Shown here: positions 1 through 64,000 of the stretch, piece after piece
Position numbering within the stretch: the stretch's first letter is position 1
Layout: every line of letters starts with the position of its first letter
Assembly (NCBI RefSeq): GCF_002067275.1
Contig: NZ_MVQX01000014.1
Coordinates: 1 to 64,000 of the forward strand
DNA: 64,000 nt
DNA from: Methanomethylovorans sp. PtaU1.Bin093
GTDB lineage: Archaea; Halobacteriota; Methanosarcinia; Methanosarcinales; Methanosarcinaceae
Reading direction: 5' to 3'
Made by a program: the position numbers and the translations under genes
The notes under the pieces: model-generated
Told to the model about the DNA's origin: nothing
What the model saw: the letters and a program-made list of their open reading frames with translations, nothing else
Databases searched by the model: none

Positions 1-171
1 CATAATGCATCTTTATCAGGCAGAAAAATATCGCATGCAGAAAAGTGAGAATGATCCCCATTGTTCCCTGTTCCGCATGTGCAAGATAAGGGTAAATTTC
101 TCTTTTTTACCTAACTACAACACAAAAAAGAAAAGATATAGATTTACTGCATTACACAGGATCGGTTACAC

Positions 172-1314
172 TCATGTTTTCTTGAACATCAGGGACATTA
201 TTCCTGGCTTTGAAGGCTTCATAGGGTTCTGGAAGAAGCCCATTTCCATGCTTGGACCCCCGAACATCTCATTATTGACCCTCTCGGTTATTTCATCGAA
301 TATCATCTTGTAGGAGACACAGTGGGGGTCTACTCCCTTTATTTCCCCGCCGGTGGGGGTTATGGCATTGTAAGGGCAGCCGCCTCTGCAGTATTTTATA
401 TGGGCGCAGTCCTTACAGTGCTGGTCCACGTACTCTTTGTAATTGAACATGAGCTTCCAGGCATCTGACTGCGCAAGTTCTTCAATGCCCGGGCGGTCGT
501 AGACATTGCCCATGACGTATTCCGGCATGCCTACAAAGCGATAGCAGGGATATATGCCTCCGTCAGGGCCTACGGCTAAGACATCTCCCATACAGTCCAC
601 GAAGGTGCAGACAGCACCTTTGCCACTAAATACGCCTTTACAGAGGTGGTCGATGTTCATGACCTCGATCCGGTCCATGTTTTCCAGGTATTTGTCCAGG
701 AGGTAGATCAGGAGCTTCCCGTACTCTTCCGGGTCAAGCGCCCATTTTTCGGGCTCGTCGCCGCGTAAAGAGGGCAGAGCAGGGTGAAACTTGAGGATCC
801 AGCCGTTCTCCAGGTAAAAGTTAAAAATTTCCTCCCTATATTTTTCAGAATAAGATGTGAAAGTGGTGATGAACCTCACGGAAAGTCCGTGTTTTTGTGC
901 TATCCTGTAGCCACGCATGGTTTTTTCAAAATATCCCTCCCCTCTCTGGAAATCATTGAGCTCTTTGGGGCCATCAAGGCTGGAACCGATGGGAATATCA
1001 TATTCCGCAAAAATTTCAGCTATTTCATCTGTCATCTTCCAGAGGTTTGTCTGTATGGCAAAAGCCACTTTCTTCGGCTTTACCCCCTCAGCAAGCATCG
1101 GTAAAGCCTCCCTGTAGAAATCCGCGCCTGCCAGGAGCGGTTCTCCTCCATGGAAGGTAAAGGTGACCGAATCCTCCCTGAAGTCTTTGAGCCACTCAAC
1201 CACTTCTTTTATGGTTTCGATGCTCATTATAGGGGATCTTTCCTCGGAACTCCAGCAGTAACTACAGTTCCCAGGGCAGCCCAGGGTGGGGATCAGCATC
1301 ACGTGAAACGACAT
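172..1314 (-). CDS. Peptide-modifying radical SAM/SPASM enzyme (methanogen TIGR04083-like)
   Basis: A 380-residue cytosolic radical SAM enzyme expected to cleave S-adenosylmethionine and install a radical modification on a small peptide. The CxxxCxxC cluster motif is at C13, C17 and C20 (CPGNCSYC), followed by a GGEPLL motif near residue 56. The C-terminal third has the Cys pattern of a SPASM domain (CKDCAHIKYCRGGCP and a later PHC), which normally holds two more 4Fe-4S clusters. An AGGTG Shine-Dalgarno lies 8 nt before the ATG. The gene is divergent from the 62-residue Cys-containing protein at 1486, the pairing known in methanogens as the TIGR04083 enzyme with the TIGR04165 peptide; I make that assignment from memory of the families. 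The exact modification is unknown. An anaerobic sulfatase-maturase role is an alternative, but no sulfatase is in view. Confidence 0.85.
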   Translation of the reverse strand: MSFHVMLIPTLGCPGNCSYCWSSEERSPIMSIETIKEVVEWLKDFREDSVTFTFHGGEPLLAGADFYREALPMLAEGVKPKKVAFAIQTNLWKMTDEIAEIFAEYDIPIGSSLDGPKELNDFQRGEGYFEKTMRGYRIAQKHGLSVRFITTFTSYSEKYREEIFNFYLENGWILKFHPALPSLRGDEPEKWALDPEEYGKLLIYLLDKYLENMDRIEVMNIDHLCKGVFSGKGAVCTFVDCMGDVLAVGPDGGIYPCYRFVGMPEYVMGNVYDRPGIEELAQSDAWKLMFNYKEYVDQHCKDCAHIKYCRGGCPYNAITPTGGEIKGVDPHCVSYKMIFDEITERVNNEMFGGPSMEMGFFQNPMKPSKPGIMSLMFKKT

Positions 1315-1421
1315 TTTTATAGCACCTTTTTTTTAAGGCTCTTCAAATTATTAGTAGTTTTCTAAAAGCCATCCGGGCCAACCTTTACAAATGCCTGCCG
1401 GGTCAGTTCAAACGTTATGAA

Positions 1422-1429
1422 TATAAATA
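1422..1429 (+). promoter_or_regulatory. TATA box for the Cys-rich peptide gene
   Basis: TATAAATA lies about 57-64 nt before the peptide start codon, in the 171-nt divergent spacer shared with the radical SAM gene. An archaeal start site would fall near 1450, giving a leader of about 35 nt that contains the Shine-Dalgarno. The assignment rests on sequence match and spacing only. Confidence 0.5.
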
Positions 1430-1485
1430 AGGTCTACAACAATAATGTAAGTTAGTAATACTGTATCATTGAGAGGAGTATGTTC

Positions 1486-1674
1486 ATGGCTGAAGAAAAT
1501 TGTGCTAACTGCAAATTGCGGGCAAAATATGATAACAAGCCGAAGTCTCTCGCCGGGAGATTCTGGCGCTGGCACATCAACTTTTGTCCAGGCTGGAAAA
1601 AATATTTTACGTCACTTCCACCTGAAGAAAAAGCCAAAGTTGCTGCTAAATACAATTTTAAAAAGTATCAATAA
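1486..1674 (+). CDS. Small Cys-rich peptide, putative radical SAM substrate (TIGR04165-like)
   Basis: A 62-residue basic, aromatic-rich protein with an N-terminal CANC pair (C6 and C9) and a second conserved-looking segment, RFWRWHINFCPGWKKY, around residues 24-39. An ATG 6 nt upstream would sit 1 nt from the GAGAGGAG Shine-Dalgarno (1471-1478), so the ATG at 1486, with 7 nt spacing, is the likely start. It has no signal peptide or membrane segment. Its place opposite the radical SAM/SPASM gene and its length match the methanogen Cys-rich peptide family described as the partner of that enzyme. That it is the substrate is inference from family and context; the mature product and its function are unknown. 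Confidence 0.8.
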   Translation: MAEENCANCKLRAKYDNKPKSLAGRFWRWHINFCPGWKKYFTSLPPEEKAKVAAKYNFKKYQ

Positions 1675-1748
1675 AAAAAAGTCCTGTAGAGATCATCTAC
1701 TAAACAAACAAGTAAAAGTCTATTGTACTGAACCAGGCGAACAGATCT

Positions 1749-1776
1749 AAAAGGATCCTATGTGTAATATCCTTTT
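1749..1776. terminator. Bidirectional hairpin terminator
   Basis: A perfect 8-bp stem, AAAAGGAT (1749-1756) and ATCCTTTT (1769-1776), with a 12-nt loop and T-rich flanks on both sides. It sits between the convergent ends of the Cys-rich peptide gene (1674) and the GyrI-like gene (1801) and could stop both transcripts. Confidence 0.6.
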
Positions 1777-1800
1777 TGTTAATACTCCCTCGATCTTGTT

Positions 1801-2289
1801 TCACTTGATGGGCATGCAGATATCAAGGATATGATGATTTTCCGGATGCTCTCCGGGAGAGTTTAAATATACTTCATAACTTGCCCTGGACATATCGATC
1901 TCAAGGTTATTTTGCATAATCCACTCAAAGATCTTTTCCCATGCTGGGGCATATTCTTCTGGTCCTGTCAGTTCTGCACGCATTATTACATACTTTCCCC
2001 CGGGAAGCTTTTTCTTTTTTATTTCCCTTTCAGCTTTGACATCATCTTCAATGGTGATACACACATCCAGCTTAAGTTCTTCCGGAGGTGTAACGCTTGG
2101 ATCATCATAATAGGCAGACATCAAGATAGTATCTGGTCCCATCAATTGCTGCGGACCTGCCCAACCAAGAAGTTTAGTGAACAAATCATCAAAGACTTTG
2201 GTGTTTCCCAGATAGTTGCCGACAAATGAAACACATGCTACATTCCTTTCGTTTATCTCTTTTATTCCGGGCTCGTTCAAGATTTCCAA
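1801..2289 (-). CDS. GyrI-like effector-binding domain protein
   Basis: About 162 residues matching the GyrI-like (AraC C-terminal effector-binding) fold: an N-terminal strand with PGIKEINERNVACVSFVG, a central YYDDP segment, and a closing region with WEKIFEWI and LDICMPIK. These domains bind small hydrophobic ligands and in bacteria act as sensors or toxin sinks. No DNA-binding domain is attached, so this is a stand-alone sensor or binding protein. The TTG at 2289 is preferred because AGGTGAT lies 4 nt upstream; the frame also stays open a further ten codons upstream. It is divergent from the VWA gene. The ligand cannot be read from sequence. Confidence 0.7.
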   Translation of the reverse strand: MEILNEPGIKEINERNVACVSFVGNYLGNTKVFDDLFTKLLGWAGPQQLMGPDTILMSAYYDDPSVTPPEELKLDVCITIEDDVKAEREIKKKKLPGGKYVIMRAELTGPEEYAPAWEKIFEWIMQNNLEIDMSRASYEVYLNSPGEHPENHHILDICMPIK

Positions 2290-2476
2290 ACCTATCACCT
2301 GCTTTTTATTATTAAGCAATTTTTTGTACTATCTGCTATAAAAGCCCATAGTAAATTGAGCGAAAGTGTTAAAATGTGCTTGAGATCGGATCTAAAAGAT
2401 CTCTGCAGCGCTGGAAATGCAAACTTTTTTCTATTCATAGACCAGACAATAAATCATCACATCGAAGGATCAGGAT

Positions 2477-4798
2477 ATGGAACATAAAGATCCCACCGAA
2501 GAAGAGCTGGTCGAACTTATAGGGTCCAGGTTCTCCGGGAGTACTTATTGGAATAATTTTTGCAGTGTTCTTGAAAAGAGCAGCTCGACATATCATGGTG
2601 AACTTCTCATAACTGCCCGTATGCTGCTTGAGAAGGATCTGATGCTCGCAGGAGTTTTCTTTGAGAACTTTCCCAAGGCAGCACAGCACACCGGGTCTGA
2701 AGGGATCAGGAAATGGGCTGGCATTGGCATAAAGATATTTGACCAGGACAAGGATCTTGCATTTGATTACTTTTCCCATTCGGCTGGGCTTCTAAAGGAT
2801 CTGGATGTCAGTGAACTGGAAATGTGGGCCCTGCACGGCATAGCTCTCTTTGAAGAGGATCCATCTCTTGGAAAGCCTTATTTTTCCCTGAATTCTGAGA
2901 GCTCAAAACAGTTCATTGAAGGGCTTAAGGGATCAGCGGCGCTCAATGAGATGGTAAGCGTTCTCAGGTACTATGCCCTTGGCTTGTCAGGTATCAATTT
3001 TAATATTCTTTCCCGAAGGATGTTACAGGTGGAGCAAGAACCCAATTCCTTAAACCCTGTGATAGCGGGCAGGACCATCTACCTTGCACCCAGGATCAGG
3101 AAGTATGGTGATCTTGGAGATAGCTTCAGGATATACAAGCTGAGCATAATGCATGAGGTAGGCCATTTACAGTTCAGCTCCCATAAGATAGAACGTGATG
3201 ATGCAGCAGGACTGATGGCAGATATCAGAAGCAGGTACACGACCATAATGAAAAGGACCTATCTGTCGGGGCTGCAGCCTGAGGGTATAATCGATATCGC
3301 TGACATCATAGCTCTGTTCCCCAACAAAGCACTGGCAGGAACGATACTCGGTGTTCTGGAGGATGCCAGGGTAGAGTACAGGATAATGGAACACTATAAG
3401 GGAGTTCGCTCAGACCTTGAGAGAATAAGATGCCAGATGCTTCTGACAAGGTCTGTCCCGAAAGGCGGCCTGGAGGAGTTCATGGAATCACTGCTATGGA
3501 TCTCGACAGGACATGAACCTGTTTACAATATCAGTGAAGGGACAGAAGGTCTTCTGGAAGAGACAAGGACCCTGCTGAAGGACAGGATCTTCCACGAAGG
3601 ATCTTCTGTCCTTGATTCCCTTTACACTACCTTCAGGATATATGCCATGCTTGATGACCGGATGGGTCCTTTGAGCCACAAGGAGTATGAAACACTGAAG
3701 AACATCGATTATCGCGGAGTTGATATCGGAGCATATGGCAGGAAGGACCCTTTTTCTCCCGGTTCACATGAGAGCATAATCAGCAATTTCATTCCTCAAA
3801 GTGAGATGGAGCCAGAACCAGACAAAGAAGAGCCAAAAGAAGAGGTCAAACGCCAGCCTGCCTATGCTATGAAAAAGAACTGGAAGATACTGGGCAGTTA
3901 CATGTATGATGAATGGGATGCTGTGATCAGTGACTATAAAGCGGATTGGTGTACGGTCAACGAGATCGAGCCTTTTGGCATGTCCAGCGATTACTACAAA
4001 GATGCTTCAGAACATTACAGGCATGAGATCGCGCTGATCAAGCAAGTGTTCGACAGGATGAAGCCGGAAGCATTCCACAGGATGAAGGAACAGACCGATG
4101 GAACTGAGATCGATATCGATGCCTTCATCGATGCCCTGATGCAGAAGAAATGCGGGATAAACCCCGATGACAGGCTCTACCTCAGGTGGGACAAGCACGA
4201 AAGGGACGTTGCAACTCTTTTCCTTATAGATGTCAGTTATTCCACCCATAAAACGATAGGCTATGATGAAAAGAGCATAGTGGATATCGAAAAAGACTCG
4301 CTGATCATCATGGTACAGGCTCTTGAAAGCATAGGCGACAAGTATGCTATCTGTGCATTTTCCGGCCAGACAAGGGATGATGTCGAGTACTTTGTCATAA
4401 AGGAGTTCCATGAGGAACTATCGGACAACGTTGCTCGCAGGATCAGTGTGCTGGAACCGGTGTCCAACACAAGGCTAGGACCTGCCATCCGCCATTCGAT
4501 AAGGAAACTTGACAAAGTAGATGCAAGAACAAAGATCATAATACTGTTATCGGATGGCGAACCCTTCGATACCTCCCGGGGAGAAAGCGCATACAAAGAC
4601 AGAATTGCTGAAGAGGATACCAGAATAGCTATAAAGGAGGGCACTGCCAAAGGAATACATTTCTTCTGTATAACCGTGGACCCGGATCCCGGCAAATATC
4701 TTGACAATATTTTCTCTGATGCAGGATACACAATAATAGATGATGCAAGTTCTCTTCCGGAGAGGCTTCCGATACTGTATAAGAAGATCACTACCTGA
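2477..4798 (+). CDS. NorD/CbbO-type VWA domain protein with an HEVGH motif
   Basis: A 773-residue cytosolic protein. The N-terminal half is helical. A zinc-peptidase-like HEVGH is at residues 226-230, with a downstream LEDARVEYR segment that is typical of the NorD/CobT/CbbO group. A Lys/Glu-rich linker lies near 440-460. The C-terminal third (about 580-765) is a von Willebrand A domain with the metal-site motif DVSYS near residue 584 and a later LLSDGEP. Relatives work with MoxR/CbbQ AAA+ ATPases to insert metals into, or remodel, target enzymes. No such ATPase is in the window, so this copy is an orphan here. Target and metal are unknown. Family assignment is firm; function is inference. Confidence 0.8.
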   Translation: MEHKDPTEEELVELIGSRFSGSTYWNNFCSVLEKSSSTYHGELLITARMLLEKDLMLAGVFFENFPKAAQHTGSEGIRKWAGIGIKIFDQDKDLAFDYFSHSAGLLKDLDVSELEMWALHGIALFEEDPSLGKPYFSLNSESSKQFIEGLKGSAALNEMVSVLRYYALGLSGINFNILSRRMLQVEQEPNSLNPVIAGRTIYLAPRIRKYGDLGDSFRIYKLSIMHEVGHLQFSSHKIERDDAAGLMADIRSRYTTIMKRTYLSGLQPEGIIDIADIIALFPNKALAGTILGVLEDARVEYRIMEHYKGVRSDLERIRCQMLLTRSVPKGGLEEFMESLLWISTGHEPVYNISEGTEGLLEETRTLLKDRIFHEGSSVLDSLYTTFRIYAMLDDRMGPLSHKEYETLKNIDYRGVDIGAYGRKDPFSPGSHESIISNFIPQSEMEPEPDKEEPKEEVKRQPAYAMKKNWKILGSYMYDEWDAVISDYKADWCTVNEIEPFGMSSDYYKDASEHYRHEIALIKQVFDRMKPEAFHRMKEQTDGTEIDIDAFIDALMQKKCGINPDDRLYLRWDKHERDVATLFLIDVSYSTHKTIGYDEKSIVDIEKDSLIIMVQALESIGDKYAICAFSGQTRDDVEYFVIKEFHEELSDNVARRISVLEPVSNTRLGPAIRHSIRKLDKVDARTKIIILLSDGEPFDTSRGESAYKDRIAEEDTRIAIKEGTAKGIHFFCITVDPDPGKYLDNIFSDAGYTIIDDASSLPERLPILYKKITT

Positions 4799-4898
4799 TC
4801 ATGCAATAATGGTGAAGTGATAGGGTATAACTGGTCTTCAACCTCGTGTTTTAACTTCAAATGCATATTACTTTTGAGTATCCAAGTTTGCTCATAAA

Positions 4899-4907
4899 GT
4901 ATATAAC
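4899..4907 (+). promoter_or_regulatory. TATA box for the alpha/beta hydrolase
   Basis: GTATATAAC lies 36-44 nt before the hydrolase ATG. A start site 25-28 nt downstream would leave a very short leader of about 10-15 nt with no Shine-Dalgarno, so the mRNA may be nearly leaderless. Confidence 0.45.
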
Positions 4908-4942
4908 ATCGAAAATGTCAAATTCGTTATGGGTTTACATCT

Positions 4943-5734
4943 ATGGATGAGATCGATATAGGTGGATTACGCATAGCATTCGAACGGAAGGGCGAGGGAG
5001 TACCTCTTGTGCTCCTCCACGGTGGTCTCAGCGACAGCCGGATGTGGCGCAGGCAGCTTGATGAGCTGTCCGATGAATTCACAGTGGTGGCTTGGGATGC
5101 ACCTGGCTGCGGTAGTTCAGCAGATCCGCCGGAGACCTTCCGTTTGCCTGATTTTGCAGACTGCCTTGCTGCATTTATAGAGGAAATCGGTTTAGTAAAG
5201 CCTCACATTCTCGGTCTGTCATTCGGTGCCGGACTCGCACTTGAGTTCTACCATCGCTATCCCACTATCCCGAGATCGCTCATACTGGCTTCGGCTTATG
5301 CCGGGTGGTCGGGATCACTTCCACCCGATATGGTAGAGCAACGCTTGCAGCAGGGGATTCAGCAATCCGAATTGCCGCCCGAGCGGGTCGTTGAGATGTG
5401 GGTCCCTACACTCTTCGTAAAATCTGTATCTGCCGAGGTAATTGAGAAAACAGCGGTGATCATGTCCGAATTCCATCCGGTCGGAATGAGAACCATGCTG
5501 CTTTCTTTCGCTGAGGCCGATCTTCGCGACATGCTTCCAACCATCAAAGTGCCTACACTATTACTGCATGGAGAAGCTGATCAGCGTTCTCCTTTGAACG
5601 TTGTCGAGAACCTGCACGCTAAGATCCAAACATCAAGGCTTGTGATCATACCTGCTGTCGGCCACGAGATCAGCCTGGAGGCACCAGAGGCGTTCAATGC
5701 CGAAGTACGCAGCTTTCTTCTAGCAAATCCGTAA
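4943..5734 (+). CDS. Alpha/beta hydrolase
   Basis: A 263-residue soluble hydrolase of the AB hydrolase-1 type. It shows the oxyanion-hole HGG near residue 26, the nucleophile elbow GLSFGAG with Ser near residue 93, an acid in HGEADQRSP near residue 212, and the catalytic His in VGHEIS near residue 240. The triad and spacing are complete, so it should be an active esterase, lactonase or related enzyme; the substrate is not readable. It stands alone between the VWA gene and an oppositely oriented exporter gene. Its coding sequence looks more GC-rich than its neighbours, and the family is mostly bacterial, so transfer from bacteria is possible but unproved. Confidence 0.85.
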   Translation: MDEIDIGGLRIAFERKGEGVPLVLLHGGLSDSRMWRRQLDELSDEFTVVAWDAPGCGSSADPPETFRLPDFADCLAAFIEEIGLVKPHILGLSFGAGLALEFYHRYPTIPRSLILASAYAGWSGSLPPDMVEQRLQQGIQQSELPPERVVEMWVPTLFVKSVSAEVIEKTAVIMSEFHPVGMRTMLLSFAEADLRDMLPTIKVPTLLLHGEADQRSPLNVVENLHAKIQTSRLVIIPAVGHEISLEAPEAFNAEVRSFLLANP

Positions 5735-5895
5735 GAATTGGCACCTAAATTGATTATAAAAAGGAGTACAATTTGAGCCTGTAGAAATCCTCGAGATTCT
5801 TATGAGAATTCAGTACCAGTATTCTTAGGTGTACTTCCAATATTGAATGGAATATCCAGTTTATCCTTTGATACATTTTATGAGAGAGGATTTTT

Positions 5896-7185
5896 CTACA
5901 CAGCCGCATCTTCTAATCCCTTTATTTCTTTATTTTGCCAGATAAACAAAGAGATCATAGATGTCATTGCCCCGGAGATCACGAACATCAAAGCAATTCC
6001 CCTGCCCTCTCCCACTCCGATAATAGAACCGACTGTTCCAGCCAACATGCCATCCAGTTCCAAAAGTGGATTGAAAACATGATCTGCTAAAAAACCTGCA
6101 ACTAAAAAGGCTATGACTGAGCCAAGATATGTGACCATGGAAATGATAGACCACACACGACCTTGTTTTTTGTTTTCAATGTTTTTGCGGATCAGGACTT
6201 CAATAGAGGTGTTTATGAACGGCAAGGTTCCAAAGAACATAAATCCTGTCAGAGTGATCAGAATGATATTCGTTGATAATCCAAGACCGGCAAAGAATAT
6301 TCCTGCAAAAAATAATGATATTGATAATATAATTACATGTTTGTGTTTGCTACCGAACAATCCGATGGACAGGCTTCCAAGAATTATGCCTGAAGCGCAG
6401 ACGGATTGGGAAATCCCTACTATTTTTACTGTTGTCAGGTTGAGTAGCATTGGAATAATAAGGGATTGAAGCAATCCGACAAAAAAGAGCACGAGCATTG
6501 TTGTGATGACCAGATGAACTACGCCTCTGCTTTTTGAAAATTCCTGAATGCCCTCTCTAAGGTCAGCCATGATGTTTTGTTTGGGGTGCTTTATAGTTAT
6601 GCCGCCTAAGATATTTCTGACCCAGATAACGATGGAACTGGAGATCAAGAGAGTGCTGATGTCTATCAAAAATATGAATTTGATATCAATTACCGATAAT
6701 AAGAGACCAGCAAGGAACGGAGAAATCAGGTATTGAGCAGAACTTGCTAATTGCATTAATCCGCTTGCTTTGGCATATTGAGTTTCGGGTAGAAGGTCAG
6801 TGACCAGGGCTTTGTAGGCGGGTTCCTGGAAAGCTGAAAAAACGGAACTTATGGCTATTCCAAAATAAATATGCCAGATTTCAATGTTGCCGTTCAGCAT
6901 CATGATAAATATAAAGAGAAGCCCGAGAGTGGCACCCATATCACCAAATACCATCATTAGGCGCCTGTCGTGACGATCTGCCAATACGCCTCCATAGGGT
7001 TTTAGCAACATGGGCGGTAAAAGAGCACAGATGAGTATGAAGACGTAACTTGAAGCTGTAGTGGTTTGCTGGTATACATATACCCCCAGGGAGAAAATAG
7101 TAAGACCAGTACCAATTATTGAGATGAATTGTCCAATCCAGATAAGAAGGAATTTAGAATAGAGATCCTGAGGTTTATAGGTCAT
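5896..7185 (-). CDS. MFS exporter (MFS_3 type)
   Basis: A 429-residue inner-membrane protein with about 12 hydrophobic segments and the major-facilitator signature loop GGVLADRHDRRLMM between helices 2 and 3 (about residues 65-78). Its overall look is that of the enterobactin/macrolide-efflux group, which exports small hydrophobic compounds by proton exchange. Its ATG overlaps the last 4 nt of the upstream CPBP protease gene (ATGA), so the two are translationally coupled and probably work together. The exported compound is unknown; no biosynthetic gene is adjacent. Confidence 0.85.
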   Translation of the reverse strand: MTYKPQDLYSKFLLIWIGQFISIIGTGLTIFSLGVYVYQQTTTASSYVFILICALLPPMLLKPYGGVLADRHDRRLMMVFGDMGATLGLLFIFIMMLNGNIEIWHIYFGIAISSVFSAFQEPAYKALVTDLLPETQYAKASGLMQLASSAQYLISPFLAGLLLSVIDIKFIFLIDISTLLISSSIVIWVRNILGGITIKHPKQNIMADLREGIQEFSKSRGVVHLVITTMLVLFFVGLLQSLIIPMLLNLTTVKIVGISQSVCASGIILGSLSIGLFGSKHKHVIILSISLFFAGIFFAGLGLSTNIILITLTGFMFFGTLPFINTSIEVLIRKNIENKKQGRVWSIISMVTYLGSVIAFLVAGFLADHVFNPLLELDGMLAGTVGSIIGVGEGRGIALMFVISGAMTSMISLFIWQNKEIKGLEDAAV

Positions 7186-8018
7186 TTTTTAACCTCTGTT
7201 GCAAGGTGTTCCCTGGAAAAGAACATATCTTTATCCAGTACAATAATAACGGCAGCAACAACAATGAGCACCAAAGTTTCGATACATTTTGTAAATTGGG
7301 TTATTGCCAGTATCTCCTGAGAGAGATTGATGACAAAGTGAAAGAGGATTGCCACCAGGACACTTTTTCCGTTCTTTATGCACATCCAGCTGATAATAAC
7401 TCCCATAGGGATAATGCTGATGAAAAAGTTCACGCCAAACCAGATGCTTTGGTGGATGATCTCATACTGATAGGAGTTATTGACAAATATAAGCGGAAAG
7501 TGCCAGAGAGACCAGAGTATGCTGAAAACGATGGACGCCTTGAAGTATGTGTACCGGCTCTGCAGACTGTCAAAGGCGTACCCTCGCCATCCAAGCTCTT
7601 CAAAACCCGCAGCAAGCAACAGAAGAAACAATACAGGGACAAATCCGGATGAAAAGGAGAAACCTTCAGCAAACTGGAACTGGGACACAGATCCCCCGAA
7701 AGGAAGAGAAAGAACGATAGATACCAGAACAGTAAGAGGCATTATTAAAAGCAATGCAGGCAGCATTTTTAGCCTTATCAACCTGATATTGATAAGCCGG
7801 TTGATAAAATCCTTTATAAGGTCTGGGTTTTTAGACGTGAATATCATGACAAGCGAGATCAGAAAAGGTGCCATCAGCCCAGGCAGCATAAACAGCATAT
7901 ACATTCCGCTTTGATCATCATGAAAACTTGCATACGCTCCCGCAAGCCAGAAACAATAAGTGGCTATGAAGGTCGCAATAAAGTAGATCCGGGGTTTATA
8001 CTTGTATTTAGGGATCAT
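7182..8018 (-). CDS. CPBP family intramembrane protease
   Basis: A 278-residue polytopic membrane protein of the CPBP (CAAX protease and bacteriocin-processing, Abi) family. The hallmark motifs are present: EExxxR at E140, E141 and R145 (EELGWRGYAF), a second motif with H173 (LWHFP) and a third with H227 (LFHFVIN). These form the glutamic active site of intramembrane endopeptidases. A GAGGAA Shine-Dalgarno precedes the ATG. It is the first gene of a two-gene operon with the MFS exporter. Such pairs can process or protect against exported peptides; that role is inference here. Confidence 0.85.
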   Translation of the reverse strand: MIPKYKYKPRIYFIATFIATYCFWLAGAYASFHDDQSGMYMLFMLPGLMAPFLISLVMIFTSKNPDLIKDFINRLINIRLIRLKMLPALLLIMPLTVLVSIVLSLPFGGSVSQFQFAEGFSFSSGFVPVLFLLLLAAGFEELGWRGYAFDSLQSRYTYFKASIVFSILWSLWHFPLIFVNNSYQYEIIHQSIWFGVNFFISIIPMGVIISWMCIKNGKSVLVAILFHFVINLSQEILAITQFTKCIETLVLIVVAAVIIVLDKDMFFSREHLATEVKK

Positions 8019-8411
8019 TGTTTCCTCAAAATTTAAAATGTCATGATATTGTACCTCAGAGTGTTAAACAAAATACACCAGTCAAGAGTGATAAATTTTC
8101 TCCTTACAGATAAATTTCATTAATTCTAGGCAATAGTCTTCTTCCGGGATGACCGCCTGTATTTAACTCTTTATATCTCAGCTTTGCAGAAAATGTATTA
8201 ATATCAACACTATAAACTGAAATTTGAATTATATCTCAAATAGAGATTGCAGAATATAATGTATTTATGCCTGTTTCGTTCTCCAAAAAAGAGAGGTTTT
8301 CTGCATTTCCTGAAGCTATTGACTTTGATTGCAATACATTGGTTCAGCAATTGTCAGGACCGTAGTTACAAAATATTACTCCGATCAGTTTCACGATAAT
8401 ATTCGTTGAAT
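8019..8411. other. Intergenic stretch upstream of the CPBP gene
   Basis: A 393-nt AT-rich spacer between the end of the exonuclease gene and the start of the CPBP gene, both on the minus strand. It holds the presumed minus-strand promoter and a small inverted repeat (ATCTC, 5 nt, GAGAT near 8232). A 32-codon open frame at 8267-8365 on the plus strand starts with ATG after an AT-rich stretch but has no Shine-Dalgarno and resembles nothing I know. No RNA gene was recognised. Confidence 0.4.
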
Positions 8412-9182
8412 TTATTTTTTACAGGAACATCCAGCTTGCCCAAATTTATTCTCCACTAACCTGTCATATACCATATCGATGATGGTTTTAAGGTTCACTA
8501 TATCCTCACGGTTGTATTCGAGCAAAAGATCAAGGGACCTGTTGTTCCCACGTTCGTACTCCCGCCAGAGGCGTACTGCATCAAAACCTGAAAGGCCTGT
8601 AGTTCCCTCACTTCTGGAGATGCCAAGCATTTGTTCTATCTTTTTCAATCCGCCCGAAAGACCTATACGGCGCAGAGGGTACATCAGATCGATGTGCAAC
8701 TGGTCAAATTCGATCTGCGGGAATTCCCTTTTGATGAAAGGCAGATCGAAGCGGGCGCCATTAAAAGTGATAAGTGTTTTGTATTTGGGCAGTTCTTCAA
8801 CGATTTCTTCAAGGTCGATGCCTTTGACGTATGTTCTTGCTTCCTTTCCGTTATAAATGCCCACCACTGTAATACTGTCGTGACAAGGGGAAAGACCTGT
8901 GGTCTCGATATCCACACATGCCACATCATCCGAGAAATGCCGGTAGGCTCTCCAATGTTCTGAAGAAGGAAGGGAACAGGCAAAGAATGCATGGTCTCTG
9001 GCTTTTAACCGGTCCAGAGAATCCACTATGCCTGCACAGATGAGACTTTTCTTCTTATCCGGAATGGGTACACTGTCCCTTTCACTAAGGAACTCTTCCC
9101 ATTTTCTCACACCACTGGTCCATATGCGTTTCTCAATGGTGGCGCCTATCATAGGCATGTGGATATAAGTGCTTTCTAGCAT
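8412..9182 (-). CDS. DEDDy-type 3'-5' exonuclease (YprB/RNase H-like)
   Basis: A 256-residue protein whose residues 85-245 carry the DEDDy exonuclease pattern: VDIETTG with D91 and E93, NGARFD with D146, and Y223-x3-D227 in YNREDI. These acids bind two metals and hydrolyse DNA or RNA from the 3' end. The N-terminal 80 residues are a family-specific leader with a conserved-looking EHWRAYRHF. The C-terminus ends in GCSCKK, a possible metal site. It stands alone and is divergent from malate dehydrogenase. It resembles the YprB RNase H-like group; whether it acts on DNA or RNA is unknown. Confidence 0.8.
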   Translation of the reverse strand: MLESTYIHMPMIGATIEKRIWTSGVRKWEEFLSERDSVPIPDKKKSLICAGIVDSLDRLKARDHAFFACSLPSSEHWRAYRHFSDDVACVDIETTGLSPCHDSITVVGIYNGKEARTYVKGIDLEEIVEELPKYKTLITFNGARFDLPFIKREFPQIEFDQLHIDLMYPLRRIGLSGGLKKIEQMLGISRSEGTTGLSGFDAVRLWREYERGNNRSLDLLLEYNREDIVNLKTIIDMVYDRLVENKFGQAGCSCKK

Positions 9183-9344
9183 TGAACCGGCCTCTTCCCT
9201 TAGTATAGATTATTGATTAATAACCATGACGTTATGTGTCTATATAGAGGATAGACCTAATGGCGAATCACAACTAATATAATATAGGAATAACTTTTAT
9301 ATTAGTGTATAAATGTCAAAAAACACCTTATAAGAGGAATGGAC

Positions 9345-10295
9345 ATGAAAAAACTTTCAGTGATAGGCGCAGGTAATGTGGGTGCATCCACTGTGCAGAG
9401 GCTTGCAGAGAGCAAATTCGGCGATATTGTTATGCTGGATGTGGTACCGGGCCTTCCACAGGGGAAAGCACTTGATCTTATGCAGGCTGCGCCTTTGATG
9501 GGCTATGATGTGGACATAAAAGGAACCAATGATTATGCTGACATAGAGGGTTCCGATATCGTGATCATAACTGCAGGTATAGCACGCAAGCCTGGGATGA
9601 CAAGAGATGATCTGCTGAACATCAACGCAAAGATCACAAGAGATGTATGCGGCAATATCAGGCAGTATGCACCAAAGAGCATAGTGCTCACAGTGACCAA
9701 TCCATTGGATATTATCACTTATGCTGCATACAAATATACCGGGTTTGGAAAAAAGAGGGTATTTGGTATGAGCGGGTTACTGGACTCCGCCAGGTTCGCC
9801 TCTTTTGTAGCTAAGGAGGTCGGATGTTCCGTCAAGGATGTAGATGCCATGGTACTGGGCGGGCATGGGGACAATATGGTCCCTCTGCCACAGTATACAA
9901 CGGTATCAGGCATACCAGTATCCGAATTCCTGCCAAAGGAGACCATTGACAGGCTTGTCACAAGGACCATTGACGCTGGAGCCGAGATCGTCAGCCTTCT
10001 TAAGGAGGGAAGTGCTTTCTATGCTCCATCGGCAGCGATCGTAGCCATGGTAGATGCGATCATAAACGATTCCGCAAGAGTGATACCAACATCTGTTTAT
10101 CTTGAAGGAGAGTATGGGTTCAGTGACGTTTGCATGGGTGTACCTGCAAAGCTGGGAAAGAACGGTGTTGAAAAGGTCATTGAAATAGACCTCTCACCAG
10201 AACAGGTGGCAGCGCTTTCGATCTCTGAAAAGGCTGTAAGGTCTGGTATAGAAAAACTAGATCTGCGTGTATATGAAAAAGCATTTGTAGTATAG
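9345..10295 (+). CDS. mdh: Malate dehydrogenase (LDH-like family)
   Basis: A 316-residue NAD(P)-dependent dehydrogenase interconverting malate and oxaloacetate in the partial citric acid pathway used for biosynthesis. The Rossmann motif GAGNVGAST is at residues 7-15. The mobile loop with RKPGMTRDDLL carries the substrate-binding arginines, NPLD follows, and the catalytic His is in GGHGDNMVPL near residue 174. An ATG 6 nt upstream is only 1 nt from the AAGAGG Shine-Dalgarno, so the ATG at 9345 is chosen. Loop residues point to malate rather than lactate. Length is normal for the archaeal enzyme. Confidence 0.93.
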   Translation: MKKLSVIGAGNVGASTVQRLAESKFGDIVMLDVVPGLPQGKALDLMQAAPLMGYDVDIKGTNDYADIEGSDIVIITAGIARKPGMTRDDLLNINAKITRDVCGNIRQYAPKSIVLTVTNPLDIITYAAYKYTGFGKKRVFGMSGLLDSARFASFVAKEVGCSVKDVDAMVLGGHGDNMVPLPQYTTVSGIPVSEFLPKETIDRLVTRTIDAGAEIVSLLKEGSAFYAPSAAIVAMVDAIINDSARVIPTSVYLEGEYGFSDVCMGVPAKLGKNGVEKVIEIDLSPEQVAALSISEKAVRSGIEKLDLRVYEKAFVV

Positions 10296-10350
10296 TGCTT
10301 TTACATACGAATATTCATATATAAGTACTCTTAAATAAAGGAGAGATAGC

Positions 10351-10617
10351 ATGCGTACGGATTTGACATCGCTTTTCGGGCTTAATGTTTACACAGATGC
10401 TGGCACATATGTTGGAAAAGTGGCTGACCTTGTATTGAACGTTGAAGAAAGGAATGTTAAAGGGATAGCCATAACTGATATCAACAGGGATATATTCGAT
10501 GTCCCTACAAGAGGTGCCATCATTCCATATAGATGGGTAGTGACCACTGGGGACATTGTTATAATAAGGAGTATTGTCAGCAAGTTCAAGATAAAGAAAG
10601 AAAAAGAAGAAGAGTAA
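10351..10617 (+). CDS. PRC-barrel domain protein
   Basis: An 88-residue protein that is essentially one PRC-barrel, with the GxYVGKVxDLVLN beta pattern at residues 20-35 and a PYRWVVTTGDIVII closing strand, then a Lys/Glu-rich tail. Small PRC-barrel proteins are common in methanogens and are thought to bind RNA or partner proteins; related domains act in rRNA maturation and in photosystem H subunits. A GGAGAG Shine-Dalgarno precedes the ATG. Only 7 nt separate it from thg1, so the two are likely cotranscribed, which is compatible with an RNA-linked role. Confidence 0.85.
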   Translation: MRTDLTSLFGLNVYTDAGTYVGKVADLVLNVEERNVKGIAITDINRDIFDVPTRGAIIPYRWVVTTGDIVIIRSIVSKFKIKKEKEEE

Positions 10618-10624
10618 AAAGCAC

Positions 10625-11356
10625 ATGAAGAAGCGAGAGATCTACAGTGATCTGCGCTGTGCACCTCCTTTTATCATCCGTGTAGACGGCAGGGCTTTTA
10701 GGAATTCACTGTTGCGTATGGGTTTTCAAAAGCCCTTTGATAACAGGTTTGCGGTCTCTATGGGTAACGCTGTAGAGATGCTGTTTAAGAAAAGCGGCCT
10801 ATCACCTGTTCTTGGCTATACTTTTTCCGATGAGATCAATCTGTTGTTCAAAGATGTGCCATTTGACGGAAGGGTGGAAAAACTGAATTCCATTGTTCCC
10901 AGTTTTTTGAGCAGTGCGCTTACCTTAAGTCTGAAAGTACAGGAGCCACTTGCATTTGATTCCCGCATTGTTCCTTTATGCAAAGATCAGATAAGGGAAT
11001 ATCTGGACTGGAGGCAGAAGGAAGCATGGAGGAATTGTATCAACTCGTATGCTTTTTACACTCTTGTTTCAAAAGGATCGAGTGAGAAGGAGTCGGCAGC
11101 TGCTCTTAAAAAGAAAAGGTCATCAGATGTCCATGAGTTACTTTTCAGGCACGGTATCAACATATCTAAAGTGCCTGCGTGGCAGAGAAAAGGTATACTT
11201 GTACATAAAGAGCAATACTCTATTTCTGGCTATAATCCTTTGATGCGAGAGAATACCCGCAGCATTCGTACAAGAGTTGTGCAGAACTGGGACATCCCTC
11301 TCTTTCCTTCTCCTGAAGGGAGCGCTCTCATTGATTCACTGATTAGTGACAGTTAA
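10625..11356 (+). CDS. thg1: tRNA(His) guanylyltransferase-like protein (archaeal Thg1/TLP)
   Basis: A 243-residue 3'-5' nucleotidyltransferase. The catalytic palm motifs are visible: VDGRAF near residue 20 and FSDEIN near residue 69, which supply the metal-binding acids, plus KPFDNRF between them. Eukaryotic Thg1 adds G-1 to tRNA(His). Archaeal members add or repair 5' nucleotides on tRNA in a template-dependent way. The start lies 7 nt after the PRC-barrel gene, and tyrS follows 54 nt later with its own TATA-rich spacer. Identification is firm; whether the in vivo task is G-1 addition or 5' repair is open. Confidence 0.9.
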   Translation: MKKREIYSDLRCAPPFIIRVDGRAFRNSLLRMGFQKPFDNRFAVSMGNAVEMLFKKSGLSPVLGYTFSDEINLLFKDVPFDGRVEKLNSIVPSFLSSALTLSLKVQEPLAFDSRIVPLCKDQIREYLDWRQKEAWRNCINSYAFYTLVSKGSSEKESAAALKKKRSSDVHELLFRHGINISKVPAWQRKGILVHKEQYSISGYNPLMRENTRSIRTRVVQNWDIPLFPSPEGSALIDSLISDS

Positions 11357-11410
11357 CCATATAAACAGAAAGGGTTTTTATACCAACCATTATTTATCAA
11401 TGGTGAACTT

Positions 11411-12370
11411 ATGGACAGACTGGAGCTTATAAAAAGGAACGTACAGGAAATTGTTACAGAGGAAGAACTGGAAGAACTTCTCAAAAAGAAGGATAACCCT
11501 GTTGCGTATGTGGGTTATGAGCCCAGCGGCAAGATCCATCTAGGCCATGTGCTTACGGTCAATAAACTCCTCGACCTGCAGAACGCTGGTTTTCAGATCA
11601 CGGTCCTGCTTGCCGATGTGCATGCATACCTTAACCAGAAAGGCACTCTCGAAGAGGTCCGTAAAACTGCTGATTATAACAGGGATTGTTTCATTGCCCT
11701 TGGGCTTGATCCGGAAAAGACGAAATTCGTATATGGTTCTGATTTCCAGCTGACATCTGAGTATATGCTCAATGTGCTCAAGCTTACAACCACTGCATCT
11801 CTTAACAGGGCAAGGAGAAGTATGGACGAGGTCGGCCGAAAGATGGACGATCCCAGGGTTTCCCAGATGGTATATCCCATGATGCAGGCAATTGATATCG
11901 CTCTTCTCGGTGTGGACGTAGCTGTGGGAGGCATCGACCAGCGCAAGATACACATGCTTGCCAGAGAAGGTCTGCCAGCCTTGGGTTTCAAGTCTCCGCT
12001 CTGCATACACACACCTATACTTCTGGGTCTGGACGGAAAAAAGATGTCCTCTTCAAGTGATAATTTCATTTCAGTTGACGATTCGAAGGAAGAGATCGAT
12101 CAAAAGATGCAAAAAGCTTTCTGTCCTGCAGGTCAGGTAACTGAGAATCCTATGCTGGAACTGTTCAGGTACCACATTTGTCCCCGGTATGAGGAAATCA
12201 CATTCGAAAGGCCGGAGAAATATGGAGGCGACCTTGTATGCAGAGGTTATGAGGAGCTTATTAAGGTCTTTTCTGAGGGGCAACTGCATCCTATGGATCT
12301 CAAGAAAGGTGCTGCTAAGTACATGAACGTGATACTTGAGCCTGTAAGAAAGGTTTTGAAAATTAATTGA
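11411..12370 (+). CDS. tyrS: Tyrosyl-tRNA synthetase
   Basis: A 319-residue class Ic synthetase that charges tRNA(Tyr). The HIGH-type signature is HLGH at residues 43-46 and the KMSKS-type loop is KMSSS near residues 211-215. The archaeal form lacks the bacterial C-terminal S4 domain, matching this length. The active-site VGGIDQRK segment is present near residue 175. A GGTGA Shine-Dalgarno lies just before the ATG. It is apparently monocistronic. Confidence 0.95.
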   Translation: MDRLELIKRNVQEIVTEEELEELLKKKDNPVAYVGYEPSGKIHLGHVLTVNKLLDLQNAGFQITVLLADVHAYLNQKGTLEEVRKTADYNRDCFIALGLDPEKTKFVYGSDFQLTSEYMLNVLKLTTTASLNRARRSMDEVGRKMDDPRVSQMVYPMMQAIDIALLGVDVAVGGIDQRKIHMLAREGLPALGFKSPLCIHTPILLGLDGKKMSSSSDNFISVDDSKEEIDQKMQKAFCPAGQVTENPMLELFRYHICPRYEEITFERPEKYGGDLVCRGYEELIKVFSEGQLHPMDLKKGAAKYMNVILEPVRKVLKIN

Positions 12371-12448
12371 ACCTTTTTTAAAGTCGCAACATATTTAACT
12401 AGTTACATACAACAAATAGCGAGAATATTCATTCAGGCGGAGGATCGC

Positions 12449-13582
12449 ATGAGGTATACCTATCAGGATTCCACAGACCTGCCCATACAGCGTGATTTTA
12501 TTCAGGATATCAATGATCTAATTGAAATGTCAGGGAAAGTCCTCTCCTTGGAAAATGATGCTATTGAGGTAAATGAAACTGAGATGAAGGCCATTTCCTC
12601 TCTGGAGAACAGGATAGTCGATCTTGAAAAATTCGCGAGCGATGTAAAAACATATGTAACATCTATTTCTCTCAACGCAGAAAATGTGGAGATCCTTGAT
12701 TGCCATAATGCCATCATGGATGCCTGTGATGCAAGTGTCAGTACCGGTCTTCACGATCTAAAAAAAGAGCTTGAGCAAAAAAAGAGGGATCATGAGTTGC
12801 ATATCAATGAACTGGAGCAGAAAATGTTCCCTATGCTCAATTCCCTTTTTGAGGACGGCATATATGGGGCTATGAAATCTTATTCGGTTCGCTTTGATAA
12901 TGGCAGCATGAGGGGTGAGCTCAGAGCTTCTATATCCGGTGTGGAATATGAAAGTGAGCTACTATATAAGAATGGACCATTACTTATGCGGGAAGTGCAT
13001 GGAAATGTCCAGCTTCCTGTTTGGGCAAAAACCGGGCTGATACATAAGGAAAATAAAGTAAAGATGGTCGATGTAAGTGATTTCATAATAACTAACATCG
13101 ATTTCAATGGTGTTTCCCGTCTTGAGCTGACCTTCTGGAACAAGAAACAGGACCAGCAGTTCAAAATAATATATGATTCACAGGATATTCAGATCCTTCA
13201 CGGGAACAGCGATATCACTGCAGATAAAACCCTGTCGCAGTCCATTGAAATGGACAGGGTGGAATCATTGGGCTTAGAGATAAAGAAATTCCTTGAAATG
13301 TCCATAATGTCCCAGCAACTAAGGAGGGTCATGCTCGATGGCAGAGATGCAGTCCGTAACAATGAAGTTTTTGATTGTTTAAAGATCATTATGGAAAGAT
13401 ATGGTGACATTGTTCGTGAATGCACTGACAGAGGACTTGTTAAGAACGAGATAACCATAAAGATCGAACGTACTGATGGCACAAGGACAGAAAAGTACGT
13501 AACAAAAGAAGAACTCTTTAACAAGCTGGCCGAACTTGGCAGCGAGGGCCTTGAACTGGCAAGCATACTGAACGTAGAGTAA
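12449..13582 (+). CDS. Uncharacterised coiled-coil protein
   Basis: A 377-residue acidic cytosolic protein I do not recognise. Residues 20-140 are strongly helical with Leu/Ile/Glu/Lys heptads (around LEQKKRDHELHINELEQKM), consistent with a coiled coil. Residues 145-250 look like alternating beta strands, and 270-375 is helical again with a Lys/Glu-rich end. No signal peptide, Cys cluster or nucleotide-binding motif is visible. A GGAGGATC Shine-Dalgarno lies a few nt before the ATG, and coding character is good over the whole length. It lies alone between tyrS and the marker 16 gene with its own promoter spacers. A scaffold or DNA-organising role would be a guess. Confidence 0.75.
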   Translation: MRYTYQDSTDLPIQRDFIQDINDLIEMSGKVLSLENDAIEVNETEMKAISSLENRIVDLEKFASDVKTYVTSISLNAENVEILDCHNAIMDACDASVSTGLHDLKKELEQKKRDHELHINELEQKMFPMLNSLFEDGIYGAMKSYSVRFDNGSMRGELRASISGVEYESELLYKNGPLLMREVHGNVQLPVWAKTGLIHKENKVKMVDVSDFIITNIDFNGVSRLELTFWNKKQDQQFKIIYDSQDIQILHGNSDITADKTLSQSIEMDRVESLGLEIKKFLEMSIMSQQLRRVMLDGRDAVRNNEVFDCLKIIMERYGDIVRECTDRGLVKNEITIKIERTDGTRTEKYVTKEELFNKLAELGSEGLELASILNVE

Positions 13583-13725
13583 AATGGGTTACTATTCTTC
13601 TTTTAATTATTTTTACCGGCATCCTTATCCTATATACTTTCTATCTATGATCGCATCAGTATTAAAAATGCCAAATATTACTTTTTATCCTTGCTATATG
13701 TTGGAAACATAAAGTGGTTAAGATC

Positions 13726-15018
13726 ATGCAGCGTACAGTAGAAGAGATATGTTCCAAGATCAGTAGAAAAGAAGCTGTGGTCATGACCGCCCACGAAATA
13801 TGTCAGCTTGTCAGAGAGGGCAAGGACATAAAAATGGAAGATGTGGATGTAGTTACCACAGCCACAAGGGCAATAATGAGCGGGACCTATGCAGTTATGT
13901 CATTTCCCATTGAAGCTCCGCGGCAGTTCACACGGGCGACAAAGATCTTCATGAATGGTGTGCCGGCTTTTACAGGTCCCTGTCCTAATGAGAGGCTGGG
14001 TATACTTGATCTTATGGTCTTTGGCACCTCTCATTCCGGCCTCAGGCCAGACTACGGTGCTGGTCATCTTTTCAGGGACATGGTCCAGCAAAAAGAGGTC
14101 GAGGTCTCTGTGATCACTGATGAGAATGACACGTTCACTGCAGGCATTACTCTGAATGACATGCCCTTTGCCCGCTTATTCGGTACCCGACACTGCTTCA
14201 AGAACTATTCTGCATTTGTGAATTGTTCTCCTAAAACTGTGAACAGCATTTTCCACGCTATTGGTTTCTGCCCGGATCTTACAGGAGCCAGTGTATCTGG
14301 GTGTGGAGAGATAAACCCTGTTAAGAATGACCCTCTGCTGGAGACCATTGGTATAGGTACCCGTTTTCTCATGAACGGCAGTGAAGGATTTGTTATAGGG
14401 AGCGGGACTCGTAGCAGTGCAGCAAAACCGAACCTTGCCGGATTTGCTGACATGCATGGCATGGACCCTCAGCTCATGGGTGGTTTTATCACCAGTGCCG
14501 GACCAGAATGCATTGTCTCCTGGGCTATTCCCATACCAGTGACCAGTCAGGCTGTACTTGATGCTATTAAGACGACAGATACAGGGATATCTCTGCCTGT
14601 AATGGATGTTGATCGCCGGAAGCTCATAGGCCAGGCGGACTATGGGAACGTGTGGCAGGGCGTGGATCTGGAAGTCACTTTCAAGCCATCTGCATGCGTG
14701 CAGTGTCCAACATGCGCGGCTGAAGAAAAATGCCCCATGGACGCCATATCTTTGAATAACGCCAGACCTGTGCTGGACCGGTATCTCTGTTTTAACTGTG
14801 GCCTTTGTTCCACTTTATGTCCTGGAGGCGTATTTACTGCGAGGCTTGGAAGTATCAGAACAGATCTGAACTGTTACGACGAAGAAAGGTACATGGAAGT
14901 CCCCATAGTACTACGCCAGTCGGACCGCAAGAGAGCACTAAAAATGGCCGAAGAACTTAAGAACAGGCTGATCGCTGGGTCTTTCAGCATGGGACAGATG
15001 GCTGAGAGAATAAAGTAA
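13726..15018 (+). CDS. Methanogenesis marker 16 metalloprotein (DUF39 with ferredoxin domain)
   Basis: A 430-residue protein made of a DUF39/HcyBio domain (about residues 1-315) and a two-cluster ferredoxin domain. The Cys ligands are in CVQCPTCAAEEKCP and CFNCGLCSTLCPGG (about 324-368). DUF39 proteins are linked to sulfur transfer in homocysteine and methionine synthesis from aspartate semialdehyde in methanogens. The version carrying its own ferredoxin module matches methanogenesis marker 16, found almost only in methanogens, with no settled function. The ATG at 13726 fits the family start (TVEEI follows directly); a GTG 12 nt upstream is also open. Confidence 0.85.
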   Translation: MQRTVEEICSKISRKEAVVMTAHEICQLVREGKDIKMEDVDVVTTATRAIMSGTYAVMSFPIEAPRQFTRATKIFMNGVPAFTGPCPNERLGILDLMVFGTSHSGLRPDYGAGHLFRDMVQQKEVEVSVITDENDTFTAGITLNDMPFARLFGTRHCFKNYSAFVNCSPKTVNSIFHAIGFCPDLTGASVSGCGEINPVKNDPLLETIGIGTRFLMNGSEGFVIGSGTRSSAAKPNLAGFADMHGMDPQLMGGFITSAGPECIVSWAIPIPVTSQAVLDAIKTTDTGISLPVMDVDRRKLIGQADYGNVWQGVDLEVTFKPSACVQCPTCAAEEKCPMDAISLNNARPVLDRYLCFNCGLCSTLCPGGVFTARLGSIRTDLNCYDEERYMEVPIVLRQSDRKRALKMAEELKNRLIAGSFSMGQMAERIK

Positions 15019-15159
15019 TATTTGCAGCTTAGATTAATGAACGAGTTTGGTCCACATTTTTAGTTCATATCATTTTGCCTTGGACCAATTCTTTTTATGG
15101 TGCTGTGAGGTCAAAACATCTTTATAGTTTAGGTTCAATCAGAACTGATTGGCTACTAT

Positions 15160-17217
15160 ATGGATCTGACACTGTTCACTGCTATTGATATAATTTTTGG
15201 TTTGTCGATACTGATCCTGTTACTGTTCCATAGAGTCAAATTATCTCCTGTACTTGGTTTTCTTGTTACGGGAATTGTAGCAGGCCCTCATGTCCTTGGT
15301 ATCATCCGTGAAGTGGAGCAGGTAGAGGTACTTTCAGAGATAGGGATAATTCTGTTATTGTTCACAATAGGGGTTGAGATGTCCATCAAAGAGCTCTGGG
15401 ACATCAAAAGATTCGTGCTGGTGGGCGGTGGTTTGCAGGTGGTCATCACTACAGCACTGGTCTACTATATTTCCCTTTACATGGGTTACAGTCCCAACAC
15501 TGCTCTTTTCCTTGGATTCCTGGTATCCCTGAGCAGTACTGCTATAGTACTGAAACTGTTTCAGGAAAAGGGAGAAACATACACCACTTACGGTAAGATA
15601 TCCCTTGGAATACTCATATTCCAGGATATCGTTATTGTTCCCATGATCCTCCTCACGCCCATACTGGCAGGTGTTCCCTCCACTTCAGGAGACAGTTCTG
15701 TCACCTTCCTTTTGAAAGGGCTTGGTATCATGCTGTTTGTGATTGTCACTGCGAGATGGATAATGCCTGCACTGCTCTTCAGGATCGCTAAGACCAGGAA
15801 CAGGGAGCTTTTCCTTTTGACCATCATATTCACGGTGTTCGGTACGGCGTGGCTGACCTCCAAGGCAGGATTATCGCTGGCTCTCGGGGCTTTCCTTGCG
15901 GGTCTGATCATATCCGAGTCCGAGTACAGTCATCAGGCCGTCGGCAACATGATGCCTTTTAAGGATGTTTTTATAACCTTCTTTTTCATCTCCATCGGAA
16001 TGTTGATGGATGTCGGTTTTTTCCTGGAGAATATATTTATCCTTCTGGCATTGGCTGCAGGTGTAATACTTGTAAAATCTATGGCTGCAGGACTTGTTAC
16101 ATTCATATTGGGTTATCCCCTGAGGATCACGATCATAACGGGGATGACACTGGCCCAGGTGGGAGAGTTCTCATTCGTCCTCTCAAGTTTCGGAAGGTCT
16201 TATGGGCTGCTCGATGAAGGTCTTTATCAGGCTTTCCTTGCTGTTTCCATAGTAACTATGGCAGCTACACCCTTCGTGATGACTTTCTCACACAGCTTCT
16301 CGCGTATGCTACTTAACAAGACTAAGAATCCTGTATTGATCAACGGTCTGTATGCAAAGAGCATGGGCATATACTCAACTGACGCAATACATGCAGACGA
16401 AGATGAAGAATTGCACGATCATCTTATTATCGTAGGTTATGGGTTCAACGGAAAGACAGTTTCTAATGCTGCAAAGACCGCAGGCATACCTTATGTCATC
16501 ATAGAGACAAATCCTGAGACAGTGCGTAATGAAAGAAAAAAGGGAGAAAGGATCTACTATGGGGATGCAACCCATGAAGTTGTTCTTGATTCTGCTAACA
16601 TAAAGTCTGCCAGGGTGCTTGTGGTCGGCATATCTGATTTCATCGCCACAAGGGCAATAACTGATGTTGCAAGAAGGATGAACCCGAAGATCTATATTAT
16701 CACAAGGACACGATATATGAGCGAGATCAAAACCCTCAGCCAGCTGGGTGCAGATGAGGTAATTCCCGAGGAGTACGAGACATCGGTGGAAATATTCAGT
16801 CGTCTTCTTAAAAAGTACCTTGTACCGGAAGAGGATATTTACGCATTCACAAGGGAGATACGCGCAAACGGTTATTCTATGTTGAGAAAGCATTCCATTG
16901 AAGCTAAAAAGGATACCTTCAGCCTGAAAGATGATCTTCCCGGGCTGGATGTGACATCATTTAAGCTAAAGGAAGGTAGTCTCATTCACGGAAGCACTCT
17001 GAAAGATGTGGATCTGAGGAACATTCATGGTGCAACGGTACTGGCCATCCGCAGAGGTGAACAGATCATTGAGAACCCCACAGGCGATACACAACTCCTA
17101 TCAGGCGATATGCTCATAGTTCTTGGCAAACCTGAGAAGCTGTGCCAGCTAAGAAATTTTCTTGGAGGGGATATTGGTGCTTCTCCTTCCGAAAGTTGTC
17201 CGTATGAAGGAGCATAA
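15160..17217 (+). CDS. Kef-type cation/proton antiporter with TrkA domains
   Basis: A 685-residue CPA2-family transporter. Residues 1-390 form about 12 membrane helices with the family motifs GFLVTGIVAGPH (about 31-42) and SLSSTAIVLKLFQ (about 126-138). A cytosolic TrkA-N/RCK nucleotide-binding domain spans about 415-535, with a slightly altered Rossmann loop GYGFNGK. A TrkA-C domain at about 590-670 ends in MLIVLGKPEKL. The protein should exchange K+ or Na+ for protons under nucleotide or ligand control. It is monocistronic, with a TATA-like ATAGTTTA segment upstream. Confidence 0.92.
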   Translation: MDLTLFTAIDIIFGLSILILLLFHRVKLSPVLGFLVTGIVAGPHVLGIIREVEQVEVLSEIGIILLLFTIGVEMSIKELWDIKRFVLVGGGLQVVITTALVYYISLYMGYSPNTALFLGFLVSLSSTAIVLKLFQEKGETYTTYGKISLGILIFQDIVIVPMILLTPILAGVPSTSGDSSVTFLLKGLGIMLFVIVTARWIMPALLFRIAKTRNRELFLLTIIFTVFGTAWLTSKAGLSLALGAFLAGLIISESEYSHQAVGNMMPFKDVFITFFFISIGMLMDVGFFLENIFILLALAAGVILVKSMAAGLVTFILGYPLRITIITGMTLAQVGEFSFVLSSFGRSYGLLDEGLYQAFLAVSIVTMAATPFVMTFSHSFSRMLLNKTKNPVLINGLYAKSMGIYSTDAIHADEDEELHDHLIIVGYGFNGKTVSNAAKTAGIPYVIIETNPETVRNERKKGERIYYGDATHEVVLDSANIKSARVLVVGISDFIATRAITDVARRMNPKIYIITRTRYMSEIKTLSQLGADEVIPEEYETSVEIFSRLLKKYLVPEEDIYAFTREIRANGYSMLRKHSIEAKKDTFSLKDDLPGLDVTSFKLKEGSLIHGSTLKDVDLRNIHGATVLAIRRGEQIIENPTGDTQLLSGDMLIVLGKPEKLCQLRNFLGGDIGASPSESCPYEGA

Positions 17218-17426
17218 GCTCTGTCTTACTTCAAGATGATATATGCAGATATCTAGATTGAAAAGATAGTAGAACCTTAGTACACTGATCGCTACTATTT
17301 TCCTTTTTCTTTTTTCATACGGTGGTGTATATTCTTTGTCAGCTTTATCTACCAGTTCTGCAGATATGGATTCAACCAATAGATATATTAAATATTAATC
17401 TTAAGTATAAATTAGGGGTAATACTC

Positions 17427-17867
17427 ATGGGTGTAAATATTAGATCGATACTCATAGCCACTGATGGATCTGACAATGTAAAAAATGCTGTGAACTGGGG
17501 TGTGGGATTGGCGAAAGCCAACGATGCCAAGATCAAAGCTGTTTATGTTGTGCCTCCTGCAGGTGTAGCTGTCGCTATGCGCGGTGAGATGTGGGCAAAG
17601 GCGCTGGAGAGCCACCTGAAGGAAGAAGGTAAGAAGGCTACTGCATATGTGGTGGATATAGGCAACAAAGAAGGGGTTGAAGTAGAATGTGTGATCATTG
17701 ATGGTAAAGCCCCTGCCAATGGAATAGTGGATTTTGCCACAGAGAACGATATAGATCTCATAGTGATGGGAACATTGGGACTCACAGGACTCACTCACAT
17801 TCTCCTTGGAAGCGTTGCAGAGAACGTGGTGAGATATGCAAAAAGGCCGGTACTGGTCATTCCATAA
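17427..17867 (+). CDS. Universal stress protein (UspA family)
   Basis: A 146-residue alpha/beta protein with the Usp ATP-binding pattern: ILIATDGS at the start and GTLGLTGLTHILLGSVAENV, a close variant of the G2xG9GS motif, near the end. It probably binds ATP and forms dimers. The frame is open 35 codons upstream, but MGVNIRS at 17427, preceded by AGGGGTAA, is the expected start. It follows the Kef gene on the same strand by about 210 nt, and Usp proteins often partner with such transporters, so functional linkage is plausible. Confidence 0.9.
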   Translation: MGVNIRSILIATDGSDNVKNAVNWGVGLAKANDAKIKAVYVVPPAGVAVAMRGEMWAKALESHLKEEGKKATAYVVDIGNKEGVEVECVIIDGKAPANGIVDFATENDIDLIVMGTLGLTGLTHILLGSVAENVVRYAKRPVLVIP

Positions 17868-17883
17868 TATAAAGTTTGTTGCT

Positions 17884-17905
17884 GGACCCTCTTAACATTG
17901 GGTCC
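17884..17905 (+). terminator. Hairpin terminator of the usp gene
   Basis: A perfect 6-bp stem, GGACCC (17884-17889) and GGGTCC (17900-17905), with a 10-nt loop, 16 nt after the usp stop codon. It is followed by only a short T tract, so strength is uncertain. Confidence 0.5.
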
Positions 17906-18065
17906 TTGTAGTATCCCCGTTCAGAGGAGGATAATATATCCTTCTCTCTAAATTTTATATTTTTATTCTATTTTGATCTCAATTTAAAGACTAAATAGAA
18001 TGTACTTTTAACAGAAGATCTACAATGACCCGGTGATAGTAGAAAAAGGATCATTAAGGCCATAG

Positions 18066-18122
18066 GGGCCGGCCCATATCTAGATAAGGTATCCATGCAG
18101 CATTGGATAGTAAAATGCTGCA
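18066..18122. repeat. Cluster of three perfect palindromes upstream of nadC
   Basis: Three perfect inverted repeats lie side by side: GGGCCGGCCC (18066-18075), TATCTAGATA (18077-18086), and a 9-bp hairpin TGCAGCATT/AATGCTGCA (18096-18104 and 18114-18122) with a 9-nt loop. They lie 186-242 nt before the nadC start. They could be operators or parts of a structured RNA; neither is shown. Confidence 0.6.
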
Positions 18123-18307
18123 CCGTAATAACTTAATGACTACAAAACTATTTTCGGATACTTTAACGGTTCACATTAAAATGAAATTAGTGGATCGTAA
18201 TTTTTTATCGTCTTATCAACTAAAGTTATATTCAAAGTAAGGCTATAAAATTAATAAAGGTTATTACGGTTTACATGAAAAATATTGGAATATATAGGTG
18301 GTAAAAG

Positions 18308-19132
18308 ATGCTCAACAGTGAATTAGAACATTTCATCCAGGAAGACCTTGGTCCTTATGACCTTTCATGTATCCTTGTTCCAGAACGAGAAGTCGAAGCC
18401 ATCATCTTCAGTAAGGAGGAATGCACTCTTGCGGGCATTGATGTTGCAATGTCTATTTTCAGGTACTTTGGCCTGCAGGCCACGACATCACATCGTGATG
18501 GTGACCAAATACCGGCAGGAGAAACCATCTTCTTTCTGAAAGGAAGTTCTGTATCGATGTTAAGAGCAGAGAGGCTCTCTTTGAACTTCCTGGGTCATCT
18601 CAGTGGCATTGCCACTATGACCAATAAATGTGTACAGATCGTGCGAGAGTTCTCCGATGCACGGGTTGCCTGCACCCGCAAGACGATACCTGGCATGCGC
18701 AGCCTGGAAAAACAGGCTGTGATGGCAGGAGGCGGTGACACTCACAGGTTCGGTCTGTCGGACTGTATCATGCTTAAGGATAACCATATCAAGCTAATGG
18801 GATTTGAAGCAGCCATCAAGGAAGCCAAAAAAAGGGCCAGTTTCACTCAGAAGATAGAGGTAGAGGTGGAGAGCATGGAAGATGCTTTGTTGGTGGCTGG
18901 TCTGGAAGTGGATATCATCATGCTCGATAACATGAGTCCGGGTGAAGTCTTGAGAACAGTGCAGACACTCAAAAAAGCAGGTTTAAAAGAACATGTTGTC
19001 ATAGAAGTATCTGGTAATATCAACATCGTAAATCTTGAAGAATATGCTAAGACGGGTGTTGATGTTATTTCCATGGGTTCGCTCATCCACGCTGCAAGGT
19101 GGATAGATGTAAGTATGGATTTCTCAGTGTAG
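18308..19132 (+). CDS. nadC: Nicotinate-nucleotide pyrophosphorylase (carboxylating)
   Basis: A 274-residue type II phosphoribosyltransferase that makes nicotinate mononucleotide from quinolinate and PRPP in de novo NAD synthesis. Key residues are R124-K125 in TRKTIPG, H146-R147 in GGGDTHRFGL and K157 in LKDNH, plus the C-terminal GSLIHAA phosphate site. The KDNH motif and overall pattern favour NadC over its relative ModD, although GGGDTHR departs from the usual GGGxNHR. The usual archaeal partners nadA and aspartate dehydrogenase are not adjacent, so this may be a lone or second copy. Confidence 0.78.
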   Translation: MLNSELEHFIQEDLGPYDLSCILVPEREVEAIIFSKEECTLAGIDVAMSIFRYFGLQATTSHRDGDQIPAGETIFFLKGSSVSMLRAERLSLNFLGHLSGIATMTNKCVQIVREFSDARVACTRKTIPGMRSLEKQAVMAGGGDTHRFGLSDCIMLKDNHIKLMGFEAAIKEAKKRASFTQKIEVEVESMEDALLVAGLEVDIIMLDNMSPGEVLRTVQTLKKAGLKEHVVIEVSGNINIVNLEEYAKTGVDVISMGSLIHAARWIDVSMDFSV

Positions 19133-19197
19133 GGGCTGTCGTTGTGGAGTCAGGTGGATGGCAGGATATTTGAGTATGGAAATGCTTGAGGTCTGGC

Positions 19198-19647
19198 ATG
19201 GAATATACTACAGGTAATATTGGCAGGGTCTTCTTCCTGCGTGTTGATCATGGCGAAGACCTGATAGAGGCATTGCAAATAATTTCAAAGAAAGAGAACA
19301 TTAGATCTGCTTTTTTCTTCCTTCTGGGTGCCATTTCCCAGGCAGAGCTTGTTGCAGGTCCCAAGGAGGCCAGTGTGCCACCTGTTCCTATATGGGTCAA
19401 AATAGAAACCCCACATGAGATCATAGGCATTGGTAATGTTTTTTATGAAGGTGATGATCCCAGGGTACATCTGCACTGCAGCATAGGGAGAGATGAAATT
19501 GCCAGGACAGGTTGTCTGAGGAACCAGAGTAAGGCTTTCATGGTAAATGAAGTGTGCATCCTGGAAATATCAGGAATGGCTGCAACACGAATAAATGATG
19601 GTCTGAAAGGCTATTCGCCAGTTACCTTTGGAAAAATATCCGACTAA
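19198..19647 (+). CDS. PPC (DUF296) domain protein
   Basis: A 149-residue single-domain PPC protein. The diagnostic metal-binding motif is in RVHLHCSIGR near residue 95, and the N-terminal GRVFFLRVDHGEDL strand is typical. In plants this domain is fused to AT-hooks. In prokaryotes it stands alone, trimerises, and its role is unsettled. The ATG at 19198 has GAGGT 5 nt upstream; a TTG 12 nt earlier is also open. It follows nadC by 65 nt and may share its transcript. Confidence 0.85.
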   Translation: MEYTTGNIGRVFFLRVDHGEDLIEALQIISKKENIRSAFFFLLGAISQAELVAGPKEASVPPVPIWVKIETPHEIIGIGNVFYEGDDPRVHLHCSIGRDEIARTGCLRNQSKAFMVNEVCILEISGMAATRINDGLKGYSPVTFGKISD

Positions 19648-19660
19648 ACGGACTTTGTGC

Positions 19661-20041
19661 TCAGGCTCCTCTAAGATCTTTTAAATGCCTGAGAGTTTCT
19701 TCCATTTCTTTGTTTTTTTGCCGGATATCTTCTTCGAAAGTTTCAATTATCTCCCTAAGGGGAACTATAAGTTTATAGTACTTGACCGGCCTGCCTTTAT
19801 CAGAGTTCTTTTTCTCATTGCGCTCTTCTATCCATCCTCTTTCGCGCAAAGGCCTCATGGCAACACTTACTTCGGGCTGCCTCATTCCGGATGCTTGTTC
19901 GATATCGTGAGAAGTGATCTCTTTCCCGCAGGAAAGGCAAGCAATAGAAATAGCTTCCGTTCTGCCGACTCCAAGGTTTTGCAATAATTCGATGATCTCT
20001 TTGCTTTGCTCATCCAGGATATCAGCGCTTTCTATTTTCAT
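19661..20041 (-). CDS. Winged-helix transcriptional regulator
   Basis: A 126-residue protein with a winged-helix DNA-binding domain at about 25-95. The recognition-helix region is EITSHDIEQASGMRQPEVSVAMRPLRERGWIEE, split as two helices, followed by a wing with GRPVKYYKL. A helical Glu/Lys-rich C-terminus (about 95-126) probably dimerises. A CLSCG segment near residue 36 is a possible redox or metal site but holds only two Cys. The gene is divergent from enolase with AT-rich promoters between, so it may control itself or enolase; that is inference. Confidence 0.8.
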   Translation of the reverse strand: MKIESADILDEQSKEIIELLQNLGVGRTEAISIACLSCGKEITSHDIEQASGMRQPEVSVAMRPLRERGWIEERNEKKNSDKGRPVKYYKLIVPLREIIETFEEDIRQKNKEMEETLRHLKDLRGA

Positions 20042-20130
20042 ACAAAGACAATAATACTTGTATATTTATATAATTTATGGGAGAAAGATCCTGCACTTTC
20101 TTACTTCCAAAGGAAACGCTAAGAATAAAC

Positions 20131-20138
20131 AATATATA
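20131..20138 (+). promoter_or_regulatory. TATA box for enolase
   Basis: AATATATA lies 44-51 nt before the enolase ATG, which puts the start site near 20160 and leaves the GGAGGTGG Shine-Dalgarno inside the leader. A second AT-rich box (TATATTTATATAA, about 20061-20073) lies nearer the divergent regulator. Confidence 0.45.
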
Positions 20139-20181
20139 CACTAATCACCTTCTATGGGTTAGAACATGGAGGTGGAACAGG

Positions 20182-21459
20182 ATGGTTTACATTGCTGATG
20201 AACGTAAGTACAAGATTGAAAAAGTACATGCTAGAGAGATCCTTGATTCACGGGGCAATCCCACGGTCGAAGTGGACGTGTATACTGGGTGTGGTTTTGG
20301 ACGTGCCAGTGTTCCATCGGGTGCTTCCACCGGTACCCATGAGGCTATTGAGCTGAGGGATAATGAGGCAGACCGCTATAGAGGAAAAGGTGTCCTCGAT
20401 GCAGTGGACAACGTGAACACCACTCTTGAAGGTGACCTTGTGGGGATGGATGTCCGCCACCAGCGAGGCATTGATGCCCTTATGATAGCCATGGATGGCA
20501 CTGATAACAAGATGACGTTAGGTGCCAATGCTATTCTGGGTGTTTCAATGGCAGTTGCAAAGGCAGCTGCTGATTCTTTGAACATCCCTCTGTACAGGTA
20601 TCTTGGAGGCACGAATGCACATACTCTTCCTGTTCCCACAATGAACGTCATAAATGGCGGTAAACATGCAGGCAATGAACTTGCTATTCAGGAGTTCATG
20701 ATACAGCCAAAGGGATCTGATAGTTATGCAGAAGCCCTGAGGATGGGAGCTGAAACATATCACGCCCTGCGCAAGGTGCTTGAAGATAAATATGGTGCTT
20801 CAGCAACTAATGTTGGATATGAAGGAGGGTATGCTCCACCATTGTCCATGACCACGGATGCCCTTGATGCCCTGATGAGCGCAATAGAAGAGGCAGGCTA
20901 TACAGAATCAGATATCACTATTGGTATCGATGCTGCAGCTTCGGAGTTCTTTGACGGGGAGACATATTCCATTGATGGCAAGTTACTGGATGCGGGGGAA
21001 CTTACTGACCTGTATCTGGAATTGATAGACAGCTATCCGATCATCTACATAGAGGACCCTTTCCACGAGGAAGCTTTCGAGGATTTTGCAAATCTGACTT
21101 CGGAGGCGTGGGAAACCCTTATTGTGGGTGATGATCTGTTCGTGACCAATACCAATCGCCTTGCTAAAGGTATCGAGATGTGCGCTGCCAGCGCTTTGCT
21201 GTTGAAAGTGAACCAGATCGGCACTATCTCTGAAGCATTCGATGCTGCGATGATCGCAAACCGCAATGGATATGCTGTAGTTGTCAGTCATCGCTCTGCA
21301 GAGACCGAAGATACTACCATTTCGGATATCTCTGTGGCTATTGGGGCAGATCTCATCAAGACGGGAGCTCCTGCACGCAGCGAGCGTACTGCAAAATATA
21401 ACCAGTTGCTAAGGATCGAGGAAGACCTTGGGGACATTGCCAGATACGTGCAGCTCTAA
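20182..21459 (+). CDS. eno: Enolase
   Basis: A 425-residue glycolytic/gluconeogenic enzyme interconverting 2-phosphoglycerate and phosphoenolpyruvate. Motifs are intact: SGASTGTHEAIELRD in the N-terminal domain, EDPFHEEA and GDDLFVTN carrying Mg2+ ligands, LLKVNQIGT with the catalytic Lys, and VVSHRSAETEDTTI. The frame is open 35 codons upstream, but the ATG at 20182 follows GGAGGTGG by 5 nt and matches the family length. In a methanogen it mainly serves gluconeogenesis. Confidence 0.96.
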   Translation: MVYIADERKYKIEKVHAREILDSRGNPTVEVDVYTGCGFGRASVPSGASTGTHEAIELRDNEADRYRGKGVLDAVDNVNTTLEGDLVGMDVRHQRGIDALMIAMDGTDNKMTLGANAILGVSMAVAKAAADSLNIPLYRYLGGTNAHTLPVPTMNVINGGKHAGNELAIQEFMIQPKGSDSYAEALRMGAETYHALRKVLEDKYGASATNVGYEGGYAPPLSMTTDALDALMSAIEEAGYTESDITIGIDAAASEFFDGETYSIDGKLLDAGELTDLYLELIDSYPIIYIEDPFHEEAFEDFANLTSEAWETLIVGDDLFVTNTNRLAKGIEMCAASALLLKVNQIGTISEAFDAAMIANRNGYAVVVSHRSAETEDTTISDISVAIGADLIKTGAPARSERTAKYNQLLRIEEDLGDIARYVQL

Positions 21460-21499
21460 TTTTTTTCATTCATCCTTTTCCTTTTTTTGAGTTTTATTT
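21460..21499 (+). terminator. Poly-T terminator after enolase
   Basis: Two T runs (TTTTTT and TTTTTTT) separated by a pyrimidine-rich tract directly follow the enolase stop codon, the usual archaeal form of termination signal. No stem is needed or seen. Confidence 0.55.
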
Positions 21500-21520
21500 T
21501 CCGATGGCACAGGTGAGTTA

Positions 21521-22147
21521 TTGATAGAACCAACACAACTTCTCTATTTTATTGCTGCCTCTGTAGCCCTCACTTTACTTCCTGGCCCGGATATTCTTTT
21601 TGTTCTTTCCATCAGCATTTCCCAGGGAAAAAAGGCCGGGATTGCAACGGCATCCGGACTGTGCACTGGATTGCTTTTCCACACTACTGCCGCAGCGCTA
21701 GGCATTTCTGCTCTTGTGTACAGTTCTGCAATTGCATTTACGATTGTAAAATATGCAGGTGCCCTGTATCTCATCTACCTGGCCTTCAAGGCGCTAAAGG
21801 AAAGCGGAACTTCCTTTTCATCCTTCGAGGTAAAAGAAACTGATGTGCCTCTTCTTTATAAAAGAGGCATTGTAATGAACCTCCTGAATCCGAAGGTTTC
21901 ACTTTTTTTCCTTGCTTTCCTTCCCCAGTTCGTAAGTGCAGGTTCTGGAAGTATTCCTCTGCAAATGATATTTCTGGGAATCGTGTTTCTTTTCCAGGCG
22001 TTGTTTATCTTTTTCCTGGTATCGATATTTGCAGGGTTCATTGGATCCAGGATCATGAAAATGCCAAATGCCGGAAAATATGTTAACTGGGCTAAAGCGG
22101 GCATATTTTCAATAATAGGAGTTGAACTGGCTCTTTCCGGTCGATGA
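21521..22147 (+). CDS. LysE/RhtB family amino acid exporter
   Basis: A 208-residue membrane protein with about six helices. The N-terminal LysE-family signature includes LLPGPDILFVLSISISQGKKAG (about residues 19-40, given here as the diagnostic GPD and QG segments), and NLLNPKVSLFFLAFLPQF lies near residue 120. Members export amino acids or their analogues by proton exchange. The start is a TTG with AGGTGA 4 nt upstream; no ATG gives a better N-terminus. The substrate is unknown. Confidence 0.85.
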   Translation: MIEPTQLLYFIAASVALTLLPGPDILFVLSISISQGKKAGIATASGLCTGLLFHTTAAALGISALVYSSAIAFTIVKYAGALYLIYLAFKALKESGTSFSSFEVKETDVPLLYKRGIVMNLLNPKVSLFFLAFLPQFVSAGSGSIPLQMIFLGIVFLFQALFIFFLVSIFAGFIGSRIMKMPNAGKYVNWAKAGIFSIIGVELALSGR

Positions 22148-22262
22148 TCCATGATAAAGCAGATCATTTTTCCCTTTGTCCACGAAGCTGTAATTCTTGG
22201 TGCATTGGGTGTGGTATTTTGTGTACAGTAAACATTTTCAACTACTATGTTCAATACCTTGC

Positions 22263-22676
22263 ATGAAGGTTGTGATCGAGACCCCAAAACACAGTTTTTT
22301 TAAATACAACAGGTCAGGTGATCACTATATAAAGGTATTTTTCTCCCCTATCCCGACCATATTCAACTATGGCTACATAGAGGGTATAAAAGGCCCCGAT
22401 GGGATGGAGGCGGATGCGGTTGTCCTGGGTCCGCGCATGGCTCAGGGCACGGTGACAGAGTTCCATAATTACCAGGGAGTTGTAAGGTTCATAGACGACT
22501 CAGTGAAGGATGATAAGTATATATTCTACATAAGTGGTTATCGTTCCCCATACGTATTGTCCTTTTATTTTAAGATCTATGCCCTCTTTAAAAGATTTGT
22601 ATATCTAATATTGGAACAACGGATCTCTAAATGTGAGTTCCTTGGTATAGAAGAGATAAGCAGTGATATAAACTGA
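22263..22676 (+). CDS. Degenerate family I inorganic pyrophosphatase-like protein
   Basis: A 137-residue protein that aligns by eye with family I pyrophosphatases, shorter than the usual 165-180. Retained against the E. coli enzyme are E20 (VIET), K29-Y (KY), Y55 (NYGYI), D65 and D70 (DGMEAD), and D97, D102 and K104 (FIDDSVKDDK). Lost are E31 (now N), R43 and D67 (now M), and the C-terminal region is altered and hydrophobic. It is therefore either a weak or changed phosphohydrolase or a binding protein. The ATG at 22263 fits the family N-terminus; upstream codons do not. It follows the LysE gene by 115 nt. Confidence 0.65.
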   Translation: MKVVIETPKHSFFKYNRSGDHYIKVFFSPIPTIFNYGYIEGIKGPDGMEADAVVLGPRMAQGTVTEFHNYQGVVRFIDDSVKDDKYIFYISGYRSPYVLSFYFKIYALFKRFVYLILEQRISKCEFLGIEEISSDIN

Positions 22677-22879
22677 TTTTAACACTAAAAAGTTCTGTTC
22701 ATTAAATCTAACTTTGCGAAGCATAATTAAAACTGATCATGGGGAGTTTTGCAGTGTCAAGACTTGTGGTCTTAGTAAAGTAGATATACTGACCTAAATA
22801 TATATTCATAATAGCGTTTCTTTCAATCCATTACAATATTGCTTGTTAATGATTTATCATTCGATATCACATGTATTAA

Positions 22880-24856
22880 GTGATGCAGATGAACAGTGTA
22901 ACCGACGATCGCAAGAATGCAGAAATTAACTGTATTTGTAAGATATCGGAGATAATGGCAAGTACTAAGGATTTTAAAGATGTGGTGTGCCAGGTATTAG
23001 ATATATTACCTGATGGTTTTCAGTTTCCTTCGATCACTTGTATCAGGATAATGATAAACGGTAAAGAATTCAAAACCTCTCATTTCAAGATCACTCCCTG
23101 GAAGCTTTCTTGTTCATGTACGTGTTCAGGTTCAGAAGTTATTTCTGTTGAAGTTTTTTATATGGAAGAACGCCCGGAGGCATATGAAGGTCCCTTTCTT
23201 TCAGGAGAGAAGACTATGCTTTTCTCGGTCTGCAACAGTTTGAAAAGCTTGTACGAAAAAGAAGTGATTTTGAGGGACTATCGTGAAATTGAGGAAAAAT
23301 GCAAAGTTTTCATGGAGAATGCCCTTGATGGAATGATGGTGCTGGATTTCAAAGGAAAGATCTTACTGTTCAACATGGCTTTGATCAGGATGTTCGAGGT
23401 CGATGACTCTGAAATTTCGATGGGTCACAATATACTTGAGTATCTATGTGAAGAATACAAACTTAAGGCTATAAAAGACCAGCTGAATGTGATGCGAGGT
23501 AAAGGGGGCTATCTCAGCACATATAAGGTACGTTCAAGAAAAGGGCGTGAATTCTGGGTGGAAGGTCTGGGGACGAAGATCATCTATAAAGGTAGCATAG
23601 CTAACATAGTTGTTATCCGTGATGTCACTGAGAGAATAGTTGCAGAAGAAAAATTGAAAGTTTATCGCCAAAGCATAAATAAACTTGTGCAGGAGTGCAC
23701 TATCGATATCTCTTCAGCAAACGAAAAATTAAAAGAAGACATGAAAATATGGCAGCATATTAACCATATTCTGGTATTTGAAAAAAATAAGCTTTCAGAA
23801 TATCTTGGGAACATTGGGGTGATGGTAGTAGTACTTGGCCAAGATGGGCACGTATCTTCCATAAACAAGAAAGGTTGTGAACTTCTTGGTTACAATGAGC
23901 ATGGGATAGTTGGCCAGGATTGGACAGCAGTTTTCGTTCCTGAGAATTTTCGGGATTATGCAAGGAATGTGCTTCTAAAATGTCTTAGCAACAATTGTGT
24001 GGGAAGATCTGAAAATCCTGTTCTCACATATGATGGTAGTAACAGGTTGATATCATGGACAAATGTTCCTCTGGTAGATGAAAAAAAGAATGTGATCGGA
24101 GTGATCAGCACTGGAGAGGATGTTACAGATCTTAGACAGTCACAGGAAGCACTTTATCAGTATGTTGATGATCTTAAAAGCAGCAACGAATTCAAGGTCC
24201 TTTTTATTGATATTTTGCGGCATGATCTGCTAAACCCTGCCACCATTATCAAAGGCTATTCCGAGCTTCTGCTGGAAAGGATAGATACAGATGAGGAAAA
24301 AGCCATTGTTGAGAAAATCTACTATCAGAATGAGAATCTCATACAGATCATCAATACTGCTTCGAAGTTAGGCAGACTTGAAAGCACTGATATGATAAGT
24401 TTTGAGGAGTTTGATCTGCTTAATTTGCTGAGAAAAGTTTCTAGTGGTTTTTTGCCCCTGCTGGAAGAAAAAGGCATGACATTAGAGTATCCCGCAGAGG
24501 GCATCTATCCGGCTGATGTGAATCCTCTTATAGAAGAAGCCTTTTCTAATCTGATATCAAACGCCATTAAGTTCAGTCCCAATGGGGGTAGGCTTGTTTT
24601 AGGTATAGAGGACGAAGATACTTCATGGAAAGTAATGTTCACTGATTTCGGTATGGGGATCAGTGATGAGAATAAGGATGCCATATTCAGAAGATTCAAA
24701 CAGGTTTCCACTCAAGGAACTAAAGGAAGCGGGCTGGGCCTTGCTATCGTCAAGAAAATAGTAGAACTTCACCATGGTGAAGTTGGTGTATATGATAATC
24801 CTTCGGGGTCAGGTGCTGTTTTCTGGATAAAGGTGAATAAAAAACAGTCTGTTTAA
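22880..24856 (+). CDS. PAS sensor histidine kinase
   Basis: A 658-residue soluble kinase without membrane helices. Residues 1-130 form a methanogen-type N-terminal sensor region with FKTSHFKITPWKL and YMEERPEAYEGPFL, plus an odd CSCTC cluster near residue 78. PAS domains lie at about 135-255 and 310-425. The phospho-acceptor helix has the His in DILRHDLLNP near residue 452. The ATPase domain shows LISNAIKFSP, DFGMGI and GSGLGLAIVKKI. It should autophosphorylate in response to a cytosolic signal. No response regulator is adjacent, so its partner is elsewhere. The start is GTG or a closely following ATG, without a clear Shine-Dalgarno. Confidence 0.88.
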   Translation: MMQMNSVTDDRKNAEINCICKISEIMASTKDFKDVVCQVLDILPDGFQFPSITCIRIMINGKEFKTSHFKITPWKLSCSCTCSGSEVISVEVFYMEERPEAYEGPFLSGEKTMLFSVCNSLKSLYEKEVILRDYREIEEKCKVFMENALDGMMVLDFKGKILLFNMALIRMFEVDDSEISMGHNILEYLCEEYKLKAIKDQLNVMRGKGGYLSTYKVRSRKGREFWVEGLGTKIIYKGSIANIVVIRDVTERIVAEEKLKVYRQSINKLVQECTIDISSANEKLKEDMKIWQHINHILVFEKNKLSEYLGNIGVMVVVLGQDGHVSSINKKGCELLGYNEHGIVGQDWTAVFVPENFRDYARNVLLKCLSNNCVGRSENPVLTYDGSNRLISWTNVPLVDEKKNVIGVISTGEDVTDLRQSQEALYQYVDDLKSSNEFKVLFIDILRHDLLNPATIIKGYSELLLERIDTDEEKAIVEKIYYQNENLIQIINTASKLGRLESTDMISFEEFDLLNLLRKVSSGFLPLLEEKGMTLEYPAEGIYPADVNPLIEEAFSNLISNAIKFSPNGGRLVLGIEDEDTSWKVMFTDFGMGISDENKDAIFRRFKQVSTQGTKGSGLGLAIVKKIVELHHGEVGVYDNPSGSGAVFWIKVNKKQSV

Positions 24857-24978
24857 TGTGAGGCTACTTTATCCTCGTCCTGTAGGGTATATTCCCGATC
24901 ATCATTTGTAGGTCACGTTCAATTGAAAAAGATACTTTGATCGTGTATATAGGACACAAATGTATGGGGTGAGTATCA

Positions 24979-25689
24979 TTGGACTCGAATAGAATAGACA
25001 AAAGTATTAAAAGCATCATCGTCGAACTGAACTCCCTCTCAAACCCATCTGCCCTGCAGGGCATGGCAAGTTTTGGCATCACTCCCGGCAAAGCCTATGG
25101 TGTTGCTATTCCTGAACTTCGGAGAATAGCGAAGAGTATCGGAAAAGACCATGAGCTTGCAGCCAGCCTGTGGGCTTATGGATATCGTGAAACCCAGATC
25201 CTTGCAAGCATGGTGGATGATGTGCGATATGTCACTGAAGAGCAGATGGAACAATGGGTAAGTGAATTCGACTACTGGGAGATCTGCGACCAATGCTGTA
25301 TGAATCTCTTTGAGGATATGCCATGTGCCTACGACAAAGCGGCAGAGTGGAGCCACAGGGAAGAAGAGTTCGTAAAACGAGCGGGATTTGTGCTGATGGC
25401 ACGCCTTGCAGTGAGCGATAAGGAAGCCTCAGATGAACGTTTTATTGCCTTTTTCCCCATTATCAAGGAAGGTGCATCGGATAAACGCAACTTCGTGAAA
25501 AAGGCTGTCAACTGGGCCCTGCGCCAGATCGGAAAGCGTGATCTTTCGCTGAACTCCCTGACGATAGAACTGGCAGAGGAACTGCAGCAAACAGATAGTA
25601 TCAGTGCCAGGTGGGTGGCGACAGATGCCATAAGAGAGCTTACTGGAGAAAAAGTGCAGCAGAAGCTGCGATCCAAAAAAGCCAAGTGA
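24979..25689 (+). CDS. DNA alkylation repair protein (AlkD-like)
   Basis: A 236-residue all-helical HEAT-repeat protein of the AlkC/AlkD family. It has the pattern YGVAIPELRRIAK near the N-terminus, FDYWEICDQCC near residue 95 with Trp and Asp, and RNFVKKAVNWALRQIGKRD near residue 173. These match the DNA-binding and catalytic face of AlkD, a glycosylase for alkylated purines. The start is TTG with GGGGTGA 7 nt upstream. It stands alone and ends 9 nt from the opposing ABC permease gene. Confidence 0.85.
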   Translation: MDSNRIDKSIKSIIVELNSLSNPSALQGMASFGITPGKAYGVAIPELRRIAKSIGKDHELAASLWAYGYRETQILASMVDDVRYVTEEQMEQWVSEFDYWEICDQCCMNLFEDMPCAYDKAAEWSHREEEFVKRAGFVLMARLAVSDKEASDERFIAFFPIIKEGASDKRNFVKKAVNWALRQIGKRDLSLNSLTIELAEELQQTDSISARWVATDAIRELTGEKVQQKLRSKKAK

Positions 25690-25698
25690 GTTTTATAT

Positions 25699-26832
25699 TT
25701 ATTCATGCCTCAATGCATCCAGCGGTCTCATCTGGGCAGCTTTCCATGCAGGATAAACCCCGCCTGCAACACCCGTCATTATGCCGAATACAATACCCAG
25801 TATGATATAAGCCATGCTTGATGGTGCAAATAGGTATGATGCCTGTTTCATGATAAGCACAGTTATCAGGAACCCGCCTCCAAAGCTCAATATCCCGCCG
25901 ATGAGGCTTGCAGCCGTTCCCAGGAAAAGGGCTTCCAGCAGGAACATCTTGAGCACATCTTTTCTTGAAGCTCCCACTGCTTTCATTATGCCTATCTCCC
26001 GGGTGCGCTCCATAGTGGACATGAGCATTACATTGAGGATGCTCACCCCTGCCACAAGCAGGGAAATGGAGCTTATTCCCATCAGGAACAGGGAAATGTA
26101 TCTGGAGATCTCATCAATGCTTGAAAGGATAGTATTGGTGGCAAGCACGAACACCTCTTCGTCTTTCTTGTTGAGCCTTTCCTCAAGGTCCTCTTTGACC
26201 GTATCTATCTCGTTGATGTTCTCAACCTGGATTATGGCATAACTATAACCTTCATCCGTATCTTCATAGATCCTTGTGAACATCTGGTGATCAATAAAAA
26301 CAGCACTGTCAGCGCTGATGTCAAAGCCCATCCCTCGTTCTCTCAGGATACCTATCACTCTGAACTTTGTATCTTCTATAGTTATCTTTCCGCCAATATT
26401 GACTTCGAGATCCTCTGCAAGCTGTGATCCTATCACACAATCAGAAGACCCGCGTTTGTACATACGGCCTGCTTCGATCTCCGCAAGGCCGGGCAGATCA
26501 TCGCTTTCTATACCATATACGTTTGCGTAGGTTTCCTCGTTCTTGTATTCAGCTTTTGAAGCGCTGGAATAGATAGGTATCAGGTTCTCTATACCTGCAA
26601 CCTTCTGCATCTTCTCCACTTGCTTCTCAGTTATAGTCTCCTCCCCGAACCCAGGATATACCAGAAGCTCGTTACCCACATCTCCCAGGGAATCGGATAC
26701 TGACAGCTTCAGGCTGTTTCCCAGTATGCCCATGGACGAAATTGCAATGACCCCGATGATTATTCCCACAGCTGCAAGGACTGTGCGTGCCATGTGCCTC
26801 TTGAGATTCCTTTTTGCTAGTTCAGCGTACAT
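25699..26832 (-). CDS. ABC transporter permease, MacB/FtsX type
   Basis: A 377-residue permease with the MacB layout: one N-terminal helix (about 18-40), a large extracytoplasmic MacB-PCD domain (about 45-240), then three C-terminal helices with the ERTREIGIMKAVGAS cytosolic motif and PAWKAAQMRPLDALRHE at the end. Such proteins do not pump through a channel but drive extracytoplasmic partners by mechanical coupling. The ATG at 26832 is preferred; a GTG 42 nt upstream overlaps the ATPase gene. It is the last gene of the minus-strand module (Yip1, Yip1, COG1361, ATPase, permease). Confidence 0.88.
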   Translation of the reverse strand: MYAELAKRNLKRHMARTVLAAVGIIIGVIAISSMGILGNSLKLSVSDSLGDVGNELLVYPGFGEETITEKQVEKMQKVAGIENLIPIYSSASKAEYKNEETYANVYGIESDDLPGLAEIEAGRMYKRGSSDCVIGSQLAEDLEVNIGGKITIEDTKFRVIGILRERGMGFDISADSAVFIDHQMFTRIYEDTDEGYSYAIIQVENINEIDTVKEDLEERLNKKDEEVFVLATNTILSSIDEISRYISLFLMGISSISLLVAGVSILNVMLMSTMERTREIGIMKAVGASRKDVLKMFLLEALFLGTAASLIGGILSFGGGFLITVLIMKQASYLFAPSSMAYIILGIVFGIMTGVAGGVYPAWKAAQMRPLDALRHE

Positions 26833-26848
26833 ATTACGTTTCAAATAC

Positions 26849-27550
26849 CTACTCTGAAGCTTCAACGATCTCACCGTCCCTGAGAACTATGTTAGTGTTC
26901 GCATATGCCGCTATTTTTGGATCGTGTGTGACAACTATAACGGTAGTTCCGTGTAAGTTGAGCTCGCTGAGAAGGTCCATCACGCTTTTTCCGGTCTTTG
27001 TATCGAGATTTCCTGTAGGCTCGTCTGCCAAAAGGATAGGTGGGGAATTAGCCAGTGCCCTGGCAATAGCAACTCTTTGCTGCTGTCCTCCTGAAAGCTC
27101 ATTGGGTTTGTGTTCGGCAAACTCTGCGTCAAGGTTTGCTCGTCTTAAGAATTCCATTGCCCTTCTCCGGCGCTCTTGTTCCGGGATCCCGCTGAATATC
27201 ATAGGCATTTCAACATTCTCCACGGCAGTGAGAGTAGGTATCAAATTGAACTGCTGGAATATGAAACCAATATTGTTCCTGCGAATTTCTGTAAGCTGGT
27301 CATCGTTAAGAAGGGAAAGGTCCGTGCCATTGATCTTCACGGTGCCTTCCGTGGGCTGATCAAGGCAACCAATGAGATTGAGCATTGTGGATTTTCCTGA
27401 GCCGGAAGACCCCATAATGGTCACAAAGTCGCCTCTTTCGATCGAAAGATCGACACCGTTAAGAGCGTGTATTTGGCTTGCTCCAAGATGATAGATCTTC
27501 TTCACATCAGTGAGCTGGACTATAGGACCTTGCATACATGCCCCGTTCAT
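26849..27550 (-). CDS. ABC transporter ATP-binding protein, LolD/MacB type
   Basis: A 233-residue ATPase with the Walker A GSSGSGKST near residue 47, Q loop FQQFNLIPTL, signature LSGGQQQR near residue 147, Walker [13 protein letters not shown] and the switch His in VVVTHD. The sequence places it in the MacB/LolD/LptB-like export group that pairs with FtsX-type permeases. Its ATG overlaps the COG1361 gene stop by 4 nt, showing coupling to that protein. It energises the adjacent permease. Confidence 0.92.
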   Translation of the reverse strand: MNGACMQGPIVQLTDVKKIYHLGASQIHALNGVDLSIERGDFVTIMGSSGSGKSTMLNLIGCLDQPTEGTVKINGTDLSLLNDDQLTEIRRNNIGFIFQQFNLIPTLTAVENVEMPMIFSGIPEQERRRRAMEFLRRANLDAEFAEHKPNELSGGQQQRVAIARALANSPPILLADEPTGNLDTKTGKSVMDLLSELNLHGTTVIVVTHDPKIAAYANTNIVLRDGEIVEASE

Positions 27551-28770
27551 TCTGATATCTTGCGTTTCTTCCAGGAATATGCTATGACGCCCAGCACTGC
27601 AACAGATATTACAGCAACAAGGCCGATCATAACGGATCGTGTTCCTCCACTATTGCTGGAAGCGGGTAGCGTTCCTTTGTGGAGTACAATGTCCTCATTT
27701 ATGTATGCATAGGCATTGTTAGTATTTCTGAACTCAATGAGCAAGGGTATTTTTTCTACATTGTTTCCTTGTGTGGACGCGGATAGTTCGAAACTGCTGA
27801 AATCATCACTTTCCAGGGTGCCTACAAAATATTTTTCATACGGTTGCACAGGTGTGATGTTTTCCGTTTCCGTCACTGAGATCATAACATTCTTTGCATC
27901 GGTTGTCCCAAAATTGTTTATATCTCCTGTGATGCTATATGTATTTCCTATTCTTTCTACCTCTAAGGCTGACAGTATTAGCGCATACTGGTCCACCACT
28001 TCAACATTGTAGTTCGTTCCAGATGAGATATGCGGGTTGTCCCCATTGAAATATGTAGCAGAGAACTGCATCTCTTTGTTGCCATTCTTGGATGTCATGG
28101 AGTTCAGGGTGAACGTTGCTGTGGATTTATTTCCTTCATTGATGGTACCTACAAAGACATTAGCTGGAAAGAACGTAATGTCTTTTCCTTCCGGAGTGAC
28201 AATAACACCTGTAATGTCATTGGGTCTTAAGTTCACGACTTCCACATTCACAGTTGAATATTCTTTCATGAGGGTAGGAGGCATATCGGACACAATTATC
28301 TTCAGATCCCTGTCATCAACTTTTACCGGTATCCTGTAGTTGAGGTTGTACATGTCGCTGCCTCCCACAACTTCCAGTTCCAGGAAATGCATGCCATTGG
28401 CAGCACTCTCGTTCGCCTTTATGTTGAAAGTGAGCCGGATGTAATCCCCTGGCCCCAGTAATCCAACGTCTGTCTGTCTTCCATCCAGGATCTTAATTCC
28501 CTTGTTACCCTTAAGGGTTGCACTTGCTATGTAGGCATTCATATCGAATGTTTCGTCATCCTCCTGGACGTATACCTCACCTGAAGCCATGTTCCTGAGT
28601 TCCACAGTTACTGTACCTGTATCTCCTGGCATGAATACTCCAGGCTCCACTGAATAGTTCACTGTGATAGTTGGACGGATCTCGGTATCGGCACTTGCAT
28701 AAGGCAAGAACATGGTCAGTAAAATAAAGAAAAATATGATCGTTCTCATGATATCATTTTCGTTTTTCAT
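27547..28770 (-). CDS. COG1361-type secreted beta-sandwich protein, membrane-anchored
   Basis: A 407-residue exported protein. A signal peptide covers about residues 8-27 (hydrophobic core then ASA). The body is all beta with CARDB/NEW3-like repeats, for example PGVFMPGDTGTVTVELRN and LGPGDYIRLTFNI. A single C-terminal helix (about 379-400) is followed by the basic tail KKRKISE. It lies between the Yip1 gene (1 nt away) and the ATPase gene (4-nt overlap), so it is an integral part of the ABC module. By analogy with MacA it may be the extracytoplasmic adaptor or a ligand-binding piece; that is inference. Confidence 0.8.
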   Translation of the reverse strand: MKNENDIMRTIIFFFILLTMFLPYASADTEIRPTITVNYSVEPGVFMPGDTGTVTVELRNMASGEVYVQEDDETFDMNAYIASATLKGNKGIKILDGRQTDVGLLGPGDYIRLTFNIKANESAANGMHFLELEVVGGSDMYNLNYRIPVKVDDRDLKIIVSDMPPTLMKEYSTVNVEVVNLRPNDITGVIVTPEGKDITFFPANVFVGTINEGNKSTATFTLNSMTSKNGNKEMQFSATYFNGDNPHISSGTNYNVEVVDQYALILSALEVERIGNTYSITGDINNFGTTDAKNVMISVTETENITPVQPYEKYFVGTLESDDFSSFELSASTQGNNVEKIPLLIEFRNTNNAYAYINEDIVLHKGTLPASSNSGGTRSVMIGLVAVISVAVLGVIAYSWKKRKISE

Positions 28771-28771
28771 G

Positions 28772-29395
28772 TTAACTTAGTGCCTGAAGTAACGTATAGA
28801 TCATATAGATCACATACAGTCCCATTGGCACTCCCACAGTGATAAGAGCATTCTTAACTGTAAGGTTTCTGGCATGCATCATGGCAAATACCCATATGTT
28901 CGCACTCCACAAGGTCAGGAGTATTCCGATGACAGTGGAAGCCATTATGTAAGGGTCAGAGAACATGGCTTTTTCGAGAAGAGCGGGATCTTGCACGGAA
29001 AGATCGAGTGAAGAATAAGCTTTACTTGTCAATACAAGACTTAACACGGAGCCTAAGATCGAAGGCAGGAACCCATAGGCAACAAACTCACAGACCCTCT
29101 TGAAAGTTCCCTGTCCGCTCAAAACCAATGAGATGCCATAAAATATGCCACTGTATACCAGCCACATAATGAACACGGATATGATGGCAAATATTGCTCC
29201 TATGGCAGCACCTATCTGTGCAACGGATGCCATATCGCTTGGCAGGTTTCCTATCAGCTTGCTTGCTATTATGTAAGCGCTGACAGCCGATATTACAGCC
29301 ATTATCCCAATGATCATCAGTGGTTGCTTGAAATCTGGATCCTCTTTAATTTTATTCTCAAAGAATTTTTGAGGATCTATAAGAACCTGCATCAT
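28772..29395 (-). CDS. Yip1-family membrane protein (copy 1)
   Basis: A 207-residue protein with about five hydrophobic helices and the Yip1 pattern: an N-terminal LIDPQKFFENKIKEDPDF segment, a first helix after about residue 24, a central SGQGTFKRVCEFVAYGFLP, and a C-terminal WSANIWVFAMMHARNL. It is clearly paralogous to the 29475 gene. Yip1 proteins are membrane proteins of unknown biochemical action, linked in eukaryotes to vesicle traffic. It ends 1 nt before the COG1361 gene start, so it belongs to the ABC module, and has a palindrome upstream. Confidence 0.82.
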   Translation of the reverse strand: MMQVLIDPQKFFENKIKEDPDFKQPLMIIGIMAVISAVSAYIIASKLIGNLPSDMASVAQIGAAIGAIFAIISVFIMWLVYSGIFYGISLVLSGQGTFKRVCEFVAYGFLPSILGSVLSLVLTSKAYSSLDLSVQDPALLEKAMFSDPYIMASTVIGILLTLWSANIWVFAMMHARNLTVKNALITVGVPMGLYVIYMIYTLLQALS

Positions 29396-29413
29396 AATTT
29401 AACCTCTTGTACA

Positions 29414-29423
29414 AACAATTGTT
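29414..29423. promoter_or_regulatory. Operator-like palindrome before Yip1 copy 1
   Basis: The perfect 10-bp palindrome AACAATTGTT lies 19-28 nt upstream of the gene start at 29395. It shares the AACAAT and ATTGTT half-sites with the site before the second Yip1 gene at 30141, though with different spacing. Confidence 0.4.
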
Positions 29424-29474
29424 GTCGCAAATATAAATATGACTTTCAGTTATTATAACTTTCGTTTTTATATT

Positions 29475-30119
29475 TTACGGTTGGCCTATTGCCTGATGCA
29501 ATGTATAGAGCATATATATCAGGTATAGTCCAATTGGTATTCCTACGGTGATCATAGCATTCTTGATACTAAGGCCCCTTGAGCGGACCATAGCAAAAAC
29601 CCATATATTAGCACTCCATAGGGCAAAGATAATGCTGATCGCATTAGATACTATCATATAAGGACTTTTGAGCATGGCTTTTTCTATGGCCTGCGGGTCA
29701 CTCATGGAAAGATCTGAAAAAGAGCACATGCTGATCATCAGCACCATGCTGATGGTAGAACTAAAGATGAAAGGCAGGAATCCATAGGCAACAAACTCGA
29801 GGACTCTTGTGAACTTCCCTTGTCCGGCTAAGAGCCATGAAAAAGCATAGAATAAGCCACTGATCATCAGCCACACGATCATCCCGGAGGCCATGGTGAC
29901 CATTAAGCCCAAAATTATCACAATTAGCTGGACGATGGTAGGTACATCGCTGAACAGATTCTCCATCAGTTCTCTCATTAAGATAAAAGCATTGATGAGG
30001 GTCAGCAGCGTCACTGCACCAATTACAGCATAAGGTGGTTTAAAGTCGATTTCTTCTTTGATCTTTTCCTCAAAGAAACCTCCCGGATCGCTAAGGACTT
30101 CCAGCATTATTTGCTCCAA
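29475..30119 (-). CDS. Yip1-family membrane protein (copy 2)
   Basis: A 214-residue paralogue of the 28772 product with the same segments: LSDPGGFFEEKIKEEIDF at the start, AGQGKFTRVLEFVAYGFLP in the middle and WSANIWVFAMVRSRGL then IKNAMITVGIPIGLYLIYM near the end. About five membrane helices are predicted by eye. It is the first gene of the minus-strand module, 79 nt before the second copy and divergent from the plus-strand ABC module. A tandem duplication is evident. The two copies may form a hetero-oligomer. Confidence 0.82.
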   Translation of the reverse strand: MEQIMLEVLSDPGGFFEEKIKEEIDFKPPYAVIGAVTLLTLINAFILMRELMENLFSDVPTIVQLIVIILGLMVTMASGMIVWLMISGLFYAFSWLLAGQGKFTRVLEFVAYGFLPFIFSSTISMVLMISMCSFSDLSMSDPQAIEKAMLKSPYMIVSNAISIIFALWSANIWVFAMVRSRGLSIKNAMITVGIPIGLYLIYMLYTLHQAIGQP

Positions 30120-30140
30120 TCTCTAAACTAAATTTACACC

Positions 30141-30155
30141 AACAATGTCATTGTT
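30141..30155. promoter_or_regulatory. Operator-like palindrome before Yip1 copy 2
   Basis: Perfect inverted repeat AACAATG-T-CATTGTT, 22-36 nt upstream of the gene start at 30119, where the core promoter should lie. It lies in the spacer shared with the divergent plus-strand ABC module, so one protein could control both. Confidence 0.45.
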
Positions 30156-30198
30156 AACATTTTTTTAACTCTTTTTATTGCATGTTTTTTTCCAAGGA

Positions 30199-30207
30199 TA
30201 TATATAG
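30199..30207 (+). promoter_or_regulatory. TATA box for the plus-strand ABC module
   Basis: TATATATAG places the start site near 30230. The GTG at 30226 is then probably outside the transcript, which supports the TTG at 30265 as the start of the ATPase gene. Confidence 0.5.
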
Positions 30208-30264
30208 ATTTGGCTCAATCTGTTTGTGTATTACCTTTCGGATCCTTCTAACGGGGTTGAGAGT

Positions 30265-30960
30265 TTGAATAGTGCAATATCACAGAGTGGTGATCCAATC
30301 ATTGAATTGAGAGATCTGTGTAAGAGTTACTGGGCAGGGAACATGGAGGTCCAGATACTCAAGAGCATCAATATGAAAGTTTATCCGGGTGAGTTCCTGG
30401 CTATCATGGGTCCATCGGGGTCAGGGAAAAGTACCCTTATGAACATGATTGGGTGCCTTGACAGGCCTACCTGCGGACAGGTGATCCTGATGGGTCAGGA
30501 TATTAATATAATCACTGACTCCGAACTTGCACGATTAAGGGGTCTTGAGATCGGCTTTGTGTTCCAGAACTTCAATCTTGTTCCCAGGTTGTCTGCAGCA
30601 CAGAACATTCTCCTTCCTACCTATGCGAACACGAAAAATAGTATAGAACCAACTAAAAGGGCAAATGAGCTGATTCAACTTGTGGGGCTTGAGGACCGCC
30701 GTAACAACCGGCCTTCTCAACTTTCGGGAGGGCAGCAACAGCGTGTGGCTATAGCCCGGGCTCTGATCAATGATCCTTCTATAATCCTGGCGGACGAACC
30801 TACAGGAAACCTAGACAGCAAGACCGGATTAGAGATAATGGACATGTTCAAGGACCTTAATAAAAAAGGAAGGACCATTATTATGATCACTCATGATCCC
30901 GGTCTTGCAAGCTATGCTGACAGAGTGGTATACTTGAAAGATGGTGTGCTTAATAACTAG
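30265..30960 (+). CDS. ABC transporter ATP-binding protein, LolD/MacB type
   Basis: About 231 residues with Walker [11 protein letters not shown] loop [10 protein letters not shown], signature LSGGQQQR, Walker [13 protein letters not shown] and switch motif MITHD. It is close kin to the ATPase at 26849. The frame is open from a GTG at 30226, but the TATA box at 30199 and a GGTTGAGAG segment favour the TTG at 30265. It is the first gene of the plus-strand module and should drive the two FtsX-type permeases downstream. Confidence 0.9.
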
Positions 30961-30983
30961 GCGGTGGTAATATCAGAACGATT

Positions 30984-32186
30984 TTGAAATATCTTTGCTT
31001 GACCCTTGTTTCATGCGTACTTTTATCAGGTGTCGCATGTGCAGTCTCAGGTTCAGCTCTCAGTGTCAGTGTCCTTAAATATGAACCTGTGCCTGCAGAG
31101 ATCGGTAAATACGTTGACATCTGGATCAAGGTAGAGAACACGGGTTCAGGTAGGTCCGAGGACCTTACCATAAAAATGGTCCCTGAGTACCCTCTGTCTC
31201 TGGATTCAGAAGCTAACGCCCTTGAAAACATTGGCATTCTTGGGCCTGAAAGTGCGGCAGTACATAAATACAGGCTTTTTGTGGATGAGAATGCGAAACA
31301 AGGTGTTGCTTCCTTTGATATCCAGTTCCAGAAAGAAAAGAACGGTGCCTGGGTGGAGGAAACCTTTGAGATCACCGTAGGTTCTGCTGCCTTTAACAGT
31401 AAAGGCAATGTCCAGATAGAAGGCGCTCCGACAAAGGAGCCTGAAGTTTTTATGCCAGGTGACATCGGCACTATCACCTTCACTCTTAAGAACAGTGCGA
31501 CAGCATATTCTGTGACCATCAATGGTGAAGACTTCGATACCAATGCCCGGGTACAATCTGCCACTTTGAAAGGAACGGATGGTATAACAGTAGCCACTGA
31601 AACCTATTATGGAAATGGCATCCTGGGTCCGGGTGAATCGATGGTCCTTACATACAACATAAATGTTGATGAAAATCTATCAGATGGTACTTATTACCTT
31701 GATTTTTCAACTATCGGCAGCTCTCATTCATACAATAACAACTGGCGTATTCCTTTAAAGGTTGATTCCTCATCTGTGCGCATTGTTCCATCTAAACCTC
31801 TTAAACTGGAGAACGGAAAAGGAACTCTGGAATTCGATGTAGCTAATATACACCCAAATAAACTTTCATCAGTAAGCGTCAGGCTTGAGGCAGATGGTGT
31901 GGATTTTTCCCCCGCTGAATACTTCATTGGTTCCATGGACCCGGATGAACTTTTTACCATACAGATATATGGGGAAACATCTTCTGACAATTCTTCCCAA
32001 GACGTAAAGATCATTGCAAATTACAGGAATGGCCTTAACGAACATGAAGAGCTTATCGGTGTGAGGCAATTACAACTGGAAACTGTAAAGGAATCAGGTA
32101 ATATCAGTTCTCTGATCTTGTTGCTTCTCATTGCCGTTCTTGCAGGTGCCGGCTACTTTATGTATAAACGCAGGAAGCAAAAGTGA
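30984..32186 (+). CDS. COG1361-type secreted beta-sandwich protein, membrane-anchored
   Basis: A 400-residue exported protein with a signal peptide (core about 3-20 ending near ACAVSG), two or three CARDB/NEW3-like beta domains, and a C-terminal helix (about 373-393) followed by KRRKQK. The middle segment EVFMPGDIGTITFTLKN and the later LGPGESMVLTYNINVDE match the COG1361 protein of the minus-strand module, showing common origin. An extra N-terminal domain includes PAEIGKYVDIWIKVENTG. The start is TTG, with GGCGGTGGT somewhat distant. It is probably the adaptor or ligand-binding part of this ABC module. Confidence 0.8.
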   Translation: MKYLCLTLVSCVLLSGVACAVSGSALSVSVLKYEPVPAEIGKYVDIWIKVENTGSGRSEDLTIKMVPEYPLSLDSEANALENIGILGPESAAVHKYRLFVDENAKQGVASFDIQFQKEKNGAWVEETFEITVGSAAFNSKGNVQIEGAPTKEPEVFMPGDIGTITFTLKNSATAYSVTINGEDFDTNARVQSATLKGTDGITVATETYYGNGILGPGESMVLTYNINVDENLSDGTYYLDFSTIGSSHSYNNNWRIPLKVDSSSVRIVPSKPLKLENGKGTLEFDVANIHPNKLSSVSVRLEADGVDFSPAEYFIGSMDPDELFTIQIYGETSSDNSSQDVKIIANYRNGLNEHEELIGVRQLQLETVKESGNISSLILLLLIAVLAGAGYFMYKRRKQK

Positions 32187-32194
32187 GGCATTGA

Positions 32195-33409
32195 ATGATA
32201 AGCCTCCGGCGATCAGTTGAGATCTCGATAGGCAGTATCAGCAGCTCAAAGATGCGATCTGGCCTTACGACCCTGGGAATAATTATCGGAGTAGCTGCTG
32301 TGATCGCCAATGTCTCCCTTGGTGCCAGTTTTAATCAGTTCTTCAATGACGAGATCGGTGCTGTCGGTTCAAATTTCATAGTGATCTACAGTCAGGGAGT
32401 AAATGTCTTTTTTGACAAGGAACTTGATCTGATAAGGAACACTCCGGGGGTAGTAGGTGTTTCCCCGGTCAATCAGCAGATGGGTCGGGTCACTTATCTC
32501 TCAACTTCCAGGCAGATAGACATACAGGGTGTTATAGCGGATTATGGGGAAGTTGCCAATATAAAAATGGATGCAGGGAGTTTTCTTGATGATAAGGACC
32601 AGTATGTTGCAGTATTGGGGTCAGAGGTTGCCTATGAGAAGTTCGATCAGAAGGTCTTTGTAAAGAATCCCATTGAGATCACGTTCAGAAGAGAGGATGG
32701 GGGCGTAGTCACACAAAAGTTCATAGTAAAAGGCATTATACAGGATCCAAACACTGCTTTTGTGCAGACTGGCGTGGAGCCCGAGATCAGGATCTTTATT
32801 CCCATAGACACCATGAACCAGATGCTTGGAAAAGATGATTATGGTGGTTTTTTCATAAAGGCGTCAAGTCTGGAAACTGTACGTGAGACTGCTGATGAGA
32901 TCGATGATCGCCTGGCAAGAAATCTGGGAGTATCGACCAGGGAACTAGAGAACGATGATACAAAACCCTATGTCATGTTCGATCAAATAGATGCCCTGGA
33001 GCAGACAGACCAGCTTTCTACCGCCCTTACTTCTCTATTGACTTCCGTGGCCTTGATCTCTCTCATAGTGGGCTCCATAGGTATCATGAATATCATGCTG
33101 GTGACAGTAACCGAAAGGACAAGGGAGATCGGTCTTATGAAGTCTCTTGGATATACCAGGAAGGATATACTTACCCTGTTCCTGATAGAATCCACAATAC
33201 TGAGTCTTCTGGGTGGCATATGTGGTACTGTCCTGGGTATCGGTGTTGCCTTCATTGCAAACTATTTCCTTGATCTGCCCAGTGTATTTCCGGTGAACCA
33301 GATTCTCATCGGTTTTATAGTATCGATTTTGGTCGGTCTGGTGGCAGGCATCTACCCTGCTAATAAGGCAGCGAAGATGGACCCAGTGGAGGCTTTCAGG
33401 CATGAGTGA
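32195..33409 (+). CDS. ABC transporter permease, MacB/FtsX type (copy 1)
   Basis: A 404-residue permease: an N-terminal helix (about 20-42) with LTTLGIIIGVAAVIANVSLGAS, an extracytoplasmic MacB-PCD domain to about residue 270, and three C-terminal helices with TERTREIGLMKSLGY and the ending NKAAKMDPVEAFRHE. It is preceded 8 nt by the COG1361 gene and followed 11 nt by a second permease of the same length. The two permeases probably form a heterodimer with one ATPase pair. Confidence 0.9.
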   Translation: MISLRRSVEISIGSISSSKMRSGLTTLGIIIGVAAVIANVSLGASFNQFFNDEIGAVGSNFIVIYSQGVNVFFDKELDLIRNTPGVVGVSPVNQQMGRVTYLSTSRQIDIQGVIADYGEVANIKMDAGSFLDDKDQYVAVLGSEVAYEKFDQKVFVKNPIEITFRREDGGVVTQKFIVKGIIQDPNTAFVQTGVEPEIRIFIPIDTMNQMLGKDDYGGFFIKASSLETVRETADEIDDRLARNLGVSTRELENDDTKPYVMFDQIDALEQTDQLSTALTSLLTSVALISLIVGSIGIMNIMLVTVTERTREIGLMKSLGYTRKDILTLFLIESTILSLLGGICGTVLGIGVAFIANYFLDLPSVFPVNQILIGFIVSILVGLVAGIYPANKAAKMDPVEAFRHE

Positions 33410-33420
33410 GGTGTCACTAG

Positions 33421-34635
33421 TTGGTTAACATGCGACAGGCTCTGGATCTGGGCATGGGGAGTATCAAGCATGCAAAGCTTCGCTCTGCTCTTACGACGCT
33501 AGGTATCATTATCGGAGTAGCAGCGGTTGTGGCTAATGTTTCCCTTGGAGCCAGCTTCAATCAGTTCTTTACGGATGAACTGGGAACACTGGGGTCCAAT
33601 TTTATTATCATCTACAGTCAGGATGTGAACATTCTCCATGAAAACGAACTTAATATTGTCAGGAACACTCCTGGTGTAGAGGGAGTTTCTCCTAGTAACG
33701 GACAAATGGCTGCTGTAACATATCTTTCTTCTAAGAGGCAGATAGATGTCCAGGGTGTATCCCAGGATGCTGAGAATATATTGAATATCCAGCTTGAAGA
33801 AGGAAACTTTTTCACTGACAAGGATAAATATGTAGCTGTATTGGGCTGGAAGGTTGCCAATGAGAAGTTCGACCGCAACATTTCAATTAATAATTATATA
33901 GATATCACCTTTACAAGAGATGATGGTTCCACAGTAGCTCAGAAATTCAAGGTAAAAGGAATCATAAGCTCTCCAGAGAATACTTTTGTTCAGGGTGGTC
34001 CTGACCGGGACATTACGATATACATACCGATCGCTACCATGAATGGGCTGCTTAATGTTTCTGACTATGGGGGCATAACAGCAAAGACAGGCAGTGCAGA
34101 ATCTGTAAGCACAGTTTCAGATGAGGTTGACCGCAGGCTCGCACGTGCCCTTGGCGTTTCTGCAAGGGACATTGAGAATGATGACGTAAAGCCTTACAGG
34201 ATCTTCAATCAGGCGGAGATCATAGAGCAACTGGATCAGCTTGCTAACACGCTTACGATCCTTATAACCTTAGTTGCACTTGTGGCCCTGGTGGTGGGTT
34301 CCATAGGCATAATGAACATCATGCTGGTCACAGTTACCGAAAGAACACGGGAGATAGGTCTGATGAAATCTTTAGGTTTCAAGAAGAACGATATTCTCTT
34401 ACTTTTTATGATAGAATCAACTCTTTTAGGTACAATAGGGGGAGTTCTTGGAGTGCTTTTTGGGGCTGTAGCTTCTTACGCGGTACAAAGCTATCTGTCT
34501 ATACCTCATGTTTTCCCTCCATATTTGATCCTGCTGGGCTTTAGTATTGCGTTTGTTGTAGGTCTGGTCGCTGGTGTATATCCTGCCAACAAAGCAGCAT
34601 CCATGAATCCTGTAGAAGCACTAAGACATGAATGA
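33421..34635 (+). CDS. ABC transporter permease, MacB/FtsX type (copy 2)
   Basis: A 404-residue tandem paralogue of the preceding gene with matching layout throughout: SALTTLGIIIGVAAVVANVS, TERTREIGLMKSLGF and NKAASMNPVEALRHE. The TTG at 33421 is chosen because GAGGTG lies 7 nt upstream and the N-terminus then aligns with its paralogue; an ATG three codons later is possible. It is the last gene of the plus-strand module. Confidence 0.9.
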   Translation: MVNMRQALDLGMGSIKHAKLRSALTTLGIIIGVAAVVANVSLGASFNQFFTDELGTLGSNFIIIYSQDVNILHENELNIVRNTPGVEGVSPSNGQMAAVTYLSSKRQIDVQGVSQDAENILNIQLEEGNFFTDKDKYVAVLGWKVANEKFDRNISINNYIDITFTRDDGSTVAQKFKVKGIISSPENTFVQGGPDRDITIYIPIATMNGLLNVSDYGGITAKTGSAESVSTVSDEVDRRLARALGVSARDIENDDVKPYRIFNQAEIIEQLDQLANTLTILITLVALVALVVGSIGIMNIMLVTVTERTREIGLMKSLGFKKNDILLLFMIESTLLGTIGGVLGVLFGAVASYAVQSYLSIPHVFPPYLILLGFSIAFVVGLVAGVYPANKAASMNPVEALRHE

Positions 34636-34691
34636 ACGAATGTTTTGGTTTTAAATAGGACTGTTAACCTCTTCCTATAAGAGGTGAAAAA

Positions 34692-35009
34692 GTGCTTATT
34701 ACGACCACAAACGATGTGAATGGTAAGGAACTGGAGATATTGGGTGTAGTTTTTGGAAATACCGTACGTGCTAAGAACATTGGAAGCGATATTGTTGCAG
34801 GCCTGCAGAATTTGGTAGGAGGGGAATTAAAGGGTTATTCTGATCTGCTTTCACAATCCAGAAAAGAAGCATTACAGAGAATGGTGGAAGAAGCAGAGAA
34901 ACTGGACGCTGATGCGGTTGTAAATATACGCTTCACAACTTCTCAGACCATGACCGGAGCAGCAGAACTACTGGCTTACGGAACTGCCGTAAAGTTCAAA
35001 AGGATATGA
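34692..35009 (+). CDS. YbjQ/UPF0145 family protein
   Basis: A 105-residue cytosolic protein of the YbjQ (UPF0145, DUF74) family. It shows the patterns EILGVVFGNTVRAKN near residue 14, the helix YSDLLSQSRKEALQRMVEEA, and ADAVVNIRFTTS with a final GTAVK. Family members form pentamers; a heavy-metal role has been suggested but not settled. The start is GTG with GAGGTGA 5 nt upstream. It follows the ABC module by 56 nt with its own short leader. Confidence 0.9.
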   Translation: MLITTTNDVNGKELEILGVVFGNTVRAKNIGSDIVAGLQNLVGGELKGYSDLLSQSRKEALQRMVEEAEKLDADAVVNIRFTTSQTMTGAAELLAYGTAVKFKRI

Positions 35010-35027
35010 AGCCATGGCTCATATCCT
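35001..35027. terminator. Bidirectional hairpin terminator
   Basis: A 12-bp stem, AGGATATGA-GCC with one bulged A and GGC-TCATATCCT, with a 2-nt apex, followed by CTTTCAGGCCTTTTCTC. It begins inside the last codons of the YbjQ-family gene and lies between two convergent genes, so it can serve both. Confidence 0.6.
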
Positions 35028-35042
35028 CTTTCAGGCCTTTTC

Positions 35043-36233
35043 TCAGTCAATGAAATATACTTTCACTGGCGGTATGCCATTGAATTCCACTGAGCAGTAG
35101 GTGTATGTGTATGCCCCTGTGGTGAGTATGAACAGTCTGTCTCCTTCTTTTATATCCTTTGGCAACTCGTATTTGAAATGCTCATAAAGTATGTCCATAC
35201 TGTCGCATGTGGGACCGGCAAGGATCACTTCCCTTCCACCGTTGCTGTTGTAGCCTTTCTCCGGGAAGATTGGATACTTTATTGCCTCATCTAAAGTTTC
35301 AATAAGACCCCCGAACTTGCCTATATCCAGATAGACCCATTCATACTGGCTTGAATCAGATTTCTTGGATATGAGCACGATCTCTGTAACTACAACACCG
35401 GCGTCTCCTGCTATATATCTGCCTGGTTCTATAAGGATCTCCGGCAGTTCGTCACCAAAGTATTCGTGCAGATATTTTGTAATGATCTCAGCGTATTGCT
35501 GAATGTTGCGAGTGGGCTTAAGATATTTTGCAGGAAGTCCTCCTCCCAGGTTTACCATTTTCAGCTCTATTCCTTCGTAGTGTTTCACATCATCAAAAAG
35601 ATATTTACACTGGGAGATCGCGTGGTCCCATTCTCCAATATCCCTTTGCTGCGATCCTACGTGGAAAGAAAGTCCATATGGGATCAAACCCAGATCCCTT
35701 GCTTCAACGATCAGAGAATATATCTGGCCGGTATGTGCCCCGAACTTTCTGGATAGAGGCCAATCTGCCCCGTTACTTTCAGTGAGCAATCTGAAAAAGA
35801 CCTTTGATCCAGGTGCATTGGCAGCCAATTTTCTAAGGTCACTGTGGGAATCTGTAACAAAAAGCCTGACACCATATTCATAGGCTTTTTTTATGTCCTT
35901 TGCTTTTTTTATGGTATTGCCGTAACTCATCTTGTCAGGACTTATCCCCATTCTGAGAAGCTGTTCCATCTCATATATGGTTGCTACGTCAAAATTAGAT
36001 CCTTTTTTGTGTAACAGCCTCACCACTTCTTCAGCCGGGTTTGCTTTCATCGCATAGTAGATCTTGGCAAAGGGTAGGTTATGTTTTAGTTCGTCGTATT
36101 TCTGTTCGATCTTCTTCCGGCTGAGTAAAATAAAAGGAGTTTCTTTGCCTTCTGCGAACTCTCTTATTTTTTGTAACTCTTCTGGAGATAGGTATTCTGA
36201 AATGCTTATAGGATGTTCCAAGGCTGCTATCAC
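35043..36233 (-). CDS. PLP-dependent ornithine/lysine decarboxylase-like enzyme
   Basis: A 396-residue fold-type III PLP enzyme. The Schiff-base Lys is K63 (YYAMKANP). H191 lies in SFHVGSQQ. The phosphate-binding loop is VNLGGGLPAKY and EPGRY is at 269-273. The catalytic Cys is C343 in AGPTCDSMD, the ornithine/lysine decarboxylase signature rather than the diaminopimelate form. It should make putrescine or cadaverine for polyamine supply. Its ATG overlaps the upstream EamA transporter gene by 4 nt, so uptake or export of a linked metabolite is likely. Substrate preference is not decided by sequence. Confidence 0.85.
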   Translation of the reverse strand: MIAALEHPISISEYLSPEELQKIREFAEGKETPFILLSRKKIEQKYDELKHNLPFAKIYYAMKANPAEEVVRLLHKKGSNFDVATIYEMEQLLRMGISPDKMSYGNTIKKAKDIKKAYEYGVRLFVTDSHSDLRKLAANAPGSKVFFRLLTESNGADWPLSRKFGAHTGQIYSLIVEARDLGLIPYGLSFHVGSQQRDIGEWDHAISQCKYLFDDVKHYEGIELKMVNLGGGLPAKYLKPTRNIQQYAEIITKYLHEYFGDELPEILIEPGRYIAGDAGVVVTEIVLISKKSDSSQYEWVYLDIGKFGGLIETLDEAIKYPIFPEKGYNSNGGREVILAGPTCDSMDILYEHFKYELPKDIKEGDRLFILTTGAYTYTYCSVEFNGIPPVKVYFID

Positions 36234-37240
36234 CTCTTTAGATTCTTTAAAGGACCTTTACATAGTATTCTGTAGAATGTATGTAAAAGTGTTTGCTGAT
36301 GACCCAATGGGTATTGCTCGATGTTAAAGTATTTGGATATGGTCCTCTCCGTTGAACTGGTAGTGTGTTTAGTGCTTATCAGTGCCACACCGGTCAGTAC
36401 ACAGGCGCATCCTTCAAGGGTATATGAGAAGATCTGTTCGTGCAGGATCAGATATCCGAAGAATATCCCGGCAACAGGTTCTATTAGAGATATGACACTA
36501 AGATTTTGGGTTTTAATGTATCTGGCGCTTCTGTAATAGAGAAGTGAACCAAATGTTGTCATGATCATCCCAAACAGTATAAGTTCTTCTATATTCAGGG
36601 CAAGTATTCCGGGGCTCACAAGACTTGCATAGGGGGACAATAGCACCAGGCTCACGACCGTTGGCCAGAAAAGAAGAGCAGTGGATGTATATGTGTCTCT
36701 CAGATAACGGTAGTTGAGGGTACTCAAGGCATATGATATGCCTGATAATAAGCCGAGCATTATGCCCAGTACATAAATTTCCTTTGCCTGCGGGGAGAAA
36801 TTACCTCCGGGATGGATAGCTATGAGTATTCCCATGGCTGACAACAAAAGGGCTATAGTATCCCTGGTAGTGATGTTCTCTTTCAGGAGTAAAGGTGAAA
36901 GGATCGTCACATAGACAGGAGCAGTATATAATAATAAGGCTGCTATAGATACCCCCACATGTTGTATTGCAGTGAAATATGTATAGATCATGATCGTATT
37001 CGTGCATCCCATCAGAAATATGTATTTTCTTTTGCTGGTAATCAAAAGTTCATCCAGCTTTCCTGTAAGGGTCATGAACACCAACAACGTTAAAAGCCCA
37101 AAAATGAGCCGGTAGTAGATAACAGATCCTACTGGCATTCCATAGATCGATTTAAGGAATATACCTGACAGTGAAAATACCGTAAATGCCACTATCAGGC
37201 CAAAATAGGAGCTACTGTTCGTTGTTGCTATCGATGCCAT
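36230..37240 (-). CDS. EamA/DMT family transporter
   Basis: About 336 residues with ten hydrophobic helices in two EamA halves: YFTAIQHVGVSIAALLLYTAPVYVTILS (shown by its YTAPV core) in the first and SVISLIEPVAGIFFGYLIL in the second. These are diagnostic of drug/metabolite transporters. The ATG at 37240 is preferred to the open codons upstream. It is the first gene of an operon with the ornithine decarboxylase-like gene (4-nt overlap), which suggests a polyamine, amino acid or precursor as substrate. The C-terminal 35 residues are basic and cytosolic. Confidence 0.85.
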   Translation of the reverse strand: MASIATTNSSSYFGLIVAFTVFSLSGIFLKSIYGMPVGSVIYYRLIFGLLTLLVFMTLTGKLDELLITSKRKYIFLMGCTNTIMIYTYFTAIQHVGVSIAALLLYTAPVYVTILSPLLLKENITTRDTIALLLSAMGILIAIHPGGNFSPQAKEIYVLGIMLGLLSGISYALSTLNYRYLRDTYTSTALLFWPTVVSLVLLSPYASLVSPGILALNIEELILFGMIMTTFGSLLYYRSARYIKTQNLSVISLIEPVAGIFFGYLILHEQIFSYTLEGCACVLTGVALISTKHTTSSTERTISKYFNIEQYPLGHQQTLLHTFYRILCKGPLKNLKR

Positions 37241-37267
37241 AAAACCACATCTCAAATAGGCTTTCAC

Positions 37268-37594
37268 GATAAAAAACTAACTGTAATCATCAATAATTAC
37301 TAACTTATTTTAATCGAAAAAAGCCTTCTTTTTTATACACACCTTTATTTCATATGTAGTGCTTCCGAACACATTGGTACTTTATATTATGCAATATATA
37401 TAATAATAACCCTATAATTACGTAAGATCTGCAAAACATCCTGCATGTCACTCAAATGATCTTACTGAACAGTTCAAATTCGATAGTGTCAGGTTTCATC
37501 ATCGCTTATTCTCTTACTTTTATCAGCTCGATCAAAAATCATTGCCTGAAGACTTCAAATCAATTTGAAGTTTAGACAATGGCTAAATAGGACA
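37268..37594. other. Divergent regulatory region
   Basis: A spacer of about 350 nt between divergent genes. The left part is AT-rich with several TATA-like boxes (for example CAATATATATAATAATAA, about 37393-37410) and would hold promoters for both directions. The right end carries a perfect palindrome at 37552. No RNA gene or convincing small frame was found. Confidence 0.4.
37552..37571. promoter_or_regulatory. Operator-like palindrome before the META lipoprotein
   Basis: Perfect 9-bp inverted repeat ACTTCAAAT-CA-ATTTGAAGT, 24-43 nt upstream of the lipoprotein start. In mRNA it would form a tight hairpin with a 2-nt apex. On DNA it is a good fit for a dimeric repressor site. Confidence 0.5.
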
Positions 37595-38134
37595 ATGATG
37601 TATCTCTTGTTAATAAAAAGGGAGGTAAATAAAACGAAGCCCATAATAAAAAGCCTGTCTCTGATCCTCGCTCTTGCTCTTATTGCTTGCACAGCATTAA
37701 CATCCGGATGCACAGAAAAAGGAGATCAAACAGATGACAATAACGGACAGATCGACTCCGGAAGGGTTGCTTTGGAAAATATCACCAATATCAGGTGGCA
37801 ATGGGCAGGATTGACTGGAAATTCTTCTGCTGATCAGTCCGTTGTTCCAAAAAACGAAAGCTATACATTGGAATTCCTCACGGATGGGGTCTATTATATA
37901 AACACTGACTGTAACAGTGGCAGCGGGAATTACACAACAGATGGGAGGAACTTGACCATAGGATCAGGGGTGATCACGCTTGTATACTGTGGCGAAGACT
38001 CATTGGAGCCTCAATATCTGTCACTTCTAAGCAGTGTAACATCAATGACACTTGAAGATGGCCAGCTTCTGTTATCTGTGGGTAACAACAGCGAAAAAAT
38101 GCTCTTCATCGATCCAGAAAGTGTTAAGCATTGA
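37595..38134 (+). CDS. META-domain lipoprotein
   Basis: About 179 residues. A basic N-region and a hydrophobic stretch (SLILALALIACTALTSGC) end in a lipobox-like Cys, so the protein is probably lipid-anchored outside the cell. The mature part is one META (HslJ-like) domain with NIRWQWAG at its start and the typical TDGVYYINTDCNSGSGNYTTDG and LEDGQLLLS segments. META proteins in bacteria are linked to heat-shock and drug tolerance; the function in archaea is unknown. Two Cys could pair. The frame opens ten codons earlier, but the ATG at 37595 or 37598 is the better start. A GGAGGT at 37621 has no usable start after it. Confidence 0.75.
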   Translation: MMYLLLIKREVNKTKPIIKSLSLILALALIACTALTSGCTEKGDQTDDNNGQIDSGRVALENITNIRWQWAGLTGNSSADQSVVPKNESYTLEFLTDGVYYINTDCNSGSGNYTTDGRNLTIGSGVITLVYCGEDSLEPQYLSLLSSVTSMTLEDGQLLLSVGNNSEKMLFIDPESVKH

Positions 38135-38276
38135 GCCTATCTTATATTTTTTACAGGTTAGTAATGTGAACCAGCGATCACAGTATGCTCACATTACTAT
38201 TAATTTTATTCTTTCACCTTGCTTCTATTATATTAAGTATCGGCTATGTAGAATTTCTCCATTTTCGAGGAACTGA

Positions 38277-39113
38277 TCAGATCGATATAAGGCTTATAGC
38301 GATCAGGGCGGCTATCACTCCTAACCATTGACGCGCAGCAAGTTGTTCTTTTAACAAGGTACATGCCAGCAATACTGTGACTGCAGGACTTAATGACGAT
38401 AGGATTGTGGCAACGTCCAATCTTCCGGCTTGTGAGGCCAGAGCAAATAAGATGGCACCTCCTGTATTAAATGATCCTGCAAGGATAACTATCAGAATTA
38501 CATCGGATGTGGTTCTAATGACGGTCTTTGTTGAAATTATGAACCCTGTGAGCATGATCAATGCTATAACTCTTGAAACTGTTAGTGGCCAGTAAATTGC
38601 AGTAGCACTGAAATTATCAATGGATATGAAGAACAAGCCAAATAATATACCTGCAAGCAGTGGATATTCTAGATCCTTTGCTTTTAAACCGGACCCCACA
38701 TTTATACTAACAATTAACCATATTCCAATAAATGCAAAAACAAAACCCGCAATCTTAAATGTGGAAGGGATACCTTCATTTAAAGCTGAATATATTACAG
38801 GTATGATCACCGATATTACTGCAGCCAGAGGAGCAACTATACTCATTTTCCCTTTGGCCAGACCCACATATAGTGCAATCAACCCTGCAGATCCAAAAAA
38901 TCCCGCAAAAGCACCCCACATCAGATTATTTAGTGGAGGTAGGCTTTCTGAAAATACAAACGCAAGGATCGGGAATATGATAATACCCATGATCTGGGTG
39001 ACCAGAACCACATAATATGCACTTGTTCTTCTGGTAGCACATCCCCCAACAAAATCTCCGGCACCCCATGATACTGCAGATGCAAGGCCAATAATAATAG
39101 CAAGGGTTTCCAT
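38277..39113 (-). CDS. EamA/DMT family transporter (second)
   Basis: A 278-residue ten-helix transporter with EamA repeats. The N-terminus has LASAVSWGAGDFVGGCATRR and the end has LSSLSPAVTVLLACTLLKEQL, the segment typical of the second repeat. It is not closely similar to the transporter at 36230 by eye. It lacks a Shine-Dalgarno, so a short-leader mRNA is likely. It stands alone and the substrate is unknown. Confidence 0.85.
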   Translation of the reverse strand: METLAIIIGLASAVSWGAGDFVGGCATRRTSAYYVVLVTQIMGIIIFPILAFVFSESLPPLNNLMWGAFAGFFGSAGLIALYVGLAKGKMSIVAPLAAVISVIIPVIYSALNEGIPSTFKIAGFVFAFIGIWLIVSINVGSGLKAKDLEYPLLAGILFGLFFISIDNFSATAIYWPLTVSRVIALIMLTGFIISTKTVIRTTSDVILIVILAGSFNTGGAILFALASQAGRLDVATILSSLSPAVTVLLACTLLKEQLAARQWLGVIAALIAISLISI

Positions 39114-39449
39114 TCGTATCGTTTTATTTCTTTAGTAATTTCCAAATTCAAGTGCTTTCAAAATATGCTTGTCCTGCATTACCTGTAAGGCTACAGTTTG
39201 GAGCAGTGTTCATGTGCAACGCTCTTGTAATCTATCAGCCCGTATGCCATATGGCTTTATAGTTATAGTTGTTTTTGGCTCTGCAATATTTTATCCAAAA
39301 TTAAGGGTTTTAATGTGGCTCTATTTATAGGACTCTTTATTCTCACGTAGTAATTCTGGTGCGGTCCCCCACACTCTTGCTTGGGGAAAAACAGTAGTTT
39401 TTATACCTTCATTAAAAAAATTAAATAAATACGACAGGGGGTGTGCAGG
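39114..39449. other. Non-coding stretch downstream of the subtilase
   Basis: A 336-nt spacer. Read on the minus strand it starts with a T-rich tract (about 39410-39430) after the subtilase stop, a likely terminator, then a weak TCCCC/GGGGA stem (39365-39387). The palindrome GCCATATGGC is at 39246-39255, and the promoter region of the EamA gene follows. No gene was recognised. Confidence 0.4.
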
Positions 39450-42400
39450 TCAATGTTGTTTCTTCTGATACACATATCCCAGTCCAAGCACTCCTATCAT
39501 AAGAACGGCAATACCGAATCCAAATCCCGGGGTCTGTTCTGGTTGTGTTCCAGTTGCACTAACGTCTTGAGCATTATTCGCTATGGGAGAAGCAAGTGCT
39601 TTTTGTGCAGTGATCGCAAACGGCCCGAAAGCTGTGTTCCTGGCCTCGAAGATCGCATCGCTTGCAGTGATGCTATCAACGGTTGTTGGCAGCACTTGCC
39701 ATGCATTACCAGCATATACCTGCAATTTCACATCTTCGGGATTCACGTCCGTTTCTTCGATCCACGAACTGCTGACCTTGAACTTTACCTGCGCATCTTT
39801 CATGTTGGATGCAGTGGCAAAACCAGCCTTACCCACCCAGATATTGACATATTTATAGATGGATCCTTCAGGAGTACTGTTAACCAGCTTTGACCTGTTG
39901 TTCAGCACTTCTACAGTGGAGGTGATCTCTCCGGAGTTCTTGAGAGAATAGAAGCTGACCGATAGGATGGGATTGCCTTCCCTTGAGAACTCGTAGGTGA
40001 CATTGGTATTCATCCTCAGATATTCCCTTGCCACGTCTTTCATGGCTACATTTGCAAAGTTCTCGGCAGAGCCTGCACCTCCGCCTCCGCCACTGCTGCT
40101 AATCTTTTTACTGCTGCTTCCCCCGCTACTTCCTCCTCCACCACCGCTACCACTGCTGGACGAGTCGGTCTTCAGGCTAATACTAACTGCCTTGCCCTCA
40201 AGACCGTAGCTATCGTATGGGATCAGAGTATAGTCATAGGTTGTATCACTGGCCAAGTTGCTATCTACGTAGGCCGTTGATCCGCTCACATTGCCAATTA
40301 TACTATTATCTCTGTACATTTTTACAATAGCTATATCAGGGGAATTGGCCCAGGTTAATGTTATGGAGCTTGCAGTGATATCTTTTCCTGCGAGGCCGGA
40401 AATGGTCAGCAATCCAGTGGTTGTTGCTGAATCGTTAACAGATGCCTGATTGATATTCCCTGAAATGTCTACTGTTTTCGCGCTCATGGTGTGCAGGGTT
40501 CCTTCGGTCAATCCGGTTCCATTATAGAAATCCTCAGTTGTATTCGTTACAAATACACCGTCAATGTATACCATCACATGTTTGAAGTCCATATCCAGGG
40601 GCTTTATCCATGACCATCTGATCCAGCTTGAGCCGATACCAGTTTCCTGCAGGTTTGTCACAGGCGCAGGTGGAGTAATATCTGTTGCTGTTACCCGCAG
40701 GATGTGAAGTCCATTAAAAGTATCAGCAACGTATACATAATTGTCCGCTACAGCAAGACCTGTTACCCAATCGTCAGATGGATCATAACTTGCTGCGAGG
40801 ATTGGCATGGAAGGATTTGTAATATCCAGGATCACAAGACCATTAGAACGGTCAGCTATGTATGCATAATTCCCGGACACAGAAGCAGCGTAGGCATACC
40901 CAGCCGTATCATAATTCCCAGTAAGCATCGGAGATGCAGGGTCACTAATATCCAGGATCATAAGGCCATCGTCGCCATCTGCTACATAGGCATATCCGCC
41001 TGCCACAACAACATCCTCTGCATTTCCGACAGTGTCATAGCCTCCTGTAAATACCGGAGCTATGGGGTCAGTGGTATTCACTATGACAAGACCGTTGATA
41101 CCATCTGCCACATATACATGATCACCTTCTATAGTGAGACCTTCTGCAAAACCAGCGGTATCATAACTGCCTTCAAGTTCTGGTACTGCAGGATCTGTGA
41201 TATTTAATATCACAAGTCCGTTAGAATGATCGGCCAAGCAGGCATAATTGGCATTAACAGCAACATCAGATGTTAAAGCAGTCGTATCATAATTGCCGAT
41301 AAGCTCCGGGAATGCCGGGTCTGTGATATTCAGGATGGTAAGGCCATTTCCATAGGTAGCTACAAAGGCATAATCGCCTGTTATCTCCACGTCATATATC
41401 GAATCCTCTGTTTCATAACTACCTATAAGAGCTGGTGATGCAGGGTCAGTGATATCCACTATCAAAAAAGTTGCATTATCAGCCGCATAGGCATGATCAT
41501 TTGCTACAGCAATGTTAAATATCTCTCCTTCAAATTGGCCTGTGAGCTCCACAGTAACACCATTATCTGGTGGGGTTATTGCAGAGTCATTGATCCACAT
41601 AGCATTAATATTTCCGGAAGTGTCCACAGTTCTGATGCTAATGGTATGTGCTGTTTGAGGTGTCAATCCTGTAAGGTTGTAAAACTGTTCTGTTGTATTT
41701 GCGACAAAGGAACCATCGATATATACCATCACATGTTTAAGGTCATGATCTTCCGGATCTGTCCATGTCCATCTGATCCAGCCAGATGCAACTCCGGTTT
41801 CTTGAAGATCTGTTATGGATCTAGGTGGTATGAGATCGCCCATTAATTTTGTGAAATATCTGGCCGAATCAGCTACCCCGTAACCATAGACATAATCGAA
41901 TCCTGGTGTATCAACATCCACCACAGCATCTGAGAGTAATTTCTCGCGCACTTCTGTAGCGGTCATTGAAGTGTTGCTGCTCCAGATCTGGGCTGCTATT
42001 GCTGCAACATGAGGGACAGAGGCACTGGTTCCCCAGAATTCGGTGAAACCTTCTGTTGATGTGGATATGCCATCAACTCCACATATATCAGGTTTGGGCC
42101 TGAGTTGTTCTTCAGGGTAGGCAATTGTTACAGGCCCCTGGGAAGAGTAGTATTCAATGGTGTTAATATTGTTCCACGGCACAGCTCCTACGGCAACGAC
42201 ACCTGGAGCAGCAGGGTGGCCATATATGGAATCTTCGGCAACCAGGTTGATATTATCGACCGTAGCTCCGAGAGACGGGTAAAAGAACAATTCCAAAGTG
42301 CGTGTTGCTGCAGTACCTTGATAATTGTATACTCCTATATAGTAATCCTTTTCTGGTCCGTCGTTGTAGAACTGTATCCACTCAAGTGGATCAGGTCCGG

Positions 42401-43526
42401 TACTATTTGAGACGGCCAAAATATCATGTTCATCATACAGGAGAAGATCATAGTCATTTGATGAAGAACCAAACGGATCATCCCACTGGAGAAAGACCAT
42501 GACGCTACTTCCTGTTTCCATATGTATGGTGAAGAACTCATTATGGAAGTTGTCACCATCATTAACGAAGGTTCCCTGATAATGAGAATCTCCCTCATTA
42601 CCTGCTGAAGAAAGATATAGTACATTATTCCCATTGATCACATCTTCAATATGAGAAGCTACTATCCCATCCTCAAAAAAAGGTTCTTCGTACCATGCAA
42701 CATCATCTATTATAATGTTGCAACCCGCTGCAACCAGTTCATCAATAGCTGAGTTGAATGCTATGATGTTAGCACCGTTATCATGGAAATAAAGCTTTGC
42801 TTCGGGCACCATATCATGTATGATCTCTAGTATGGCAGTGCCTTCATTTCCTCCGAATATATCACTTAGCACAGTAACATCCTCAGGCAGATCTCCGGAG
42901 GCCTGTGATCCAGCGAGATGATCCACTCCATCCGAGATCACTCCGATCTTTATTCCGGTTCCATCTTCACCATAAAAGGTTCGTACGCTGGCCGTTCCAT
43001 GTACATCATCTCCCTCGGTATTGACAGATCCAGCATTTGTTACAGGCGGCAGTACAGTCCTTATGCTTTTTACTTCTTCTAGAGAAGCGAGCTCTTTCAG
43101 TCCATTAAAACTTATCCATGCTACCACAACCGAATTTCTTTCATCCGTATCTGTGATCTCATGTACAAAGGGTTTGATCATTTCAACATTGCAGTCCTCT
43201 TTCAGATGGACATATACGTATACAAGGTCTTCATTTAGTCCATTTGCTGAGTTGGCTGGAATAAAATTTGATGATCGAATACCATTTGAGTTTGTCATAG
43301 GTCTCAATGATAATCCTGATGTTGTTGTGTCATATATAAGATCAAGAAGATCGGTACTGATCTTCTGCTGTGATTCTGTCATGTTATTTTTGTCAGCCTG
43401 GGAATAAAGCTGGAAAACAGCATCATTTCCTGTTGAAGCCTGTGAAACAGGGGTGATAACAATCGATATCAAGAATATTGTTAATACAATACCAATTACC
43501 TGGACAATAGGATCAACCCTATACAA
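39450..43526 (-). CDS. Secreted subtilase-like protein with LVIVD propeller and sorting tail
   Basis: A 1358-residue exported protein. Signal peptide about 8-30; propeptide-like domain about 45-165; S8 subtilase domain about 185-560; FN3-like module about 565-655; seven LVIVD repeats of about 42 residues at 665-945, predicted to form a seven-bladed propeller; two more FN3-like modules to 1120; a Ser/Gly-rich linker; a PGF-pre-PGF domain at about 1155-1310; and TPGFGFGIAVLMIGVLGLGYVYQKKQH as a C-terminal helix of PGF-CTERM type, cited here by its PGF motif. Asp199, Asn310 and Ser501 (GTSASVPH) are in place, but the HGTH motif is replaced by NEGTA, with Glu228. The TTG start has GGAGGAG 6 nt upstream. 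It is probably anchored at the cell surface after archaeosortase processing. Confidence 0.87.
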   Translation of the reverse strand: MYRVDPIVQVIGIVLTIFLISIVITPVSQASTGNDAVFQLYSQADKNNMTESQQKISTDLLDLIYDTTTSGLSLRPMTNSNGIRSSNFIPANSANGLNEDLVYVYVHLKEDCNVEMIKPFVHEITDTDERNSVVVAWISFNGLKELASLEEVKSIRTVLPPVTNAGSVNTEGDDVHGTASVRTFYGEDGTGIKIGVISDGVDHLAGSQASGDLPEDVTVLSDIFGGNEGTAILEIIHDMVPEAKLYFHDNGANIIAFNSAIDELVAAGCNIIIDDVAWYEEPFFEDGIVASHIEDVINGNNVLYLSSAGNEGDSHYQGTFVNDGDNFHNEFFTIHMETGSSVMVFLQWDDPFGSSSNDYDLLLYDEHDILAVSNSTGPDPLEWIQFYNDGPEKDYYIGVYNYQGTAATRTLELFFYPSLGATVDNINLVAEDSIYGHPAAPGVVAVGAVPWNNINTIEYYSSQGPVTIAYPEEQLRPKPDICGVDGISTSTEGFTEFWGTSASVPHVAAIAAQIWSSNTSMTATEVREKLLSDAVVDVDTPGFDYVYGYGVADSARYFTKLMGDLIPPRSITDLQETGVASGWIRWTWTDPEDHDLKHVMVYIDGSFVANTTEQFYNLTGLTPQTAHTISIRTVDTSGNINAMWINDSAITPPDNGVTVELTGQFEGEIFNIAVANDHAYAADNATFLIVDITDPASPALIGSYETEDSIYDVEITGDYAFVATYGNGLTILNITDPAFPELIGNYDTTALTSDVAVNANYACLADHSNGLVILNITDPAVPELEGSYDTAGFAEGLTIEGDHVYVADGINGLVIVNTTDPIAPVFTGGYDTVGNAEDVVVAGGYAYVADGDDGLMILDISDPASPMLTGNYDTAGYAYAASVSGNYAYIADRSNGLVILDITNPSMPILAASYDPSDDWVTGLAVADNYVYVADTFNGLHILRVTATDITPPAPVTNLQETGIGSSWIRWSWIKPLDMDFKHVMVYIDGVFVTNTTEDFYNGTGLTEGTLHTMSAKTVDISGNINQASVNDSATTTGLLTISGLAGKDITASSITLTWANSPDIAIVKMYRDNSIIGNVSGSTAYVDSNLASDTTYDYTLIPYDSYGLEGKAVSISLKTDSSSSGSGGGGGSSGGSSSKKISSSGGGGGAGSAENFANVAMKDVAREYLRMNTNVTYEFSREGNPILSVSFYSLKNSGEITSTVEVLNNRSKLVNSTPEGSIYKYVNIWVGKAGFATASNMKDAQVKFKVSSSWIEETDVNPEDVKLQVYAGNAWQVLPTTVDSITASDAIFEARNTAFGPFAITAQKALASPIANNAQDVSATGTQPEQTPGFGFGIAVLMIGVLGLGYVYQKKQH

Positions 43527-43575
43527 CCGCTACTCCTCCTCTTTTTCAGTTTATTGGAAGCTTAGTTCTACACGG

Positions 43576-44124
43576 TCATGTTTTTTTTATTTTCCTTTTG
43601 AACACCATTCCAGTAAAAAGGACTATTCCTATCAGTTTGATCCAGTTCCCATCTTCAAGATAATTTTTCTCTTCGGCACTATCGCTGTCACTTCCGTTCT
43701 TTTCGGCAGCAACAGAACCGTTGTTCACAACAGGAGGTATTACGGTTCTTATATTTTTGACTTCCTTCAAAGAGGCAAGTGTTTCCAGTTCATTAACGCT
43801 TACCCTTGCAACAGCTACTGAATTTTCCTTGTCCCAGTCAGTTATTTCCTGTACTAGAGGTTCTATATTGCTGGTGTTGTTACCCTTGTAAAGGTAAACA
43901 TACACGTACACAAGGTCGCTACCATCTGAATTAACAACAGTTTCAGTTGATGATTGGTATTTAGTTGCTTCCAGAAGTTTAATCAGATCTGTGCTCAACT
44001 TCTTTTCAGCCTCTGTCATGTTATACTTATCTGTCCCGGCTGAACCATGGACAACAAAAACTGACACCGCAAACACCATCAGTGCAATAGAAATCCTTAT
44101 GATCAAATTCCTTTTTCTCCCCAT
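43576..44124 (-). CDS. Membrane-anchored free-standing subtilase propeptide homologue
   Basis: A 182-residue protein with a signal peptide (about 1-29), an extracytoplasmic domain (about 33-140), an acidic Ser/Asp/Glu linker, and a C-terminal helix (about 161-175) ending in KRKIKKT. The domain matches residues 45-168 of the adjacent subtilase segment by segment: KYNMTEAEKKLSTDL to KNNMTESQQKISTDL, DLVYVYVYL to DLVYVYVHL, and LKEVKNIRTVIPPV to LEEVKSIRTVLPPV. It stops where the protease domain would begin. It lies 49 nt upstream of the subtilase gene in the same direction. It may chaperone or inhibit that enzyme in trans; that is inference. Confidence 0.8.
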   Translation of the reverse strand: MGRKRNLIIRISIALMVFAVSVFVVHGSAGTDKYNMTEAEKKLSTDLIKLLEATKYQSSTETVVNSDGSDLVYVYVYLYKGNNTSNIEPLVQEITDWDKENSVAVARVSVNELETLASLKEVKNIRTVIPPVVNNGSVAAEKNGSDSDSAEEKNYLEDGNWIKLIGIVLFTGMVFKRKIKKT

Positions 44125-44226
44125 GATGATCCCTCAATTGAAACTATTTTCTATCGATCTCTTTTGTCTTTCTTTGCTTATACGAACTACAAATATAGTA
44201 CTTGGCTATATTCTTTTCGATAATGT

Positions 44227-44238
44227 TTTATATATATG
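44227..44238 (-). promoter_or_regulatory. TATA box for the propeptide-subtilase operon
   Basis: Read on the minus strand, ATATATATAAAA lies about 103-114 nt before the ATG at 44124, giving a leader of about 80 nt. It is the strongest TATA-like element in this spacer. Confidence 0.45.
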
Positions 44239-44404
44239 GCTGAACCCACATCAGTAAAAAATAAGAATACAGAGCATCATGAAAAGGTCAAATTCATTTT
44301 CACTACTAGAACGGAGAATCATGTCTATGTACTATTTAAACACATACAATGAATGCAAAAATATGCTATCTGTTTTTAACTGTTATCTTATAGTACCTTC
44401 TTAT

Positions 44405-44441
44405 GTCAAAAAGACCTTAAAAACAATATGTAACAGGTCTT
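44405..44441 (-). terminator. Hairpin terminator of the small-protein gene
   Basis: A 7-bp perfect stem, AAGACCT (44411-44417) and AGGTCTT (44435-44441), 51 nt past the stop codon of the minus-strand gene at 44492. On the minus strand the stem runs into a T5 tract. Confidence 0.5.
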
Positions 44442-44491
44442 AAAACAGGCAAGTTGCAAAGTTGAATGTGCAACCAGCTTGCTAATTTTTT

Positions 44492-44689
44492 TCATTCCAC
44501 GTTCACTGCAACTAGTGAAACCCCAAGATCCTTTTCAGCCTGAAGAAGAAGCTTAAGATCTTCCTCGGACAGATCTGCATACTTGATGTTCATGCCTGAA
44601 AAAGCCAACAGTGTTACACCCATTTTCTCTTCCAGTTCTTTGATAGACTTCATCTGTTTAGCTGTAAGTGAAGAAAATGCCCATATCAT
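44492..44689 (-). CDS. Small uncharacterised protein
   Basis: A 65-residue acidic protein I cannot name. It has two similar helical halves: LTAKQMKSIKELEEKMGVTLLAF (residues about 6-28) and LSEEDLKLLLQAEKDLGVSLVAVN (about 38-61). Each ends in a strand, suggesting an internal duplication of a helix-strand unit. There is no Cys, signal peptide or membrane helix. The ATG at 44689 is preceded by AAGGGT; a TTG eight codons earlier is also open. Coding potential is supported by the repeat pattern and by the terminator that follows. Confidence 0.6.
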   Translation of the reverse strand: MIWAFSSLTAKQMKSIKELEEKMGVTLLAFSGMNIKYADLSEEDLKLLLQAEKDLGVSLVAVNVE

Positions 44690-44838
44690 ATTAATACCCT
44701 TAAATGACAACAATCTTTTACTATTTAATACTGGTCGCAGTATTAATTCTGGATATTTGTAAAAAAAGATATATACGTAAGTTTAATTTATAAATCATAT
44801 ACTAAAACAATTAGAAGATATTATTACCTCAGGACACT

Positions 44839-46200
44839 TTATATCCTGGGCCAATTCAGCAGGAACAATTTGAAGTTCATGTCCTGGATACTGCATATCT
44901 CGCTGTCATGAAGCAGTTCAAATCCGCTTTTTACTGAGGAACTAACCTGTTTACCCATGGAACACGAAGTAAGCCTCTCCTTTAAAAGTGAACATGCATC
45001 AGAATACTTGCGGGGTATTTCTGCTACATAGGTACCGTTTTCGATATAGAATGCAAAAACATTTTCTGCATACACATATTTGGCCTTGAAGGTTTCGGCA
45101 TGCCTGTGGACCCATACGGGCGGGCCCCTGTGCTTTAGCAAGGCTGGAAGAGTGGCAGACATGAGCTCCAGTAATATCACTGTTTTTTGTCCTGACCATG
45201 ATCCTTTATTAAGTACCTTGAACTCATGTTCCTCAAGCAATGCAGCAACTGCAAGCTCCATCTTATACAGTTGTGGATATAGTACATCTTCCACTACATC
45301 AGGTGTTTTGAATATGATAGCAATGAATGCGGTCCCACGTGACCTAAGTCTTTGAAGCAGCTCGCTGTCAGTCACTGATGTGTCAGATCCCGGGAAAAAG
45401 AAATCCAATGTAGGAGACATTACGAATTCTCTGCATGAATCGATGAACATGCAGAACTTGTCCAGCGACAGGGCCGCAGCAACATTGCGTTTCGGATCAG
45501 TGGGATCCACTACAACGAGCGGCTCTGCATGTTGTGTAGTGCCGTGTGCGTTCAGGTCGATATATGTGCCAGGCTGCCAGTCGCAGGCAGATCTGATCAC
45601 ATTCTCAAAAGAACCATATTTTATCACAAGCAGTTCTGTAAGATAACCTGAGAACCCCTGTGTTCTCAGTTCTGAGCCATAGACACCTACTCCTTTCATG
45701 AACTGTTTTAGCAGCAACACGTCCGGTTCAAGTCCCAGGATATTCCTTTTAATAAATTCGTTATGGAAAGGTGTTCTATCAACTGCGGATCTGATGCATG
45801 CAGCGGACTGCACTCTGAAACAGGGGACTATGTCCACATCGAATCCTCTGTATCTCATATTTATGTAAGGGTGTTCAGCATAGCGCTCTTCAAAAAATTC
45901 GGATTCCTCAGCTATTTTTCTTGCAATGTTCAGCCCGTTTTTCTCAAGTTCTTCCCTGCTGGCTTTTTCGGGGAACATGATGAATATGTCCAGATCATGT
46001 GTGCCCGATATCCAGGTATTTCTGGCAGCTGAACCAACAAGGTTTGTAGACACATCGTCCAGCCCCATTGAGCAGGCTATGAGCTCTACCTTTTCTACAA
46101 GCAACTCTGCTATCTCTTTCAGATATTCCCTTTCTTCATTTTTTGGACTTATCCTTTGCAGAACGGCTGCTCTCAATCCTTTAAGTACATCGTTTTCCAT
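44839..46200 (-). CDS. cca: CCA-adding enzyme (class I, archaeal)
   Basis: A 453-residue tRNA nucleotidyltransferase that adds or repairs the 3' CCA end of tRNAs. The active-site signature GSAARNTWISGTHDLDIFIMFP (given by its GS and DLD core) lies near residue 60, with the third acid in DVDIVPCF. The middle domain and C-terminal RNA-binding region match the archaeal family length of about 440-460. The frame is open 25 codons upstream, but the ATG at 46200 starts the expected N-terminus. Its own promoter is likely. Confidence 0.93.
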   Translation of the reverse strand: MENDVLKGLRAAVLQRISPKNEEREYLKEIAELLVEKVELIACSMGLDDVSTNLVGSAARNTWISGTHDLDIFIMFPEKASREELEKNGLNIARKIAEESEFFEERYAEHPYINMRYRGFDVDIVPCFRVQSAACIRSAVDRTPFHNEFIKRNILGLEPDVLLLKQFMKGVGVYGSELRTQGFSGYLTELLVIKYGSFENVIRSACDWQPGTYIDLNAHGTTQHAEPLVVVDPTDPKRNVAAALSLDKFCMFIDSCREFVMSPTLDFFFPGSDTSVTDSELLQRLRSRGTAFIAIIFKTPDVVEDVLYPQLYKMELAVAALLEEHEFKVLNKGSWSGQKTVILLELMSATLPALLKHRGPPVWVHRHAETFKAKYVYAENVFAFYIENGTYVAEIPRKYSDACSLLKERLTSCSMGKQVSSSVKSGFELLHDSEICSIQDMNFKLFLLNWPRI

Positions 46201-46329
46201 AAAAGCCACTTTATGCCCTATGATGCTGCTTATGCTTTTCTTGGAGTTATAATTTATAGGATGATACCAAACCAAAATATCTATATTATTTAGTCATAGA
46301 AAAAGATATATGCAGAAATGGACTGATCT

Positions 46330-47460
46330 TCAGAATAGTCCGATGTTCTCTTTTTTGATCACATGGTTATAATTCTTGTATCCAAGGAGATCTGCTATCT
46401 GGTTGGTGTGCTGGCCTTTGATCTTGGACAGTTCACTTGATGAGTAATCAGTGATCCCTTTTGCAAAGACTTCTCCGTTGGATCTTATTTCGATGATATC
46501 CCCTCTTCTGAAATCACCGTTAACATTGGTGATGCCAGAAGGCAGGAGGCTCATACTATTTTTGATGGCTTCTTTTGCACCCTCGTCAACCTCCACTGAA
46601 CCGCAGGATTTTGATAATAAGATCCAGCGTATCCTGTTCGTGTGGACTTCCTTGTTCGCCAAAAATAGCGTACCTATCTCCTCACCATCGAGTAACCTGA
46701 GCAGGATGTCTTTTTCTCTGCTGCAGGCGATGATCGTGTGGCAGCCCGCAAGACCACATATCTTGGCAGCCGTTATCTTCGTTCGCATGCCACCCACGCC
46801 TTTGAGACTTGTCGGATTACCTCCATAGCTTTCCACTTCAGGAGTTATTTCCTCTACAAGGTGAAGCAGCTTAGCACCATGATTGTTGTGGGGGTTCTTG
46901 TCATAGAGCCCATCAATATCCGAGAGGATTATAAGGAGATCTGCTTCTGTTTTGCTGGCAACCATGGCAGATAGCTTGTCATTGTCCCCAAAAGTAGCTT
47001 CGATCTCATGTACGCATATAGGATCGTTCTCGTTGATTATGGGGATAACTCCATAACTAAGGAGGGTGTGCATACTGTTTCTGAGATTGAGGTATGTTAA
47101 CCTGTTAGAAAAGGACTCATAAGTAAGGAGCAACTGAGCTACCTTAAGTCCATATTTGTTGAAGGCTTTACTCCATTCCTGCATGAGCATGCTCTGCCCA
47201 ACAGCTGCTGCAGCCTGTCTTACAGGTATTTCCCGTGGCCTTGAGTCAAGATCAAGCACGTCCACTCCAAGTCCTATGGAGCCTGAACTTACTATTACTA
47301 CTTTCTTTCCTGAATTATGCAGTGTAAAAACCTGTGAAGCTATGGAATCCAAGAAACCAGGGCTTAGTTTACCTTCATCCTGGTTTATGGATGTAGTCCC
47401 TATTTTCACCACAATTTTGTTTATATCGCCTAAAAGCTCTTTCCTGCTGCTCAAGAACAT
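46330..47460 (-). CDS. proB: Glutamate 5-kinase with PUA domain
   Basis: A 376-residue amino acid kinase that phosphorylates glutamate in the first step of proline synthesis. The kinase domain (about 1-265) begins with INKIVVKIGTTSI and contains IVSSGSIGLG and the proline-feedback region PIINENDP. A C-terminal PUA domain (about 285-360) has GDIIEIRSNGEVFAKGI. Bacterial-type enzymes with PUA are usually proline-sensitive. It starts 14 nt after proA on the same strand, forming an operon. proC is not in the window. Confidence 0.93.
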   Translation of the reverse strand: MFLSSRKELLGDINKIVVKIGTTSINQDEGKLSPGFLDSIASQVFTLHNSGKKVVIVSSGSIGLGVDVLDLDSRPREIPVRQAAAAVGQSMLMQEWSKAFNKYGLKVAQLLLTYESFSNRLTYLNLRNSMHTLLSYGVIPIINENDPICVHEIEATFGDNDKLSAMVASKTEADLLIILSDIDGLYDKNPHNNHGAKLLHLVEEITPEVESYGGNPTSLKGVGGMRTKITAAKICGLAGCHTIIACSREKDILLRLLDGEEIGTLFLANKEVHTNRIRWILLSKSCGSVEVDEGAKEAIKNSMSLLPSGITNVNGDFRRGDIIEIRSNGEVFAKGITDYSSSELSKIKGQHTNQIADLLGYKNYNHVIKKENIGLF

Positions 47461-47474
47461 TGCCTCTGCATAGT

Positions 47475-48830
47475 TTATTTTTCTGTTATGACCTCAGAGA
47501 GTTCTTTGTTTAGCTCTCTGTGAGTGAATTTCTTTGCTTCAGGTCCCACATAGTCAGCAACTTTATCGCCATTTCCTATGAGGACATATTTGTAGATCAT
47601 AAGACCTTCCATGCCCACAGGCCCTCTTGCATGGATCTTGTTAGTGCTTATACCGACTTCCGCTCCTTTACCATATCTGAAACCATCGGCAAATCTTGTG
47701 GATGCATTTATCATCACGCTGGACGAATCTACAAAGTTAGCGAACTTTTTCTTTTTCTTCTGGTTCTCGGTAACAATGGCGTCAGTGTGATGTGATCCAT
47801 ATGTATTGATATGCTCAATGGCCTCTTCTATCGAACTCACCAGCTTTATGGAAAGAATAAGGTCGTTGTACTCGGTACTCCAATCTTCTTCCACCGCACG
47901 TACCAGATTTTTAATGAAATCTATATGCATCAGTATTGCGAAGGATCCTTTATCACAACGCAATTCCACACCTGCACAGTCCAGCATCTGGGCCATTTTA
48001 GGCAGGAACTTCTCCGCAATCTTTTCGTGAACCAATAATGTTTCCATAGCATTGCACACTGCGGCATATTGCACTTTTGAATCAAAACAGATGGTGTAGG
48101 CTTTTGCCAGATCTGCATCCTCATCAACGTATACATGGCAGATCCCGTCTGCATGGCCGAGTACTGATATCTTTGTATTGTCCTGAATGAACTTTACGAA
48201 TGCGTTAGAGCCTCTGGGTATGAGCAGATCGATATAGGTATCCATTGCCAGGATATCCATTACTTCTTCCCGCGTTTCCATGAGCTGGAATGCCCCTTTT
48301 GGGATCCCTTCTACTTTCTCGATGGCTTCTACCAGTATATCGAATATGGCCCTGTTTGAGTTAAGTGCCTCTCTTCCACCTTTGAAAATGGTGGAATTCC
48401 CGCTTTTAAGACAAAGTGCCATGATCTGGGGAACAACATCCGGTCTGGATTCAAATATCACTCCTATCAGACCAATAGGACAGCTTACCTGATAAAGCTC
48501 CAGGCCGTTGTCAAGCTCCAGAGAACTCATCGTCCTGCCAACAGGGTCTTCGAGTTTTATTACATCTCTTATGCCGGCTATCATGCCATTTATCTTACTG
48601 TCGCTGACCTTCAGTCTGTCTATCATTGCCTGGGTAAGTTCACCTTTTCTCTGGGCTTTCTCAGCGACTTCCAGGTCTCTCATATTAGCTGAAAGTATGG
48701 CTTGCCTGTTGATGTCCAGTGCATTTGCCATTTCTTCAAGTGCACGGTTCTTTATATCCGTGCTCACGCTTGCAAGGGTGATGGATGCTTTTTTAGCTTC
48801 TATCACCTTTGCTTCTATCTCTGTTACCAT
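47475..48830 (-). CDS. proA: Gamma-glutamyl phosphate reductase
   Basis: A 451-residue NADPH-dependent reductase that turns glutamyl 5-phosphate into glutamate semialdehyde for proline synthesis. It shows the ALDH-like fold with LIGVIFESRPDV, LIPRGSNAFVKFI, and the catalytic Cys in KVQYAAVCNAMETLLVH. The frame opens 15 codons earlier, but AGGTGG lies 8 nt before the ATG at 48830. Length exceeds the common 417 residues, as in several archaeal and yeast forms. It is the first gene of the proA-proB operon. Confidence 0.93.
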   Translation of the reverse strand: MVTEIEAKVIEAKKASITLASVSTDIKNRALEEMANALDINRQAILSANMRDLEVAEKAQRKGELTQAMIDRLKVSDSKINGMIAGIRDVIKLEDPVGRTMSSLELDNGLELYQVSCPIGLIGVIFESRPDVVPQIMALCLKSGNSTIFKGGREALNSNRAIFDILVEAIEKVEGIPKGAFQLMETREEVMDILAMDTYIDLLIPRGSNAFVKFIQDNTKISVLGHADGICHVYVDEDADLAKAYTICFDSKVQYAAVCNAMETLLVHEKIAEKFLPKMAQMLDCAGVELRCDKGSFAILMHIDFIKNLVRAVEEDWSTEYNDLILSIKLVSSIEEAIEHINTYGSHHTDAIVTENQKKKKKFANFVDSSSVMINASTRFADGFRYGKGAEVGISTNKIHARGPVGMEGLMIYKYVLIGNGDKVADYVGPEAKKFTHRELNKELSEVITEK

Positions 48831-49044
48831 GGATCGAACCACCTGAGCTTGTTTCTGAAAGAGGGGATGTATCATTTATTCAGACTATATATTTGATATT
48901 GCAATTAGTTCTTCAGCCTTATACTTATCGATAATGGATTGGTAGCTATAAGAATTCTGAATCTAGCAAGTGAAAAAAATCGTGATATTCCCTTTTAGAT
49001 ATATTTATCAATAATTGTTCTGTAAGGGGTAGCAGGAGATTGAC

Positions 49045-50850
49045 ATGAGCACACGTGAATTCATGCTTGGTAATGTTGCCATAGCGCGGGGCATCATCGA
49101 AGGAGGCGGCCAGGTGATAGCTGGTTATCCGGGCACTCCTTCCTCAGAGATCATAGATACTCTGGCATCAATGGAAAAAAGGGATTTCTATGTGGAATGG
49201 TCGGTGAACGAGAAAGTGGCCTTTGAGGTGGCAGCAGGAGCTGCCATTGCAGGTGTAAGATCTGTTGTCACCATGAAGCATGTGGGGCTTAATGTAGCCT
49301 CCGATCCTCTTATGACCCTTTCTTATATGGGCGTTAAAGGTGCAATGATAATAATATCTGCAGATGATCCATCATGTCATTCTTCTCAGAACGAACAGGA
49401 TACCCGTAAATATGCCCAGTTCGCACTGATGCCCTGTTTTGATCCTTCAACTCCTCAGGAGGCAAAGGATATGATACCTGATGCTTTCAGGTTGTCCAAT
49501 AAGTTCCAGACAGCTGCGATATTCAGACCTACGACCCGGATCTCTCATGGCAAATCCGATGTAGAGCTTGGGGTTATAGCTGAAGACAGGCTGCAGGTAA
49601 AGTTCGAAAAGATCCCTGAAAGATGGATCATGATGCCCAAGAATGCAAGACCAAGACATCCTTATGTGTTGCAGGTGTACGAGGACATCAGGAAGGAGGT
49701 TGAGGATTCTCCATGGAACCAGCTTGAACTCAGAACAGGGTCGAAAATAGGTATTGTCGCTTCAGGTATAGCTTCTGTCTATGCCAGGGAAGCTATGAAA
49801 AGAATGGGTTTGGATTCGTCTTTTCTGAAAATATGCGCATATCCGGCTCCCGAGGGCAAGATCACTGGTATGTTGCAGAATGCAGACACAGTACTTGTGA
49901 TAGAGGAACTTGAGCCGGTGTTAGAAGATGAAGTACGTATCATGGCACAGAAGCATGGTATCGGAACAAAGGTACTGGGAAAATCAGAGGGGCTTGTTCC
50001 CAGGCATGGGGAGCTTAATGTTGATATCTGTATGGAGGCCATTTCAAAGGCATTCGGGCTTGATGCTGTTCCTCCTGCGATCCCAAAAGTGGACCTTGAA
50101 CTTCCATCCCGTCCTCCTGTATTATGTCCCGGCTGCTCCCACAGGGCTGCTTTCTATGTTATGAAAAAGGTTTTCGGAAAAGACGGGATTTATCCGAGCG
50201 ATATTGGCTGTTACACTCTCGGGGTACAGTCAGGTGCTGTAGACACGACATTATGTATGGGCGCAAGTATAACCGTATCTTCAGGCATATATCATGCAGG
50301 AGAGAAACATCCTATATGCTGTTCCATCGGTGATTCCACCTTCTTCCACACAGGTATGAACGGCCTGCTCAATGCAGTATATAATAAGGCCGATATCACA
50401 GTAACTATTATGGACAATAGGATCACTGCCATGACCGGCCATCAGCCTAATCCGGGAATGGGCAGGACGGCTGTAGGTGAATCCACAGTAGCTGTATCCA
50501 TATCGGATATATGCCGTGCTCTAGGAGCAGAATTCGTGGAAGAGGCAAATCCCTATGATCTTGCATCCACTGAGGATGTGTTCAGACGTGCCAGGGACCA
50601 TAAAGGTACCTCTGTTGTCATAACAAGGCAGCCATGTGTGATCGACCTAAGAAGATCAGGTGTCAGAAAACCAGCATTCTCAGTGGATCAGGAAAAATGT
50701 ACAGGCTGTAAGGCCTGCGTTAGGTTTGGATGCCCTGCCACAGAATTTGATAATGAGCTTAAGCGTGCGAGGATCAACAACATGTGTACGGGATGCGGTG
50801 TATGTGCCCAGATCTGCAAGTTTGAGGCAATAGTGGAGGTGAAGAGATGA
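49045..50850 (+). CDS. iorA: Indolepyruvate:ferredoxin oxidoreductase, alpha subunit
   Basis: A 601-residue subunit of the TPP enzyme that oxidatively decarboxylates aryl pyruvates from aromatic amino acids, reducing ferredoxin, and can run in reverse for amino acid synthesis in methanogens. The N-terminal pyrimidine-binding domain includes AGYPGTPSSEI and the TPP pyrophosphate domain has PSDIGCYTLG and GDSTFFHTG. Two 4Fe-4S motifs, CTGCKACVRFGCP and CTGCGVCAQIC, close the protein. AGGAG precedes the ATG. It overlaps iorB by 4 nt. Confidence 0.95.
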   Translation: MSTREFMLGNVAIARGIIEGGGQVIAGYPGTPSSEIIDTLASMEKRDFYVEWSVNEKVAFEVAAGAAIAGVRSVVTMKHVGLNVASDPLMTLSYMGVKGAMIIISADDPSCHSSQNEQDTRKYAQFALMPCFDPSTPQEAKDMIPDAFRLSNKFQTAAIFRPTTRISHGKSDVELGVIAEDRLQVKFEKIPERWIMMPKNARPRHPYVLQVYEDIRKEVEDSPWNQLELRTGSKIGIVASGIASVYAREAMKRMGLDSSFLKICAYPAPEGKITGMLQNADTVLVIEELEPVLEDEVRIMAQKHGIGTKVLGKSEGLVPRHGELNVDICMEAISKAFGLDAVPPAIPKVDLELPSRPPVLCPGCSHRAAFYVMKKVFGKDGIYPSDIGCYTLGVQSGAVDTTLCMGASITVSSGIYHAGEKHPICCSIGDSTFFHTGMNGLLNAVYNKADITVTIMDNRITAMTGHQPNPGMGRTAVGESTVAVSISDICRALGAEFVEEANPYDLASTEDVFRRARDHKGTSVVITRQPCVIDLRRSGVRKPAFSVDQEKCTGCKACVRFGCPATEFDNELKRARINNMCTGCGVCAQICKFEAIVEVKR

Positions 50851-51437
50851 GTTCTGCAGGAATTTCCTTTTTCGATCTGTTAATAGCAGGCGTGGGCGGG
50901 CAGGGTACTATCCTTGCTTCGGACATAATCGGCAAGGCTGCCGTAAAGGAAGGGCTGCCAGTTATGGCTGCTGAGACCCACGGCATGGCACAAAGGGGTG
51001 GTTCAGTGGTAAACCATCTGAGGATCGGCTGTGAGTTCGGTTCTCTCATTCCATTGAAAAGCGCTGATGCTTTACTGGCTCTGGAACCCAGTGAGGCTTT
51101 AAGATATATTGAATATCTTTCAGACGATGGCATCGTTATTGTGAACACCGAGCCGGTATTACCTGTTACGGTTACCTCGGGTGTTTCTTCATATCCTGAT
51201 ATTGGGGAAATGATCGACTATCTTGAACAGAAGTTCACTGTAAAGGCCTTTAATGCAGTGCAACTTGCCAAAGCGGCTGGTCATGTGCAATCTATGAATA
51301 CTGTGATGATAGGTGCAGTATCTAAGTATTTACCACTATCCAAAGATGTCCTGATAGAATGTGTCAGGGGATCGGTACCTAAGAAAACGGTGGATATCAA
51401 CATCAAGGCTTTTGAACTAGGTCTGCTTCAGGCATGA
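50847..51437 (+). CDS. iorB: Indolepyruvate:ferredoxin oxidoreductase, beta subunit
   Basis: A 196-residue gamma-type oxidoreductase domain with GVGGQGTILASDIIGKAA at the N-terminus and ETHGMAQRGGSVVNHLRIG next, typical of the IorB subunit. It pairs with IorA in the active complex. Translational coupling is shown by the ATGA overlap with iorA. Length is normal. Confidence 0.95.
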   Translation: MSSAGISFFDLLIAGVGGQGTILASDIIGKAAVKEGLPVMAAETHGMAQRGGSVVNHLRIGCEFGSLIPLKSADALLALEPSEALRYIEYLSDDGIVIVNTEPVLPVTVTSGVSSYPDIGEMIDYLEQKFTVKAFNAVQLAKAAGHVQSMNTVMIGAVSKYLPLSKDVLIECVRGSVPKKTVDINIKAFELGLLQA

Positions 51438-51642
51438 CCTTTATTCATTGTGCCATTTTTAATGATATTGGCTTTTATCTTTTCAGTCTTCAACTGAGTG
51501 TGTACAGTGAATTTTTATATGTCGAAACGCATTTACTTTGTATACTCACATGAAGTCCGCAATTCAAAACTTCTCTTTGCGGAGCTACACCAAGGAATGT
51601 TTCCCGGATTTGTCTTTCACCCTCTGTTCTCATGCAAAGGTT

Positions 51643-51650
51643 TTATATAT
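51643..51650 (+). promoter_or_regulatory. TATA box for the L3 ribosomal operon
   Basis: TTTATATA (within GGTTTTATATATG) is the best TATA match in the 609-nt spacer and predicts a start near 51675, leaving a leader of about 370 nt before L3. A later AT-rich box near 52021 is too close to the L3 start to serve as a normal promoter. Confidence 0.5.
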
Positions 51651-51757
51651 GTATTTATCTATCTAAGCGCAACGATAGAGATGGGTATGTAAGGTTTGCC
51701 TTGCATATCGCAATGAAATCATTAACTACGTGTGAAAAAGTCGGATTTAACATGTGA

Positions 51758-51922
51758 TGTTCGGGGCCTCTTCAAGAATGCCCTCCTGCTTGCGGAAACG
51801 TCTGCAGGGACATAAGGTGTTTAAATCGTTCTGGAGATGACCACTGTAGGGATGTCTGCTATGATCCTACCGGTATAGGGCAGTATGCTGCTTTTTACGG
51901 TTGTACAGCAGCGGCAGTATAG
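51758..51922 (+). pseudogene. 54-codon Cys-rich open frame with ATG-TGA at its start
   Basis: An open frame that begins right after an in-frame ATG (51752) and TGA (51755) and ends at TAG (51920). It would encode 54 residues with eight Cys in spacings 7-4-4-5-9-4-13, including ECPPACGNVC and DDHCRDVCYDPTG. It contains no ATG, GTG or TTG and no clear Shine-Dalgarno. It may be a decayed gene, a frame read through UGA, or chance from a structured leader. If the repeat-flanked 34 nt (51887-51920) are removed the frame continues for 16 more codons. I treat it as unproved. Confidence 0.25.
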
Positions 51923-52046
51923 CCGTCGATTACACGATGAATGTGTGTTTTCTGATCCCAGTGGCACTTGACTTTTTGCATGACCCATGCTATCAGCAAG
52001 AAAGTTGAACGGCCAAATCTAAAAAATATAGATCGGGAGAATTACA

Positions 52047-53060
52047 ATGGCAAAAGGACACAGACCAAGGCGAGGATCACTCGCGTTCAGTCCGCGCAAA
52101 AGAGCACAAAGCCCCATACCACGTTACAGGTCATGGCCGGTATCAGAAACTGGAATAAAACTTCAGGATTTCGCTGGTTACAAGGTCGGTATGACCCATG
52201 TGGTAATCATCGATGATACCAAGAACAGCCTTACAGAAGGTCTTGAGATCACAGTGCCTGTAACTGTGATCGAAACACCGGCTATACGGGTAGCTGCTAT
52301 AAGGGCATATACTAAAGATACTAATGCTGAGAGGGCAGTCGCAGAGGCCTGGAGCCTGGAACTTGATGAGAGTCTTGCAAAGACTATTAATGTCCCCGTA
52401 AAGCATGACACTAATGCATCTCTGGGCAAGATCGAACAACTGATCAACGATGGTATAGTTTCTGATATAAGAGTAGTGACCTATACCACACCAAAAAGCA
52501 TTTCAGGTGTTCCCAAGAAGAATGCTGACATAATGGAAACTGGCATAAGCGGCTCTAATGCAAAGGATAAGTATGAATATGCAAAGTCTATCCTCGGCAA
52601 AGAAGTGCGCATAAGCGATGTTTTCAAGGGCGGCAGCTTAGTGGATGTGGCTGCTATCACTATAGGCAAAGGTACCCAGGGTCCTGTTAAAAGATGGGGT
52701 ATCATGCTTCAGAAAGGTAAGCATTCCCGTCAGGGAAGTCTGAGGCAGATAGGTACTCTTGGTCCTTTCAGGCCGGCACATGTGAGCTGGAGGGTACCTC
52801 AGATGGGTCAGACCGGTTTCCACCAGAGGACCGAATGTAATAAGCGTATCTTCAAGATAGGTACAAACCCCGAGGATATAAACCCTGCAGGAGGTTTCAT
52901 GAACTTTGGTCTTGTGAGGAATGATTATGTGCTCATTAAGGGCAGTGTTCCAGGTCCATCCAAGAGGCTTATCAGACTGCGTGAACCTACCAGGGCGAGA
53001 GTATCCTCTGTGGGTGAACCTCAGATAGTTCACATCAGCACACAGAGCAAGCAGGGGTGA
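52047..53060 (+). CDS. rpl3: Ribosomal protein L3
   Basis: A 337-residue archaeal/eukaryotic-type L3 (uL3), the first gene of the S10-spc cluster. The N-terminus [20 protein letters not shown] is typical of archaea, and the extended loop near the peptidyl-transferase centre includes [16 protein letters not shown] and [16 protein letters not shown]. It initiates large-subunit assembly at the 23S rRNA end. GGGAGA precedes the ATG. L4 follows 5 nt later. Confidence 0.97.
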
Positions 53061-53065
53061 ATTAA

Positions 53066-53833
53066 ATGGCTAAAACTAATGTTATTGGGATTTCTGGTAA
53101 TCCAAAAGGCGAGATCTCCCTGCCTGAGATTTTCAATGAATCATACAGGCCGGATCTCATAAAGAAAGCAGTTCTGGCAGCTCAGGCCAAGAGGTATCAG
53201 CCCTATGGTCCTCGCTTATATGCAGGTATGGAAACCTCGGCAGTATCCTGGGGATCAGGACGTGGTGTAGCACAGATACCAAGGATCGTCACAGGTAGCC
53301 GTGCAGCCAGAGTTCCTCAAGCAGTTGGAGGAAGGGCTGCACATCCACCAAAGCCAGAAGCCGACAGGACTGAAAAAGTAAACAAGAAAGAAAGAAGGCT
53401 TGCTATCCGCTCAGCAGTTTCAGCTACCGCTAATGCAGAGCTGGTGAGGGCCCGCGGACACAAGTTCGAGCAGAGCGTACAGTTACCTCTTGTGGCCGAG
53501 AATGCAGTGCAGGATCTGACCAAAACTAAGGAAGTTGTGCAGTTCCTTAAAGCGGCTGGTGTCTTCGAAGATGTCCTGCGCGCAAAGGAAGGCAGGAACA
53601 TCAGAGCTGGTCGTGGAAAGCTTAGAGGAAGAAGGTATAAGAACAGAAAAAGTCTGCTGATCGTTGCTGATGAGGACAGTGCATTGTTCAATTCCGCAAG
53701 GAACCTGGCGGGTGTGGATGTTGTTTCAGTTAGCTCCATAAGCACCGAATTGCTGGCCCCCGGCACTCATGCAGGCAGACTGACCATATGGACGGAATCT
53801 GCTATAGCAGCTTTGGAGGGTATGTTCGTATGA
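53066..53833 (+). CDS. rpl4: Ribosomal protein L4 (L4e)
   Basis: A 255-residue uL4 with the archaeal exit-tunnel loop containing [21 protein letters not shown] and GGRAAHPPK, both features of the L1e/L4 type. It binds 23S rRNA domains I and II and lines the tunnel. Its stop overlaps the L23 start (ATGA). Confidence 0.97.
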
Positions 53834-54078
53834 CAGCTATAAATTATCCATTCATCACAGAAAAAGCCATGATGTTACTGGAAAACAATAAGCTCCAGTT
53901 CATTGTCAACAGTAAGGCAACCAAAGGGCAGATAAAATCAGATGTCAGGAAGATGTATGGCTTCAATGTTGTATCAGTGTGTACAATGAGCACCATGAAT
54001 GGCCAGAAGAAGGCCATCGTGACATTCAGTGAAACTGATGCTGCGCATGAGATAGCCACAAGGATAGGACTGATGTGA
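53830..54078 (+). CDS. rpl23: Ribosomal protein L23
   Basis: An 82-residue uL23 at the tunnel exit, a docking site for SRP and nascent-chain factors. It begins [14 protein letters not shown] and keeps the family core [13 protein letters not shown] and FNVVSVCTM. The ATG overlaps the L4 stop by 4 nt, so upstream codons in the same frame are not used. Length is normal for archaea. Confidence 0.96.
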
Positions 54079-54089
54079 GGTGAGTAATA

Positions 54090-54803
54090 ATGGGTAAACG
54101 AATAATTTCACAGAACAGAGGTCGCGGTACACCTACCTACAGAGCTCCCTCTCACAGGTACAAGGCTTCTCTGAAGCACCCAAAAGTGAACGATAATGAA
54201 ATCTTAACTGGTACTGTAGTAGGTCTTGAGCATGATCCCGCACGTTCCGCCCCATTGGCAAAAGTTTCTTTTGCTAACGGTGAGGAGCGAATGATCGTAG
54301 CTCCCGAGGGAATGGCTGTCGGCACCATCATATCATGTGGTGCTGAAGCTGAAGTAAGACCAGGTAATGTCCTACCACTTAGCAATATTCCCGAAGGTGT
54401 TCCTGTATGCAATATTGAGTCAAAGCCAAATGACGGCGGTCAATTCGCACGTTCATCTGGAGTTTATGCAACAGTGGTTTCTCATGATAAGGGAAAAACA
54501 GTTGTTCAGATGCCATCAGGTGAAATGAAGTGGCTTAACTCTAAATGCCGTGCAACTGTTGGTATCGTTGCAGGCGGTGGGAGGCTGGACAGACCCTTCC
54601 TCAAAGCAGGTAAGAAATATCACAAGATGAAGACAAGAGCTGCGAAGTATCCTCGTGTGAGGGGAGTTGCCATGAACGTAATTGACCACCCCTTCGGTGG
54701 AGGTAACAGGCAGCATCCCGGTAGGCCAACAACTGTTGGTAGAAATGCACCTCCCGGACGTAAGGTTGGACAGATAGCGGCACGCAGGACCGGAAGGCGT
54801 TAA
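54090..54803 (+). CDS. rpl2: Ribosomal protein L2
   Basis: A 237-residue uL2 needed for subunit joining and peptidyl-transferase activity. It has the N-terminal [19 protein letters not shown] and the C-terminal [20 protein letters not shown] with the universally conserved His near residue 200. A GAGGTGAGTAA Shine-Dalgarno lies upstream. Confidence 0.97.
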
Positions 54804-54818
54804 ACCGGAGGTAATCCC

Positions 54819-55232
54819 ATGGCAAAAAAAATAGGATCTAAATTACCAAAAAGAAAAGGTGAGTTCACATATCGTGGCAAAACCGTTGAGCAACTTCAGG
54901 CAATGAGCCTGGAGGAATTCACAGAACTTCTTACAGCAAAAGAACGTCGCTCCATCAGGAGAGGCTTCAATGAGCATCAGAAGAATGTAATGCAGCAGAT
55001 CAAGGATGGTGCAGACAACGTGCGTACCCATTACAGGAACGTCATAATACTTCCTGATATGGTAGGCAAGACCGTTGCAGTATATAATGGCAAGAGCTTC
55101 CTGGACTTTGAGATACAGCCTGAGATGATCGGACACCGGTTTGGTGAATTTGCATTAAGCCGTTCAAAAGTCTCTCATGGAAGTGCTGGTGTAGGAGCAA
55201 CCCGTTCAAGCAGATTCGTGCCGCTGAAGTAA
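54819..55232 (+). CDS. rps19: Ribosomal protein S19
   Basis: A 137-residue uS19 of the archaeal S15-type, longer than bacterial S19. The core has [26 protein letters not shown] and the ending [18 protein letters not shown]; these segments are cited by position about 65-125. It binds the head of the small subunit. GGAGGTAATCCC gives a strong Shine-Dalgarno. Confidence 0.97.
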
Positions 55233-55243
55233 GGTGATGACGT

Positions 55244-55699
55244 ATGGCAAGGATTGATTATACTTTAGAAATGGACCCCAAGACCAGCTCTAAGGCAATG
55301 GGTTCCGAGCTTCATATCTCTCCCAAGAAATCAAGGGAACTCGGAAGGGCTCTTAAAGGCATGCGGACCCAGAACGCCAAGCAATATCTCGAGGCAGTTG
55401 TTGCCAAGAAGCAGGCAGTACCCTTCAAGAGGCACTGCGAAGGTGCAGGTCACAAGAAGGGGCCAATGGCAGGTGGCAGATATCCAGTCGATGCTGCAAA
55501 GGCATTCCTCAAGCTATTGGAGAATGCAGGCAGTAATGCTGAATATAAAGGATTGGACCCGGAACGCATGTATATAGCCCATGTGGCCACAAAGTGCGGC
55601 CGTGTTATTCCTGGTATGATCGCAAGGGCACGTGGACGAGGTAGTCCGTATAACACGGATACTGTTAACATCGAGATTATACTGAACGAGGTGCACTAA
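55244..55699 (+). CDS. rpl22: Ribosomal protein L22
   Basis: A 151-residue uL22 of the archaeal L17-type that lines the exit tunnel. It shows [18 protein letters not shown] near residue 24 and [20 protein letters not shown] at the end. Its stop shares one base with the S3 start. Confidence 0.96.
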
Positions 55700-56613
55700 T
55701 GGCAATAGAGAAGAAGTTCGTGCGTGAAGGTTACGTCAAAGCCTCACTGGACGAATACTTTGCTAAACAGCTCAACAGGGCTGGATACGGTGGCATGGAG
55801 GTTAACAGAACTCCAATGGGAACCCAGATCACGGTCTATGCCGAGAAACCTGGAATGGTCATTGGTAAGGCTGGTAAGGTTATCCGTAAACTTACAAGGG
55901 ATATTGACAGGATGTATGATATGGATAATCCGCAGATCGATGCCCAGGAAGTCAGGAAACCAGAGCTCAATGCACAAATGATGGCAACACGTCTGGCATC
56001 ATCCATCGAAAGAGGCTGGTATTTCAGAAAGGCTGGTCATAATGCCATGCGGGCGATCATGAACGCAGGTGCACTTGGCTGTGAGATCGTGATCTCAGGT
56101 AAGCTCACAGGAGCAAGGTCAAGGACCGAGAAGATCGTTGAAGGCTATATTAAGCATGCAGGTAAACCAGTAGACGATATAGTGGATGAGGGCTTTGCTG
56201 TAGCGATCAAGAAACTTGGTACCCTTGGCTGTAAGGTAAGGATAATCCCACCAGGTGCTGTTCTTCCAGACTCCTTTAAGCTTAAGGCTGTTGCTGAAAA
56301 GGCAGTGTCAGAAGTTGACAAGCCCATGGAAGCAAAGGCAAGTATCAAGAAGCTTGTAAGTGAAGAAGCTGCAGGTGAGATCGCTGAGGTTGAAGAGGTT
56401 CTTGAAGAGGAACCCGTAAAGGCAGAAACATCTGATAAGGAAACAGTTGAAAAGGAAGTATCTGATGAAGGTTCTTCCTGTGTGACTGGTGATATGGGAT
56501 CTGGTGAGCTTCTGGAAAATGAGGAGCGCAGGGAAGCTGACGGTGTCTGGCAGCATAAACATGCAGGACATGACTACTGGCATCCGATAGCCCGTATTCA
56601 CAGGGAGGGCTGA
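55699..56613 (+). CDS. rps3: Ribosomal protein S3 with extended C-terminus
   Basis: A 304-residue uS3 at the mRNA entry site. The KH domain carries [19 protein letters not shown] (about residues 51-69) and the second domain ends near [12 protein letters not shown] (about 195). Beyond it is an unusual tail: an acidic Glu/Val-rich stretch (about 215-265) and then a His/Trp/Asp-rich end, [20 protein letters not shown]. The tail is longer than in most S3 proteins; acidic tails are known in related methanogens. The start overlaps the L22 stop by one base. Confidence 0.95.
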
Positions 56614-56615
56614 TC

Positions 56616-56819
56616 ATGGCTATCCTGCGTATGAATGAAATAAGGGACATGAGCCCTAATGAACGGATGGACGAGCTTGAAAAGTTAAGGAATGAGCTCA
56701 TACGTGAGCGAGCCCTTACTTCTGCAGGTGGTGCTCCTGATAATCCTGGCAGAATTGGATTGCTTAGAAGGACCATTGCGCGTGTTAAGACTGTCCAGAA
56801 AGAGTCAAAGGAGATCTAA
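56616..56819 (+). CDS. rpl29: Ribosomal protein L29
   Basis: A 67-residue helical uL29 near the tunnel exit. It has [21 protein letters not shown] and the conserved [17 protein letters not shown]. It starts 2 nt after S3 and abuts the rnp1 start, as in other archaea. Confidence 0.95.
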
Positions 56820-57131
56820 GTGGAAATATCCGCTTATAACCTGATATTTCACGAACTTATCGGACTGTTCACAGAAGTGATCAACTCAAACAATCCCTCT
56901 TTAGAGGAAATTCGCGGCAAAGTGGTAGGTGAAACAAGAAATATGCTGATCGTGGAAACATATGGCGAATATGAAAAGATGGTTCCAAAATCAGGATCGA
57001 CATTCTTGTTCCATATACCTCTTCTCAGAGGGAATACACGTGTTACTGAGCAAGTGAAAGTGAACGGAAATTTATTGCTCTCACAACCCGAGAATAGAAT
57101 TAAAAATATCAGGAAAATTCGCATGAGGTAA
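56820..57131 (+). CDS. rnp1: RNase P protein component 1 (Rpp29/Pop4)
   Basis: A 103-residue Sm-like barrel protein of archaeal RNase P, which trims tRNA 5' leaders with the catalytic RNA and partner Rpp21. Motifs are [17 protein letters not shown] and the barrel [15 protein letters not shown]. The start is GTG directly after the L29 stop. Its place between L29 and S17 is conserved in archaea and ties RNase P level to ribosome synthesis. Confidence 0.93.
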
Positions 57132-57136
57132 TAATC

Positions 57137-57466
57137 ATGACAAGAGATATCGGATTGGATGTACCCGCTCCTAAAGAGGAGTGTACTGACGTCAATTGTC
57201 CATTCCACGGAAAGCTGCCAGTCAGGGGACAGGTACTGGTGGGCACCGTTGTTAGCAACAAGATGGACAGGACCGTGGTCATCCAGAGAAGACATGAAGT
57301 ACTTATAAGCAAGTATCAGAGGTATGAGAAAAGACAATCTAAGATCCATGCTCACAATCCTCCATGTATAGATGCACAGGTTGGAGACATTGTGACAGTA
57401 GCAGAATGTCGTCCTCTAAGTAAGACAAAATCCTATGTGGTCATCAAAACGGGGGTAGAGGCGTGA
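57137..57466 (+). CDS. rps17: Ribosomal protein S17
   Basis: A 109-residue uS17 of the archaeal S11-type that binds 16S rRNA early in assembly. It has [20 protein letters not shown] and [29 protein letters not shown] (about residues 73-101). Its stop overlaps the GTG start of L14. Confidence 0.96.
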
Positions 57467-57861
57467 AAGGGATTCGTTCTACCATACCCCGGTCATTGGT
57501 CAGCGGTTCACGCATAGATTGCGTAGACAATACAGGCGCAAGAGTTGTAGAGATCATATCTGTAAAGCGTTACAGAGGTACCAAGAATAGGCAACCATGC
57601 GCTGGTATAGGTGACATGTGCGTAGTATCCGTGAAGAAAGGTACTCCAGAGATGCGTAAGCAGATCATGTATGCTGTTATTGTCCGCCAGAAGAAGGAAT
57701 TCCGCCGTCCGGATGGACTGAGGGTTTCCTTTGAGGATAATGCAGTTGTGATCACTGATGAGGAAGGTCTGCCCAAGGGAACCGATCTGAAAGGACCAAT
57801 TGCAAGAGAAGTCGCTGAAAGGTATCCTAAGATCGGTACAACGGCTTCGATAATAGTGTGA
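57463..57861 (+). CDS. rpl14: Ribosomal protein L14
   Basis: A 132-residue uL14 at the subunit interface and factor-binding site. It shows [20 protein letters not shown] and the C-terminal [19 protein letters not shown]. The start is GTG, overlapping the S17 stop (GTGA), a sign of translational coupling. Confidence 0.96.
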
Positions 57862-57871
57862 GGTGTATGCA

Positions 57872-58225
57872 ATGGTTACTAATCAGCCAAGAAAACAGCG
57901 AAAAATGCGGTATACTGCTCCACTGCACTTGAGGCAGAAATTCATGGGTGCTCCTCTTTCAAAAGAGCTCCGTGAAAAATATGGGCGCAGGACAGCAAAG
58001 GTCATTGTCGGCGACACCGTAAAGGTGATGCGCGGGGACCATGCAGGCACCACAGGTAAAGTAGAAGCGGTATCACTTAAACATGGGACTATAGTTGTAG
58101 AGGGAGTGGCAGTGTCCAAAGCAGATGGTACAGAAGTGCCAAGGCCAATCTATCCTTCTAACGTAACGATCACATCCCTTGAAATGAAAGATGACCGCAG
58201 ATCAGAAGTATTGAGCAGGAAGTAG
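57872..58225 (+). CDS. rpl24: Ribosomal protein L24
   Basis: A 117-residue uL24 of the archaeal L26-type with a KOW motif ([21 protein letters not shown], about residues 46-66). It begins assembly at the 5' end of 23S rRNA. The ATG at 57872 lies 6 nt after GAGGTG; a GTG three codons earlier overlaps that Shine-Dalgarno and is unlikely. Confidence 0.95.
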
Positions 58226-58233
58226 GTGGTTTT

Positions 58234-58947
58234 GTGGGAAGACATCAAAAAAGGATATCTGTACCAAAGAGCTGGCAGACATCCAAGAAATCCAATAAAT
58301 GGATAACGTCAACAAGGCCAGGTCCTCACAACAAGCAACTGAGCATTCCTCTTGGAGTGGCGCTCAGGGATATGTTGCATGTGGTGGACACAAGAGTAGA
58401 GGCAAAAAGAGTGCTTTCTGAGGGCAACATTCTTGTTGATGGGATTATCAGGAAGGATCTAAGGTTCCCTATAGGGTTACTAGATGTAGTTTCTATTCCT
58501 AAGATGGAACAATCATATCGTGTGCTCCTTGATAGAAAGGGAAGATTAGAATTACATAAACTTGCAGGTACAGAGGCAAGCAAATTATGCAAGATCAGCG
58601 GGAAGACCATTATCAAGGGCGGCAAAGTGCAGCTTAATCTAAATGACGGTTCTAACCTGATCGGTTCAAATGACTTCAAAGCGAAAGACTCAGTTATCCT
58701 TTCAGTACCTGACAAGAAGATAATCAAGCATATCAAGTATGAAGTTGGTAATCTTGCATTGATCATTGGCGGTAAGCACACTGGTAAAATAGGTACCATT
58801 AAGGGTATCAACACGGTGCGTAGTTCCAATTCCAATACTGTCCAGATAGCTGCTGAAAATGAGGAATTCCACACCATAGAAGATTATGTTGTGGTGGTCG
58901 GTACGGATAAGCCGGAAATAAAACTTGGTGGTGAGGTCATTGAGTAA
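58234..58947 (+). CDS. rps4e: Ribosomal protein S4e
   Basis: A 237-residue archaeal/eukaryotic eS4 with an S4-like RNA-binding domain ([19 protein letters not shown], about residues 50-68), a central domain and a C-terminal KOW motif ([18 protein letters not shown]). The start is GTG after AGGTGG. It has no bacterial counterpart in this operon. Confidence 0.96.
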
Positions 58948-59449
58948 TCCAATGCGCACTCCCAGGATCGAGAAGGTAGTTGTCCACATGGCTGTCGGTG
59001 AAAGCGGTGAACACCTTGTGAATGCTGAAGGGATCATGAAAGAAATTACCGGCCAGACAGTGGTGCGTACGTATGCCAAGAAGACCCTTCCAGCATTTGG
59101 TATCAAGAAGAATGAACCTATAGGTTGCAAGGTCACTCTTCGCGGCGGCAATGCCGAGGAATTCCTGAAGACAGCTCTCTCAATAGTCGAGAAAAGGCTA
59201 TCGTCTTCCCAGTTCGATAAAAATGGGAATGTAGCATTCGGAATTGAAGAGCACACGGATTTCCCGGGAATGAGATATGATCCGAACATCGGTGTCTTTG
59301 GTATGGACATTAATGTGGTGGTCAACCGCCCAGGATACAGAATAAGCAAAAGAAGGATCTCTGAAAGGAGAATTCCTTCAGCTCACAGGATCACAAAGGA
59401 CGATACGATCTCCTTCTTCAAGGAGATATTCTTCGTGGAGGTAGCATAA
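58940..59449 (+). CDS. rpl5: Ribosomal protein L5
   Basis: A 169-residue uL5 that binds 5S rRNA and the P-site tRNA. It has [20 protein letters not shown] and the conserved [17 protein letters not shown]. The likely start is TTG at 58940 (SNPMRTP...), inside the end of S4e; an ATG four codons later is the alternative. Both give an overlap of a few bases or an adjacent start with S4e. Confidence 0.93.
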
Positions 59450-59602
59450 ATGGTCCAGACTACTAAGCAATTTGGCCGCGGAGCACACGAATGCAAAAGA
59501 TGCGGAAGAAAGCAGGGCCTTGTAAGGAAATATGATATTTACCTGTGTCGCCACTGTTTCCGTGAGATAGCCCATGATATGGGATTTGAGAAATATACTT
59601 GA
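59450..59602 (+). CDS. rps14: Ribosomal protein S14 (zinc type)
   Basis: A 50-residue uS14 in the head of the small subunit. The zinc ligands are CKRC (residues 15-18) and CRHC (residues 33-36). The sequence runs [18 protein letters not shown] to [11 protein letters not shown], which matches the archaeal S14 size. It starts directly after the L5 stop and is followed 11 nt later by S8. Confidence 0.96.
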
Positions 59603-59613
59603 GGTGAAAAATA

Positions 59614-60006
59614 ATGGTGTTATTAGATCCTCTTGCTGATGCACTCTCCACTATAAAGAATGCAGAGGCAATCGGTAAACAGTCATGCACGCTTAAACCG
59701 GCATCAAAGCTCATCGGTACGGTCCTTAAAGTGATGCAGGACAGTGGATACCTCGGTGAGTTCGAATTCATCGAGGATGGAAAAGCAGGGATTTATGAGG
59801 TTAAGCTCATTGGTAAAATAAATAAATGCGGAGCAATAAAGCCACGTTATTCAGTAGGTTCAGTTGATTTCGAGAAATGGGAAAAGCAATTCTTGCCAGC
59901 CAAGAATTTTGGAACATTGATCCTCACTACGTCTCATGGTGTCATGTCTCAATATGATGCACGTGAGAAAAATATCGGTGGACAGCTTCTCGCATATGTG
60001 TACTGA
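59614..60006 (+). CDS. rps8: Ribosomal protein S8
   Basis: A 130-residue uS8, a primary 16S rRNA binder. It begins [16 protein letters not shown] and ends [26 protein letters not shown] (about residues 105-130). A GAGGTG Shine-Dalgarno precedes the ATG. Confidence 0.96.
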
Positions 60007-60020
60007 TATGGAGTGGTTCA

Positions 60021-60554
60021 ATGGCTAAAGAGATGAAGAACGTGATCAGTATTCCGGAAGGAGTTACTGTTACTTTCCAGGATGACATCCTTTCCGTATC
60101 AGGACCCAAAGGAAAGAATGAGAGGTACCTCTGGTATCCGGGAATCATAATTGAAGTTGCAGGCTCTGAGATCATGGTGGATTCAACTTCTACAAAGAAG
60201 TCCCACAAGGCTATGATCGGCACATTCTCTTCACATATTAACAATATGATGAAAGGTGTGACCCAAGGGTTTGAATACCGCATGAAGGTTGTCTACTCCC
60301 ACTTCCCTATGCAGTTGAAGGTAGAGGGTAAGAAACTGGTTATTGGTAACTTCTTGGGTGAAAAGAAAGCAAGATCTGCAAATATCCTCGGTGAGACCAA
60401 GGTCAAGGCAGGAGCCGACCAGGTCACTATCACTGGCATAAACAAAGAGGATGTAGGGCAGACAGCAGCCAACATAGAGCAAGCCACGAAGATCAAGAGA
60501 TTCGATCCCCGTGTATTCCAGGATGGTATCTATATCGTGGAGAAGATATTGTAG
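60021..60554 (+). CDS. rpl6: Ribosomal protein L6
   Basis: A 177-residue uL6 with two repeated domains, near the sarcin-ricin loop and elongation-factor site. It shows [20 protein letters not shown] and the second-domain [28 protein letters not shown] (about residues 123-150). Length is normal. Confidence 0.96.
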
Positions 60555-60563
60555 GTGATTTGA

Positions 60564-61007
60564 ATGGAAGATAACATTGCTAAGTCCTCTTCCGGAACTA
60601 TGAACTGTGGTGTATCCATGGACGCTGAAGGTAAACGCCTTTTCAACGTTCGAAAGGTCCAGAAGGCAAAGAAGCCCCAGTTCAAGAGGACTGATTGTCA
60701 CAAATATAAGAGGCTGGACTCCAACTGGAGAATCCCAAGAGGCCTGCAAAGCAAAAAACGTAAAGGATTTGTTGCAAAGGGTGCTCATGCTCAGGTAGGC
60801 TATGGCAGTCCGGTTCTGGTAAAGGGTTTACACCCTTCCGGTTATTCCGAAGTCATCGTTTCAACACTGAACGATGTTTCATCCCTCGATGCTAATACGA
60901 TGGCTATTAGGATCGCTGCAAAGGTCGGTGCAAGAAAGAAAGCCATGATACAGGAAAAAGCAGTATCCATGGGAATAAAGATCCTCAATCCTTCCAGGAG
61001 TGAATGA
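60564..61007 (+). CDS. rpl32e: Ribosomal protein L32e
   Basis: A 147-residue archaeal/eukaryotic eL32. The core [17 protein letters not shown] lies near residue 44, then [19 protein letters not shown]. The 35-residue N-terminal extension is poorly conserved. The L19e start lies 1 nt after its stop. Confidence 0.95.
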
Positions 61008-61008
61008 G

Positions 61009-61467
61009 ATGACCGATCTTTCTAACCAGAAGAGGATGGCTGCAGAGATCCTGGATTGTGGTATACACAGAGTATGGATGGATCCAGAGGCTGCTAACGA
61101 TATCGCAGTCGCTATTACGCGAGCGGATCTCCGTGAACTCATAAAGAAAGGAAGCATTGCGGCCGCTAAACCAAAAGGTGTCAGCAGAGGTCGTGCAAGA
61201 GTTCGGGATGCTAAGCGCAAGTATGGCCACCGCAAGGGGCAGGGCTCAAGAAAAGGTACAAAGGGAGCAAGGAACCCCAGAAAAGATCAGTGGATAAAAA
61301 GGATCCGTGCCATCAGGGCAAGGCTGAAGGAACTTCGTGCAGATGGTTCATTGGAGAAATCCACATATTGCAAGATCTATCGTAAGGCAAAAGGTGGAGA
61401 ATACCGTAGTGTTGCACACATGGAATCACACCTTGAATCACAGAAGCTCCTTAAACGTGAGGGATGA
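61009..61467 (+). CDS. rpl19e: Ribosomal protein L19e
   Basis: A 152-residue eL19 that forms intersubunit bridges. It begins [20 protein letters not shown] and has the basic loop [33 protein letters not shown] (about residues 59-91). The ATG at 61009 follows AGGAG; an in-frame ATG three codons earlier is inside the L32e end and less likely. Confidence 0.96.
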
Positions 61468-61513
61468 AGATGATCAAGAGAAGCTTTGATATTTTATCCA
61501 GGAGGGTATGATC

Positions 61514-62035
61514 ATGGCAACAGGTCCCAGATATAAAGTCGCTTTCAGACGACGAAGGGAAGGACGCACCAATTATCACCAGCGTCTTAAGTTACTCATA
61601 TCAAAAGAAGACCGTGTAGTGGTCCGCAAGAGTTCAAAACATATTCAGGTTCAGCTAGTAGCTCCTACACCTGAAGGCGATGTCACTCTTTCATCAGCCA
61701 TATCTACAGAACTTAAGAAATATGGTTATGATGCTTCCACAGGCAACACGCCGGCAGCTTATCTTACCGGCCTCTTGTTTGGTTACAGGACCCTAAGCAA
61801 GGGATACGATTATGGGATACTTGATATTGGATTACAGGCATCATCTCCTGGCTCCCGTGTCTATGCAACTTTAAAGGGCATAGTCGACTCAGGATTAGAG
61901 GTGCCCCATGATCCATCCGTATTCCCTTCTGATGAGAGGATCAGAGGCGAACATATTGCAGAATATATGGAAGGATCAAACCTGCCAGGACTGTTCGATG
62001 CGGTCAAGGAAAAGATCTCTTCTGATTTCAATTAG
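61514..62035 (+). CDS. rpl18: Ribosomal protein L18
   Basis: A 173-residue uL18 that binds 5S rRNA with L5. It begins [20 protein letters not shown] and carries the archaeal C-terminal extension. The AGGAGGG Shine-Dalgarno is 8 nt from the ATG at 61514 and only 1-2 nt from an ATG two codons earlier, so 61514 is chosen. Confidence 0.95.
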
Positions 62036-62043
62036 GTGATCAT

Positions 62044-62682
62044 ATGGCATATCAGTTCGAAGAAGAGGAATGGATTCCACAGACAAGGCTTGGTAAGCTA
62101 GTTCAGGAGGGTCAGATCACTTCCATGGACGAGGCGATCGATTCGGGACTGCCTTTGAGGGAATCCAGAATAGTGGATATACTGCTCCCCAACCTTGAAG
62201 ATGAGGTTCTGGACATTAACATGGTCCAGAGAATGACCGACTCAGGACGCCGTGTAAAGTTCAGAGCTACGGTCATCGTGGGGAACGGCGATGGCTTTGT
62301 GGGTCTTGGCCAGGCTAAAGATAATCAGGTAGGTCCAGCCATCAGAAAGGCCATTGATAATGCAAAGATCAATCTGGTACGTGTAAAGCGCGGATGCGGT
62401 TCATGGGAATGTGCTTGCGGTCTTGATCATACCGTACCGTCTGAAGTAAAAGGTAAAGCGGGAAGTGTCATTGTAGTGCTTATGCCTGCACCCAGAGGTC
62501 TTGGGCTTGCTGCCGGCGGAACAGCAAAGAAAGTGCTGGAAAAGGCAGGTATCAAGGACGTTTGGACACGGACCGAAGGTACTACCAGAACTACGCTGAA
62601 TTTCGCAAAGGCAACATTCAATGCTCTGCAGGCAACAGGTACTGTCAAGCATCCGATCCATGTCCGCAAGGAGGAGGCTTGA
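62044..62682 (+). CDS. rps5: Ribosomal protein S5
   Basis: A 212-residue uS5 that shapes decoding accuracy. It has [20 protein letters not shown] near residue 70, the archaeal CGSWECACG Cys segment near residue 119 and [27 protein letters not shown] (about residues 149-175). AGGTGATC immediately precedes the ATG region. Confidence 0.96.
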
Positions 62683-62683
62683 G

Positions 62684-63145
62684 ATGTTCGTACTTGTAAG
62701 GATGCGTGGTAATGTAGATGTAAGGGGTTCTATTCAGGATACCCTTCACATGCTTCGCCTGAACAGGGTGAATCACTGTGTAGTGATCAATGATACTCCT
62801 CACAACAGGGGTATGATCCAGATGGTCAAGGACTATGTTGCCTACGGTACAATAGATGCATCTACTCTTGCAGAGGTGCTCACCAACCGTGGTAAGCTTG
62901 AAGGCGGAGAGAGGCTCACAAACGAGTATCTTTCTCAAAATACGGGTTATTCCACAATCGCTGAACTTGCCGATGCGATATGTGCCGGAAAAGCTTCACT
63001 TAAGGACATACCGGGATTGAAACCAGTATTCAGGCTTCATCCGCCGCGTAAAGGACACGCAGGGATAAAAAAGCCGGTAGAGCTCGGAGGAGTGCTGGGG
63101 AATCACGGAGAAGATATAAAGTTACTTCTGAACCAGATGAGGTAA
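62684..63145 (+). CDS. rpl30: Ribosomal protein L30
   Basis: A 153-residue uL30 of the long archaeal L7-type. It begins [15 protein letters not shown] and has [22 protein letters not shown] (about residues 24-45) and the C-terminal [15 protein letters not shown] lies upstream, and the ATG nearly abuts the S5 stop. Confidence 0.95.
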
Positions 63146-63149
63146 TATC

Positions 63150-63578
63150 ATGAGCAAGGGAAACACAAAGAAGTTCAGAGGTTCCCGCACCTGTGGTGGC
63201 GGTACTCATAAAAACAGACGTGGTGCAGGTAATCGCGGCGGCAGAGGAAGAGCAGGTATCTGTAAACACCATGCTATCAGAGCTATTCTTCTGGGGTATG
63301 ATCAGGGTAAACATGGTTTCACCCGTCCTCCAAAGACCCTTAAACCAGTATCTGTAGTAAATGTGGGTGAACTTGATGAGCTTGCAGATGAGTTAGTACT
63401 TGATGGTCTGGCCCAGCTTGAAGACGGGCAATACCGTATCGATCTGACATGTCTTGACATCGATAAGGTACTTGGTACCGGTAGGGTTACGAAGAAGCTT
63501 GCTGTCACAGCCTATGAGTTCTCTGGCGTGGCAAGAGAAAAAATAGAGGCGGCAGGCGGCTCATGCCTGGGGCCTTAA
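63150..63578 (+). CDS. rpl15: Ribosomal protein L15
   Basis: A 142-residue uL15 of the archaeal L27a-type. It has the Gly/Arg-rich N-terminus [21 protein letters not shown] and the C-terminal [19 protein letters not shown]. It is the last ribosomal gene before the terminator. Confidence 0.96.
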
Positions 63579-63581
63579 AGG

Positions 63582-63614
63582 TAATGCCGACAGGCATTAC
63601 TTATTCCATTTTTG
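63582..63614 (+). terminator. Terminator of the ribosomal operon
   Basis: A perfect 8-bp stem, GTAATGCC (63582-63589) and GGCATTAC (63594-63601), with the tetraloop GACA, followed by TTATTCCATTTTT. It begins 3 nt after the L15 stop and separates the ribosomal genes from secY. Confidence 0.65.
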
Positions 63615-63676
63615 TAATATAAACTACTATAGGGTGCAACTTTATTAATGTAAACGTATATTTAGGTTTATTAATT

Positions 63677-63685
63677 GTATATAAG
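63677..63685 (+). promoter_or_regulatory. TATA box for secY
   Basis: GTATATAAG lies 45-53 nt before the secY start, predicting transcription from about 63705 and a leader of about 25 nt that contains AAAGGGTGG as Shine-Dalgarno. With the hairpin terminator upstream, secY appears to be transcribed on its own. Confidence 0.55.
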
Positions 63686-63729
63686 CACAAATTCTGTGTT
63701 TGCATTTCTCCAGCTTAAAGGGTGGAATG

Positions 63730-64000
63730 ATGAGTTTCAAGGAGAGTTTAGACCCCATATTTAAAAAATTACCTGCAGTTGCCAGTCCAGAAGGCCACGT
63801 ACATTTCAAGAAAAAGCTTATGTGGACGTTAGGTGTACTTGTGCTATACTTTGCACTTGCTAATGTGCCTTTATTTGGATTGTCTGCAGATTCGATAGAT
63901 TTGTTCGAACAATATCGTGCCTTCTTTGCAGGGGCATCCAATTCATTGATCCTGCTTGGTATAGGTCCCATCGTCACAGCATCAATTGTGCTCCAGTTGC
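63730..64000 (+). CDS. secY: Preprotein translocase subunit SecY (partial, N-terminal)
   Basis: The first 90 codons of SecY, the channel subunit of the Sec translocon, running off the window end. It begins [21 protein letters not shown], the archaeal N-terminus. The first membrane helix is [22 protein letters not shown] (about 30-51), and the plug and second helix region has [17 protein letters not shown]. An ATG one codon upstream is also possible. Position after L15 is normal, but it has its own promoter. Confidence 0.95.

Follow-up and report, generated by a model that had tools for sequence, protein, structure and literature searches.

Several stand-alone proteins resemble the propeptides of subtilases: Pleurotus POIA1, the yeast proteinase B inhibitor, Arabidopsis SPI-1, Toxoplasma MIC5 and Plasmodium SUB1-ProM, all of them eukaryotic (PMC6993865). 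The first four are small I9-type inhibitors or regulators of subtilases with the propeptide fold, as is proposed for the protein described here, but they are eukaryotic, and none is described there as membrane-anchored or as still similar to the propeptide of a neighboring enzyme (PMC6993865). A close parallel is SUB1-ProM, an inhibitor of SUB1, which is encoded by a separate propeptide-fold gene beside subtilase genes of the same orientation, lacks a protease domain and acts outside the cytoplasm, as the protein considered here would by its sequence (PMC6993865). SUB1-ProM differs in being eukaryotic, in having no anchor reported in the portion of the paper available, in its low similarity to the propeptide of the enzyme and in that its inhibition has been measured (PMC6993865). 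The protein considered here is archaeal, is probably anchored and is visibly derived from the neighboring kind of gene, and for it we infer inhibition.

Two further groups bear comparison. The propeptide of the archaeal Tk-subtilisin has the closest solved fold and is bound to its enzyme as a separate chain (PDB 2z58, 3a3o, 2z2y), but it is part of the enzyme precursor and has no gene of its own. PepSY-domain propeptides and inhibitors are likewise propeptide domains that also occur outside protease precursors, but they belong to a different family, and the sole link here is a weak fusion in locus L073 of genome G475. This 490-aa protein (3822-5294) joins the propeptide core described below to a C-terminal part that resembles PepSY (E=0.0014, short of Pfam's cut-off) and has no protease motif. 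No archaeal, bacterial or membrane-anchored free-standing subtilase propeptide was found in the literature searched, outside which many subscription journals lie. Soluble eukaryotic analogues are already known, and archaeal, membrane-attached versions may be new.

The free-standing propeptide gene and the adjacent subtilase

The window, which is the whole stretch of 64,000 nucleotides analyzed here, contains an ORF for a 182-aa protein at exactly 43576-44124 on the minus strand, where the plus-strand frame has stops. The features of the locus, in the direction of transcription, are these:

44227..44236, minus strand: TATA-like box TATATATAAA, a candidate archaeal promoter of the gene pair, of putative function
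44189..44218, minus strand: conserved upstream element GAAAANNATATAGNNNAGTANTATANTTGT, present once in each of five of the six genus genomes
43576..44124, minus strand: free-standing propeptide gene (182 aa), an ORF found in all six genus genomes
44038..44124, minus strand: N-terminal signal peptide, about residues 1-29, MGRKRNLIIRISIALMVFAVSVFVVHGSA, with a hydrophobic 19-mer of mean hydropathy 2.72 and a cleavage site placed by eye
43714..43917, minus strand: propeptide core, residues 70-137, beta-alpha-beta-beta-alpha-beta, from AlphaFold, Foldseek and pN/pS
43645..43713, minus strand: variable acidic linker, about residues 138-160, from alignments; fast-evolving
43591..43644, minus strand: probable short C-terminal membrane helix, about residues 161-178, WIKLIGIVLFTGMVFKRK, from the conserved WIKxIGxxxF, a low-confidence helix and marginal hydropathy
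43533..43540, minus strand: strong ribosome-binding site of the subtilase, AGGAGGAG, preceding its TTG start
39450..43526, minus strand: LVIVD subtilase, B-type, 1358 aa, TTG start, the candidate partner
43026..43232, minus strand: the subtilase's own propeptide core, residues 99-167, from alignment, profile and trees
41847..42959, minus strand: protease domain of the subtilase, about residues 190-560, with Glu for the catalytic His (S8 match 427-550)

The initial annotation had described the 182-aa protein as an almost end-to-end match to the propeptide of the adjacent subtilase, with three shared motifs in order, and this was borne out by BLASTP against the 1358-aa ORF (39% identity and 54% similarity over 198 aa, E=2e-32). 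The match covers the signal peptide, a helical N-terminal segment, the core of the propeptide and the run-up to the catalytic domain, and stops at EDG..IK.IG, where the catalytic domain of the enzyme starts. Both proteins carry NMTE..K.STDL, DLVYVYV and NSV..A..S...L..LASL.EVK.IRTV.PPV.N.GSV, in that order. At the point of divergence the enzyme reads on as GTGIKIGVISDG, and the short protein has GNWIKLIGIVLFTGMVFKRKIKKT and then a stop; in the alignments the acidic linker occupies the position of the enzyme's mature N terminus. Across the phylum, profile matches extend the similarity to the propeptides of archaeal LVIVD-type subtilases, and within the genome the trees give the core of the neighboring subtilase's propeptide as the nearest relative. 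A frameshift artefact of a full subtilase was ruled out, there being no catalytic remnant after the gene and an intact subtilase 49 nt downstream.

No TATA-like box was found in the 49-nt gap between the two genes, and it is plausible that the free-standing gene is the first of an operon with the subtilase. The upstream element lies 65-94 nt before the ATG in the window, and every site is upstream of a free-standing gene; the reversed control gave no sites, and the element is retained in G069, where the gene sits elsewhere. It was discarded as a sign of co-regulation, with one site per genome and no other genes sharing it. Between the tRNA nucleotidyltransferase gene and the free-standing gene there is a small conserved ORF (MIWAFSSL...SLVAVNVE; 44492-44713, minus strand; L038 6063-6395), present also in G070, for which no convincing family match was found.

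The subtilase contains seven LVIVD repeats, a partial Peptidase_S8 match, fn3 and PGF-pre-PGF domains and a C-terminal hydrophobic tail. Its own propeptide is retained, as in the other subtilases. The partner enzymes lack the canonical Asp-His-Ser triad of S8 subtilases: in every relative in which the catalytic motif was found Glu replaces His, and the Asp position is not conserved, whereas the catalytic Ser (GTSA) and the Asn of the oxyanion hole remain. Both the window subtilase, in its protease domain (41847-42959), and the relatives' cis subtilases show this Glu (EGTAMLEIIHD), with a variable S-D/N at the Asp region. The Glu-for-His arrangement presumably resembles that of S53-like peptidases, and judged by these residues the partner enzymes are possibly S53-like or altered proteases. 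Since the standard catalytic His is absent, the proteolytic activity of the subtilases is itself putative.

An AlphaFold model of the 182-aa protein, built on a four-sequence alignment, is fairly confident only in residues 70-129, with a pLDDT of about 75-81 that drops to 66 towards the end; the rest is of low confidence. Within that core the predicted strands and helices follow the propeptide order, beta-alpha-beta-beta-alpha-beta, which is the Inhibitor_I9 (MEROPS I9) fold. Foldseek matches of probability 1.00 are Tk-subtilisin propeptides, barring one NapD entry, with TM-scores by target of 0.76-0.79 for the isolated propeptides; the CspB protease (probability 0.97) and the cucumisin propeptide (0.96) were matched also. 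Foldseek returned no match below E 0.001 for the model, and no propeptide came up when solved structures were searched with a sequence profile. The core is predicted to fold like subtilisin propeptides. The Pfam Inhibitor_I9 model matched neither the 182-aa protein nor the subtilase nor ten relatives; as it misses even the cis propeptide of the neighbor, the whole family lies beyond its reach. The model of the subtilase precursor, built on a two-sequence alignment, has a mean pLDDT of 35, too low for docking to be read from it.

A C-terminal anchor had been read in place of the protease, and this anchor is only probable. The new terminus NYLxDxxWIKxIGxxxF is common to all six genus copies, and AlphaFold predicts a helix at 163-179 with low confidence. 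Against this, the hydrophobic core is about 12-15 residues long with Lys/Arg flanks, short and marginal in hydropathy, and no stretch of 19 residues beyond the signal peptide attains a mean hydropathy of 1.4.

Conservation within the genus and the candidate partner

The free-standing gene is intact in all six genus genomes, one of them that of Methanosarcinaceae archaeon UBA470, and a single origin inside the genus is not rejected (p-AU 0.06). At the thresholds used, no free-standing copy was found in the other genomes searched, in nested samples of 106 from the family, 180 from the order and 232 from the class. The pN/pS ratio is 0.09-0.41 in the core versus 0.25-1.13 in the linker, and the closest pair, G066 and G070, neither of which has the subtilase next door, gives 0.09 for the core. 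The gene is under purifying selection in the genus, as a separate conserved gene without a protease domain. The possibility raised at the outset, that this is a recent decayed duplicate absent from relatives, is contradicted by the intact and selected copies and by the conserved C terminus and upstream element.

The pairing with this LVIVD subtilase, as first proposed, did not hold up as a conserved feature of the genus. The B-type subtilase adjoins the free-standing gene only in the window genome and UBA470, and the other four genomes have the gene without an adjacent subtilase. In G066, G070 and G067 it occupies the same place, after the tRNA nucleotidyltransferase gene, with no B-type neighbor; in G067 an EamA-type transporter gene comes directly after the short gene, and in the window the same transporter gene follows the subtilase. 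The genus copies group with B-type propeptides in the tree (97/88), which makes it probable that the B-type enzyme was ancestral and was lost in several lines that kept the short gene. With four of six genomes lacking an adjacent enzyme, the target may be another subtilase, such as the A-type, which has a propeptide of the same family and lies beside a phosphofructokinase-like gene in every genus genome. This genus-wide A-type enzyme is the constant candidate partner. At least one protease-less LVIVD protein was also seen beside the A-type subtilase in several genus members (L040, L042, L043, L045).

Free-standing copies in other methanogens

Relatives outside the genus were sought by a phylum-wide search with the propeptide core, followed by searches of the family and class so reached and by reading of the loci. 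Short free-standing propeptide ORFs were found in another class of the phylum:

G556: signal peptide and core, then a Thr/Pro-rich linker leading to a C-terminal helix; a subtilase gene, itself split by a frame break, follows after 18 nt
G566, G577 and G593: N-terminal transmembrane anchor and core, with only 3-8 residues between the PP motif and the stop; a subtilase gene (frame-broken in G593) follows after 133-157 nt
G574: lipobox-like signal and an ending like those of G566, G577 and G593; divergent from a subtilase
G535: core joined by a Pro/Thr-rich linker to a C-terminal helix; the frame is apparently broken close to the N terminus, and there is no neighboring subtilase
G509: core preceded by a signal peptide; it lies upstream of a subtilase, lacks an in-frame second anchor and may be a decaying remnant
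G597: weak free-standing match

There are 14 free-standing genes overall and eight are linked to a subtilase, seven lying directly upstream of it on the same strand and one divergently. The search for the same gene pair in other archaea, which the initial annotation had suggested, accordingly turned up membrane-attached copies beside subtilases (G556, G566, G577 and others). The anchors appear to be of three types: C-terminal transmembrane segments (G556, G535), N-terminal transmembrane segments with a hydropathy of 2.8-3.6 (G566, G577, G593) and the lipobox-like signal of G574. Hydropathy backs the first two types in all five genomes, and membrane attachment, as read from the sequences, recurs across independent copies.

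The four copies of G566, G574, G577 and G593 form one clade (97/86) with a cysteine pair conserved after the anchor, an orthologous set that is intact in four species of another genus. In these loci (L081-L084) the two cysteines follow closely on the anchor as an invariant Cys-x5-Cys. The short genes of G556 and G509 are each most closely related to the propeptide of the adjacent enzyme (99/91 and 100/95, respectively). The hypothesis that all free-standing copies go back to one origin is rejected (p-AU 2e-5; 2e-54 without G535), as is one origin for the genus together with the four-species clade (p-AU 2e-4); the tree has 68 columns, and the number of origins is approximate. Duplication and truncation of a protease gene appear to have given rise to free-standing genes repeatedly.

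Two candidates were set aside. The apparent double free-standing propeptide of G603 (L087) sits where a contig ends and probably represents a fragment of that genus's double-propeptide subtilases, and a small ORF in G609 is part of a frameshifted subtilase. In genera g154 and g159 and others of family f17, the propeptide profile hits subtilase ORFs of about 880-960 aa at two places some 320-500 nt from each other, so that one precursor apparently carries tandem propeptides.

A proposed role for the free-standing propeptide

The reading that we favor, with the chances about evenly balanced, is that of a membrane-tethered propeptide acting in trans as an immunity-like inhibitor of a surface subtilase. 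In this view a former subtilase propeptide is now a protein in its own right, exported and retained at the cell membrane. Its propeptide fold would dock on a surface subtilase of the same family, B-type, A-type or both, in the manner of the cis propeptide, and its ...TVxPPVxN tail would enter the active-site cleft. Tethered, and separate from the precursor, it could restrain the enzyme near the cell's own membrane once the covalent propeptide has been cut off; help with folding may be a second role. Binding, inhibition, the direction of the effect and the target enzyme are what we infer here. The wider proposition, that methanogens repeatedly make tethered immunity proteins from the propeptides of surface proteases by duplication and truncation, with different anchors converging, is put forward more tentatively, at somewhat less than an even chance.

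The protein might instead be mainly a folding chaperone, acting in trans at the membrane on subtilases that have just been exported, and not a restraint on them. Many subtilase propeptides are folding chaperones (PMC6993865; PMC10580911), and in the paired loci the short gene comes first, upstream of that of the enzyme. The enzymes carry their own propeptide, however, which would make a second chaperone redundant and is why we prefer inhibition, and the short gene persists in genomes that lack the adjacent enzyme; we regard a primarily chaperoning role as unlikely.

It is similarly improbable that the protein is chiefly a localizer, which would bind the processed subtilase at the membrane or free it on propeptide-linker cleavage. 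The recurrence of membrane attachment over independent origins, by different anchors, would suit such a role, as would the region matching the maturation site that the C-anchored copies retain before the linker. A tether should nevertheless be unneeded by the window subtilase, which has its own PGF-pre-PGF domain and hydrophobic C-terminal tail, and in the N-anchored copies the chain stops soon after the propeptide tail, as would an inhibitor whose C terminus is free.

We give equally little weight to a different role in the envelope, outside the control of subtilases, for which the propeptide fold, a common small-domain topology, was merely available. Four genus members keep the gene without the B-type subtilase and the upstream element is shared with no other genes, both of which would fit. 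The core, including the TVxPPVxN tail region, is still closest to subtilase propeptides, however, all six genomes have an A-type subtilase whose propeptide is of this family, and independent copies adjoin subtilases. Finally, a functionless decayed or truncated duplicate is very improbable, for although the gene clearly originated by duplication and truncation of a subtilase gene and the G509 copy may be such a remnant, the genus copies are intact under purifying selection with a new C terminus and upstream element conserved, and the orthologous set of the other genus is likewise intact.

The genus provides one conserved and selected example of a free-standing propeptide, and the other lineages provide independent births beside a protease gene with membrane attachment recurring. 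If the proposed tethered inhibition is correct, it would show how a domain of a precursor becomes an independent regulator, and it would be a way in which archaea may shield their own membrane from their own surface proteases. It would also supply several natural replicates for asking whether selection favors tethering. The recurrence itself suggests a repeated way of controlling such surface proteases in methanogens.
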